Source: Branchiostoma floridae (Eukaryota; Chordata; Leptocardii; Amphioxiformes; Branchiostomatidae). Taken from it: DNA of 64,000 nucleotides. The stretch spans positions 12,512,968-12,576,967 of the forward strand of contig NC_049986.1 in assembly GCF_000003815.2 (NCBI RefSeq), in the 5' to 3' direction. The notes below the pieces were generated by a model. The model was not told where the DNA came from, did not search any database, and saw only the letters and a list, made by a program, of their open reading frames with translations. The translations under genes and the position numbers were made by a program. Position 1 is the first letter of the stretch. Each line of letters opens with the position of its first letter. Below, in pieces: positions 1 through 64,000 of the stretch.

Positions 1-1689
1 TAAATAACTTGTTTAAGATATTATATCTATTGTAGCTGACAAAACGCAAGATGTAACGTTAGATGTAATATGTTCTAGGAATTGTATGATTTGTAGCCTC
101 TTGTGTTGCACGGGTGATTTCAACAGTAAGTTGTATTGCAGTGTTCTTGAATATTTGATGTAAGATCATATATGATGGGTTACAGTCACTACTATCCCGA
201 AATGAATATTTCCATGTGATTTATCTGTGCATTTTCAGGTTACCAGAGTGTTGCACCTGCGCTAGTGGGAAGATCATTAATTCCTTGCAATTGTTTACGC
301 TATTTCAACTAATGTTAGTGTGGTAACGTTATACCTTGTTGCCTGCATGACCTTCTCACTTACTCACTATTCATGGTTTAACGTCTATTTCTCGCGCGCT
401 CAGTTTGCAGGGTTTAAACGTGATTGTGCTTCAGCTATCATGGCATCATCCTATATGTTTTAGGTCCTAAAATGTCTTCTTAGACTACGTGGAGACTTAG
501 ACTATGTCAAAGATGTTGGTTTGCTTTACACACGAGTTTTTTAGTCAACTTCACTCCACCGTGACATATCAACTCAGTTGAGTCGTAGGCCACGAAGTGA
601 TTTGGAACATCCATCAACGACAGCTGCGATTTGGGCTTAGCCTTCCTTGTCCCGCGCCTTCTCAAGTTAGTTTTGAATCTATCGTCTTTCAGATACTCAT
701 CCGCCATTGAGTCTCTAAAGTAGTCCAAGACCTGCCACGGCCTTCCGCCATGTCTCAACTAACAAAGCTGTTTAGGTGAGCAACAGCTGGCAAGATTCAG
801 ATGAATTGAGACTGCTGAAAATGTCGCTAACAAATCCTCTGTAATGACGTTTAGTGGTTTTGCGGATTAGGCTACGACTACTACCCTGAGCGTTGTGTAA
901 CTCACCCTGAATCTATTCCAGGTCGACTACATTTTGTTGCCTTGAAAAGGCGTCTTCTAACAGGAAACACCTGTCCCGCCATACCTTCCACTGTATTTGG
1001 AGAATCTTAATAAATAGATAAATTACACACACGAAAAACTTGGTGTTGGCCCTCCCACTGACTGACTCGAGTCCTCAGGAGTTGCCCAACTCGATTCGCT
1101 ACTTTATTTTATTCATGTAGTCCCCGCGGAAGTAAAGAGAACGTAAGCAATCCAATTAAGAACAGGTGAAACCTGACAGGTGATAATTAGGGATGCCTCG
1201 TATGTATTTAAGCGAGAAGAACACGCATACACGAGGCAGATACGAACGTTCGTCACCGGACGAAGGAAGCGCGAGGAAAGCAGCAAGGTTTAACGACCTC
1301 GATGCCAAGGGTATACCACCACCCATCCTGGCCTGACGCGGCTAAGGGACAAGTAGAAGACTTTTCGGTTCGGTTTGCAAAGCCGCACAGTGCCTGGAAA
1401 CTTGCTGCCGCCACGGATAGCGACAGTCCACCAGCCGAGCCGCGTCAGGGCCTTGGGGGAAGAATTTGCGGCAGGTGAACGGAGTTTCTGGCGTAGAATT
1501 GAGCGCTGCAAGTATTGGACATTTTCTGATTGTTTAGTTGCTCTCCATGTTTGCTTTTTGCTATAAGGGCCTTGGTACGAGTATTGCACTGAATTGACCA
1601 TATGTACTGCAAATTTGGACTGGAAGACGGTAATTAACATAACAATCTTGGAACGGAAGGAATTTGGCCACGTAGTTTATACCGATAAG

Positions 1690-2170
1690 AATTTGGCAAT
1701 GGAATGGAAGCAATTGGCCACGTAATTTTTAACCTGGACGGGGAGTATTGATGTAGACAATGTGGCAATGGAAGGAATTCGGCCATGGAATGGATTGGAA
1801 TTTGGGCCATGTAATTGAAGGAATTCGGCCACGGAATGGATTGGAATTTGGCCATGTAATTGAAGGAATTCGGCCACGGAATGGATTAGAATTTGGCCAT
1901 GTAATTGAAGGAATTCGGCCACGGAATGGATTAGAATTTGGCCATGTAATTGAAGGAATTCGGCCACGGAATGGATTAGAATTTGGCCATGTAATTGAAG
2001 GAATTTGGCCATGGAATGGAATGGAATATGGCCATGTAATGGAAAGAAGTTGGCCAAGGAAGGGAAGGAATTTGGCCATGGAAGTTGTAATCTGGACGAA
2101 CCAGGTATATGTAAATAATAGGGTAACGGGAGTAATTTGGCCATGGAATGGAAGGAATTCGGCCATGTAA
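1690..2170. repeat. 45-bp minisatellite
   Basis: About six tandem copies of a 45-bp unit lie at roughly 1774-2040. Each copy contains GGAATTCGGCCACGGAATGG and then a GGCCATGTAATTGAA half. More diverged copies flank the core on both sides. As 45 is a multiple of three and the unit has no stops in some frames, both strands look open; this is a property of the repeat, not coding evidence. Confidence 0.9.
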
Positions 2171-2728
2171 TGTGTAACATGAACTGGGAGTCAGGTAATG
2201 AGGAACACAAAATGGAAGGAATTTACCTATGGAATGGAAAGATTTTGTTCACGTAATTTGTAAGTTTGGTCTTAGAGCACGGTATGAATGAAAACTATGG
2301 TGGAATGGAAGTAGTAAATTCACATGTTATTGAAAAAAAAAAGTGGCATTTGGTTGTGGTGGATTAATGGTACAATAATTACAATGAGTTGCTAAACATT
2401 GCTCGAAGAGGTACCATAAGAACAAATTCGGAAGTTTCAATCCCTTGTGTTGCTATGGTTACTTTGACATGAAAGGGAGCAAGTGTATCGCTACAGTTGA
2501 CATTGCTTATGCAAAGCTGGCAAGTTCCTTCAACAGGCGAAGATGTTGCCGTCTCACTGTACATGTGATGTTGTGTTGAGTGCTAGTTGACATACGGCGG
2601 TACAGAATAGAAATCTCAGACTATGTAAATTAGAAAGACGGGTTCATGATGATTCCTTTTCGCACTTAGGGGAGGTAGTCATGCACTCTGGCGACCAGGT
2701 CATTCTGAGCCTCAGTACCTGGGGTGCT

Positions 2729-2905
2729 GACACGCCTCCTCTCCTCCAAATTTTGTTTCATGCTCGTTAATACTAGGTGATGGTTACGTCACCGGGATGA
2801 AATATCACGTTGGGATATATGGAGTAGTAGACCCTAACCAAAATCACGGGCACCTCTCCCTGCCACCCGTTAAATAGATTTGGAGGGGGAGGCGTGTCAG
2901 CGCCA
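2729..2905. repeat. Imperfect inverted repeat
   Basis: A left arm at 2729-2757 (GCTGACACGCCTCCTC...) is the approximate reverse complement of a right arm at about 2878-2905 (GGAGGCGTGTCAGCGCC). The arms are about 28 bp with a spacer near 120 bp, so the segment could fold as a long hairpin or be a MITE remnant. It lies inside the longer repeat element at 1105-3441. Confidence 0.6.
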
Positions 2906-3441
2906 CAGGAGAGGCGGAGTTTGTGACAAACAACACATATACGGCGAATATATATAGGATGTAATACTCTGTTGAGAGAAGGGTAGGCACAGGCCCTGAC
3001 ACTGTGGAGAGGATGAAGAGTGACAGTTAAAATCTTAATTTTAAAGTTGAAATTTGAACAAGGTTGTTTGTCAAAACTGTTACAGGTACACGTTGTGTTG
3101 TCCTGATTATGCAACACCGCGACATTTGAGTAGAGAAAGGTTTGGGGAAATCGGGAAGGTTTGGGAGGATAAGACAGAGTAAGGCAAGGATAAGGTTTGG
3201 GAAATTATAAGGTTTGGGGATTGGAGAATGATATGAGGTTTGGGGAAAAGGAGAAGGAGGGGATAATATTCGGGGTGTAAGGAGAGGTGATTTGGGTGTC
3301 ACCGAAAGAGAGGTCCTAGGGAAGAGGAAAGACGAACGACGTGCAGAAACGTCCCACTTACACCCAATATCATTCCCCATACCTAACATGTGAGATGTCT
3401 TCTGTACTGTAGCGGAGGACTACATGATTGAGATACAGTTA

Positions 3442-3862
3442 TATTTTATTCATGTAGTCCCCGCGGAAGTAAAGAGAACGTAAGCAATCCAATTAAGAAC
3501 AGGTGAAACCTGACAGGTGATAATTAGGGATGCCTCGTATGTATTTAAGCGAGAAGAACACGCATACACGAGGCAGATACGAACGTTCGGAACAAGGGCG
3601 ATGGAAGAGGGAGGGATAGCAGCAAAGAAACCAGAAGGGGAAAGGGGGTTGGGGGATCGGAAGGGGTGTGGTAAACCGCCTACAGGTGAGCGATTTAAAA
3701 AGGCCCACCCGCCCGCCCTTATTTGCATAGTAGATCAAACTGGAAGTCCAAGACTCCGTCAGTGCAGAAACGTCCCACTTACACCCAATATCATTCCCCA
3801 TACCTAACATGTGAGATGTCTTCTGTACTGTAGCGGAGGACTACATGATTGAGATACAGTTA
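3442..3862. mobile_element. Short repeat element (about 420 bp) with shared ends
   Basis: The left about 147 bp repeat 1105-1252 and the right about 100 bp repeat 3341-3441, with CATGTAGTCC and GGACTACATG near the edges. It looks like an internally deleted partner of the preceding element, inserted head to tail. TATTTAAG occurs near 3541. No coding capacity was recognised. Confidence 0.6.
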
Positions 3863-4321
3863 GATCTGAGTACCTGTCTCAAAAGTCTGTCTCAAGTCGA
3901 CTCAAAAACTTGTATGTAAATCGTGACACCACTGATAATCTACAACATAGTAGCTGAAATAAGATGGGTTGATTCTGAGCTAAATTGGAATTACTTGTCA
4001 TGGCAAACTGCGCATGTCTTTAACATGGCGGTATCATAGAGTTAACGTTAGATTGGATTAGTTGGAAAGAATTGAATACCACAGTCACCTGTTGCATGAC
4101 GTTGTATGCGGCTTAGCGTCTTAAAGGGTTGAACAGGTTAAGTGGTGCGTAGATCTACATAACAGGATCAATATCAGTGCGCAAAAGCTGTCTGGTGTAT
4201 CAGCCTTGACTACCTCCTGGCCACGCTAAGACATACCTCTCGGGGTTTGATATACAGTAACCCGGATGTGGTGAAGGTAAACCCCAATGAGGATATCAAA
4301 GGATACTGTTCCAGAATTCTG

Positions 4322-4588
4322 AAACCGGGTTAACCCAAAGAGGATAAGGATACAATCCCAGAATTCCAAAATACACACTCCACAATACACACTGTCTGCT
4401 GTACAATTCACAAGAGTTTGTTGACAATGAAAGAAAACAAAAATTTACTGGTTACATTGTACCAGTTGCCGTATTTTCAAAGGCAACATGACAAGTCCGG
4501 ATGTTTGTGAGTCACAGACAGCCACCCGGGAGTGTGTATTTTGGAATTCTGGGATTGTATCCTTATCCTCTTTGGGTTAACCCGGTTT
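4322..4588. repeat. Perfect 57-bp inverted repeat
   Basis: Bases 4322-4378 are the exact reverse complement of 4532-4588 by eye, with about 153 bp between the arms. The arms start AAACCGGGTTAACCCAAAG and include GGATAAGGATACAATCCC. Perfect arms this long suggest a young foldback or MITE element. No gene lies in it. Confidence 0.85.
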
Positions 4589-4599
4589 GGAAAAACATG

Positions 4600-7094
4600 A
4601 ACTGTGGTAGGAAGAAGTGAGACGTTAAGTTATTCAGTAGTATGAATTGAAGGATGTTTTTGGATTGCACTAACACTGTTAGTACGTTTTGAACATATAA
4701 CCTTGGAGCACCATAAAGTTCTAATCTAACGTTCTATTTTTGGTCGATATGGGTTAAATGTTGATCTACTGGAATTTCAGAATAAACTGGATGGACCGAC
4801 AGTGTTGTTGTTGGTGTTATTTGTAAACTTAAGTTTATCTATTTTCTATTCATTTATCTGTTTGCACCAGGCCCGTGGTCCATATAAACAACCACAGTAC
4901 AAACAGTTTTAAGAATTGAAAACTACTGTACCTAAAATAACGAGATCTACATAGTGTCGCCACAGGGTACTATGGCGGAAACCATCAGAGTGCACGAGAA
5001 GGTGAATAATTTTACCATCTGAAGACAACCCGCGGCGCTGGAAGCAAAGGAATTTGCGTCAAATGTATCCGTCCAATTGTTGACAAACAAATAACTTGTA
5101 CTTTGAAATCTGCCAGCAGAAAATAAAAATAAAACAAGTTAAAGGCACTATGGTATGCCACTCGTAGTTTTTAAATAGCACTCATGGTATTCTAACTTTG
5201 CGCACAATATACTGGAGAACAGTACGCTGAGAACAACACTCCTCACCTCTGCTGAGCTGTATCAGAACCTTCCTAGGTGCGAGTTTGCTCGGGAATTAAA
5301 ACCTATGACGTGGGCTCGAATTTCCGGGTCAGCAGAAAGGTCGGCAGTGATTGTGTAGCCGATATAAATGTGTAGCCACAAGAAGTGTTTTTTCAAGCAG
5401 TAATATAAGTGTACTTCTCATCAACGCCAAGGTATTTGTGGGGGAGGGCGTGGAATGTCCCAAAGGGTTTTCGCTAAGGCTTTTAAGGTGAGAGACGGTG
5501 TGCGGACTACTGTTCACCTATCTTCACAACCGAGCTTCATTTGCCATGGCCTAGCAAGGTCCTCGAGCGCAAATTTAATACCAGTGTGTACCTGTTGACA
5601 TAAAAGCAACGTGACAGCACTGATGAGCTGCAGCTGCTTTGAAATAGAATCCTCTGTGGTGTCAAATGGAGACATATGTACTGTACTGAATGTTTTGAAC
5701 CAGTCTCCCAAAAACAGAATGTAACTCGAGTACTCATGTATTAACCTAGTCCTTTGAAATAGAAACTCTATGGCAGAAGTCGGACTCTGTCATCAATTTG
5801 ATATCTTTCTGTAGGTAAAGTGTTGGCCTTAGTGCTGAAAGATGGGATGTGATAATTGATATGCAGAAAACAAGACCTTGGCTTTATATCCGGGGAAGAC
5901 AAGCATGTGGAAAAAAGCCTAAAGCACCATTTTCACTAGAGTAAAGAAATAACGTGTAAAAATTCATATAAAAAATAATACAAAGGCCAACAGAAACTGT
6001 TTCACTATTGAACATATGGCAAAACAGTGAGTGAATATGATTAAGAAAAAAATGCACGTTTTGATTTTCATCCATGGTGAAATGTGGATCATTTATGCAT
6101 TCTTTTACAAACCAAACCGAATCATACATCTGGTTAGGTTAAAATCTCTACCATAGTTAGACGTTTCCAACAGCATGTACTATTTTCCATCAGTGAACTG
6201 TATATGAGTCTCTGCAGACAAGTGAAGCATTTTTTTTTTCAATCAGTAAAAATAGTTTGTAAATGTCTGATCATTTCATGGTACAGTTTCTGCACCATCT
6301 GATACTAGGGTGAAAATGCTTGTCCTATGTTACAATTTGTATAGAGTAACGTTTTAATGACATATCGTAATATACAGAGCGGGGCTGGGTGGTTCACGAT
6401 TACCAACGTCATGCGTCATCTTTTTAGGCTGGAGAAAACAACCTTCCACGGCAAACTCTGAATCCTTTCCTCGGAAAACACCTTTTCCCGGCACAAGAGA
6501 ACCTACCCAACATTGCAAATCCCACCCCCCCCCCATAAAATAAAAGCCAGCCTCGCACAAAGTCCGCGAAGGTTTTTAACTATCATGGACACTAAAAAGG
6601 GAGATGAAGCCCACCCCTCTGCTTCAACCATCTTTTAACCTGAGCCTGGTACATATTCATACCTTGGACCAGAAAAGTTGTTTTAAGTGTACATGCATGA
6701 AGAGTACAATGTCTAACCCTGAGCAGCCAGGAATTGAACCCTCACCTCACCACACCTCGTGCAATCTTCATCAAGAGGGTCAGGGACCATGGTTGCCTCC
6801 AGCACAGGTCTTTGCCATTCCTCCCTGTTCTTAGCCTTTTGGGTGTAGACAGCTAGGGAATTGCCTGTCCAATCCCTTGTGTCGTGACCCCATCTCCTGC
6901 ATGGCCTCCCTCTGCTTCTGGTGCCATTGATCTTTGATCACGGATTGAACCCATGACCTTTTAATCCTATTCCTACAAGCCTAACTGCTAGGCACCTGCC
7001 ACCTGTTGATTTATCATCCACCTATGACCTAAATGCCCAGACTTAACTGGTACATATGTTGCAAGCAAAACTATAAATGCATGATTATCATCTT
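4600..7094. other. Gene-free stretch
   Basis: No open frame here shows splice-consistent coding or a recognisable family. A tRNA-like remnant sits at about 6,930-7,010. The rest is AT-rich sequence with short runs. Confidence 0.5.
6930..7010 (-). repeat. Possible tRNA-derived SINE remnant
   Basis: On the minus strand a B-box-like GGGTTCAATCC follows a D-arm-like CCTAGCAGTTAGGC at normal tRNA spacing. Cloverleaf pairing is poor. A degraded SINE head is the simplest reading; chance similarity is possible. Confidence 0.3.
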
Positions 7095-7110
7095 TGAATT
7101 CACTTTTTCT

Positions 7111-7116
7111 TTTATT
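7111..7116 (-). promoter_or_regulatory. Candidate poly(A) signal of MIGA
   Basis: AATAAA on the minus strand about 600 bp after the MIGA stop codon. It is the first canonical hexamer noticed downstream, giving a 3' UTR of about 0.6 kb. Confidence 0.45.
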
Positions 7117-7712
7117 TTCATACCACATTATCTACTGTATAATGTGTAGCTTGTTTATGTTGGTTCTTCATGATGAAATGCACTTCAACAGTTTAAACAC
7201 TTCTGCAGCATGTATTTACACAAAGTCTCTTTCCAATGTTATCTACATGTGTACATCAAGTCAAAGAAAATAATATCAAACTTGTCACTATATTCAAAAT
7301 ATTACAGCAAACACTACCTTAACATACAAATGGCAAATTGAGACATAAAACAGTAATAAAAAATAAAAAACAGCTTCTCTTGATGATAAAATTGCATTGT
7401 TTATAATGTTAAACACGGCCCATCATGCTACTACTTGTATGGGTGTCCAACAATTTTTTTACCATTTCAGTGTAAGCCACTACAATAAGTCGTAAATTAA
7501 GTTTGAGGGGACTTGATTTTACATTGACAGGAAGGAGAAGTTTTGCTTTAAGTTCATGGTGGACAAACAGAATGCATTACTGACAGAAAATCTGTATTGT
7601 CCACGATGTGACAATCTTACGGTGAAGAGGTCACCCGCAAAAATCTGTGAACACAAAAATCCACCGTGAATATTTACTAGATCTACTAATATCCAATAAC
7701 CTTATTGATATG

Positions 7713-10700
7713 CTACTCTACATATTCAAGAGATACATCCACATGAATATTCTCTTCCTCAACTGAGTTGATGACTCCATTTACATGTTCTGGGGTGTGC
7801 GGTGAAGAGGAGGCTATAGATAGTCTCTCCTGCAGAATGCTTCTTCGCTGTCTGGCCAGGAACATGATGTCATCCGCCATTTCTTGCACAGAGGAATACC
7901 GAGTCTTCTCAAAGTCAAAAACATCTGTGATGAAGCCTTGTACCTGGTCCTTTGCAAACAAAAAAACAATGGACTAAACAACAGAACTGGTGCCAAGCAA
8001 TGACAGTCAAACTGACCAAGTGAATAGAAGTTAACTTCATACAACTAAATACTATAGCTGACATCCCTTTCACTTTGGAAACCTTGAAACAGATTTTAAG
8101 AGTAACTTCTTGAGACATGGGAAATAGAAGATGTGCAGCATGGTACTTCAGAGATTAAAGCTTTTCCAATATCTTGTGTGGGAGTCACTTGTGCAGTCAG
8201 TGAAGATTGCCACTTGTGGTGAAGTGAAATCAAGTAATGGCTTCACCAACCTAGCTAAGGATTCCCAAGGAGTTCTAAAAGCTTCCAAGGTCAGAAGTAC
8301 ACAACCATGTTACAGAACACGCATGGATTAAAACCTAGCAGGAGACTGTGATTGCCATTATTCATTGTACTATGATTGTTCTACCAATTTTCTAACATAT
8401 CATAACTTAAGTACATGATATCTCTTAGTTACTTTGGTTTTGTATACCTTAATTTGCAGTTTGTGTAAATTTTTGTTAATCTTAATATTGTTAATTGCAT
8501 GTGATGTTGCTAGCAAAATGTAGTTTTCTGCTTACATTGAAGAATGCTGACATTATTCAACATTTTCTGCTGGTGACATGAATAAATGATATATAAGGTT
8601 AGTTTCATGTAATTACGGCGGATAAGTGGCAAATGGGCACTCCTTTTCAAGAACTTGAAGAAGATACCGTGAATGCAGAAACTTTTGCAGTGGTTTAATG
8701 TTCGTGGTTTTCGCGGTGGCCGCTTCACCGCAAACTTAAATCCACCGCAAAACATTTTTCCATGGCAGTAAGAGACTACAGTGCCTGGTGCTACTGCGAA
8801 CTTAAGTCCTTTTACCGCAAAATTAAATCCCTGCGAAATTAAATGCATTTACAGTACCTGAATGTCTAGCATTAACACAAAAGGCAAGTTTTCTATTTCA
8901 CCTTGAAGAAATAGCACAATTGCTTCAGCTCTTCATCTGTACCCAGAAATCCCCAGGCCAGGACTGGACTCACGTGCTCAGAGATGCCGTAGAAGTGTGC
9001 GATAAAGCCGTCAGGATACTGGAAAGGTAAAGTAGTACATGTAGTCTATCTACAATGCCAAGGACGATAAATACATTGTTCTTAAAAAGAACGGATAAAG
9101 GTCACCCTATGGATAAAGGTGAACTAGTGTTACCTGTAAACACAACATTTTTTTCTTAGGCCTTACAAATCAATACACAGCAAAATCAGCAGGCCAGGAA
9201 CTGAATGTATCAGTCAAAATAACTGTCCACAATCGTCTTGAAAGAGGCAGGGCTCGAAATTCATTTTTTGGATTGGGTGCACTGGTGCACCCAGCTTAAA
9301 AAATTGGGTGCACCAAAACTTTTTTGGGTGCACCACATAAGATAAAGTAGAATGTCAGAAAAAAACTACATTCTGAAATTAAAAAACTTAATTACAAGCT
9401 ATTAAATTCTTAATAAAGAAGTTCCATGACAGACATTTTTGTCATCTTTTAAACAATTGGATGTCAAGACTATGATGTATACTAGACTAGTAGTATACTT
9501 TGATATCTTAACATACGTAAACCTAAGAAAATCTTTGGGTGCAGTATTTCGAGCCCTGAAAGAGGTAAAAGTATATATATGTAAAGAGGCAAAGGTTGTT
9601 CAATTATCCAACATACAATCATGGAGAGTATCGGCTTTGAGGATGTGAATTGAAACTGGTAAGTACAAGATCAAAGTCAAGGATGTGAAATGCGTCATGT
9701 GCAGTTTGATCTTCCCAAGCACCCATGGCAATTTCCAACCGCTTTGAAGACTTGTCAATCAAAGGCTCAGCATACTACGCTATGAATGTGGCAGGAAAAA
9801 TCAATTTATGGATCAAACAGAATGGATCACACACTGAGATATACTTATACTTAATCATATTATATACAGGGTTGGTGAAAGTGATGCTCTACTGTTATGA
9901 ACTAACCTCATTCTGCATACAGGAGGTGCAGTGAGGGCAACAGAGAGGACGTAACGTTACATGAAACACTGAATAGATCTAACGCTGGGTCACCTTTATC
10001 CACCAGTAACCTATATTCGGTTTATTTCAAAGCAGGATATTTTGGGATATCACTTTGACGGATGGTAGTTTTAAACTGCAATATTTTGAAAATAGTGCAA
10101 CTTGAAACCACCGTCCATGGACTTGATATTCCTAAATATCCTGACTTTTGCAGACAACGGATATAGGTTACCAAGCAAATAAGGGTGAACTAGCGTTTAC
10201 ATGGATTACAAAAATTTCACATGCAGACACACAAGCAATTATTACAGACATGATAAAGAAAACATTCAAGACATTCACTGCGAATGTACTTTTTTAACAA
10301 CTAAAATAAAACGTTAGACTAATCTGTATGGCCAATTACAAGGGAAGCTGAAATTGTGCAGCAGACAACAGTTTTACTTTTTGATCAACTTGAAGGAGAT
10401 TAAAGAGTGAAACTCTTTGATAACACATGGGAGACAGGTAACATGCAAATCACACACTTATTCATTCCAATTATCCAGGCATATACATTATCCAATTACC
10501 TATCATGCCGAACACTAACCATATCTCAAAATAGGAGGTTGGTAGTAGGTCAAAATAAAGTAAAATTCCCTGTCATTACCAGCCGTGCTTTCTACAATTG
10601 GACTAATCTATATCCTTTTCAAATTGATTGTGGACTGGGGGGGGGGGGGACTTACCAGCAGCATTCTCCTTTTTGCCTTGAGTACGGACCACACTGCAGT

Positions 10701-13700
10701 GGCCAGTGCCTGGAAAAGATCCAAGGACAAGTTTTCATCTGATTCAAAACACTTATTCCTGCTGAAATTCTAGCCTGGTAACCCCTCTCAACAAGCCTAC
10801 TTAGGCCACAGCAAGGAAACGTTTGGATGACATCCATGCCCTTATCAATTTTTGCCTGAATGTAGAAAATTTTTTTTTCTTCTTTGGAGAACATGACGAG
10901 AAAGTAACAAAATTGTCAAATATGTTGTGTTGTAGCCTAATGATTGTACATTTGTACTTATAGAAGTGACACTAGCAAGGTAGCCATAACTGTAGTTGTA
11001 AAAGTGAAACTACAAAATACAATAGTTGCAAGAGTGGCATTGCTATTGAAGTCATGAATGTAGTTCCCAACTTGGTAAAGAATACCAGTCTACCACACTT
11101 GTGTCACTTTTACTACACTATAGTTCAATTCTTGAATAAATGAATGAAGGATTTTTTGTCCGTGCTACCATTTTTAGCACTTCAATTTTTGTTATGTTTA
11201 TGGTGTCTATTTTGAAAATGTAGCCATGTTTTTTTTTTACCCATCTTGTCTTCTTTGCCCTATCTCATTATTCTTGCAGTCTGCATAGTACACACTTTTG
11301 TCATCCATAGAGATGACTTGCTGTGGCCTTAGGGTACCCGGGTGTTTCACTGGCTCAAGTCTGCAGTGTCCTTGTTCTGACAGCTTATCTTTCCAGCTGA
11401 CCTTTCTAATCACTGTTGACCAGTGAGCAAAGTAATGGAAACCAACCCCATAAATATGCTCTGGCTTGCATTAATGGCCTTGACAGGCAGGCAACACTCC
11501 CTGCACTGTAGAGATAGTAGCGAGCTCACGGTGGTATGATTGCCACACTTTGAAAATCAATATTCAACTGAATATTCCACAGTTGAAAGAGATAGAAACA
11601 TACATGTATGGCATATTCATAAGTCTAGTAGGATGCCTAGCACTTATCTCTTATGGTTGATTGAAAATTATTGGGTTGTCAATCAAGGAAATATGTGACA
11701 TTTTCAGGCGTATCCAGATGAAGTATTGTAAAAAAGAAAAGCACATACAAACTAGAATCTTAAATTGAAATATTTGTGGGTAAAATTAACATAACTGTTA
11801 TTTACCGTCTCCTTGAATCCGTTTGACAGCCATCTATTCTGCACCACAGCTGTGACAGAGGATGGTGGATTGGCCAGGTCGTCAAATGCGTCCAATAGGA
11901 TAAAGTCTAGCACCACATCATAGAAAGATAAACACATCACCTGAAACATGTACCGTACATGTAAGTATATTAAAAACAGTTATTACAAATGGTGTCAAAA
12001 ATTGGAACTGATTTTCAACATATTACAGTATATGTGTCATTTTCCTTCACATTTTCAACTTTGGTAAAAAAAAAAGAAAGACAGCCACAAAAAGTCCCAA
12101 GTTTTCAGTTTTCTACCAAATTCTGCCTAGCAACAGAATGTAACAACTTTCAAAAGATTCTCACGACACAACAAAGTTGTCCTCATACAATGTGAATAAT
12201 AAGCATAATAAGAGCTCAGCAAGTAAACTTTATGGCAGAAATCCTGTGAAAGGACTAAAATAAAACCAAGTTGGGTACGTCAAAACATCTAGATCTTCAA
12301 AAAACACACCATAAACATGGTAACAAGAATTGGCACAAGATGTGTTAAATAGAGCCCTTCAGACGTACCCCCCGGGCCCTCAGCTCCTCAGCCATGCTCT
12401 CCCAGTTGCTGGAGTCTTCACAATATCTCAACATGTCTTCAAAGGCTTGCTGGAAGTCCTTAGGATCCTATGAATGTGAAAACAGACATAAAAGGTTCAT
12501 GCATTTAATGTAAGACAATCATACTGGGATTGGCAAAAACATGAAGAAGAGATTTGGATAAAACAGACTGGCACCTCACATCAAGTGGGCTGAAAAAACT
12601 TTCTCCTTGCTGCTTGCTGTCTAACATTTTGAACAACACAAATTAATTAAGTACCAGAAAGCTAATTCAAGGTTTGAGTTAAAGCCAATATGTGTAATGA
12701 ATCTGAACTCACTCAACTTTTGTATTCTATATCTATACAACTTTTTCATACTGTTGCATTGCTAAGATGTAGGTATGTGAATGTTAATGTTTACATTTTG
12801 TATGAAGTGATGATTTAGAGTTGTATCATTCTGTAGTTGTATACAGCCGGTATAACTGCCCTTTGGCATAACACACCAGTTTTTTGAGCTGGAGATGATA
12901 AAGTGAAGAAACATGTACCTTCTCTGCTCTCCACATGAGTTCTGATATCATCTCCTTCCCTGTCTCAATCATCCACTGTCTCACCGTCTCATCCTCAAAT
13001 AACAACTGAAAACCAATGAGGTAGAGTGTGAACAACCCTAAAACTTATTAATGAGGCAAACTTACACTTAAAGCAAGATTGTCAAATTGTCAAAGTGGTA
13101 GGCAAGTTAAATTGACAACAGTAGCTTTGGTTGGGTCTTAGGAAAGAGGCTCTATCAATTGACAAGTGAAGCATACCTATATCCATTTAACAGCATGTGT
13201 GCAGTGACTAAGGATGTAAAGTGACAAGTTAGTTCTTGCCTCACCTGGAATGCTTGTCTAACACAGTGGAGCTTTGCAATGAATTCTCTGTTAGAGAGAC
13301 AGTCCAACATTTCGGTTCTGGAAAAGGAAAGCAGAAAAGAAGCATTTTTTTGTACACTCCTGGTGATAATATAACATTCTGAAATTGATCATGGATCTAA
13401 ACACAGTAAGGCCATAACGGGGGCCGCCCTAAGATGCCCCCTGCCCTAAGATGCTGGGATTTTTTGCTGATCTTATTATGCATAAGTACGCCGTGTTTGT
13501 TGCCACTGACTTTGATGATTAGAAAGGTAAATAAACCAAGTCCAAACAAACAGCTTTTTTTTTCTCTTAAATTTTTTTTTACACATGTTCACTTCCCCTT
13601 TTTTTAAAGACAGAATTTTCACAATAATGTTGGTACTGCCAAATCACTGTGGTCACCTGGTACAGTCAAACCTGCCCATCCAACCAACTCTATCCACCAA

Positions 13701-16700
13701 CTCCAGTCAACAACCACTCTGAGACGGTCCCGTCCTATTTTGCATAGTAATGCACCAGTACTAGGTATTGGTGGCTCGTGGCCATAAATAAACAACCAAT
13801 AAAAAACAGCCACACAACTGTCATACACATAAGAAACAAAGCTTCACAAAACACTACAAATATTGGTCTTCAAATGTTTGTTTAGTAGAAGACCGGCCAT
13901 AGAAAAAAAAAACATAAGTATCACCGCCGTTGTTTTCCCCAGGGAGCGTGGCCCCGCAGGTGGCAGACGAGCGAACGCCCAAAAGACTTGTTACTTTAAA
14001 AATGGTTCGTACCGTCTATAAAAATGAAGCTTCATAGAGTGATGTCGAATATGTTTCCCAATATGTACACAGAGTTTTTTGTGATTTTGGCGTTGTCGTT
14101 TTTCGTAATGATTTTGTTAGTCGGGCCGCCGCATTCAGTGCATTTTGCCCATTTCCCATGAAAACACAACCTGGATTGTGAAAGATTTAGCCCTCCTCGC
14201 GGGAGACAAGAAGCACACACAATCACAATTCTACTGTCAAAAGAAAGCTAATATATCATAAAATTAGAATTTTTATTTATGTTTGTCTAAATTGGTCACC
14301 AGCTTCCGAAGAGAGCAAATTTCCAAAAGCGGGGCAAGTTAGGGCGCACTATTTAACGCGGCTCAAAATCGGAATTTATATTCACGATAACGTCCTCGGT
14401 GTTTGCCAGTTGTAACGCGGAGGGTGAAGAGTTCATGAACAGTATGGATGCCTTTGTAAAGAAGGAAGCGTGGCTCTCTGGCGATAGAGAATGATCACAG
14501 ACACACAAGATCTGCCGTGGCTGAGAAACGATCTTTATTCTTCACTGTCACATCCTCTCTCTCTGTGTCCCAACTCTCTGAACTGAACCCTCATCCCTGG
14601 TGTCCCTTCTTTTTATCTCTTAGCTGGGTGCTGACGTAAACAAAACAAATTCTTCCCACATGTACTCAACGGGTCATTAATTAACTGTGATCGCCCCTTT
14701 GTTCTTCCTTATCTCATCTACTGGTCAGCTAAAATACAAGATGTTTATCTGTTTCTGTTAATTTCTGAGAAACCTTCCCAAGAATCATTTTAAACGGATG
14801 TTGTCAATATGGGCTCTATTACATCCCCCTGCTTTGAAACAAATGCGTCCCCGCATTTTACAACATTAACAGCGACTCTGACAGAACAAAAAGAGTAACA
14901 AGTCAGTTGCATCAGTGACATATTGATTGATATATGACAAACAGATCTGAGTGGAGAAACACTAGCTTCCCAGTATCAGGTCTAAATCACAATGTGAAAG
15001 ACATACAGTATAGTATGAAATCTGTATCGAAAATCTCGTCAATGGATCAAGAGTTCAGTCATCAAGTCCATGCTTCAATGTTCATGTTCAGGTCGCAATC
15101 TGCGTGATCCTGGGGTCACCATCACTCAGGTCGTCGTTGTTGCTCTAGGGTCTGCTCCGCTCAGGTGCACCAGTTGTCTCTCTGTCCTCCCCTTGCTTCC
15201 TCGTCCTCACGGCGGCTGTGTCCTGTCCTTGCCCAATTGGCTGCCAGTGTGGCTTGTCGGGATCAGGTCACAGGCCCGTTGAATCCTTGGTCCTTCGCTG
15301 GTGGGGTGCCCTTTGTGGCGTCTCCTCCACCGTGTCTGGACCATTTACACCCTCCATAAGTGACTCTCGCTTCGCCACTGTCTGGGTTTATCTCCTGCGA
15401 GGTAGAGCATTGTACAACCTGGCCACACCGTCTTGCAACCTTCGCTAGACCCTGCACTAATTTCAGATGTTCATCTCTAGTCTATCACTAGCATAAGCTG
15501 AGCTCCTGGGGTGTAGGATTTAACTGACTTTGCTATCAGCTGAGCCTTCATGACGCCCAAACATCCCCGCTAACCGGCAACATTTGCCCGAATGTCTGGC
15601 TTTCCACGGACATCAATCCGGCAGTCAGCTCCATCCCCACTGGCTTACGGACCCAAGGACTCTCACAAACATTCTTCACTACAATGATAACTGTCGTCTG
15701 TCTTTCCATGGCTAAACTACTTGACTGAGAAACAACAAACTGCTTTTACCCTGCCCATTCCTACAAAAATCTATCATGTGTTTGACATAAGGCCATAGTT
15801 CAAGCTAGGTCTCACTAGGCACGCTCAATACCGACCCCACCCCGGGAGTCTGCAGAGTTCCCCTACCCCCTGCTCAACCGTGGCTGTCGATAGAGCTCCT
15901 GTCGACCTATCCTAACTGGAGTCCCTCTCAAAAACTTGCAAGTATCATTGTCTACAACTAGTACAAGGCTAACATACACGTGCACAGCAGAACAGAATCT
16001 GACCTACTTTTCCGTCCACCACTCAAACAAATAACAAGGAAAACTACCCTCTAATTGATATGTTTCTGATTTGCTTTGTTTCTCAGACTAATTCCGAACC
16101 ACGGAGAGAATTTCCTAAAGCCAAATTCAAAATCACACGAGTTCACTTGGGACATTCAGATCATTCCAGGAAAAGTCTATTAAACTCCACTGTACTCAGC
16201 TAACTAACATTGTGGGATCGACACTTCACGGCTTTTTTCTTACATCATGTTACCACACCAACTAAACAACCTGTATTTTGAGAACCTATTTTTTGCTGTC
16301 TAACGAGAACTACGGTCCACCTTGTGTTGCCCCTACATAACCTACAAAGTTTACACTACAATCTACAGATTTACGCTACACAGAATCAGACTAGGTGGCC
16401 AGGTCACAATGCTCAAAACCAAGCAAAGGCAAGCTCTCACCGGACTGGTTGTGGTCTGTAGTCATCTTCCGTGGCCTTGGAGTCGTCCGGTTGTTCATGC
16501 TGGGCCGCGCCGGGCTCACGGTGCTCTGGAGTGGTCGTCTCTTGTGGTCTTGTAGCCGGCGTCCGAGGGTTGGTCATAGTCCCTCCCATCCCGTGCAGGG
16601 AGATATTACCGGATCCATGCAGACAACGCCATGTAAAGAAGGAAGCGTGGCTCTCTGGCGATAGAGAATGATCACAGACACACAAGATCTGCCGTGGCTG

Positions 16701-19700
16701 AGAAACGATCTTTATTCTTCACTGTCACATCCTCTCTCTCTGTGTCCCAACTCTCTGAACTGAACCCTCATCCCTGGTGTCCCTTCTTTTTATCTCTTAG
16801 CTGGGTGCTGACGTAAACAAAACAAATTCTTCCCACATGTACTCAACGGGTCATTAATTAACTGTGATCGCCCCTTTGTTCTTCCTTATCTCATCTACTG
16901 GTCAGCTAAAATACAAGATGTTTATCTGTTTCTGTTAATTTCTGAGAAACCTTCCCAAGAATCATTTTAAACGGATGTTGTCAATATGGGCTCTATTACA
17001 CCTTCCTTATTCAAGTATGGTCTCTAGATGAATGTGTTAAAAATTCATCGATCAAAACTTGACCACTCTTTGGCAACTAGTGATGGAGCGCCGTGAGTTC
17101 GAGCGCGTAAAAAGGGGGGGCATCTTAGGGCGGACCCCGTTATATCAAATAGATAATATATATAATTTAGTTTACAAAAATAGCAGAGTTAACAACAGAG
17201 CTAATGGCCAATCAGCACTCCCGGAACTGGTTTTACTGGCCAATCAGCACTCCAGGCACTGGTATAATGGCCAATTAGCAGGGAGGTCACAGCAGGTAAA
17301 GCAACAGCAACTGATTCTAAAGCTGAGCCTGTAACACTCATTGTAAATTTCACACACATAGGACCAAGGATTTATTGACTACATGTAGGTGTGTAGAAGC
17401 TTTACAAACATTGAGTACAGTGTGTGTGAATGGTCTTCCCACTGCAGGTGGTAAATCAAACAAATTAGAAGAAAGTGGATATGCTGATTTTATGTCTGAA
17501 CTTTTTATGTCTACACTTAAAACTCAGCAATAACAACTAAAAGTTTTGCCATATCAAGATTCCAACACAGAAAAGGGTTTTGTCATGATGTTCCTGCCGG
17601 TAAGAATTTCTTGGCACTATTGACAAGATGCTAGTCCATTATTTGACTACACTGCTGTGGGATTCCCTGACACGGGTGGCCAGCAATCGGCTAGTCTTCA
17701 CACCTTACCACAGTCTCCAAGCAACTCTGTCCAGCAGATTAACGTTGGTCAGGCCGCACACCTTACTGTCCTTCCTAGCAAGTTGCAACCAAAATTTCCT
17801 TGGTCTACCATGACCTCTACCATGATCTGCCATGAACTACAATTTGGCAATGGCATTGAAGCAGCCACTGCCTTACACAACATGTCCATACCACTGGCGG
17901 AGTTGGTGTGACCGTAGCACTGTGGCAATGACGACAACCACAAGTCTAGCATACATAGCAGCTGAAGACATTGAGTGTTGGGGTTTGATGCCATGGATCC
18001 AACTAATCATGGCTCTGTTATTGTGGCACAATCGCTCACTAGAGACCCAGTGGAGCCTGGCTTTAACAGGTACCTTAATAAGCCTTTTTGAAGGGTAGAT
18101 GTCTGGAAGTTAGTATAGGCAGGAACTTTTAAAATCTTCCCCAAGGCTCCTGTTAATAGAAATATTTGGACAACACAAATTAGACGTTCCTGTCAGTAAC
18201 ATTTTCTTGTACTGTTGACATATTGATATTTCTTTCAAAAGCTCTGCTGACAGACATATAAAAAAAGAAGTACACACAAAAAAGTACCTTGGTGTCCGAC
18301 AGGGAATCTCTTCATTGTGTAACAGTCCCCGTGCTGCCTCATACAGCTCTAAGGTGACAGGAACAATAGGGGTCTTCTCTCCTGATGCCAGCTCATCCTC
18401 ATAGTCATCCTGTAACTCTTGCAACTACCAGAAAAAGACAACACAACTTGTAAAAAAACTTTCCTAGCCAAGCACTTCCTAATGCTACTCTGGTTATAAT
18501 TTAAATGAACTACTAAAGTAAATTTTAACAATCATGGTTTAATCAGATTTATTTCAAATGCATTTTATTTTCTTTTTAACTTGGCAATAAAATTTAAGGA
18601 ATACAATTCCAAGATGCTAAAATTTCCCAAACTTGGTCAAAAGTATTCTGTAATATCTATACAGAATAGCCATCCAGGTCTTTGGTGACATACATTTGAC
18701 CTGAATGTGTACATGTATATTGTATTTGAACAATAATATATATTTTTTGTGGTTGTATGAAATTCTATTCTATGTGTAATAAATTTCAGTACAAAAAGAG
18801 CTTGAAACAATCTCTGAGGCTCTTGCGTACGTAGATGCCGGGAACCAGTAAAGACAGGATTGACGTAGTTGGACCAAAGGTTACTCCTTTCATTCTCTTA
18901 GAACCAGGGTAATTTGAGTCCACTGACGTGACATATTCAACCCTTCCTCTTATCATAAGTGCAAGCCCATTAATTCCACGCACCAATGTTATGGACAAGA
19001 ATATCAATGTCTTACTTGCCAGACATGTTAAAGTTAAGAAAGTGCACTCTGCTCTCACTCTAAGCTACAAAGAACAATTCTAGTGACCCTCGAAGGATAA
19101 GGTCGGTCTCGTCACACACAGATATTATTGTGACTAACTTGGTTGCTATGCATTTGAAGTCTTATCGCATGTATAGCTAAGGCCATGTTGATTTGTTTAT
19201 ATGGATGACATTCGCGCGTGCATCAATTTACAGCTGTTTCCCCCAAAAAACATACTGTTAATCATACAAAGCAGCTGGTGATAAAATGCCATAGATTGGG
19301 AAAATGAATACTAATGTCATCGAATGCTAAAGTCAAGGTCAAAGAAGAAGATGTGAAAGAACAAAAATGAAGAATCTATTATTGTTCAGTCATTTGCTCA
19401 ACCTTCCTGACCACTCAGACTTCATAATGACGCCAACTTTTTGACCAAACTTTTTTCTTTATTCGCACGCTCTCTTGGGGTTCCCAGAGGATGTCATCCA
19501 TATACTAGTAATGAAATCAACATGACAGGTTTTTCTAGGGTGGGTCAGGAAACACAACATTTTTTTTCTAGGCAAAGTGTATTATTTTGTAGATCACTGT
19601 GACCAAAATACATGTAATACAAAAACAAATCCCTAGATACCAACCCTAATTTTTCAGGACTCTAATTGGAAACACATTCAATATTGATTTTCCTAGGCCT

Positions 19701-22700
19701 AAATACTGTACCTGTTCAGCTTGGAATGTACTAGTACCATCTGTAGAAGGGGGGCTAACACACTCAGGGGACAGCCAGTCTAACATGTCTACAAGAGACT
19801 CCTAATGAGAAAAAAAGTGGGGAGGGGTGGGGTGGTTTTAGAAAAGCGAGCAGAATAACTTAGTAAACGTAAATGTGTGAAGAAATAAAAGTATCCCTTC
19901 AATTCTAAGTGACAGCTTAGATATGCCAATGTGGTTACCTTAACCCCATCTATGCTGTATTCTACAGTAATCAATACAGATTGTATGTATTGATGCACAT
20001 GACTAGTCATAGAGAGGGTTAAGTACATCTGAGGAAGTGAAGATCAATTGTTTGCATTGATTGAAAAGAGTTCCTTATTAAAACAAGAAAAGAAGCAATA
20101 TAAGAGAAGCAACATTAAAGATTGAAATGGATTTGAAATCTGAAACAGAATGCAATCAAGAAATGACGGGAAATCTGGGGAAAGAGTACAAACTACAATG
20201 AAAATAGGATTTTAAAAGGGTTCTGTGTTTTTCTTGTGCTATTCCTACCTCTTCAGCGGATACAAATGAGCCAGTGGAGGAGGTCTCATCTCTGCGCCAG
20301 TCTGCCTGTAAGTACAGCTGGTCCAGCTCGGAGATGGCGTCCAAACCAGTCATGGTCGTGTCTCGGGACAGGTTACTACAGACAGGAGATACAACTGTCA
20401 AATTTCAGCATTTTCTTTTACTTATTCTTTAATATGGTAAGTTGCCACAGTCCAAAAAAGTTTGGTGTATTGGTCTTCACTGTGTAGAAAGAACATAGTG
20501 ATAGATTAACATATAGGACAGGCTACTGTAGGCATGGACAGAAGACAGAACTGTTAATCATCGGAATTTCGTAAACTTTCTTTGGAACAAGTTGACAGAG
20601 TAAAGAATACCGATTGCTGCATTGGGCTTCTATAGCAGGTATGTATGTAACATACATGTAAAGCTCATTATTTCGTGGACAGAGAAAGATAGATAATAGA
20701 AGGAATTAAATATAAATAAGAAATTTTGGAATAGAACATATTCCTGACCTACTATCACCCTTTAAAATCCATTTCCATTCATTTCTACATTTGTCTGAAT
20801 CTTTTGAAATGCTTTGATTATTTTTTAAGTAGACATGTACATTTGTATTTGTATCAACTACTCACGCTATGGAATGGTCCAGGAGAATGTTTCTCCCATC
20901 CTCCTGTAGTCTGTACGCTCTCTGGAGTAATCTTTCTACTCGCTCGACCAACTCAGTATCATCAGCACCCTGGAAATTAAAACAGTACATCAAACTACAT
21001 CTATCTTAACGCAACTGTGGTTGCTATGCAAAGTTGCCATGCCAGAGTGACCAGTATGAGTCAGATGACCACAGCCTGTCACAAGAAAGTTGAGCAAGAC
21101 ATAATCAACAAAAGGTCGAAATGGAAAGTATAGAGACGTATTCTTTTGATCATTACACAATTTTTAAGTATCAGCCAATATTCACATATTACCAAGCCCC
21201 TTTAAAGGCTCAATTTTAGGTGAAAACAAAAATATGCAACCCTCTGTCAATTTTAAAATCAGACAACGTTCTGGTAAAACAAATACAACCAAAGCTCATC
21301 AACTATAAGACCTAAGAGTAAGAGTTTTTGTGTGATGAATATTCTAAAGGAAATAATACCCTCTGGGAAGTCACTAATGGATTTTCTTAAAGTTTATACC
21401 ACTGCCCCAGCTGCCTCATTTTGATTTTCTAGACACTCTTGGGCAAGTGCCATTGATACATTTTCTTAATAAAGTCTCGACGTCTCATACCTCAGCCCCA
21501 GCTGCCCCCTCCCCCCTCTCCAGCTCCATGACTCTTTCCTCTACTCTCATGGTCGCTATCTCCTCCCAGCAGCTGATGGCATGTTCCAGGTGCTGCATAC
21601 CTGAAGGTCAGATGCATACACAGGTAATAGTAAGGACATCACAAATGCACTAAATGTGAATTCAACAAACGTTAACAAGGCATAGAAATTGAACGGCTTG
21701 AATATCAAACAGTTAAATCATCCCATGCAACAATATGCAGGCAAGGGACAAAGACTGCAATATGAAACTTTTAGACATGAATTTTTATCAGCAGGAAGTT
21801 CCAAACCTTTTCATTAATTTGTGTTCTTAATTCATAAAGCATACCTTCGGCAGTGACTAAAAGCACAACAAAAGCTGGCCCCCAAACTGTACCTTTAGGA
21901 GTGACTAAAAGCACATCAAGGCTGGACCCTGAAGGTACGACTAAAAGCACAACAAGGCAGGACCCTTAGGCTATTGAAACATACATTGACAAAAAAAACT
22001 ACCAACAAAGTTCACACATACTAGTAACACACTGAGAACACTTAAGATACTAGCCCATGCATGTTTTAGACATAAACATTTACAAAAAGCACAAGATGTT
22101 GATAAACATTGGTGGCACACCTTTCAACCCTGGATGATTTTACACATGGAAGAGACAGAGAGACAGAGGATGAAACATGACAGTCAGTGTATTGAAGTAA
22201 TTAGTACAGGAAAAAGTTCTACCAAACAAAAGGGCTACATACATGAAATGATGGGAAAATGATGACAAAGTGGTGGCATATCAAATTTCTTTCTCACTAT
22301 ACTTCAGCTGACATGTAAACTGGGTCTTGTACATTTGTAGTCCTCTAGCATATTTTCAAAAGCTACATGTGCACGAAAGGATACAGTTGACAGAAAGGGT
22401 TTATACATTATTTATACATAGATTATGTAGAAACAGTGTTTGAGATTGTGTGTCTTCATGCATGAAACATGTTGACTGTGTTGGTTAACATAGTATACAC
22501 AAACTTTTATACTGAGTACACATATGGTACACAGGTTGTGCTTTGTCTGTACGTGTTAGTACAACTTGAGCACAATAAAACATACAGACAGGCTGAATAG
22601 AAGTTCGAAACTGGAACTATGCAGCTCTAAATGTCTTACTGAGGGATGACTGTGGTGCGATAGATGTTGGTTAGCTGAGGAATGAGTCCTCTCTACTATA

Positions 22701-24238
22701 TAGAACAAAAACTCACCTGTCTGAAAGATCTGTGCAGGTGCCATGTCGATGTGTTCCATCTGCATGGTCCTCTCCGAGCAGGCGCTGCGGACGGAAGTGA
22801 GCGATCCGTGCAGGCTGGACCGCGTGAGAGAGTGGCGTCTACTCGTGTTACTTGATGCAGATGCTGTGCTGATGGTCCGTACATGGCTTCCTACCATTGG
22901 GGATGGACATAAGAAGTGTAAATTGAGAAATAAAGGTAGAAACTTTGGATTCTAAGATTCTCCTACCATGAAAACATAATAGAGATTTACGTATGACATT
23001 TTCAACAACTGTTACAACTAAGTCACAGACGAAATATGCTATATCTGAAAGGCCTTGACCATTTACTACATTATCCAGTTGCTTGAGTAACTAAAACTTG
23101 AAAATTGTGTACCAACTAGCTTTGCCCAGGATCACTGCATAACATCAAAAGAAGCAAAGTGTTGCTTGTCAATGAGAAGCAAAGTGCAGATAATATGACA
23201 TCTACAAGAGAAAAATTACAACAATGTTTTGAGTCTATTCCTGAATTGTCCACTCAATGTGAAATAGGAGATTCTAGTATGTATCAATGCTTCAAATGGG
23301 TGCAGACTATAATATACAAACGGTGGCTATACCAATATGTTGCAAACCTTTCCCACCTCCATCCACATTAGCAGGACTCCTGGCCCGTGGGGTACTCGTG
23401 CTGACATGCAGACTCAACGCCTCCACAAAGTCTTTCTCCGCAGCCCTGGGGCTGCGTGCGGGGTTTGGTCTCGTTCTACGACGGAAGTATCTCGCTGCAA
23501 TGCTGAGCAAAGTCACGCTGACCGCTACCGCAAAGCCAACTTTGGAGTAGATACTTATCGGCATTCTACCTTTGATGGATCTACAAAATGAAATCAATAA
23601 GCAAGACATAAAGGAAAAGAATGCAATCTTGCATCATTAATACAAAGATTTACAATGTAGAATATTTTTCATACATCACAACAACTAAGACCATTATGAG
23701 TGTGTCAAAACGTTCACCGAGTGTATCTTGAGTTTTAACCATAGGCGAGTACCTATAATGGACACATCTAGGCCAAAACAGCAACAGGTTGGTAGTGACG
23801 CAAGCCAGGCCACAAAATTATGTTAGCCATGTCATGTGATACTTGATCCATCTTTCCAGCTGATCAATCTTCATATCAAGGCTACAATCGTGATCGGAAG
23901 CTAAAATCTACAACTAACGCAGTCTAATACACACAGAGACCTCAAATCACAACAATCAGACATTCCACATGTAACAGATGTGTTGCTTGACCCACGTGTC
24001 TTTCGTTATGATGCAAGAAACCGGAAGATGTCTTGCCACCCTCCCTCCCCCTCTGAGTTTTTTTCGACCCTTATCTTTCATACATGCAGGTATCAAATAA
24101 CTTCTAAGCTGGATAACATCATAGCTTTGCATTTAAGATACAGCATCATTTAAAAACCAATAAAAATGTCCCGATTACCTGCTAACCTTGAAACAACGCA
24201 CGACCTTACATGCCTGTGTCCCGCTTGGTCGCCGCCAT
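7713..24238 (-). CDS. MIGA: Mitoguardin (MIGA/FAM73), 15 exons
   Basis: Mitoguardins are outer mitochondrial membrane proteins that promote mitochondrial fusion and contact ER and lipid droplets. Coding exons: 24238-24210, 23580-23357, 22890-22717, 21600-21491, 20969-20866, 20375-20249, 19801-19712, 18424-18288, 13317-13245, 13005-12919, 12467-12369, 11940-11806, 10709-10656, 9018-8902, 7949-7713. All phases agree and the sum is 1,797 nt, 598 residues plus stop (human MIGA2 is about 593). An N-terminal hydrophobic segment near residues 24-45 (VGFAVAVSVTLLSIAARYF, then arginines) is the membrane anchor. Family blocks include FIAKLHCVRQAF, YDVVLDFILLDAFDDL, NPPSSVTAV, FYGISEHVSPVLAWGFLG and TRYSSVQEMADDI. 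The start is the only ATG in frame in exon 1 and joins exon 2 in phase. SFVSA in exon 6 resembles the vertebrate VAP-binding region. Confidence 0.95.
9248..9557. mobile_element. hAT-like MITE with 8-bp target duplication
   Basis: The 310-bp element starts CAGGGCTCGAAAT and ends ATTTCGAGCCCT, and is flanked by GAAAGAGG at 9240-9247 and 9558-9565. An 8-bp duplication and CAGGG-type termini are typical of the hAT superfamily. Inside are several GGGTGCACC repeats, and there is no coding capacity. It sits in the MIGA intron between exons 13 and 14. Confidence 0.75.
14455..14823 (-). repeat. 3' LTR
   Basis: A 369-bp terminal repeat, downstream copy in minus orientation, preceded on that strand by the purine tract GCAGGGGGA. 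Confidence 0.85.
16632..17000 (-). repeat. 5' LTR
   Basis: A 369-bp terminal repeat, upstream copy in minus orientation, followed on that strand by the TGG-initiated primer-binding candidate. Confidence 0.85.
18786..19058 (-). pseudogene. Possible GPCR TM6-TM7 fragment
   Basis: An open stretch of about 90 codons has two hydrophobic segments. It ends with a PTTSILSLLVPGIYVRKSLRD block that resembles the TM7 end and C-tail of rhodopsin-class chemoreceptors. No upstream transmembrane segments were found in the same frame. It lies within the MIGA intron between exons 7 and 8, on the same strand. A GPCR relic is only a guess. Confidence 0.2.
21845..21970. repeat. Three imperfect tandem copies, about 40-50 bp
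   Basis: GTGACTAAAAGCACAACAA or a close variant recurs three times, each followed by a GCTGGACCC-like segment. The array lies in a MIGA intron and has no coding signal. Confidence 0.6.
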
Positions 24239-24536
24239 AAAGGTTTTAATGCTCAGCGTTTTCCGATTGGTCAAGTCCTTTCTAGGTCACTGTTTTGACC
24301 AATCAGAAAAGCGTCTCGCCAAAAGTCAACACCATTCTTATCATAGGGACAAAATTTAAACTCTTTAGCATAAAACGATTGAAAGCAATAAAAAAAATTC
24401 TTAAATATATCAATACAAAACCAAACATGCAGTTTATTATTTCATATATTCATTTGTGTCTTTCAAACGATCTATATTTGTGATAGAGAATCTAGGCCAT
24501 CCCCTTGAAAATAGTGGTTTCTACTAAAGGTGCAAA
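24239..24536. promoter_or_regulatory. Divergent promoter region of MIGA and INTS5
   Basis: The two start codons lie 298 bp apart on opposite strands, so 5' UTRs and both core promoters must share this interval or the first exons. CCAAT-box-like CGATTGG and CCAATCA occur at about 24,264 and 24,300. No TATA box is clear. A shared promoter is inferred from spacing. Confidence 0.6.
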
Positions 24537-27500
24537 ATGGCGACAACTATTGGCGGTGGAGGAGTTTCCGCGGCTTCTCACACCCCTCAGGTACGATAGG
24601 CATCATCAACACGCATTTTTATCAGCTTTCATAAATCTATAATGTTCATAAATACATTACTTCAGAGGGATTGTGCTGTTTTTGTACGTCACCTGAGTAT
24701 GACTGTGTTTTGTCTGGCAGTTTCACTGCCCCCCTCCCCACTTCAAAGCGACAGTGCACCACTGCCATAACAAGAGTTCGGAGACCTCATACCGTCAGGA
24801 AATATTCAGAGCCTTTGTAGATTTATTGCCCCTTATCACTGCTGCAACCATTTCTGTTGCAACGCTCCCTGCAGCATCCATCCCTGCCACTCCTTTTCCC
24901 ATTGTATCTGTCGCCATTGCATCCACCGCTGTCACATCTGTTCCTGCGGCATACGTTCCAATGCGTACGTTCCCACTGCAACGCTTCCCGCTGCATCTGA
25001 CCAAGCTGCATGCTCCAAGCCACATCTGTCTAATCCTCATCTGTCCAAGCCGCATCCATGCTGCCATATAGGTTCAAACCACATCTCTCTAAGCTGCATC
25101 TGTGCAAGCTGCATCTGTTCACCTGTATCTGTCCTCCTGTATCCATCCCTGCAACATCAATTTTTGCAACCTCAGTCCCCGCAACATCTATTTATTTATG
25201 GGTTATTTGTTTATTATTGTTTTGTTATTATTATTATTTATTATCATTTTTATTTATGGGCCCCTCTTATCTGTCCCCCTGTATCCATCCCCACAACATC
25301 AGTCCCCGTAACATCCGTCCCGCTGCATCTGTCGCCATTGCATACTTCCTGTCGCATTAGCCCCGCTGCTCCAGCCCCTCCGTCAAAGCTCAATGCACAA
25401 TTGATGTGGTCTTTTGTAAACAATGGTATTTTCAATAGCCCTGACCAGTCAAAAGTTTGAATAATGCCAGGTTGCATGACTTTTTTGCCAATATGTTTAC
25501 TTATCCTATGGTTCTTTTTTCTACCATTTTAATCACAAAGGAGTTGCAGGCTGAGATCAAGACATTTGTCCAGGGCAAACATGCCACGTTTGGGCACAAG
25601 TTGACTTTGGAGGAGCATGCTAGAAGCGCCCTCTCTCTGCTGAGGACCGTACCTGCAGCCCGCTCAGCTGTGCTGGAGTTCCTGCAGGGAATTTTTGATG
25701 AAGCAGTCAATTCTCACATCCTTCAAATTGAGAGTGAAGGTTCAGGTAGGAAGATACATGTATATGAGATTTTTGTGTAATGCAGAATCCTTTGAGTTTG
25801 ATGTTTTTAAACTGCTGATATTTCGACCAAGACTAACAAGCAAGCCCCATACAAGGATATTCAACAAAGACTTGCAAATAACTATGCTTTAAATACTGTA
25901 AAACTTGTTTGTAGCTGTTTGATTTTTGTGACTTTTGTGGTGACCTTTAACCTGAAAATTATGACACTAAATGTATGTTTTGTAACTTTTTGTTGTTGCT
26001 AGGGACTGTGGGTCCGAACTTGGACCCAGTCATACAGGAAGTGTGCAGCGTTTTACTGGGCTTTGTCAAGGTCAACCCTCAAGCATGGGCTCCTCTTATT
26101 TCTGCTGTAAGTACACATGCACATACAATTTAAAACATCACACTGCGAGAAACAGATCCTGGTGAGAACACAGATTGTTCTGATTTTGGTCAACAAAGGA
26201 TAATTTTTTTTTTGTAGAATCTATAACATAAACATAAGGAATTAATTAGCCCCTTTGTTTCACTGTCATAGTGCATTGTCAGTGGATTCCATGTAGTTTA
26301 TAAATGTATCTCTCTTATGGTTCTTGTTTACCTTGGAATGTTATCAACAAGTTAGGTGCCTAACAATAATTATTTTGGTCATGGTTTTGTTGCAGTGGTC
26401 AATTGACCTCCTGGGACAGATTAGCACCAAATATGCAGGAAGAAGAGGTATTTATTTGCAGTTATCACAAATTAAATATACCATACTTATGATTTGTTAA
26501 ACATTTTAAGGTGTTACTTGTCTTAGAATTTGAGATAGCCTTGCCATAAACTATAGTATGTAAAGGTAAAAGAGAATGTATGGTTATACAATGTTACCTG
26601 AAATGTTTTGTAAGTGATAGGTAGAAAGTACTGCAGGGCTGGGACATGTTTTTGTACTCCCAAATAAATGCCAGTCCATCACTGTTATGTGATGTATGTA
26701 CTAAGACTAAGAGTTCCCATTCCTTGAGTGTTGAACAGTGAGAGACATTATCCATATTTAACAGTTGGTCTATAGTTCTGTCAGTTAGGTTTTTTTAACT
26801 TGTGTGTGTTTCAATTGTAGGAGTCCCTCACTCTTCCAGTCTGAATGAGCTGTTACAGCTATGGATGACTTGCAAAGGTACAGGGATTCTGTGATTACAC
26901 GCATTCTTAATCTAATAGTACCATATTCACTTGCATTCACTAGTACTTGTCAATTAGTATTTTGTACAGGATAATCTGCAGCAATCTATTTTGTCAAGTT
27001 TAAATTCATATACCTGTATATCATTCTGTAATACTAAGTGACTTGCTACGGGTATAATCGACAGCACTTCTCAATGTCTTATGAACAGCACTTCTTAATG
27101 TCTTATGAACATTGCTTCTCAATACTGAATATTAATTTTACAGCAACAAGAACTCTGATGGATATCTACACCCAGTGTCTAGCAGCAATGTTAGTATTTT
27201 TCCCGTTGTTTCTAGCTGTAAACTGTGTATCAATCAATACTTTGTATGCAAGCTACAGTAACTGTATGAAAATGAAGTGGCAAAGAGCCTGACTATAGAG
27301 TTCTCTGTTAACAAGCTTCAAAATTTTCAAGGAAGAAACAACGATTTTAGACAGGAAACCCACCTAGAAAATCTGTTCGTGGTTTGACTGGTCACGATAG
27401 ATTTGATTTTAGAATTTTAGATCAGTTCTACAGTTCTTTTTTACCCTTTTTGATAATGTAATAATTACATGTAATTTTGTATTTGACAGGACTGGTAGCT

Positions 27501-30500
27501 CTGCTGACCTGTGTGTAGATGCACTACTGGACACATCAGTGCAACACTCTCCACACTTTGACTGGGTAGTGGCTCATATTGGGTAAGGATGATCCCTACT
27601 AATGTGGAGAAGTGACATAGAAGATGTTCTCTCTCCACAATGAAGTTGGCTTCAGAGTGAAGTTGTACTCCTAGTGCCATTTTACTACAGAGATCATGCA
27701 AGGCACCTAAAGTTTGTTAGTGAACCATGATTTTTTAGATATTGAAAACATACAATTTTTTTCAATCATGAAGGACAACATCAATTTTAAGGATAGTTGA
27801 GCTTTGTTCCAGGTATAGTGAAAACTCCATAAACACATACAATGTAGCTCACATGTATGTTATTTAAAAGTGAATGTACTCAATTCATTCAATGCAACAT
27901 GTATCTTTTCTTTAACCTGTATCATGCTCTACTATTCTCTTGCTCTAGCTGAAGTGGCCCTGTGTGACCCAAGGGCTATAGAGAAGGAGATTGATATCAC
28001 CCTAAACACTGAAAGGTGTTGGAAGGGTTTTAACTCACTAGGATATTGTGTTCTGTTTAGGTCATCCTTCCCCAACACCATCATCACCCGGGTCCTGTCA
28101 TGTGGTCTGAAGGACTTCTGCAGCCACAGCAGCAGCCAGGTGACGGAGAGCCACGTGCCCAAGCTGGCGTCTGTGGTGGGCATCCTGGGACACCTGGCCG
28201 CTCACCATGCACAGGACATCAGGGAGGCTCTGCTGCAGCTCTTCCATGTAGGGGCTGGCTAATGTTCTGTATTTTACTGCCTGATATACATGCAGTGAAA
28301 ATCATGGCCTATATGACCACTCTTTTGGTCGTCCCTTAGTTGGTGATCCCTGTGTCAATCAATGATAGCATTGCAATTAGCTGTCCAACCAATGGGAGAG
28401 TGACTGTGTTTTTTTAATTTTTTTTTAATTCTCCTGTCGATTTGACAGATAAGCAGGCATTTGCTTGTTTGCCTGACCTGCACATGACTTTTTAAGGTGA
28501 AGGAGGGGTGTGCAATTCCTTCTCCACCCTCTCGTCTATTGGAGCAGTAAGTCTCACAGGGGCAACTGTATGCAACATGTGAGGCGGCTCCAGCAGATGC
28601 AGCTTTGTTGTTCGGAGTTTCCGTCTCCTAGGAGGACTTCCGACCAAGGATGTAAGGGGTTCCTCCTACCCCCGACTCGTGTCATGGCGGGTGCGTCATG
28701 CCCGAACGTACCCCTAAGGCCTGTCTCAGCCACAAAGGCCTGCCACTGCCACTAGCCGCAGCTAGATACTTATTTACACCTGAGTTAAGGGAGGAAAGTC
28801 GTGTTTGCCTTTCCCAAGGGCACAAGATCGGTGGCACGGCAGGCGGGTGACACGGCAGGCGGATTCGAACCCGCCATCTCTCGGTCTTGAGCCGAACATG
28901 CTGCCACTGCGCCACGCGGTCCCACGGTAACTGTGTGTAACTTGTATTTTACAGGTCATCATTCATTGCAACTCTCTCTCTTCTTGAATATGTTTGGGAT
29001 TTTTTTTCACAGGTTAGCCTAAGTGAGGGTAAACAGGAACAGTACACTGTGCCCTTCCTGCTGGAGCTGGCCACCATGTCTCCCATGCTACTCAGGGTCA
29101 TCACAACTGAACTGGTAGACTCTTGTAAGTGATAATGTTCATCATACATACTTACTGCTTCATCTGCTTGTTACCAAGCACATAGTAAGATTATGGTACT
29201 TGGACACACCCACTAGCCCAATGGCTGCATGGAAAGTATTCATAATCATTTATAGAGACATGAAATATCAAAAGTCGTTTTTTTTATAAGTAGATTCGTT
29301 TTCTTGTCACAGAGTTCTTACTAACACGTAGAACTGCCAGGTAAGTAAGTCATACAGAGCATACCTTTAGCTATCTTGAGTTGAGCAGAAAAGATATTTA
29401 AATGATGTTTCTGTACCTTCCACAGTGAGCGCTGATGTTCTAAACCAATTGGCAAGGCAGTTATCAAAAGGAAGGTCCAAGGCAGACATGGAAGGGTACG
29501 GATGAAATTCTCATATCAATGTCAAATTATTTCTTTAGACAACAATAGGGTGATCAAACCTTAGTATGAATGCTTTTCAGCACAAGGATGTGATGTTTTT
29601 ATTGTTGATAACAATAATAATGTTTTGCTGTCATGCAAAACCAGAGACAGAGCATATATGAATATTACCAGAAGTAGCATTTGTGCTGTGTGAATGTTGT
29701 TCAGCAACGGGGGCAGGGCATATGTGAATGTGTATGATAGACACAGCATGCATGTATGTGCATGGTTATATGTTGTTCAACACCAGGGGCAGACCATGTG
29801 CACATGTGTATGACAGAGATGCATGTAAGTGTGTATGGTAGGTGAATGTTTTTCAGTACAAAGGACAGGCATGTGTGAATGTGTATGATATAGAGATAGT
29901 ATGTGAGTGGTAAGTGAATGTTGTTCAGCACCAAGGACAGGACATGTGGACATGTGTATGACAGAGATGCATGTAAGTGTGTATGGTAGGTGGATGTTTT
30001 TCAGTACTAAGGACAGGACATGTGTGAATGTGTATGACAGAGAGAGAGTGTGTTGTAAGTGAATGTTGTTCAGCACCAAGGACAGGACATGTGTACATGT
30101 GTATGACAGAGATGCATGTAAGTATGTATGGTAGGTGAATGTTTTTCAGTACAAAGGACAGGCATGTGTGAATGTGTATGATATAGAGATAGTATATGAG
30201 TGGTAAGTGAATGTTGTTCAGCACCAAGGACAGGACATGTGGACATGTGTATGACAGAAATGCATGTAAGTGTGTATGGTAGGTGAATGTTTTTCAGTAC
30301 TAAGTACAGGACATGTGTGAATGTGTATGATAGAGATAGTGTGTGAGTGGTAATGAATGTTGTTCAGCACCAAGGACATGGCATGTGTGTACGTGTATGA
30401 CAGAGAGAGGGTGTGTGGTAAGTGAATGTTGTTCAGCACCAGGGACAAGACATGTTTGGATGTGTATGAGAGGTTGTGTTTATGTTGTTCAGAACCAGAG

Positions 30501-33500
30501 ACAGGACATGTTTGAAAATTTATGATGGTGATAGTGTGTGTGGTAGGGGAATGTTGTTTAGCACCAGGGACAGAACCAGTTTGAATGTTAATCAGCTATG
30601 ATCAGACAATTGTATACAGTATGTGTGTGTGAGATTTGACTTGCTGCTCTCCTACTCTTCATGTCTATTGCTGTTACCATGAAGAATTGCCATGCAGAAT
30701 TGACAACCATGTCATCTGATTCCAACCTCCAGACTAATATCCCTGGTTGTTCACCTCATCACCAAGACTGGCAGTGGCTGCCAAAAGGTCCTGAAGTTCC
30801 TACTGGATACTGCCTGTCCAATGGATCAAAAAGGTAGGTGATATATATAACCATATGGTCCAGAAATATGCAGAATAAACTTTAAGTTTAAGGCTTATAA
30901 ACGACTGGAAATTTTGTTTCAACTGCTGGTTGTAAAATGTGTAAACTATTTGATTCAAACAATTGTGTTTTGAATAGGGTTGGGATCAGGATTATTGAAA
31001 CTTGAATGTCTCTGCCTTCAGGTGAAGTGCCACTGGATCCTGCAGTGCAGCACACATGCACAGTTATTCTGGTATGTATAGTTTGTGTTGAGTTGTAAAG
31101 TCTAGATAAAGATTCTTATCTGCCTAAATGCTTAGGTCAGGTCTAGCCCTTTCCTGCTCTGATGCTAAAGAGGATCATTTTGAAAATATTTTCTTTCTTG
31201 ATTTTAGGCACATCAAATCTAATGTTGTACAAAAACATTAATTATAAGTCTGACTCTGTTGTACTCTACAGTAAGTCGTTGATCATGTACAACTGAACAG
31301 TATGACACTCACAGCAACAGACTCTTTCTTCATCTTTTGCTACAGCTGTGCATCCTTAATCATCACTAACCCGTCTTGACATTAGTACCTTACTTTACAT
31401 GTACCTCAGCCCCTTAGTAACTCCTGTGCCTTTAGGGCACATTGGGCCTTCCACCCTGCCCAGTTCTAATCTTCTCTCTAGTACACTATTCTTTAAAGAC
31501 TACCAACTATATTTCTTGTTGAAACTCTACTTTTCTGTTCCACTAGAACACCCTGGTATCAGACCTACAGAAGTTGGTGTTTGGCAGGGCCCAGCAGGGA
31601 GACATTACAGAGATCCTGTTCCTCTCAGAGCTGCAGGCACACAGGACACACTTGTGTCAGGAGATGCTATCGGTCAATGGTAACAGGTAAGAAACTGTCA
31701 ATCACAAGAAAATACAGTGTACATTTATATATGACATAGATGTTTGGGAAAGATGCAGTTAAGAAAGCTTGTGTAGTACAATGTATGTCTGCCTCAATAT
31801 TAACTTTTTCCCCTGTACTATATTGTAAATTTTTGTAAAGACCCGAAAAGCTTGTACTGTTTTGTTTTCTTTTGCTTAGTATTGGTAAGTAATACATGAA
31901 GCTTACTGTATGACTGTGTTTGAGTCAGACAGTGGTGGCTGGTCCAGATCCTGAGGCTGCTGGGCTGTCACCTTGGTGAGAGTTGTGCTGCAGACATCGT
32001 GACCTTCAACCTCCAACATGCTCAGTCTCAACAACAGGTATTTATGTACACTTGTCACATATTCAACAGTCAATTGAACACATCCAGATACATAGTCACA
32101 GTCACATGTCTCACTACATGTGTGGGATGTTTGAAATTTCCCATCCAAAATTTCTTGTTTGAAAAGTTCTGAAACGTTTATTAGACCTGTTTAGCAGCAT
32201 ATTAATTTTGAGTACTTTTAGCAATTGGTGTTTGAAAGACGTACATGTTTGTACACTCTAAATGGAAGAGGCACATTTACTGGGTTCAACTTTAGTTGAG
32301 ACTGCTCAACTGGTGCTTGGATTAATGTATTCTTGTATGTTTTGGTATAGCTGAGTAGACACTTCATAGCATGTATAGTTTTTATTTTTGCAACATGTAC
32401 ATGTACATTTGTACATAAATTCAATCTGAATTCTGACTTTTAAAGTGGTCACATTGCACATTTTGTTTTCTGTGTAATTCTGATGTAGGAAACATAAACT
32501 TAGTAACTGATGATTGGCAACCACTTTGGGGCATAACAGAAGAGCTGCATTGACATGTTTCCTTATCTTACCCATTGCACCACCTGGTACAGCTGGGGCT
32601 ACTACTGGAGCTGCTGGAAGGGTTCCAGTGCTGCCTGCCTGACGTGACAGGTGCAGCTGTCTGCAGGTGCATGGACTCTCTACAGACAGGGACGCTCAAC
32701 AACACACAGGTCAGTACTAGTCTATTATATGGACTCACTACAGACAGGCACCCTCAACAATACACAGGTGAACACTTTTGTACCAGTAGGTATACAATTT
32801 GGATATCTTAGATGCTTTCCTCAGGATGACTGCACCCATTGAACTCCACCCACCTTTGGACCCATCTTTACATGTATGTCATGCCTCCATAGGATGGCTA
32901 CTACTAGTGCCTCACTACTTTTGCTCTGATATGATAACTTTTCATTATGTACACCACTATTTATTATCACATTTAATGCTGGACCATGCATGCATACACG
33001 TAACACACTTCACAACTTTGATTGTAAAACAGGCAAAACACAAATACTGCCATCTTTCATGTATTTTGCAGGCAAGCAGACTGTTGGCGAATATTGTTCA
33101 CCTGCTCAAGAGTGAGGACATGGGAAAAAGGCATTTCAGGTAAATATTCCCTTTTAGGCCAAGTGCACATTTTATTTACTATTGTGGATGAAGGAAGGAA
33201 ATGCCACCCTCAGTATGCATTAAAATGTGTCATCCCAGGCCCCTAGATATATATTTGTGTAGAAACGTTGTTTCCTGTTTCCAGCTACAAATATAACTAT
33301 CATATGGTATCTTTAGTTATATCATATCCTTAAAAATACAAACTTTCACATGAATTTGATCCTGTTTTTCTAAATGTATTTGATGTGTATAGGGACCAGA
33401 GTTAACTTCATGTTATTGAGTCAAACAAAATTTATTTGTTAACTTTCAGGTGGCAGCTACAGGAGGCCATCCTGCTGCACCTGCAGCCCATGACATCCCA

Positions 33501-36500
33501 GCTGGAGCACAGCTGCCTCCAGGTGGCTGCCAAGGCCATGCAGATCCAGGCCATCGTGGGCTTACCTGCCAAACCCACCACACCTGCCCTCATTCACACC
33601 TGCCTGGCAGCTGTCAGGTGTTTCTTCAGGGTGCTGCATGATACAGGTGTGATAATTTTCTATAGTTAAAATAACAGAGCAAGGTTGATCTATGCTATCA
33701 TTTTGAACAGTTGTTTCCTATAATTGTAATTTCTTATAAGTTGTATGAGAACTTGTTCTCTGTACATTGCAACTTGTTATTTGCTCGAGAAGATAAAGTT
33801 TTCTTAAAAATCATGGCTACCATGTAAAACTCTCTCCAATAAGATTTCTCCAGTGTCACTGACGCATCCTCACTGACGAAAGACATTGGATGGTTGTCTG
33901 AAACATCTGACCATTTCCAAAATAATATCCAGTTGCTTGAGTAACTGCTTTTTGGGGTATCTTATTTCCTTGATGTCTAACCTTCATTGATGCATGGCTT
34001 AATCAGTTAAATGCCAAAGCAACTGTCCCAAAATCATTTGCAGTCTGGATCCTACTAATGTTCTGTAGTCTAAAGTTACAGACATCTAAATCTATTTTCA
34101 TATCACTGTTGTGATGTTATGTGATACAGTGTTATTATTGTGTGTTTCAGACCTTGAGGAGAAGATAACAGTTATCCAGTACTGTAAGGTGTACCTGTCC
34201 CATCTGTGTGGGGTGCAGCTGGGACAGACACTGGTTATACGGCATCTGGTAAAGGGTATGCTGGACAAGGTGAGGATAAGACAGGAGGGCATTTGTACAA
34301 TAAAGGACTGTTGTGCTGACAATTAAATGTTTTCATAACATATAATAATGCATTACAAAGGTTTTGCTTATGATGAAAAAATAAAAAAATTGTACCAAGG
34401 AAATGTTCCTGCTTTTGATTTATATTACTTTTATACCTTAACTCTTGTATCTGTTATTTTTAGGAAAATGCAGTGTTATTTGGAGCTAAGGTGAAAGGTA
34501 AGTCAACTTTTATGAATCATATCCTCTGAGAAAGTCACAATATCTTTCAAATTTTACTGTATAACCTTCCAATATACCAAATGGGTAATTCCCAACATAA
34601 TACAAGGATTTGTATACTATTAGGTACTAGTACCATGTAGTCAATATTGACCTAAGGAGGCCATATGAAATGTAAGAAAGATGCGACCAACACAGTTCTG
34701 AACTTAATTCTACATTGTGTACATGTACATGTAGATTATTCCAGTGGTGAGAGCAGTGAGGGCCAGTCCTCCCTCCTGCAGCAGAACATCCAGCTGGGCC
34801 GCTCCAGCACACCAACAGTCTTCCACGCAGGAGTCATCGGCAAGGGGCTCAGACCTAAGCCTGATGCCAAACAGTTGCCAAGTGTAAGTTCCTCAACATA
34901 TTTAGAGGTCCTACATGTATGTTTTACTATAGTATGTTAGTAAGTCTATCATATGCATTTATATTAGGTGCTTGGTAATTTGTAACATTAGCCATTTCAG
35001 ATAGTGACCTAAAACATTGGCCCCATGTATGTGAGAGCTTCAGTCATTAGCCTCAAATGTCAGTCCCTTGTACATAAAAGAAGCCATCACACATGTCTAG
35101 AAGTGTAAGGATGACCCAGTGTGCTTGACTAGATTATAGATATCCAAGCCACAACACAACCGCATTACACTACATGTACAATGTAGGTAGTGAAAAAGCA
35201 TTGTGCTTTGTCATTAGTTTGAGGTCGACCAGAAAGAAAAATACAGCCAAGGATGAGGGTTATATGTCCTGTCCTTTGTGCTGAACAGCATTCACGTTCT
35301 AGATGCAGTGTTTCACCGATTATAAAATCCATTGATTCCCCTCTGAAGTTTGGTTTTATTTTTGCAGTTTTTAGAACGACTTCTCTAATGCAAATTCATG
35401 ACACTGTGAACATACCATTCCGATGTATTACTAACTTAAGAATTGTTTCAACCTTGAACTGAAAATGCTGCAAAAACCTACAGTACATCATGTATATAAT
35501 TGTTACATCCAAATGAATGATTCTCCTGCAGGACCAGGTAACAGGTAGTTGCCAGGCAGTTCTGGATGTCCTGTACACCTGTACCCTCCACGAGCACCAC
35601 CACGCCTCCATCCCCAAACATGAGGAGGACAGGATGGACACCTCCGACAGTCGCGTGGAGAGAAGGAGGATATCCTCATCAGGTTGGGGACGGTCTAACG
35701 CCAAACAATTTTCTTTTTAATTGGACACAAATAAAGCTGATGAATATAAACATTCTTGCACACTGGAGCTTCAACATTAAGTACATATTTAGATTATAGA
35801 AAATTTCTTACAGCAGGCACAACTTTATATCTATATCCATTGCCCATTGTCAGTGTTTTCCGAGCTGCAACTCTTTTCTTGACTTTTTTAGGCTCAAGAA
35901 CTCTTGCATTACTGGTTGTAGAACTGGTCTGCCCAGATGTCATCCAAGCCCCCACAGACTGGCCTGATGAGGAGTTCACCAAGTACACTGTAGAGAGGTA
36001 TATGTGGTCTTCTTTTCAATGTCAAATAAAAAAAGGACATTCATATGACATTGTGTGTGTGTGTGTGTGTTGTCCTTGTGTTATTTTCAAAATTTGTGGA
36101 AGCAATGTCCATTGCCAACTCAAGCTTTCTTTGCAGAGATTTACACATTACAAGAAAGTTTAAGGAAAATCCAATACTTTGGGACATCTTGAAGATGGTA
36201 GCAGAAGGCAAGTATCATTTTTACTGTCTCTTAATGTGATTTCAGCTCAGAATTTCCTCTATTTTTTAGATGAACTTTTTTCCATGGGTGTACATGTAAT
36301 GTATTATTCTGTACTGTCTTGGTTTGAAACTGATTTGAAGTTCATATCTTGACACATTGAAATTGCTTGTGTATGACAGGGAGAACAGCACTGTGTCACT
36401 GTGCAATACTGCTGAGTAGTGTGATCTCCACCCTGATTACCCACTGGGAGGGTTCACGTAGCAGCGTGACAGCTGACACTCTATGGCACCTCCGGGCATC

Positions 36501-37616
36501 ATGCAAGGCGCTGGAGTGTATGGGGGAGGTGAGCAGCTACATTTGTGTGACTGGGTAAAGTTTCTCACTGATGTGGCCTCACAGGGCTCAAATGCCCGTC
36601 TGCAACTTGCAAAAGAATTGATAAGATTGCAGAAAAAGTTAAACATTTTGTAATTTGAGCCCTGGTTTGCTAGTTCCTTTCTGCAAGTCAAAAAGGCTAT
36701 TTTTAACCTCCTCGCTTTATGCCACCCTTCGAGATTGAAAAATTTCCTTTCAACTGTTGTGACAAGCAAATTGTGTTAATATGTTTTCAATTATGATATT
36801 TTGTAGGCTTTGAACCATAGGTTGAAAATTAAGTGTTTGGCTTGTATTTTGTTGAATATGCTGATCCATGTTAATCTTTATTGTCTTAGTTTATAACAGA
36901 ATTACATGTGTATGTTTACAACTTGATTACTTGTTCTATTCCAGGCCCATCTCCTGCCGGCTCCGCTGGGTTATGTTTCAGAACTGTTCCACATCGTGAC
37001 TCCATATGAGGTGGCACTCCTGCTCAGGGAGGTTTGGAAGTTTATGGTGGTAAGTCTGGTTCAATTCAACGTGTAATAGTGTTTGTTCTTGTGACAAGAC
37101 ATATCATTTTGCATTGGTGCTGTATTAAAGTTTCACTGTATTAAAGACTGAATTATCCTACCAAAAAGAATTCTTAACGTATGTTGTGTGTCTCTTGTAT
37201 TTATTTTTAATTAGAGTGGATTTATTTTACATACTTGCTTGTATAAATGTAAACCAAGTGATGAAATATTTTAAAACTGTAGTTCTAGTACCAAAACCAT
37301 TGATAATCACTTCATCGATATCTTTCCACAGGAAAATCCACCTTCACCAGAACTGTACAGTATGAGGGACATCACTGGACGACCAATCAGATTCTTCAAC
37401 CCAGGTAAGACAGCTAAGTGAAAAGTACAATCTATCCTCAGTAGTATGGCTTTGCTTCAAAGTCACAATCTCATATTGCAAAATCGGGATTGCTAGCCAC
37501 TAGAACATTATATACACCGCATGTACTTACTAGTGTAAACTGAACATATGATACTAGTAATATGAAGACAATATGTCATTGTCTGCAATAACAATGTTAT
37601 ATTTGCAGACCTGTAA
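24537..37616 (+). CDS. INTS5: Integrator complex subunit 5, 27 exons
   Basis: INTS5 is a helical-repeat scaffold of the nuclear Integrator complex, which cleaves snRNA and attenuated RNA polymerase II transcripts. Exons: 24537-24590, 25541-25745, 26003-26106, 26396-26447, 26821-26877, 27144-27189, 27490-27582, 28061-28247, 29013-29124, 29426-29495, 30733-30833, 31022-31071, 31547-31686, 31929-32037, 32593-32709, 33072-33139, 33450-33646, 34151-34269, 34464-34497, 34735-34883, 35532-35682, 35892-35997, 36137-36207, 36380-36528, 36945-37049, 37332-37404, 37609-37616. All phases agree; total 2,727 nt, 908 residues (human about 1,019). Diagnostic stretches: [48 protein letters not shown] and [11 protein letters not shown]. 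The final exon adds only two residues; the C-terminus is shorter than in vertebrates. Exon 23 ends in a GC donor. Confidence 0.95.
24840..25370. repeat. Degenerate GCATCC/CTGC-rich tandem repeats
   Basis: Units of about 15-24 bp built on GCATCTGTTCCTGC and GCATCCATCCCTGC recur across INTS5 intron 1, with a short AT-rich interruption near 25,190-25,260. The resulting open frames are low-complexity. Confidence 0.6.
28590..28923 (-). mobile_element. tRNA-Leu-like SINE
   Basis: The minus-strand head begins GGGACCGCGTGGCGCAGTGG, with A box, a 7-nt CTCAAGA anticodon loop on a 5-bp stem (anticodon CAA), and B box GGTTCGAATCC with a GGCGG/CCGCC T-stem. The variable arm is too short for a true tRNA-Leu. 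A body containing CCTTGGGAAAGGCAAACACG follows. The structure is a tRNA-derived SINE, not a tRNA gene. It sits in INTS5 intron 8. Confidence 0.7.
29690..30590. repeat. Minisatellite, about 145-148 bp period
   Basis: A unit containing GAATGTTGTTCAGCACCAAG, then GGACAGGACATGTG and GTGTATGACAGAGATGCATG, recurs at about 29,913, 30,060 and 30,209 with further partial copies. Each long unit is made of diverged sub-units of about 50-75 bp. It fills most of INTS5 intron 10. Several open minus-strand frames here are repeat artefacts. Confidence 0.85.
32671..32769 (+). repeat. Duplicated exon end with splice donor
   Basis: 32671-32711 (last 39 bases of INTS5 exon 15 plus the GT donor) is repeated at 32729-32769 with about four differences; the GT is kept. 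Use of the second donor would add 58 nt and shift the frame, so the first donor is the coding one. Confidence 0.8.
33868..33955. repeat. Dispersed short repeat
   Basis: ATCCAGTTGCTTGAGTAACT occurs here, and a near copy lies at about 23,073 in a MIGA intron. The flanking GAAAGACATTGGATGGTTGT segment looks repeat-like, but only two sites are in the window. Confidence 0.4.
35258..35298 (-). repeat. Isolated antisense minisatellite unit
   Basis: ATGTCCTGTCCTTTGTGCTG followed by AACAGCATTCACG is the reverse complement of the intron 10 minisatellite unit, with few changes. It lies alone in INTS5 intron 20. Confidence 0.6.
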
Positions 37617-38075
37617 AGGAAGCACCTTGCAGTGGTACTTTCCATCCTCCACAGCAACATCCCCAAACTTGGTCACCTCTACTCCAGATTTCAACTTCAG
37701 TAACTTTCTTCAATGTTTCAAAAATGATGTGTCCCAACAATTTTGTATACATGGTTCTAAAAAGGTATTAAACTATGTATCAGGATAATTGAGAGGACAG
37801 TTACATTGTACATACAAAGTAATATGTAGAAGGATTGAGATGGATTACATGTATATACACTTAATACATTTTCAGTGTATTGATGTAGTTTAACCTTAAG
37901 CACACTGAAATAGTCATTTGATTGGCAATTCTCTATTAGTTACAGTGTTAGGCAGCAGGGAGAAAGTTAAAAGCTGCTGGGACATAGTGCTCACAAAAGC
38001 ACATACATGTAGCTCTAGAAACATTGTCTACAATGTATTGTAGATGGATGTTAACAATGCGTGAACACTACATAG

Positions 38076-38081
38076 AATAAA
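38076..38081 (+). promoter_or_regulatory. Candidate poly(A) signal of INTS5
   Basis: AATAAA about 460 bp after the INTS5 stop, before the convergent TRIM gene. A second AATAAA lies near 38,291. Confidence 0.5.
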
Positions 38082-38487
38082 TTATAATGAATATAAAGTC
38101 ACAGTTCCAATTTTCCAAAGAATGAACTTAATACATTTTCATGCCAAATGGTATAATCTAGTTTACACATTTAAAGACGAACTAATTCGAGACATTAGAT
38201 GAATTGCCATGTATTTTTGATTTACATGGGTACAGTTGGTTGAATTGGCAATGAACTGGCAGAGATGACACATGGTACTGTAAAACTTGTAATAAAATGT
38301 TGCAGAAGTGATCATGACTAGCCACTGCTTTTTTAAAATCACAAGTTAAACCCCAACAAAAGCAGGATATCTACTGCTCTGATTCTTGCACTGAAATCAG
38401 CTACAGAATATGCTATATGCAATTTAGTATCTACCATAATTTACATGCATGCCATGGAGCTAGCATCTCTTTGCCACCAGCTAAACT

Positions 38488-38553
38488 TAGCCTGGATACC
38501 ATCCGAGTATAAGAAGCCCCAGGTGAAATTAGATGGTACCCAGGCTAGCTTAA
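38488..38553. repeat. Short inverted repeat between convergent genes
   Basis: TAGCCTGGATACCATC near 38,490 pairs with GATGGTACCCAGGCTA near 38,532 (15 of 16). It sits between the INTS5 and TRIM 3' ends. A hairpin or MITE remnant is likely. Confidence 0.55.
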
Positions 38554-38593
38554 CTAAGACTGTCTATCTCTAGCTGTATTGACATCTTCTAGA

Positions 38594-40506
38594 CTAGATT
38601 ATGACACAGCATGTTTTGTTATGTTCAGGTAGGTAGTTGAAGAAGAAAATACAGTTTTTGCCTACATCAGACACAACAAGACTCCTTGGCGTACGGGTCA
38701 CACAGCTTGGGTTTCCCAACCCATCATCTCTATCTGCGATAACCCCCACAAAATTGCAGAACCTGTCAAAGTACTGCAGCCTACCACTGCCCTGGTCAGG
38801 CACCACAAAATCATGGTCATGGGAGTCAATGTAGGTGCCTTGTCCAATAGGACCTTTGAACCTCCCGCCCCCTTGGCCCCACCCACCAATCACGTAAGCC
38901 AGACTAAAGTCTGCCCTGTAGAATAGCAGTTGCTTGGTCATGTTATTTGCAACAGAGAAATAACCAGGCCCAATAGGCTGCTTTGAAGGGGCCTCGCATT
39001 CAGTTGAGAGGCAAATTCTTGCAAAGATGTCTCCTTTTAGGTCAAACAGGACCAGCTCATTTTTGTCTGTAACACCCACTATGATTCCCTGAGCCTGTTC
39101 TAGGTATCGCACAATGGAAGGCTCTTTGAGCTGCCCTTTCCCAAGAGTTTTCAGAAACTTTCCCTTTTTCGTGAACAGTTTAGCAAGCTTCAGACCACTG
39201 TCTAGTACAACCATACGGTCTCTAGTAGGGTGCATAGAAAAACTGCATGGCTTGCTTCCGGTTTCCTCAGGAAGACTTACTGGAAAACTTCTTTTGAATT
39301 TACCTGTCAGGTCAAAGATTTGCATCCGGTGATTATTTTGGTCAAGAACAAAGAGACCTTTGTCTGTAGCAATGACAGCCACAGGCTGATCAAATTCCCC
39401 TTCCTCCTTTCCCTTGTGGCCAAATCGAACTATCTGAATAGGTTTAGGATAGATAGAACCTTTCTTCTTTTTTTCAGAAATGAATTCACCGGAGGTTTCA
39501 CTGTCGTTAGCAATGTCCATGCTACATTCAATCTCCTCTTCCTCTACATCACTGGCTTTACCATCCTCAGTAGTGACACTGCCCAAACTGTAAGAAGCGT
39601 TGGGAGAAGCTGGCACAAAAGTTAGCATCGGGGCAAGCACCTTTTCCTCATCCTTACTTAACACCCCAAGCTCTTTCAAGGCTTCTATACATGACAGANN
39701 NNNNNNNNNNNNNNNNNNNNNNNNNNNNNNNNNNNNNNNNNNNNNNNNNNNNNNNNNNNNNNNNNNNNNNNNNNNNNNNNNNNNNNNNNNNNNNNNNNGT
39801 CATCAGAAAGCACAGAGATGTTGTCCCTACACTGTTTCTCTATCTGCTTGATCAAAGCATCTCTCTGATTCTTCATACTCTCTTCCAACCTCACTATGCT
39901 CTCAGTCGTAGCTTGGATCACATCTTGTATAACAGTTTGCATGTTGGTCTCAATGCTGGACACTGCCTCTCTGATATACTGAGGTTTCTCTCCTAGTGCT
40001 GTCAACTTCTTTTTGGCCTGACTCACTAGCTGGACTAACTCTTCCTCTTTGCCTGGCATTATGTCTTGCAGGCGTTTTGTCTTGTGTTCGTTATGATCTG
40101 TGAAGAGACAGTCTTCACATATCGGAACACTGTGGGTTTCACAGAAGTACCTCATTTCTTTACTTGGATGTACTGGGCATGTTCTGTCATCCTTAAAACT
40201 ACAGTCAGCAGTAGTCTCAGACTCAGGCGTTATGTCGACAAGCTTTTGGGCACTTTCCATTAGATTTCTGATGACAAAGTTTGTCCCGAAGGCTGTAACC
40301 CCCCCACGAGGGACAGACACTTGAAGCCTGCACAGTGGACATGTAATGCGTGACCTGTTCCCTACACAATCCTTCAAACAATCTTTACAAAATGTGTGGT
40401 GGCATGGTAGACTCTTAGGGTCATTATATGTGTTAAGACAAATGCTACATGTTATTATGCTAATGTCTGCTGCAATGTAGTGCCTTTCCAGTGGCCCTGC
40501 TGCCAT
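38594..40506 (-). CDS. TRIM-family RING/B-box protein with NHL-like repeats
   Basis: Likely a ubiquitin E3 ligase. Single coding exon from ATG at 40506. The N-terminal part (236 residues before the gap) has a C3HC4 RING at about residues 20-60 (CSIC...CHHTFCKDC...CPLC), a B-box 2 near 107-150 (CPVHPSKEMRYFCETH... ending DHNEHK) and a helical coiled coil after that. After a 100-N gap, the last about 365 residues include an acidic linker, then beta-propeller-type NHL-like repeats, for example FDQPVAVIATDKGLFVLDQN and NHRMQIFDLTGKFKRSFPV. This layout matches the TRIM2/3/56 group. The frame across the gap cannot be checked. The last residues are HNKTCCVII. No exact orthologue is claimed. Confidence 0.85.
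39699..39798. other. Assembly gap (100 N)
   Basis: A run of exactly 100 N, so the true size is probably unknown. It falls in the coiled-coil to linker part of the TRIM gene. Confidence 0.95.
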
Positions 40507-42250
40507 TGTGGTCTCGAGTGCAGTGTGTCAGTTCTTCAAAATGGTGAGAAGCTGCTTTCTCTTTCTCTGTCTGTTAAGCCTAAAAGTGCAAGAGTAGATG
40601 CTTGCTTCCACATGAACTATTAACACATTGCTTGCAAAGGAACTATCATAACTACATGTACTGGAAATTATATGCAAGTGCATCAGCATGATTGAGACTT
40701 GAAATTATGCCATATTTTATATTATATGATGATCAAGAAAAAAATACTTTAAAAAACTTGAAATTTATAGACCATCTCTGACTCAACAGTGCTGTTTTAG
40801 AAGCATTGAGCTTGCTTGATTATATGCAAGATGGTCAGATCAATAATACATAATGATGTTGAATTATGTGACTGAACTCTGGTCTATGATGTTAATGTTT
40901 AATAGTAAAACCAACCTTCAGATCACCTGCATGACATGGTAGACCATTCAATAAGTTTGTGCTGTCATCAGATGAATACAAGTTCCTGGCAGAAATAACA
41001 TATGACCAAATTTGGAAATACAGGCATGATAGAAGCAATTTAGTCTACTATATTAGCATTATATAATGACTTTAGTTGTACAATAATTTGTTGTGCATGT
41101 GACATGACCTTCACATTTGCAAGGTTAGCCCTTCAAAGTGCATTTAGGCCCATAGGTTTTGTAACAGACGACAACATCTGACATGTCTTGTATTGTCAAA
41201 AAGTCAAAATGACAAGGAGTACAACGGCATGCAACTTTTCTTAGGTATCCCCACCATTGTACAAGTTGATAATCTAAATGTAAGAGATGCTCACTGCACT
41301 CAAACAGTGCAATTATTAACTTTCAATTGTCCCCTACCATACTACCAATATCATAAGCCCTACTGATGCTCACCTACAAACATCCTGAAATATCTGGCCC
41401 ACAGAATGGCCTTGATTGTCTCAATGGAGGAAATTGACAGTCTCCAATCTTCCAGTGATGTCCCTGTCTCTCAAATAAGTTTGAATCACGAGTTGGTGTA
41501 AGGTGCTGAACTTGTAACCTCAGCACTTTGGACTTTGCCCTCTCATATGGATTTTTATCATGCATAGGTCATGAGAAACTACTGTTCTGTCAACATTTGG
41601 TTGAAAATGGTTTTATGAAACAATGGTTACATGGACATTGTGTATGTGTGACCATATTGAAAACTGCTAAAATGACAATAAATTGTATTGATTTGATGGA
41701 TGATACAAATGCTAGATCTATACATTCTACATTATTGTGCTTGCAGATTCTGCTTTTTCCTCAATCTAAAGCCATACAATACATGACTAACTTGCATTAC
41801 GCTGGGGCAAAATCCTGTAGGCTCCATACATGCTTTTTGTCCAGTCTGTCCAAGTCTCATGTCATGACTTGATAACCATGTTTCTAAGATGAAAAGTTTA
41901 TGAAAAGAACTGTGTGCTCATAATATGTATTTGCTAACACTCAGCAATTTATCAGGTCTATTCCACCTCCTGAGCAGTTACACCTGGCCATTACTCTATG
42001 CATCTTTCTGGGGCACTTTTGCAGTAGTCTATTGGATTAGTTTTACATGGGTTCTGATCCTAGGGTTTTATAATCCTTCTTTCTTGCTGTCACAGGCTTT
42101 CAAGTTTTGAATTGGTCTCAGCTGACTCCAGTCTGAGATTTACTACAATCATGACATCTCATTTCCCTAGACAATGTTGATTTTTGCCCCTTGATATTAG
42201 TTCCTTTTTCTCTGAGTAAAATGTTTCAGCACACAACATAAGCCATGCAA
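40507..42250. other. Intergenic stretch without recognised gene
   Basis: Only short open frames without family similarity or splice support. It contains the TRIM promoter side and the 3' end of the large fusion gene. Confidence 0.5.
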
Positions 42251-42272
42251 AGTCGTATATGAAAATATAATC

Positions 42273-42278
42273 TTTATT
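42273..42278 (-). promoter_or_regulatory. Candidate poly(A) signal of the fusion gene
   Basis: AATAAA on the minus strand about 400 bp after the glycosyltransferase stop codon. No such hexamer was found between the OTU and GT exons, which fits a single transcript. Confidence 0.6.
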
Positions 42279-42449
42279 TACATCAATGTATACTACATCA
42301 CTCTTAGAACAGAATGTAAGGAGAATAGCAGCAATATCTGACAATAGTACATCAAACAGACTCTAAGTCTTAAACATCTTCTACAAGATGTAACAAAGAT
42401 TGCAGTTTCCATTACACAGGTATACACCTGTCATGCTATAAAGTATAAT

Positions 42450-42470
42450 CAAGGAGGTTAAACCTCCTTG
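42450..42470 (-). repeat. Perfect 3' UTR hairpin
   Basis: CAAGGAGGTT, one base, then AACCTCCTTG forms a 10-bp perfect stem with minimal loop, extendable by AT pairs with a bulge. It lies between the GT stop codon and the poly(A) signal, so it would be in the mRNA. Confidence 0.7.
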
Positions 42471-42673
42471 TTATAATCAATGTAGTTCTCTACAGAAAGA
42501 AAGGTAACTTGATTTAAAACATAACATACAGCTCTCAAAAGGCACAGCTCCCCAAAGACAAGTTTTTGTACAGCAAATATTATAATGTCATTACAATCTA
42601 TAGGCTATTATGGTACTGATTATCTATGCGCTCTATACACTGTAACTTTTGTAAGTAGCAACAGTTAGCATAC

Positions 42674-43863
42674 CTAAAGGCCAAATGCCTCAAGGAACTT
42701 GCTGTGTGATGCATCCCAGTACTTTGAGGCCAAAAGTGTCTCTTTCAACCGTCTTGCAGCTTGAAACTCCCTTTTCCCATCCTTTAGAACCTTAATGATC
42801 CTCTTAGCAAGTGTTTTGGCGGCTTCATTGTCATCATCCGCAATCTCCACAATCAGACGATCAAACTCAGGGTCTTGGCTCCTTAAGAACCATGCAAGAC
42901 CAGACTTGTGGGAAACCAGAACTGGTACTCCTGCAGCAATGGCCTCGAGAGCAACCAGTCCAAATGGCTCTGCACGTGACGGCATCAGGACAACGTCGAC
43001 TTTCTGCATGTCTTCGCTCAGCTCTCTCTGTGTGGCGTACTTCAGGGGGGTGAAGTTGAATTTGCCCTTTTCCACATTGGCTTGAATAAGTTTCTTGCTC
43101 TCTGGAAAGTCTTCATGACTGACACCACGGACTCGCCACTTTGTGTTTGGTAGGTGGTCGATCACCATGCTCATGGCCTTTGCTACAAGATCATAGCCTT
43201 TCAGTATTTCTACGCCCATCACCCTGCCAATGGATAGTACCACTTTTGTTTCTGTGTTGACATGTTTCACTTGCACCTTGCTGAAGACGTCAGATGGCTT
43301 AGGCAAAAACTCATGGTGTGGCTTTATCTCTCTTGTCTGACTCTTATAGTAGTCATACATGTATGGGCCTACTGAGAATATCACATCGGCATGTTTTAAG
43401 TCTTCCAGAATGCTGTCACTCTCCTCCCCAATGCTCATCACCTTCTCATCACCCTTGTAGTGACTGGTGTCTTCTGGGATCACGTGAGTGACCTGGACCA
43501 ATTTGGCGTTAGGAAGGCGTTGCTCCTTGATCTGTCTTGCTGCACGGCTTGTGATGTTAACATGGCCGACGACGAAGCCTACCTCTGAAGGCAGGTTTGG
43601 ATAATGGCTCTTGTGCTCCCATGTCAGCCAATCAAGACTGGGTTTTCTCTTGTCTCCATCGGATGTTGTCGGAAAGATCAGCTGAACCCCATCGGCAGCT
43701 GCATCATCCTCATCATCCCTGCTGGCACCTAAGATGGTACTGTAGACCACTGCTCCTTTGGAAACCAGCATGCCTGCCATCTGGCGGTGTATTGTGGAGA
43801 CACCACCTCGAGAGGTGCCATATTCATCATTGATCATCAGCACCACAGGCTTGCTTCCAGATC
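42674..43863 (-). CDS. GT4-type glycosyltransferase domain exon
   Basis: Terminal exon of the fusion gene, about 396 residues, a full GT-B fold. The N-terminal half starts KPVVLMINDEYGTSRGGVS with the glycine-rich loop. The C-terminal half has SIGRVMGVEILKGYD and the GT4 signature AEPFGLVALEAIAAGVPVL, whose E-x7-E motif is intact. The exon begins with GA, completing a glycine codon from the preceding exon. No signal peptide or membrane segment, so a cytosolic enzyme is likely. Glycosyltransferase group 1 domains have been reported joined to NACHT receptors in corals; the link with ROC-COR here is read from this sequence. Confidence 0.9.
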
Positions 43864-46800
43864 CTTGAAACAATTCAGTGAAGAAGAGTGTAAAGATAAA
43901 TCAACATGTATTCATCTTATAATTTTCAATGATTGAGGCATAAAAAATCAATTTCCCTCTTGGGGTAAAAGAGGGACACATTGGTAAATGGGACAAATTG
44001 GGACAAATGGAAACACATTGTGGTACTTAGCTTCAAGTACATGTATATTGCTATGTATAGTTTGCTGTGCTGTTAATTACATTACATTTACCTACCCTTT
44101 GCTCTGGATTCTGCTCTTATGATGATGTCACAAGGCCCAACTCCAGGTTGAGATGTTTTATTACTGTCACCTTTGATACATAAACATTAACATTATCACA
44201 GTAATTGCAATTATTGGTGAATCTGTAACATATGTTGACAGCAATAATACCAACCAACTTGAAGAATTAATAAACAAGATTCATTCAAAGTTCTGATAAA
44301 GGAATATATACTTACCATCAAGACTAGCATAGTGGTTTTCAGCATAGTGACCCAGCAGAAGTGGCGGCCCTGTAGTGACTTGTTGGTTCCCCATAGGTGA
44401 CAGTATGGTTATGTAGTTGTCTGCATCAATGCTGGACACAATCCTAATGTCTCTGCCTAACATGGAAGCCAAGGCCTGTAGTACGATGTGATCTCCCCAC
44501 ACTCCATCTCGAGACATCTGCTGTAGGTAACCTTCCCAATCTAAATTGCGTACAAAGGCTCGAAGGTGATCACCCTTCTCCTGAGAGAGAGACAGGAGAT
44601 AAAATCAGGGTTAGAAGTAAACAGGTTCATCATAGATAATCATATCTGAAGTTACTGTAAATTATAACAGATAGTCCCAATTGACTTTTTAAAGTTAACA
44701 TTTCCTCCCTTAAAAGATTGTTGAAGATGAATGCATAAAAATATGTTCTTGATATAAATGGCTTTTGTCATGTATAAGAGCTTGTCAATTTTCTTTGGTA
44801 AAATGTTTTATATTCTGAAAATAGAAGGATCTACAAAAAATTATTGTAGCTATTCTCGTCCAACTGTCAGTACAATGCACTACCTGTTCATTTTGCAGAT
44901 AAAACAGACTTACATTGTGAGGATGTTGCCTCAAGTAGCCAACCACATCTTGTCTGAGCTGTGAGTGACTGATCGCTGTGCTTCCAGTGCGCACAAGCTG
45001 GTCAGATACAGCATGGAAGAGACAGTTCCCATCTTTGGGCACATCGGGTCGGAGCGTGAGGCCTGACTCCATCAGGTGGTCTCTCAGTCTACTTTGTTCA
45101 TCTCCTGGCTGCATCTCTATAGACATACTTCTGAACCTTTCCCATACATTCTCTGAGGCAACATATGATCAGAAAACAGTTAAGAAAGTGTTGGTCTGTC
45201 TGACATGCATGTTCTCATGTATTGAACCCACATTTTTTTTAAATTTGTTGTACTGCCATTTGATCAATTTTGCACATCATCTATATTGATTGTGTTCATC
45301 AGGCTCTGTGCATTACAGTCCCTTGAAATGTGTGTTGCATGAACTGTACGTTGTCTTCCTTATTGGATTACCAGGTTTTGGCTGTGTGAAAGGAAAAGTG
45401 ACTTTGTCAAGTTATATGCCAATAATTTTAAGACTTACATGATTTTCATACTTAACATTGATTCCCGAGATCCATGGAAATATTATCCTTGATAATGAAG
45501 CATTCAGTCGCTTTCAAAACTGTTGTTTTACCTGAATATCGAGGTTGTTTCTCCATCATGATCTCTTCAGGAGCTGGGCTTTTTCCACACTCCTCAAGTG
45601 CCCTCTTTCTCCGCTGTTGCCACTGCGCTGGGGCTAGTTTGTGTTGCAGAGACAAAAAGACAGTATACGTAATGCCTCAATATGAAAAATTGCCAAATCA
45701 ATTATGCGAAATATGCCAAATCAATTTATTATGTAAACCTTCTTAAGTGGTCACTGTAGACCTAAACCAATGCAGAAAACACAGTCATCTGAGATAAGGG
45801 AAGTACGCTTTCTCGTCTGCATTACAACCATTTTAAGTAACATCATGCATAATTATAGAAACATACTTGTGTGTGGGTGAATCAGTCTGGGGTCAATCTC
45901 ATCCCATGTCTTTGGACACACCACAATGCCTCCTGGTGTCTTGTCCAGAACAGCTCCGGAGAACCGGTGAGGTTTGTCCACCCCAAGCTTCAGACAGTGT
46001 GGGCACACCACTCGAACACAGTACAGTACACCTGGCCACTGCTGTAGGAGCTCCTTTGTTGCATTGATGATCAAGACCATAATACCCCATGCTTCCTTCA
46101 GTTTCTTGTTTTGTGTTTGCACAGAAATTAGGATTTCTTCACTTCTTTCCTTTGGTTCAAGTTGCACCAAAAGTTCAAATTTGTTCTTTCCCACCACACT
46201 GACTGCTTGAATGCCATATTGCCAGTCTTTACGATATTTGATGAATTTGTTCAGTTTGACTGAAAGAGTTTCAAACAGACCTACAGGGCAATAGTTTTGC
46301 AGTTGGAAGACCACCATGAGCACAACGTCATCAGGTTGAATTTCTCTGGGCATGCAAGTGGCAATAGCTGTTAGCAACCATGGAAAACGATACACAGGAG
46401 GCACAGACTGAATGGTGTATGGATCAGCATCCTCACATTGTGGCATTTCAAAACAAAGGTCAAACTTCTGAAGTAAACAGATTAACATAACTTCCTCTTC
46501 ACCTGATAGTTTCATATCTTTCCATAAACATTGCAACATCTGTTTTGAAACAATTCCTCGAGTTGAGAAATCCTCGACCATATCATCAAAGTCAGCATCA
46601 GATACTGAAGCAAATCGTTCATCAAATCTGTCAACTGGNNNNNNNNNNNNNNNNNNNNNNNNNNNNNNNNNNNNNNNNNNNNNNNNNNNNNNNNNNNNNN
46701 NNNNNNNNNNNNNNNNNNNNNNNNNNNNNNNNNNNNNNGAGTCAAAACCCTCTAATGGATGACACCAGGTCCAAGCGGCTTGCCAGCTTCTAGTTTAAAA

Positions 46801-49800
46801 CATCATCTATCTCTGACAAATATTTCTTGAGACTCTCTACCTCAGCAATTTCAATCTGCTTGGTTTTCTGCATTATCAATTCTGCTTTCCTCTCTATCTC
46901 TTCTGGCTCACACCTGTCTATGTGTGTAGCAACAATTCTGAGTACTGGTTTGGAGTCAAGACGAGTTTTTATCACATTCAACCAATATTTAACAGCAGCA
47001 TCAAATGATGATGATATGAAAGCCTCTAGATCCACAACTATAAGGTACAGTGCAGCCTTGCTAAAGAAGAACTGATGGGTTAAATGGTAGATCTTATGAC
47101 CACCAAAATCATGCATCAGAACCTGTATACTATCTTGTAGCCGAGTCGGATGAACTTCTATTCCTGCTGTTCTATCTGTGATATCTGTCAAATTTGATTT
47201 TCCCAGTCTGATGGCATTGCATAAGCTGGTTTTACCAGCTGCTACCTCACCAAGCAGAAGGGCCTTGACACGTGGTACTTCAATAGCTTTGGATAGATTC
47301 AGCTCTTCAAAATATGCAACAATTCCCTCCATCCCTTGTTCAAACACTTCAATTGGGGGCTGTTCTATAGGATTGCCATATATCTGTTCCTTTCCAAACT
47401 GACAAAGTTTGTGGAGTTTACCAAACTGTGTTGGCAATGCTGTGATATTGTTCTCCTCGAGGCTCAGATACTCTAGATTTTGCAGCTCACAAATGGTGTT
47501 TGGTAGAGTCTCAATTTTATTACCAGCAATGTTGAACTCAGTCAGGTTCCCAAACTCAAACATTTCCTCTGGTATTGCTTTCAGGTAATTTGATGAAATG
47601 TTAAGTGAGGTTAAGTTTACCAGTCTTGTAAAAGAACTGGGAAGTTCCTTAAGTTGGTTACTACGTAGATTAAGAACAATCAAGCTTAAAAGGTCCCCAA
47701 TTTTTTCTGGTAGCTCTGTTAAACTGTTTTCAGATATGTCAAGTGTTTGCAAGTATTTAAGCCTACATATGGATGAGGGAATACTTACAAGACTATTGCA
47801 AGATAGGTAAATTTCTTTCAAACAAAGCAGGTTACATAGTGATTTTGGAACTGCTTTTAAGCAGTTTGCAGAGAGTCTTAGTTTAGAAAGCTTCTTCAAT
47901 GTTCCTATACTATCTGGTAGCTGTTCAATTTGGTTATGTTCAAGAATCAACTCTTCAAGTTCTTGAAGATAGCCAATGGACTGTGGTAAACTGTTAAGAC
48001 TGTTACTAGAAAGGTTTATGTATTTAAGCTCTTTCATTCTGCCAATATCATCTGGAAGACTTTGTATTGCATTTGCTTTGTATTGATCAAGTCTGTTGAA
48101 TGACACATCAAGGTATTCCAATGATAGAAGATTGCTAATCCTCACTGGTAAGTTAGATAACTTGTTGTCTTGTAATGACAGACATCTAAGTGAGGTAATG
48201 TTGCATAGTTCATCTGGTAGGTCTTCAATTTTGTTTCTGCTTAGATCAAGGTGGGTCAAATTTACCATCAGTCCAATCTCCTCTGACACATTAACTAGGT
48301 TGCAGTTAGAAATGTTCAGTTCCTGAAGAGCAGTTTGTTGACAGACAAATTTTGGAAAGTCTTGGCTAATGTTGTAATACTTATTGCAACTGATATTCAT
48401 TCTCATCAGATTTCCAGGTAATTCTATTTCATAGGATTTGGGATCAAGGTCATAAAAGGCAACACTTAGCTCCTGTAAGGTGGAGATGACACCTAGATTT
48501 AGTATCTGGTCATCACCAAGTCCACTTAGGTCCATTTTGATTATGTCTCCATTGTATGTAAATCCATCAGGAGGGTTTATGATAAACAGGTCATACCCGC
48601 ATTGCAGCTTGACAACACCATGCTGCAACTCCTCCAGAGCAATCACCACTGGTGATATTAAGTTTTCATCCCTACCGTATGCCTCACAACATGTTTTATG
48701 ATCCAAATAAACAGCTCTTACTTGCACAGACGCTGATAACTGCTTAGCTGTGTTCCTTGGAATAGAGACAAGTTGCCAAAAGTCTACTGAAAGTTCTTGT
48801 AACTGTCCAAGTTCTAAAAGAAGGTCTAACTTATAGCAACCACAGTGAAACAATTTCAGACTTTTCAAAGAATCCAAGCATCTGAATGAGCCAGGTAAAT
48901 TAGTGAGTCTGTTAAGTGATACGTCAAGATATTCCAAGGAGAGAAGACTACCAATCATGCCAGGTAAGCTGGACAACTCATTGTCCTGCAGGTAAAGCCA
49001 CCTGAGTGTGGTAATGCGGCACAGGGAATTAGGAAGACATTGAATATTGTTTTTGCTAAGATTGAGGTAGGTCAAATTGACCAATTGTCCAATCTCTTCC
49101 GGCACACACTGTAGGCTGTACTTAGACATGTTGAGCTCCTGAAGTGCACTATGATTAAGGATGATAGCAGGAAAATCTTGATTACAATACATTCTTTCAT
49201 TACAACTGATATTTGGTTGGGTCAGATAATCAGGTAGTACTTTGTTAGATATGACATTAAGGTCACAACAAAGTGCAGCATCCAGCTCAAGTATAAAGGC
49301 ACAACTGAAAGCTATTTTGAGTATTTTGTTTTGTAATGTGCTTCCACTAAGATCCATTTTAACTATGTCATGACTGTTTCTGTGGGGACACTGTAGCAGT
49401 TGTACAACACCATGCTGTAACTCATTGGGAGCAACTATTGGTAAATCCTCTCCATCAATACAGTACTTTTTATAACATGTCTCATAATCTAGGGAGACAG
49501 ATTTGATTTGTAGATAACCTGGAAACTGAACAGCTGTCTGCTGTGGAATTGACACCAGCTGCCAAGCATCTATTGTTAAGACTTTCAATGCTTTAAGTTG
49601 AGGGAGAAAGTCCAACTGATAGCAATTACAGTGGAGCAAGTTGAGCTTGTTTATAGAACTTAACTCTTTGAATGACTCAGGTAAAGAATGAAGTTTGTTA
49701 AATGATACATCAAGGTATTCCAAATAGAATAGATTGCCAATCATCCCTGGTAATCTAGATAATTCATTGTCTTGAAGTGAAAGCCATCTAAGTGAGGTAA

Positions 49801-52800
49801 TGTTACACAGCTCATCAGGAAGGTCTTTGATCCTGTTTCTGCTCAGATCTAGATGAGTCAAGTTTAGCAGCTGTCCAATACCTTTTGACACATACTGCAG
49901 GTTGCAGTTAGACATGTTGAGCTCCTGAAGTGCACTTTGCTGACAAAAGACTTGGGGAAAATCAAGGTCATCATTAGCAGACATGCTTGTTTCAGTCAAA
50001 CTCATATCTAGTCTAGTCAGATTAACTGGTAACTCCATTTCTTCTATCAGGTCACGGCATTCATGATGATAAGCTCCTTTAGGGTATGAATGACTCCTAT
50101 ATTGAGTATACATTCATTATAAGATTCACATCCTCTTAAGTCCATTCTGATAATGTCTCCATTGTATTTGAAGTCATCGGGAGGGGTTAGCCAAAGATTT
50201 TCACTGCATTGAAGTTTTACAGTCCCATGTCGCAACTCCTCTAATGCAATCCCATCTGATGGTATGTCTTCTTCATTCTCACATCATCTCTCCTGACATG
50301 CCTCTTCATCTAAGTAAACTACTTCAATCTGTATGAAATCAGGTAACTGTTCAGCTGTCTGCTGTTTGATAGACACCAGCTGCCAAAAGTCTACTGTTAG
50401 TTCTGTCAACTGTTTCAGTTCAGAGAGAAAGTCCAACTGATAACAACCACAGTGGAATAGTTTCAACGTACTCATGCAATTCAACAGTTTGACAGCATTA
50501 GGTAAATAATCAATCATATTGATGGATACATCAAGATATTCCAAAGAGAATAGGTTGCCAATCCTCTCTGGTAAGCGAGACAACTTATTATGCTGTAATG
50601 AAAGCCCTTTAAGTGAGGTAATGTTACACAGCTTATCAGGCAGGTCTTCAATCCTATTTCTGCTGAGATCTAGATGTGTCAAATTTACCAGCTGTCCAAT
50701 ATCTTCTGGCACACAATGTAGTCCACATTTAGACAAAGTGAGTTCCTGAAGTGCACATTGCTGATAGATGACTTGGAGAAAATCAAGCTCATATTTACCA
50801 AACATGCCTGACAAAATTGGACTTATACATGTATCTACATGTAGTCTAGTAAGATTAACTGGTAACTCTATTTCTTTTATCACGTGAAAGTCGGCGATCG
50901 TGATGATAAGCTCCTTTAGAGTATTGATGACTCCTATAATGAGTGTTATGATATGATAAAATTCACGTCCTCTCAAATCCATTCTAATAATGTCTCCGTT
51001 GTATTTGAAGTCATCAGGAGGGGTTACAGAAAGATCTTTACTCCACCGCAGTTTTATGATCCCATGTCGCAAATCTTCTAATGCAATCCCATCTGATGGT
51101 ATGTCTAGTTCATACTCACAGAATCTCTCCTGACATGCCTCATTATCTAAGTAAACTATTTCAATCTGTATGAAATCAGGTAACTTTTCAGCTGTCTGCT
51201 GTTTGATAGACACCAGCTGCCAAAAGTCTACTGTTAGTTCTGTCAACTGTTTCAGTTCAGAAAGAAAGTCCAACTGATAACAACCACAGTGGAATAGCTT
51301 CAACGTACTCAGACAATTCAACAGTTTGATGGAATTAGGTAAATAATCAATCGTATTCATGGATACATCAAGATATTCCAAAGAAAATAAATTGCCGATC
51401 CTCTCTGGTAAGCTGGATAACTTATTTTGTTGCAATGAAAGCCATTTAAGTGAGGTAATGTTGCACAGCTTATCAGGAAGATCTTCAATGCTGTTTTTGC
51501 TGAGATCTAGGTGCATCAAATTTACCAGCTGTCCAATATTTTCTGGCACACATTGTAGTCCACATTTAGACAAATTGAGATCCAGAAGTGCACTTTGCTG
51601 ACTGACTATTTTGGAGAAATCATCATCAAATACGCCATGATTATATGCGCAATTACTAGTATAACACTGATGTAAACTCATATTTAGTCTAGTCAGATTC
51701 ACGGGTAATTCTATTCCTTTTAGGTCTGTATCAAGGTTACGGAAGGTAAGGATAAGCTCCTGTAGGGTATGAATGACACTTAGATTGAGTGTAAAGCCAT
51801 CATCAAGATGACTTCCACCCAACTCCATTTTGATAATATCTCCATTGTATCTAAAGTCATCAGGAGGGATTATTTGCAACTGATTATCACAGCATTGCAG
51901 CTTTATTACACCATGCATTAAATCTTCTAATGAAATCCTGTCTGATTCTACATATCCTTCACACTCAAGGAACATCTCTTGACATTTCCTTTTATCTAAA
52001 CAAACTACTTCAATTTGCACAGAACCTGGTAACTGTTCAGCTATCTGCCGTTGTATGGAGACCAGCTGCCACAAGTCCACTGTTAGTTCTTTCAACTGCG
52101 TAAGTTCAGACAGAAAGTCCATTTGATAGCAACCACAGTGGAACATTGTCAGTTTCTGCAGTGATGACAGTTTGGCCATTGATACAGGAAGCATCATATC
52201 TGTGATATAATTCATTGATATATTTAACTCTGTCAATGAGGGAAAACCTCCTATTGAATCAAGTAAAGTCTGAAGATTGCAATTTGACAAATTCAATTGC
52301 CTAATGGTATCCTTAAACCAACATATAATACATGTCTGCTTGAGTTCACACTGTAAATGTTCACTGAACCCACCTTCAGTCATTTCTTTTGTGTCAATTG
52401 TAACTTTCAAATATCCGTCATCTTTTCTTGCAATGAAGTGAGCTCCAGTTCTAGCAGAAGTAGGGTTATCATTACATTTAACAGTCACAGTCCATTCTAT
52501 ATTCTTCCATGGCATGGTCTTCAACTCAGACACATGGCTCAGATCCTGTAGCCTTTTTATATCCCAACAGAGAGTGTTGAGGTTTGTAAGTCTTGCAATG
52601 TCAACAGGAAAGGATGCAATATTGTTTTCTAGCAGATTTAAGTAAATAAGACTTTGTGTTTGTAAAACACCCTCTGGTATCATTTGAAATTTATTATAGG
52701 AAAAATCAAGGTGCTTCAAATTTGGAAACTTTGTAGCAGGTAGCTGTTGGACAGAATTGTAAGACATGTTAAAAATCTCCAATGAAAGTAATTCATGTAC

Positions 52801-54475
52801 CCCTGGGGGAATGGACTGGAGTTTGTTATGGGACACATTGAGAATCCTCAGTTTTGACAGAAGGTGTATCTCTTCTGGAAGAGCTGACAACAAATTGTGA
52901 CTAAGGTCAAGGTGTGTTAGTCTAGAGGGCCCCACCACTGGACTGCTGACTGAAAATGCTTTGATCCTGTTATGACTGAGTAGTATAGCTGAAGGGTGAT
53001 GAATATCAAAGAACTCTGGTAAAGTGTAAAGTCCTATACCTGAGAGGTCAATGTCACCCTTACAAATGTCAGCAGCATTGATTTCATATCCCTGACTCAA
53101 GGAAATTACAAGCTTTCCTTCCATCTCCTCAAAATACCATTCATCCTTATCTGTTAAATGTACATATTGTCTATGATCAACGCAGACTGTCACTCTTCTT
53201 TCCATACAAAAGTCTGACATGAGTTGATGTTCAGAGTCTTGGATAGGGTTGCCTGTGAAATGTATCTCTTGAAGTACAGGAAATGCACCATGTTTCAAAA
53301 ATGGCACAAGTGAAATTTGGTTGTGCTTTAAATTAAGATGCACAATCTTAACTAAATCCTCACAATTATCTGGCAAGCTGGTAATGGAATTACAGGCTAC
53401 ATCCAATGTTTGTAGCTCTGTGAGCTCTACAATAGATAAAGGGAGCCTCACCAGTTGGTTATCAAATACTTTGAGATGTTTTAACTTTTTAAGGTTGGAA
53501 ATGCTCTCTGGAATTTCTGTTATTGAATTGTCACAAAGATTCAATTCCTCCAGATTGACAAGACTTTTGAAAACTGATTCTGGCAGTGATGAAATTCTGT
53601 TACAACTTAAGTGAAGAATCCTAAGCTTCTTAAGGTTACCAATATTTCCTGGCAAATAGCCAAGGTCACAAACAGACAAGTTTAACTCCTCTAAATCTGA
53701 CAACTGGCAAAGCTCCTGAGGTAGAGTCTGGAGAGACTGGTTCCACCTGAGATTGAGCACCTTTAGTGATAACAGATTCCCTATCAATGGAAACACTTCT
53801 GACAGTTCATTATCTGAAACATCAAGCTCCTCAATACTCCGGAAGGAAAATACCTGCTCGGGTATGGTGACAAGGGAATTGTTTCGATAAATTAACACTT
53901 TCAGTGCCTGCATGTTTTCCATTCCTTTAGGAAACACCTGTATTGTGTTACCAGATATGTTCAATTCTTCAAGATTTGATAAAGATGAGATAGAGTCAGG
54001 TAGGTGGGAGAGTTTGTTGCAACTGATGTCCAAATATCTAAGCTGAAACAACAGACCTATGTCTGTGGGTATGACTTTGATGATGTTACGTTGGAAATTT
54101 AGGGCCTGTATGTCATGTTGCTGGAATACCTGGTCTGGCAGACTTGACATTTTCCTCCCAGACAGGTCTAGCTCAAGGAGTCCATCATCATTTTTTCTGG
54201 GTTTTATGATTTGCTCCTCAGTCTCATCGCTGTCTGTTTCTCTGTTATGACAACAAATAAAATGCCATGCTGTATTCATGAACCATGATCCAATAATACA
54301 GAAGAGTCTAGCTTGCAGAGCATCATTAGTTTGGCAAATTGGAAAATCAGGAAATATGATGTTAGAAAATGTTTGGTACTCACCTTAACATAGGGCCAGG
54401 ATTTTGCTCAATGTCTCCTGCCTGTAGTAGAAGTTTGTGTGCCATCATGAACCAGACCAACAGGCAAGACATCAT
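42674..54475 (-). CDS. 2A-LRR-ROC-COR-OTU-glycosyltransferase fusion gene
   Basis: Predicted exons: 54475-54384 (2A-like leader), 54241-45867 (LRRs, ROC, COR, containing a gap), 45633-45532 (linker), 45152-44914 and 44580-44316 (OTU), 44170-44096 (linker), 43863-42674 (GT4). Every junction has GT-AG sites and matching phase; about 3,440 codons without the gap. ROCO proteins are LRR-linked GTPases, OTU domains cleave ubiquitin chains, and GT4 enzymes move sugar from nucleotide donors. None of the OTU or GT exons has its own good start: the GT exon's first ATG would cut off the first beta strand of its fold. The position resembles an immune receptor with effector domains. Defects: TGA at 50286-50284, a frameshift near 50,050, and stops beside the gap. 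Alternatives are three separate genes or a young pseudogene. Confidence 0.75.
44096..44170 (-). CDS. Small linker exon between OTU and GT domains
   Basis: Twenty-five residues or so (GDSNKTSQPGVGPCDIIIRA...). Phase 1 in, phase 1 out, with a GTAGGT donor. The upstream polypyrimidine tract is weak (T-rich, AAAG acceptor), so this is the least certain exon. Without it the OTU and GT exons would still be phase-compatible. Confidence 0.55.
44316..45152 (-). CDS. OTU-type deubiquitinase domain (two exons)
   Basis: Exons 45152-44914 and 44580-44316 join in phase 0. The first encodes the catalytic Asp-Cys block PKDGNCLFHAVSDQL. The second ends with the catalytic histidine block AENHYASLDG. The SWIM-like middle (VWGDHIVLQALASMLGRDIRIV) is typical of OTU proteases. 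All three catalytic residues are present, so activity is plausible. Directly upstream, VWERFRSMSIEM continues the reading frame from the ROCO linker exon, tying the domain to the COR part. Confidence 0.9.
45532..45633 (-). CDS. Linker exon between COR and OTU
   Basis: Thirty-four residues, charged (WQQRRKRALEECGKSPAPEE). The acceptor CTAG has a good T-rich tract, donor CAG/GTAAAA. It completes a threonine codon from the COR exon and gives a glutamate codon with the OTU exon. Confidence 0.7.
45867..46638 (-). CDS. COR domain segment
   Basis: Open from the gap to donor A/GTATGT at 45867. Shows COR features: RGIVSKQMLQCLWKDMKLSG, a LLQKFDLCFEM block and a PPVYRFPWLL core. The C-terminal part carries a Cys-rich VCPHCLKLG. 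COR dimerises ROCO proteins and relays GTPase state. The reading frame is open right up to the gap. Confidence 0.8.
46639..46738. other. Assembly gap (100 N)
   Basis: Exactly 100 N between the ROC and COR segments. Missing sequence may contain an intron or coding bases. Confidence 0.95.
46790..50112 (-). CDS. LRR repeats and ROC GTPase segment
   Basis: Open frame of about 1,100 codons after the frameshift. It starts with LRR modules D and E, then a run of about ten 23-residue LRRs (for example LQELEELILEHNQIEQLPDS). Then follows the ROC GTPase with P-loop GEVAAGKTSL (about 47,262-47,222), Walker B-like HDFGGH and G4-like ATHIDR. The pattern is closest to MFHAS1/LRRK-type ROCO proteins. The segment ends at a TAG directly before the gap; a GAG/GTAGAG donor near 46,843 would remove it if an intron starts there. 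Confidence 0.85.
48760..52070 (-). repeat. Five tandem LRR modules, about 785-848 bp each
   Basis: The WQLVSI-coding segment occurs at about 52,060, 51,212, 50,375, 49,553 and 48,768, giving spacings near 848, 837, 822 and 785. Modules B and C are the most alike, over long stretches almost identical at DNA level. Growth by unequal crossing over is likely. Confidence 0.85.
50047..50286 (-). pseudogene. Module with nonsense codon and frameshift
   Basis: The stretch reads as module C continuation. It starts with a TGA replacing a phenylalanine codon of module B and ends with a 4-base deletion relative to module B, after CTTATCATCA. No good splice sites would remove both. Reading frames on both sides are open for kilobases, so sequencing or assembly error in a tandem repeat, or a very young allele defect, are both possible. 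Confidence 0.6.
50284..54241 (-). CDS. N-terminal LRR segment with 800-bp modules
   Basis: Begins at a CATAACAG acceptor and continues as about 1,320 codons of LRRs. First come about a dozen canonical repeats (LPDSISSLSNLEELNISGN type), a non-LRR spacer near 53,080-53,220 (DKDEWYFEEMEGKLVISLSQ), a second LRR block, then modules A-C of a long tandem unit. Each module has LRRs plus a spacer with a WQLVSI...YNGDIIKM signature. The TGA at 50286-50284 falls where module B has TTC, the following codons stay alignable, so it is a point lesion rather than the true end. Confidence 0.85.
54384..54475 (-). CDS. First coding exon with 2A-like peptide
   Basis: The only in-frame ATGs start at 54475 and 54472 (MM). 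The exon encodes a hydrophobic leader (SCLLVWFMMAHKLLL) and then QAGDIEQNPGP and MLR. It contains the 2A consensus D-[VI]-E-x-N-P-G-P, whose translation skips the Gly-Pro bond. The exon ends AG/GTGAGT and completes an arginine codon with the A at 54241, giving MLRETDSDETEEQ into the first LRR. Similar signal-like 2A leaders are known on sea urchin NLR proteins. Skipping would free the big protein from its leader; failure would send it to the secretory route. Confidence 0.85.
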
Positions 54476-55010
54476 TACATCACAGCATCTGGACTGTGGA
54501 TGACAGTGGAGCTGGTAGGTCTGGACTTCAGTCTGATATAAAGTAGGCAAAAGCCCATCCAATGGCAACCTATTGGAGTGACCAGAGTCATCATCAGAAA
54601 TTTAAAGTAACTACTTGTGATTACCTTTACTTGGTGGATACAAATACTATGTCTATAACCCATGACTAGATCTAAGAGTGTCTGTCAGTGAATGAATGAT
54701 ATGGGAGTGACTGGCACTCAAATTCTTTTTATCATAGCAATCATATGAAGAGTGTAACAGTTACAGATAGCAGTACCGGTACATGTAGTTTTCACCATAT
54801 TATGTACTGGCAGTGAGATACAAGAAAATCACTGTAAAGGCAAATGTATGGGTCTTTTTGTATCCATGTGTACATGTAGGTAACAAGTTAAACATTAAAA
54901 AACACCAATAGGGAGATATATTATTAAACAAGTGCTGAAAAAGACTTGCAATACAAGGCAGAGCAAGATACTTGCTAGGAAGTTGCAAGAAAATGATGAG
55001 TCTTACCCGA

Positions 55011-55140
55011 CTACTTTGCCTTGCCCATCTCCCATCACCTTGTCCCAAATCTGTGCCAGGATGACCCCCACCAGCAGGGCTGATGCCTGGGACCAACATC
55101 GGACAGACCTGGGAGCCGGGTTTTGGAAACAACCAATCCG
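55011..55140 (-). other. Possible 5' UTR exon upstream of fusion gene
   Basis: A minus-strand CGG/GTAAGACTC donor at 55010 follows a GC-rich segment. It could be a noncoding first exon of the fusion gene. No independent support; it may belong to an unknown gene. Confidence 0.25.
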
Positions 55141-55219
55141 AGCCCGGTATGTAGCCAAGTCCACACCCATGGTGTTCTTAGCTTACACTGTGGATTGCAA
55201 TGGAATGGCCATTGGATGA

Positions 55220-57454
55220 TATCAAATGCAAGATATCCATGATTGACACATTATAGCCATGGGTGTTTATGTCAAATACTGGAGAATCAAGCAGTAAGTG
55301 GACTGCATGCCTCTCATTCTTTATTAGGTTTACCCATAAAGTATTAACGTTCTGCCATTTACCACAACATGAATTGGAATAAAATTTTCCTCATTGACTG
55401 ATATGCAAATCTATTCCTAATTCACACCGTTGGGACTTGGCATATAATGTTGATCTTCATCAAAGTTACCCACAGGGAAAAAAAAACATTCATTTCATCC
55501 ATCATCAAAACATTTATTTATCTCATCCTGACTTCAAAAGAAAACTGGTAGAGGTCTGATGATGTCACTTCTTCTGGAGTGCCTTTAGGATTTCCACTTC
55601 TCACTTAGGCAGCCTCACTTAGTATTCAAGCATTTTTTCCGTCCTACATTTGCTCTGGGGGTCAAGGAAAAATATAGTTTTGTGTGACCTTTGAACCCTT
55701 GCCAGGTATGTCGTTTCATCTCAAAAGCCGTGACGGATTTGTTGGGCTTTGTTCCGAACTTTAGGCTGGCAGATGAAAGTTAACAAAACTAATGACTATG
55801 TATTACAGGCCATTGCAGATTAACTCAATAGTGTTATACATATAGCTGTTACTGACGGTAACTTTTGGTCGTTCAATGTCAAAGTGACATTGGAACAACT
55901 GCGAACAACATCGGAAAACATGTCCGCCGTTTAGAACAAAGGTGCACCGACTGCCTGCCAAGTTCCCAGTGGATGGTTCAACTCCAACCCTATTGTTTAT
56001 TTACAATGTAACCCTCAATAATGAGGGATAGTTAAGGAATATATCATGGAACTATTACCTTGTATAGTCATGGCAACGGAGGACGGTTTTGTGGGGCATT
56101 CAGGACGGATGCAGAACACCTGGGAACACGTTCTTAAGGTTCCGCTTTCGTGTGTAATGTTATCCCTCACCGGGGATTCCCCTCCGTCACTGGAAATCAC
56201 CAATATATATATATATGTACAGGTTTATGTCATCGGTGGAAGGGACATTCATTTCTGGATTATTTTACCAGATACAGGTAGCCTGTAAATCCAAGTCTTC
56301 CCTTTGATTGAAAACTGTCTTCTAGGTAACGTTACCTTTGATGATATAGCACATGTATTTCATCGCATTGGTGACTGACCAAATTACACCCGGAAGTGCG
56401 AAGTACCATTACGCTGCCGACTCACCTTGACAACAAGTAGTTCTAGTTCAACTTCGTAGCAAAAAAAACACATCTATAAGAATGTTTCTTAAATTGTTCA
56501 TCTTTTTTTGAAGATATACGCAATTAATCTTTCTTCATTTTTGCCCCAAAACGATATCCGTACAGTAGGTGATGCTTACAGGTGTCTTTTGTCGAGTTTG
56601 AAAGTCCTCTTTTCATCTTCAACACTTATGGATAAATATTGATCCTCAGAATTACCATGTCACGCCCTTCACACCCAATAGCTTTCGATTCGCGGCCTTC
56701 CACGAGCGCTGGGGGAGCGCTGATTCGCGGTTCAATATCATGGGCCCAGGTTCTTTTGCCGCGAAGGGTTTGTATGGCGAGCCCAGACACGACCTTTGCG
56801 GCATAAAAACTAACCCTGGCCCAAGAATGACATGTCAATACACATGTAGACAATCCGTCTCGCCTGAATATTTGCCTTTTTATGGACTCGTCAACAGAAC
56901 GATACAATGACTCAATAAGCATTGCAATTTTTAAAAAGCATCAGAAATTCAATGATTGAACACTAATTACAGCAGTATTCACATATAACAGACTTGAAAA
57001 GTTTCTGAAAACCTTTTACTGTTCGCGAATCTGACTCAGAAGTACATTCCTGGTAGCTGTGCTACTAAAGAACTGAAAGAATCTAGATGCAATACATAGC
57101 GGTTGAAATGGGGGTATGATAAGAAACATCAAAGGTGGGTGTCCCAAACACCACTAACGTTACTACAAAAGTACAAACTTTAACTATGATTCGCCTCTGC
57201 TCTGATCTCAAATTGTAGCTACTATATCAACAAGTCCAACATATTAGCATTAACAGTCATCTCCTGTGTTGGTAAATGACATAGTGGAAAGGTTTACTAG
57301 CTGCATCCAAGACGAGCACAACACATGGTCAAGGCTGTTAAAAATCCACTCACACAATACACAGCGCTGCTAATGTTGCATCAAGAAAAAAAGTATTTTT
57401 AAAGACAATATCCGTCAACAGTATATGACTTCCAAAAACAACCAGGTTAAACCC
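55220..57454. other. Intergenic stretch without recognised gene
   Basis: No splice-consistent coding was found. One 98-codon minus frame near 56,626-56,922 lacks family similarity. Confidence 0.5.
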
Positions 57455-60400
57455 TCACATAAGGAATGCATACTTATCAACATCAACATTCTGCTCTTTT
57501 AAAAATTTACATAGTCTTTCTCTTGTCGCTCTGTCTCCTGCTCTGTCTCTCCAGTCGTCTAACATGTAGAAGACTTGTTTCCGCAGTTTGCTGTGCTTGT
57601 CCTTGTACCTGTGCACGTCAGCTGGTGTGGAGCCCAGGCTTATGGCGATTTGTTGCCACTCGTTTCCCAGGTTACGGGAAAGCTTCTTCAGGTCCTTATG
57701 ACTGACCCTCTTACCACTTTCTGTTGAACCTAAATTACAAGAAACAAAATGTTTATTTCAAGCCTTCTTCTGATGTCTTTATACTGTGCGAAGATTTGAT
57801 AATGCACTTTGTTCAGTAACATCGAAAAAATCGCAATATCTGACAAATTGTTCATAGCCGCAAAAGAAAAGCCAATGTTTCTTTAGTTTCGTTACAATAT
57901 TGCAGTTTACGATGGTCTATTTTCCCAGATGGACGCCATTGATTTAAAACTCTAGCTCTTACCGTGTTTAGGAGGTGGTGTGCTCTTCAACCGCCGTGCG
58001 GAGCGTTGTCGTGGGAAACAACCCCCAGATTCTTCTTCCATGTAGTCTTCATCTGACGGAAAACAAAATCATAAACTAACATGGGAAAGTGTGAGCAGAG
58101 TTTCTTTCAGTTTAAGATGATTTACGAAATGTAGGTATTCGTTGCAGATGATGATTTCTCTGCGCTTACACTGTTTGTAATATAGGTGAACATCATACTG
58201 ATATACTTAACACTTACCACTAAAAGAAGCATGCTTGTTTGCTTCTCGCTTCCTCTGTTCTGTTGTTGACTTTGCCGTCCTTGCATCTTTTTTGCCTTTC
58301 GGTGTCTCAAAATCTTTCTTATTTTGTCTTGTTGTCTGGACTTCTACCTTGGCGAGGAGGGGTGTTGTGACATCTTCATTGGTTTTCTCATCCTTCTCAT
58401 CTGATGTTTTTGGCACATTTGGCTCTTTGCTGCCATCTGTCCTCTCATCGTTCGCCATCTTATCATCTTTGGTTGCCACTTCTTTGGCCTTTGGCGTTAA
58501 CTGTCTGTTCTCGTCTGGTTTCTGTGCTGTTTCCAGGCTCTGCACTGTTTCACGAACTACATGTACATCTACTTCTGTCGTTTCCTGTTTCGTTGTCTTT
58601 TCTTCAACAGTTGTGTTGTTTCCGTCATTTTCATTGGTCTTTTTGCTCACATCTTCCGTAGGCTCTTCGAATATGTCGCCAATTCTGTGAAGATGACAAT
58701 AGGTAATCTGTAATCATGATTTCGATGAAGCAACTTGTTGTTAGCATGAACGCTCATCTGTGTCGGTACATCCCACATGCATTGTATAGGCTAGTCATTT
58801 TTTTTAGTTCATTACAAATGTGTTGCTATGTGAAACCACCATCTCTGCAAGAGTGCATTATCATCTAGGAACACATTTTTAATACAAACCCACCCGTACA
58901 GCCCTGACGGAAGAGACGTGTATCTGGTCCTTCTCAATGGCTGTGGGGACGGCAGTCCAGCTGTCAACATATAATACAACAAACTTTACCATGAGTCTTA
59001 CAACATCGACACAATCAGTGCTACTTAGATCAGTGTACCAACTTTAGTGTTTTATGGAGAAATGTTCAGTCTATTTAATACGATGAAAAATACTACTTAG
59101 GAAGGTTTCACTTCTCAGGATGTCGTATACCTGCAAGTTTATAAATCTGGTAGAGGAGATATCACTGATATAGGTAGACGTTTATCAAGTATTCCCGTAC
59201 CTGGAGAACTTCCTTTCTTGACCTCTAGACTGGCGAGCACCTCATCAGTGACTGGAGGCCGTTCTCCGAAATGTGCTGTGATGACTTCTATCAGGGTGGT
59301 CAGGTTGGACGTGCGCTGGAATGCAAGCAAGCAAGGTAAATGATTGGACGCGTTTTCGGAGTGTTGATTCAGGCGTAACGTTATATAATTAAGGTACGTT
59401 CGTTGAACTGTCAAGTTGTCAAAGCCATCACTTCTCTGACAATTCGAAGGGACTGTTTCAAATCATGTAGAGTGCAGTTTAATCTTGTACAGCGTTTTCT
59501 ATGTCTCAGTAATTGAGATAGCGACGTCGACTCTGTCCCTTGAAACTTCATTTAAACATGGTCAAGCACATGATATGACAAAGTGACACGTGTAACTAAT
59601 TTTTTTAAAAGTTTTATTACGTTCGAAAACCATAACAGGTTGGCCTTGGTACCATCCGGGTAGTAGTTTGTTCCTATATTCGCTTCTGTAATAGCAGAGA
59701 AGCAACTGTATATATTGTATGATAAATGTTGGAGCGAGAGGCGACTGTATGTAGTGTATAATAAACGTCTCAGCGAACTTCTATCCGGATAGTACCAACG
59801 CTATGGACAGATATGAGCCTTTATAAAACTCACATAGTTCCAGTCCTCCAGGTAGGGGAAGGTTATCTTCCCGCTCGTCTCCACACACAGGCACACCTTA
59901 CTCTCCACAATAGGCGTCGTGCCTGTATCGGTGCACGTGGGCCGTACCAGACAGGTGGGAGGGTCGTGGGGGAACTTCCGTGGCAGCACGAACACCATCG
60001 GGATGCCGTAATGTTTGCCTGTGTTGTAGAGAAGGAAAACATTCTAACATCCAAAACTCGGTAACAACGTAACCATCTTTCTAGGTTGGAACAATAGATG
60101 TAACGTTATCTTAAGATCACTGATATTGATACTAAATGTAATGCGTACATCACGCAGCACCCATACAATCTATTGATGTTGGGTCCATATCAACAAGTAT
60201 GATTTCATTCTTTTGATGAGTTTATACACATTGTGATGCATACCTTTGTGCCTGATAGGAACAGCACCCTCCAAGCAAAGCCGGACTGTAGATCCGATGT
60301 GACCGGCTTCCGCCAGACCTGCGCAAGGACGTGCATTGTTTACAGCTTTGTAACTTATACCGTTTGTTTTCATTTATCATAACTGCCTTGTTCTTAATTA

Positions 60401-61067
60401 GAATTTTGTCCTCTTCGCGTCTTTTACTTATACCATAGACTTCACGTATGTTTATAAGACAGCACAATCTAGCATTTACATGATGGAGCATAAGTTAAGT
60501 ATGCTTCTGTAAACCACTGAATATGTTAAAACAATGAATGTTTGTAAACCTTAACTAGTATTTTTCCATTGAACACAACACCGTGTACCTTCTCCTACAG
60601 CTGCTTCAAGAGTGGGAAACCTGGAGATAACATGAGCGGTCTCCTCTCTGGTCTTGCTGCTGTACGTGTAGTTCGTCTGTTGACAATGACAAATTGCAGT
60701 TGGTCAGGCAGTCATTTGGTTTACCTTTGACAGTAATTGGCATTATTTCAAAGGACAGAGATGAAAACTATCGTAATTTTATCACACAATCACAACGCGT
60801 ACGGAACAAAACATCCAACATTGCTAGACTGTATACCTGCCTATGTTTTGGTATCGTACAACTTCAAATTCTGAATCCATCACTCAAATGTACACATACA
60901 TTGTTAAACTATGACTATGTTTACGGTATAGATTGGCTCAGCTGCAGCTACTCGTCAAAGTTCTGTGCCTGACGTACCCTGATACGATCCACGTCGTGAC
61001 TATTGAGGCGCAATACTTCAGACACAGTCTGCGTTCTCCGTGTGTATGGCAATGGGCGGTACGCCAT
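57455..61067 (-). CDS. UEV domain-death domain protein, nine exons
   Basis: Exons: 61067-60978, 60676-60589, 60318-60244, 60018-59834, 59315-59201, 58960-58894, 58684-58218, 58052-57963, 57729-57455. All phases match; 1,452 nt, 483 residues. Residues about 15-160 form a UEV domain like TSG101 (ETAHVISRFPTL, VRLCLEGAVPI, YGIPMVFVLPRKFPHDPPTC, GKITFPYLEDWNY), an inactive E2-like fold that binds ubiquitin or P(S/T)AP motifs. A lysine/glutamate/threonine-rich disordered region follows (about 205-390). The C-terminus is a death domain (about 395-483) with LSRNLGNEWQQIAISLGSTP and FYMLDDWRDRAGDRATRERL. UEV plus death domain suggests an adaptor linking ubiquitin or ESCRT signals to death-domain signalling; this is inference. 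Start chosen as first ATG, after an acceptor at 61074. Confidence 0.9.
59643..59803. mobile_element. Small MITE in UEV-death gene intron
   Basis: TTGGTACCATCCGGGTAG near 59,646 pairs with CTATCCGGATAGTACCAA near 59,781 as imperfect terminal inverted repeats around about 120 bp. No coding capacity. Target duplication unclear. Confidence 0.5.
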
Positions 61068-62345
61068 GGTTAACCTGCAGACGTGGGGACAGCGACTATC
61101 AGCCTTGGTTGGTTGAAAAATGCCCCCAAAGAACAAAACAATACAATTAAGGCGTGTACACACACACGTTCACGGATTAAGTGTCAGTCATGGAGTATAC
61201 AACCATGTAGTTTTGTTATGTGGAACATTTTTTTTTATGCAAGGGATCGCGCGGGAGGATTTATAGAATCATAGAAATGTGAACCTGTACATTTGTACTT
61301 TTTACTCAAATACAAGTGACGGCTGTGCTATGCATGCTCTTACGTTACATATAATACCAGTAGTATTCTATAAAACTAACAGGGTGCATCGACGTTGCGT
61401 ACTAGGTTTGGAATGTGAGGATTAATAATTACCTAAACTATAGTCTCTGTGTGTGGCGATGTTTGAATGAGAATTGTAGGCTCGCTCCCTGCCATTGGCA
61501 CGGGCTACCGACCTGTTTCACAAACTCACATTCATGTCGCATTACTACTAACTTTTAGTGTCAGAATGAAACTCTACGTAGAGTTTCAGCCGGATATGAT
61601 AGGAAACCAAAGATATGAATAGCTATTTTGGGTATGGTAAGTGCACGTTTTTCAATTTTGCCAGCATGTCAAGTTAAGTTTTCTGAACGCTGCTCAGTGT
61701 TGCCACTGTTCAGCCGCCAATGGAGGTCATGTTGGTCAAGTCTTCGTCTTTTATCTTTTATAAAAGTTGGTAACGTTTAATGCAGATTCTAGACACAATA
61801 CTTACCGTTTACAAACATAACCCTCCCACTCAAAAGCCTGCACACTAGGCTAACCAGACGCTACATGATGAAAAATTCCACCGTAACTAATATATTTACG
61901 GAGCTACTCTGTGCTAACGGCGATATGTTTGCACTGTACATACAGCCATGACTCGCCAATACAGCTCATTGTTGCAAACTTAAATCGTAATAGAGATAAA
62001 ACGGTGTCCTCTCTTCTTCAGATATCATGGATACCGCTAGCTGATTGGTCGTTGGAAGGATTGCAAATTTTGACATTCTTGCCAAGTTCTTCTAAGATGG
62101 AAACGTAGCCTACTTATCAGAACACAACGACAGCAAATTAAACATGTACACGCGTAACCGCCATTTTATGGTGCAGCTGCCATATCACTCTTGGGTTAAG
62201 TTATTCCAATGAAGACCAAAGCATGGAAACTCACGTTAGCGTTTAGAATAGCTATAGATGCAGGGTTATAAGGCATGCCATGTCGTGAATGATAGTATAG
62301 AAATGATAATGGAGAAATAGCGTTGCAACGAGACCTAGAACTCAC

Positions 62346-62400
62346 CTGCACCACACCCACAACGCCAAGTTTGATCGACACGGCCGGGCTTAAATAATGA
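62346..62400 (-). other. 5' UTR exon of UEV-death gene (candidate)
   Basis: A GTGCAG/GTGAGT donor at 62346-62345 follows GC-rich sequence without ATG; it would splice to the acceptor at 61074 just before the start codon. The transcription start is not visible, so the upstream limit is arbitrary. Confidence 0.45.
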
Positions 62401-63159
62401 CGTCACCGCTTGCCCAAGTTGAAGTATTTGCTTTTATCCTTTACAAATTTCAAACCAACCGTGAGTAGCGTTGGCGTTATCGCGCCAGCGCTTGCGACTA
62501 AAACACAAAAGAGTGAGCTTTTTGTATTAAAATTTAAAGATCAACAGATAAGAAGATCGAGTAGAAAAGTTACCTCGAGTTTCTGGCAAGAGGTTTACGT
62601 TACTGTCAATGGGCTATTTTAGACCTATAGTAGATTAATAACTCACAACGCGATAACCCATGAGAATTATGATGACCCCCGGACGCACAGGCGCTATCGG
62701 TATGATGGCACCTTATTTGTTCCAAGGTGGATAAACGCTTTGCTCGTTCTTTTAAAGCCACCCTATAAACTTGTAGGAGTTTTCGAAGAAATGCTACATT
62801 TTCCACAAGTATTTGTATTGTGTTGGAGATACCTCGTAAAGATATGTACCTTTCTGTATCGTGTTTTCTTTTAAAAATACACAGATGTCATCCGTTTAGG
62901 TCATTTAGAATTTACTCAGTATTTCGTTTTTATAATAACCTCCAATCAGATGTGAAAGATCGACATGTACTAGTACTCTGACGGCCCGGCTTCCTCACGC
63001 TAACTGTGAAAGAAGCCCGGACGTTAGAAAACATTACGATCTTTTATCCAACATCTGCTTGTAGATCACCGCTTTTCGGCTTTCCCGCCCAAACTGTAAC
63101 CCTTGACCCCTAGTATGATGACGTATGCGGAAGTGACAGGGGAACAACAACAGATAGAG

Positions 63160-63289
63160 GACGAATCGGTCTCTGTAAAAGATTGGAACAGTGGCCTTAA
63201 ACTAGCCTTTGCTGGCTTGTTTTACAGAGCTTATGTGATATAGGAGAAAATATAGATGCACAGACTGCAAGGTACAGCCTGACAACAAG
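63160..63289 (+). other. Candidate noncoding first exon
   Basis: The donor CAACAAG/GTAAAT at 63289 precedes the coding exon at 63561. The upstream limit is not known. Confidence 0.4.
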
Positions 63290-63570
63290 GTAAATATTCG
63301 ATCGACTTAACGTTACATTGATTTTGTAGTGAAGTGTGGGAGGGGGGCTTCAAGTCATTCGATTCTTGATATGATGATCTGTCATAATTCTGGAATGTGT
63401 GATTGTTAATTTCCTCGCGTTGCTCGGTTTTACCAATTTCTTAGTTATACTAATTATATAACTGGTATACTGATTATACCACTTTATAGAAGAAAGTGCC
63501 AAAGCAACATATTTTCTTGAAGACGTTTTAATTTTTCCTTATTTACCGTAGTTTTCCAAGTTACTGAGTG

Positions 63571-63664
63571 ATGTCTGAGGCAGAAGCTGACCTGCTGAAG
63601 ATCCTGTGTGGAGAGACACCAGGGCCGTTTGTGTGTGATGTGGATCCCATAGGGGCTGACTCAG
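63571..63664 (+). CDS. First coding exon of unidentified gene (partial)
   Basis: The start ATG lies ten bases after an AAG acceptor at 63560. The exon encodes MSEAEADLLKILCGETPGPF and then VCDVDPIGADS, ending at CAG/GTGAGA in phase 1. Only 31 residues are visible and the family is not recognised. It points away from the UEV-death-domain gene, so the two may share an upstream region. Confidence 0.55.
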
Positions 63665-64000
63665 GTGAGAATAGCCGGTGCGACTATACACGAAAAACGT
63701 ATTTACTTGTAATACATAGACGATGTTTTTCTGTCTAGTCGGGGCGGAGCACGTGGCCTAAAAAGTATTTGCGTATCCGTTCCGTGGAGATACCTTTTCC
63801 TCCGTTTTTTTGCACGTCCCTGGCTTCCCTGGAGTCTTGCCTACTGCGCCGTGCCGTTCGCGATCTCCGCTTTCCCCAAAGTAGCCCGAAAGGCGACCTT
63901 TGTCAACGGATCGCTATGCCTAACTCATACTAAACTCATACCGTTCGCCATCTTGGATCGCTTCGTCGATCTCCGTCGATCTTAGTCGATGTACGGGACA

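What the first reader, a model, noticed from the sequence alone, without database searches (positions are those of the whole stretch)
42674..54475. LRR-ROC-COR-OTU-glycosyltransferase in one gene
Seven predicted exons join with consensus splice sites and matching phases at every junction, linking an LRR ROCO GTPase to an intact OTU protease domain and a complete GT4 glycosyltransferase. The OTU and GT exons have no own start codon in a sensible place, and no poly(A) signal was seen between them. I know of glycosyltransferase group 1 domains joined to NACHT receptors in corals, but not of this ROCO combination. A cytosolic sensor carrying ubiquitin-editing and sugar-transfer effectors is a new idea worth testing.
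Basis: partly seen in the sequence, partly recalled or inferred. Interest (0 to 1): 0.93.

Follow-up and report, generated by a model that had tools for sequence, protein, structure and literature searches.

The report
Lancelet ROCO receptor with enzyme tail
A lancelet gene appears to join a leucine-rich-repeat GTPase of the LRRK2/ROCO kind to a ubiquitin-removing domain and a sugar-transferring domain, and three sister loci in the same genome show the same chain, although the copy in this window looks damaged in its front half.

Summary
The exon chain is real. From the assembly gap to the final stop the window reads 879 codons (COR, linker, two OTU exons, a 25-aa exon, GT4) with no internal stop. 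The chain recurs, in phase, at three other loci. Genome-wide, 39 of 107 merged COR loci have a GT4, OTU, FIIND or caspase place within 15 kb downstream on the same strand, 0 of 107 on the opposite strand; shift control mean 0.34. Four of the 39 are OTU-GT4.

(1) The LRR/ROC exon holds in-frame stops at 50284, 46790 and 46742, a 4-nt deletion (~50055) and a 100-N gap between ROC and COR: this copy may be a pseudogene or null allele, or misassembled. (2) Two AATAAA hexamers lie in the interval, below chance. (3) Exon 1 encodes a hydrophobic leader ending in a 2A motif (GDIEQNPGP), shared with a ROCO-caspase locus.

The architecture resembles bacterial LRR/AP-GTPase/COR/GT4 conflict proteins (Kaur 2021). 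Best reading: an NLR-like ROCO receptor family with swappable effectors. Against: two further OTU-GT4 pairs have no detected COR. Function is inferred; no transcript was seen.

The parts
54384..54475 (-). Exon 1: ATG, hydrophobic leader, 2A motif GDIEQNPGP, then 8 nt to a phase-2 donor gtgagt
   Evidence: motif at 54393-54415
45867..54241 (-). Exon 2: LRR-ROC-COR; acceptor cataacag; carries frame breaks and a 100-N gap
48086..51621 (-). LRR cassette array: five copies of a 276-nt core, spaced 786-837 nt, 70-78% identical to the reference copy
   Evidence: dN below dS in the four pairs tested
50284..50286 (-). In-frame TGA; the sister cassette has TTC
50050..50060 (-). 4-nt deletion relative to the sister cassette (frameshift)
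   Evidence: place worked out from the frames
46916..47266 (-). Roc GTPase domain (PF08477); GEVAAGKTS, DFGGH and THID present
   Evidence: motifs read
46790..46792 (-). In-frame TAG about 52 nt before the assembly gap; a further in-frame TGA follows at 46742-46744
46639..46738 (.). 100-N assembly gap between Roc and COR
45940..46314 (-). COR-B (PF25497); matched part of COR-A at 46432-46566
45532..45633 (-). Exon 3: linker, phase 1-1
44914..45152 (-). Exon 4: OTU first half with DGNC, phase 1-0
44316..44580 (-). Exon 5: OTU second half with ENHYASLD, phase 0-1
44096..44170 (-). Exon 6: 25-aa linker, phase 1-1; not needed to keep frame in A, B or E, and not noticed there by eye
   Evidence: comparison by eye
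42674..43863 (-). Exon 7: GT4-conflict glycosyltransferase (PF20706), EPFGLVALE (EX7E), stop at 42674-42676

Best explanation
The locus is one copy of a lancelet family of intracellular immune-type receptors built on ROCO GTPases instead of NACHT ATPases. Shown here: an LRR-ROC-COR region is followed, through in-frame introns, by exchangeable C-terminal modules; in this subfamily these are OTU plus GT4-conflict. Inferred: the LRR array senses a ligand, GTP-dependent ROC-COR rearrangement activates the tail, OTU removes ubiquitin (from a pathogen or signalling protein, or from the receptor itself as an off switch) and GT4 glycosylates a nearby target. Exon 1 probably acts as a 2A-type signal: when StopGo works, the receptor is released without its leader into the cytosol; when it fails, the leader sends it to the secretory route. 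The window copy itself is probably a damaged or incompletely assembled member of this family.
For: Same chain COR|linker|OTUa|OTUb|GT4 in phase at 4 loci: window, A C14:2.897-2.910 Mb and B C14:1.9635-1.976 Mb, E C10:17.025-17.030 Mb. In A and B, Roc and COR lie in one open frame of 1273 and 1041 aa. 39 of 107 COR loci have a same-strand downstream effector, 0 of 107 opposite; shift control mean 0.34, maximum 3 in 200 trials. Effectors seem to move between receptors: A and B share OTU at 83% but GT4 at 48%, while B and F share GT4 at 89% with ROC-COR at 68%. OTU Cys/His motifs are kept in 4 of 4 and the solved structures matched are OTUD5, OTUD1, OTUD3 and viral OTUs. GT4 evolves under constraint: dN/dS 0.18-0.24 against the five paralogs compared. 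2A: 52 D(V/I)ExNPGP sites in 513 Mb, 1 in the reversed-pattern control; 2 of the 52 lie within 15 kb upstream of a detected COR (searches compared by eye), both with the same phase-2 donor 8 nt after the NPGP codons.
Against: No transcript or protein was seen. The window's LRR/ROC exon holds three in-frame stops, a 4-nt deletion and a gap. Linkage within 15 kb is not fusion: the full chain was read at four loci only. 33 of 57 GT4 places have no detected COR within 15 kb upstream on their strand. Two OTU-GT4 pairs, C4:22.41 Mb and C10:16.914 Mb, have no detected COR; for C4 the 10 kb before it (3632 of 10,000 bases are N) show no ROC or COR but an ankyrin-like frame, so OTU-GT4 is not tied to ROCO. 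68 of 107 COR loci have none of the four effectors tested. No NPGP was found in the 4.8 kb before B's or the 3.8 kb before A's LRR frame.
Confidence: 0.62

Rival explanations
1. The family is real but this copy is a pseudogene or null allele: the LRR/ROC exon is dead and the tail persists as a remnant.
For: TTC to TGA (two changes) and a 4-nt deletion within about 230 nt in an LRR cassette; TAG and TGA before the gap.
Against: COR, OTU and GT4 have no lesion over 879 codons. Two of the breaks lie within about 55 nt of an assembly gap and the other two in a tandem LRR array, where misassembly is common (recalled).
Confidence: 0.45
2. Neighbouring separate genes: a ROCO gene followed by an OTU and a GT4 gene in the same direction, joined by eye.
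For: AATAAA at 45730 just after COR; the window OTU exon contains Met codons before its core; 33 of 57 GT4 places, and two OTU-GT4 pairs, have no detected COR upstream.
Against: Four loci keep order, strand and frame across the splices; loci A, B and E have no Met before the OTU core; the window GT4 exon has no Met before its first strand; 0 of 107 COR loci have an effector on the opposite strand.
Confidence: 0.12
3. One locus with alternative products: full receptor, COR-terminated receptor and tail-skipped forms from the symmetric phase-1 modules.
For: Linker, the OTU pair and exon 6 are each phase 1-1, so they can be skipped in frame; F keeps COR and GT4 with no detected OTU; intronic AATAAA after COR.
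Against: No transcript evidence; the hexamer number is below chance.
Confidence: 0.3
4. The leader exon is a chance or retroelement-derived exon and not part of the receptor.
For: Many of the 52 motif sites share identical 23-nt sequences, as repeats would; a related leader lies about 0.9 kb before an OTU in a 2239-aa frame on C16.
Against: The leader and its phase-2 splice are conserved in front of a second ROCO (caspase) locus on another contig.
Confidence: 0.25

Closest known systems
Bacterial AP-GTPase (LRR-Roc-COR) conflict proteins with GT4 or other C-terminal effectors (Kaur et al. 2021, PMC8195603)
   Same: LRR sensor, Roc-COR switch, variable C-terminal effector that includes GT4 and caspase
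   Different: Animal gene with introns, OTU placed before GT4, 2A leader; phylogenetic link to the bacterial proteins not tested
Animal GT4-TRADD-N-LRR and coral GT4 families (same paper)
   Same: GT4 conflict domain, including in cephalochordates
   Different: Those use TRADD-N or other modules; a ROC-COR-OTU-GT4 order is not described in the text read (figures and source data not seen)
LRRK1/LRRK2 and other ROCO proteins
   Same: LRR-Roc region aligns to LRRK2 chains (84-86 bits for the best) and to 'Rab family protein' 6hlu and 8r4b (68 and 66 bits), recalled as C. tepidum Roco
   Different: OTU and GT4 instead of kinase and WD40 (LRRK2 layout recalled)
Sea urchin NLRs with N-terminal 2A-like signal sequences (Roulston et al. 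2016, PMC4981915)
   Same: Short N-terminal hydrophobic leader ending in D(V/I)ExNPGP on an LRR immune receptor
   Different: NACHT receptor there, ROCO here; recoding not measured here
OTUD5/OTUD1/OTUD3 deubiquitinases
   Same: OTU core with DG(N/A)C and HY motifs
   Different: Weak similarity (26-30 bits) and a receptor context

Membership tests
ROCO (Roc-COR) proteins | Roc GTPase domain over curated cut-off with P-loop | tested here: met
   PF08477 56.8 bits vs 27; GEVAAGKTS read in the sequence
ROCO (Roc-COR) proteins | COR directly C-terminal to Roc in one reading frame | tested here: inconclusive
   Window has a gap and frame breaks between them; met in loci A, B and C in single frames of 1273, 1041 and 1309 aa
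ROCO (Roc-COR) proteins | GTP binding and hydrolysis | not testable with these tools
   No biochemistry
OTU deubiquitinases | OTU profile match with catalytic Cys and His | tested here: met
   PF02338 64.0 bits on joined exons vs 23.3; DGNC and NHY in 4 of 4 loci
OTU deubiquitinases | Ubiquitin cleavage | not testable with these tools
   No assay
GT4-conflict glycosyltransferases (PF20706) | Full-length profile match | tested here: met
   252 bits, profile positions 1-381 of 385
GT4-conflict glycosyltransferases (PF20706) | EX7E donor-site motif (motif recalled) | tested here: met
   EPFGLVALE, both Glu invariant in 7 of 7
2A/StopGo dual-targeting leaders | D(V/I)ExNPGP at the end of an N-terminal hydrophobic leader | tested here: met
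   hydrophobicity judged by eye, no SignalP run
2A/StopGo dual-targeting leaders | Recoding activity | not testable with these tools
   Needs in vitro translation
NLR (NACHT/NB-ARC) receptors | NACHT or NB-ARC NTPase | tested here: not met
   None among Pfam hits of the eight window frames scanned; it may work like an NLR, it is not one
Bacterial AP-GTPase conflict systems | LRR + Roc + COR + variable effector in one protein | tested here: inconclusive
   Order matches across the paralogs, but one transcript is not shown; of nine bacterial GT4-conflict proteins scanned none had a Roc or COR hit

The most novel reading that the evidence does not exclude
Lancelets carry an NLR-like receptor repertoire whose switch is a ROCO GTPase: dozens of ROC-COR genes with exon-shuffled enzymatic or signalling tails (OTU-GT4, FIIND-GT4, caspase, OTU, GT4), some with a 2A leader that splits one receptor between cytosol and secretory route. 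It would be an animal counterpart of the bacterial AP-GTPase conflict proteins.
Probability: 0.5. Interest if true: 0.82.

Novelty: new variant of a known kind. Interest (0 to 1): 0.66.

Why it matters
Animal ROCO proteins are studied mainly through LRRK2 and Parkinson's disease, and their ancestral job is debated (recalled). A chordate genome in which ROCO proteins carry deubiquitinase, glycosyltransferase, FIIND and caspase tails would tie the ROCO switch directly to immune effector control, as proposed for bacteria, and would offer natural constructs to test how Roc-COR activates an attached enzyme. A 2A leader on a second class of LRR receptor would suggest that dual targeting by StopGo is a recurring device rather than a sea urchin peculiarity.

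Tried and rejected
Chance domain hits: rejected, all but the truncated COR-A are over Pfam cut-offs. Bacterial contamination: rejected, GT4 sits behind in-frame introns at four loci. The idea that bacterial relatives of this GT4 sit behind Roc-COR: nine bacterial GT4-conflict proteins (of 44 loci fetched; 29 had their frame measured) gave NB-ARC or AAA over cut-off in 4 of 9, CATRA in 1, TPR, weak or no partners in the rest, and Roc or COR in none; of 16 genomes of these loci searched for COR-A, 2 had one, and no GT4 was found in the two stretches fetched. The bacterial LRR-Roc-COR-GT4 fusion therefore rests on the paper alone. A single intron removing both mid-exon breaks was considered but not tested; I did not accept it because that stretch is LRR coding sequence in the sister cassette. 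Structure prediction was not run. The C16 leader and OTU locus could not be read. The OTUb comparison with locus A was out of frame and is not used; one search replaces it. In one search, 32 of the 48 FIIND rows were entered and the 16 weakest left out; caspase rows were typed and not recounted. COR counts are merged places (84 COR-A and 40 COR-B rows give 107, the window included); the Roc rows were not used there.
Full report
What is there. The window is a stretch of contig C8 of a 513-Mb genome. The gene lies on the minus strand. Pfam finds LRRs, Roc, part of COR-A, COR-B, OTU on two exons and GT4-conflict. With GT/AG borders, seven exons can be drawn from 54475 to 42674.

What holds. From just after the assembly gap the spliced reading runs COR, linker, OTU, OTU, a 25-aa linker and GT4 for 879 codons to a single stop. 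Catalytic motifs are present: Roc P-loop, OTU DGNC and NHY, GT4 EX7E (motif meanings recalled).

What does not hold. Exon 2 is not open. It has a TGA at 50284, a 4-nt deletion near 50055 against its sister cassette, a TAG at 46790, a TGA at 46742 and 100 N at 46639-46738. Read through, the seven exons hold 87 stop codons. Two of the breaks lie within about 55 nt of the gap, where sequence quality is often poor (recalled); the other two lie in a tandem array of LRR cassettes. A pseudogene, a null allele and an assembly fault cannot be told apart here. Two AATAAA hexamers lie between COR and GT4, against 3.8 AATAAA or ATTAAA expected by shuffling.

Why one gene. The own genome has 57 GT4-conflict, 84 COR-A, 40 COR-B and 75 OTU places (lower bounds). 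Three other loci repeat the chain: A (C14, minus), B (C14, plus) and E (C10, plus). In window, A and B, COR ends in phase 1, the linker is 1-1, OTUa 1-0, OTUb 0-1 and GT4 starts in phase 1; the window adds a 1-1 exon before GT4. In E, COR ends in phase 2 and the linker is 2-1, still in frame. The junctions of A, B and E were read by eye. In A, B and E there is no Met before the OTU core. In A and B, Roc and COR share one open frame.

A family with exchangeable tails. After merging, 107 COR loci were tested for GT4, OTU, caspase and FIIND places within 15 kb downstream on the same strand. 39 of 107 have one: 15 FIIND-GT4, 9 caspase, 5 GT4, 4 FIIND, 3 OTU-GT4, 1 OTU-GT4-caspase (where the caspase may belong to a neighbour) and 2 OTU. 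None of 107 has one on the opposite strand, upstream or downstream. 17 of 107 have one upstream on the same strand, as expected of tandem arrays. Shifting the effectors gave a mean of 0.34 and a maximum of 3 in 200 trials. 68 of 107 had none of these four. On C14, receptors from 1.945 to 2.036 Mb carry GT4, OTU-GT4, caspase, GT4, caspase and caspase in turn. A and B share OTU at 83% but GT4 at 48%; B and F share GT4 at 89% with ROC-COR at 68%. Tails thus seem to move between receptors, and phase-1 borders would allow it.

Limits of that picture. Linkage is not proof of fusion; the whole chain was read only at the four OTU-GT4 loci. 33 of 57 GT4 places have no detected COR within 15 kb upstream, and two OTU-GT4 pairs (C4:22.41 Mb, C10:16.914 Mb) have no detected COR. 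The 10 kb before the C4 pair, 3632 bases of it N, hold no ROC or COR match but an ankyrin-like frame and a first OTU exon 55-61% identical to those of A, B and E. OTU-GT4 may thus be a cassette that several receptor types use.

The leader. Exon 1 encodes MMSCLLVWFMMAHKLLLQAGDIEQNPGP. The motif D(V/I)ExNPGP has 52 sites in the genome and 1 in the reversed control, many in identical, repeat-like copies. Two of the 52 lie within 15 kb upstream of a detected COR: the window and locus C (C14:18.605 Mb), whose leader ends GDVEENPGP and whose LRR-ROC-COR frame of 1309 aa is followed by a caspase. Both have a phase-2 donor 8 nt after the NPGP codons and a phase-2 acceptor. Sea urchin NLRs bear such leaders; one recoded at about 80% by the authors' qualitative estimate and acted as a signal when recoding was abolished (PMC4981915: abstract, one passage and the first part of the Results seen). 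The 2026 StopGo paper (PMC12846837: passages only) cites that case, and its text has no hit for Branchiostoma, lancelet, Roco or NLR.

How it may work. Inferred: LRR sensing, ROC-COR switch, OTU and GT4 acting on nearby targets, 2A leader splitting the product between compartments. The solved structures matched by OTU are OTUD5, OTUD1, OTUD3 and viral OTUs. In the nine bacterial GT4-conflict proteins scanned the GT4 is C-terminal, behind NB-ARC or AAA modules over cut-off in four and CATRA in one.

Comparison with print. Kaur et al. 2021 (PMC8195603: section 15 whole, other passages) describe bacterial LRR-AP-GTPase-COR proteins with GT4 among at least 24 domains, and animal GT4 with TRADD-N. 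Its figures and source data were not seen, so a lancelet ROCO-GT4 could be listed there. The listings showed no title or abstract naming an animal ROC-COR-OTU-GT4 protein; two searches listed only 20 of 150 and 12 of 32 papers. LanceletDB (PMC6526094) and PMC2575513 have no hit for roc or otu (passages only). The library holds open-licence papers only.

Verdict. A real, recurrent architecture; new variant of a known kind; this copy probably damaged or misassembled.

Noticed in passing
L073 (G000:C17:3102300-3110600) and C3/C191 clusters: COR followed by Death (44.6 bits), FIIND (68.9 bits) and GT4 on one strand at C17; 15 of 107 COR loci show FIIND then GT4. FIIND is the self-cleaving module of NLRP1/CARD8 (recalled).
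   Followed up: partly
L071+L065+L072 (G000:C14:18605000-18616500): 2A leader, LRR-ROC-COR frame of 1309 aa and a caspase domain (99.9 bits on two joined frames) on one strand: a ROCO-caspase candidate with a StopGo leader.
   Followed up: partly
L076 (G000:C4:22400500-22410499) and C4:22411921: OTU then GT4 with no ROC or COR match in the readable part of the 10 kb before, but an ankyrin-like frame: perhaps the same tail on another receptor.
   Followed up: partly
G000:C16:10022056-10023290: A leader 63% identical to exon 1 lies about 0.9 kb before an OTU in a 2239-aa open frame; possibly a mobile element that joins 2A and OTU.
   Followed up: no
window 48086-51621: Tandem LRR cassettes of about 260-280 aa inside one exon, 786-837 nt apart; possible source of receptor length variation.
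   Followed up: partly
window 38594-40527, minus strand: RING/B-box-like frame and a second frame, split by another 100-N gap (39699-39798); TRIM-like by eye.
   Followed up: no
window 56602-56910, plus strand: Frame with CGIKTNPGPR, a degenerate 2A-like motif as in non-LTR retroelements (recalled).
   Followed up: no
window 1677-2222: Short repeated peptide motif open in several frames on both strands, so probably a tandem repeat.
   Followed up: no
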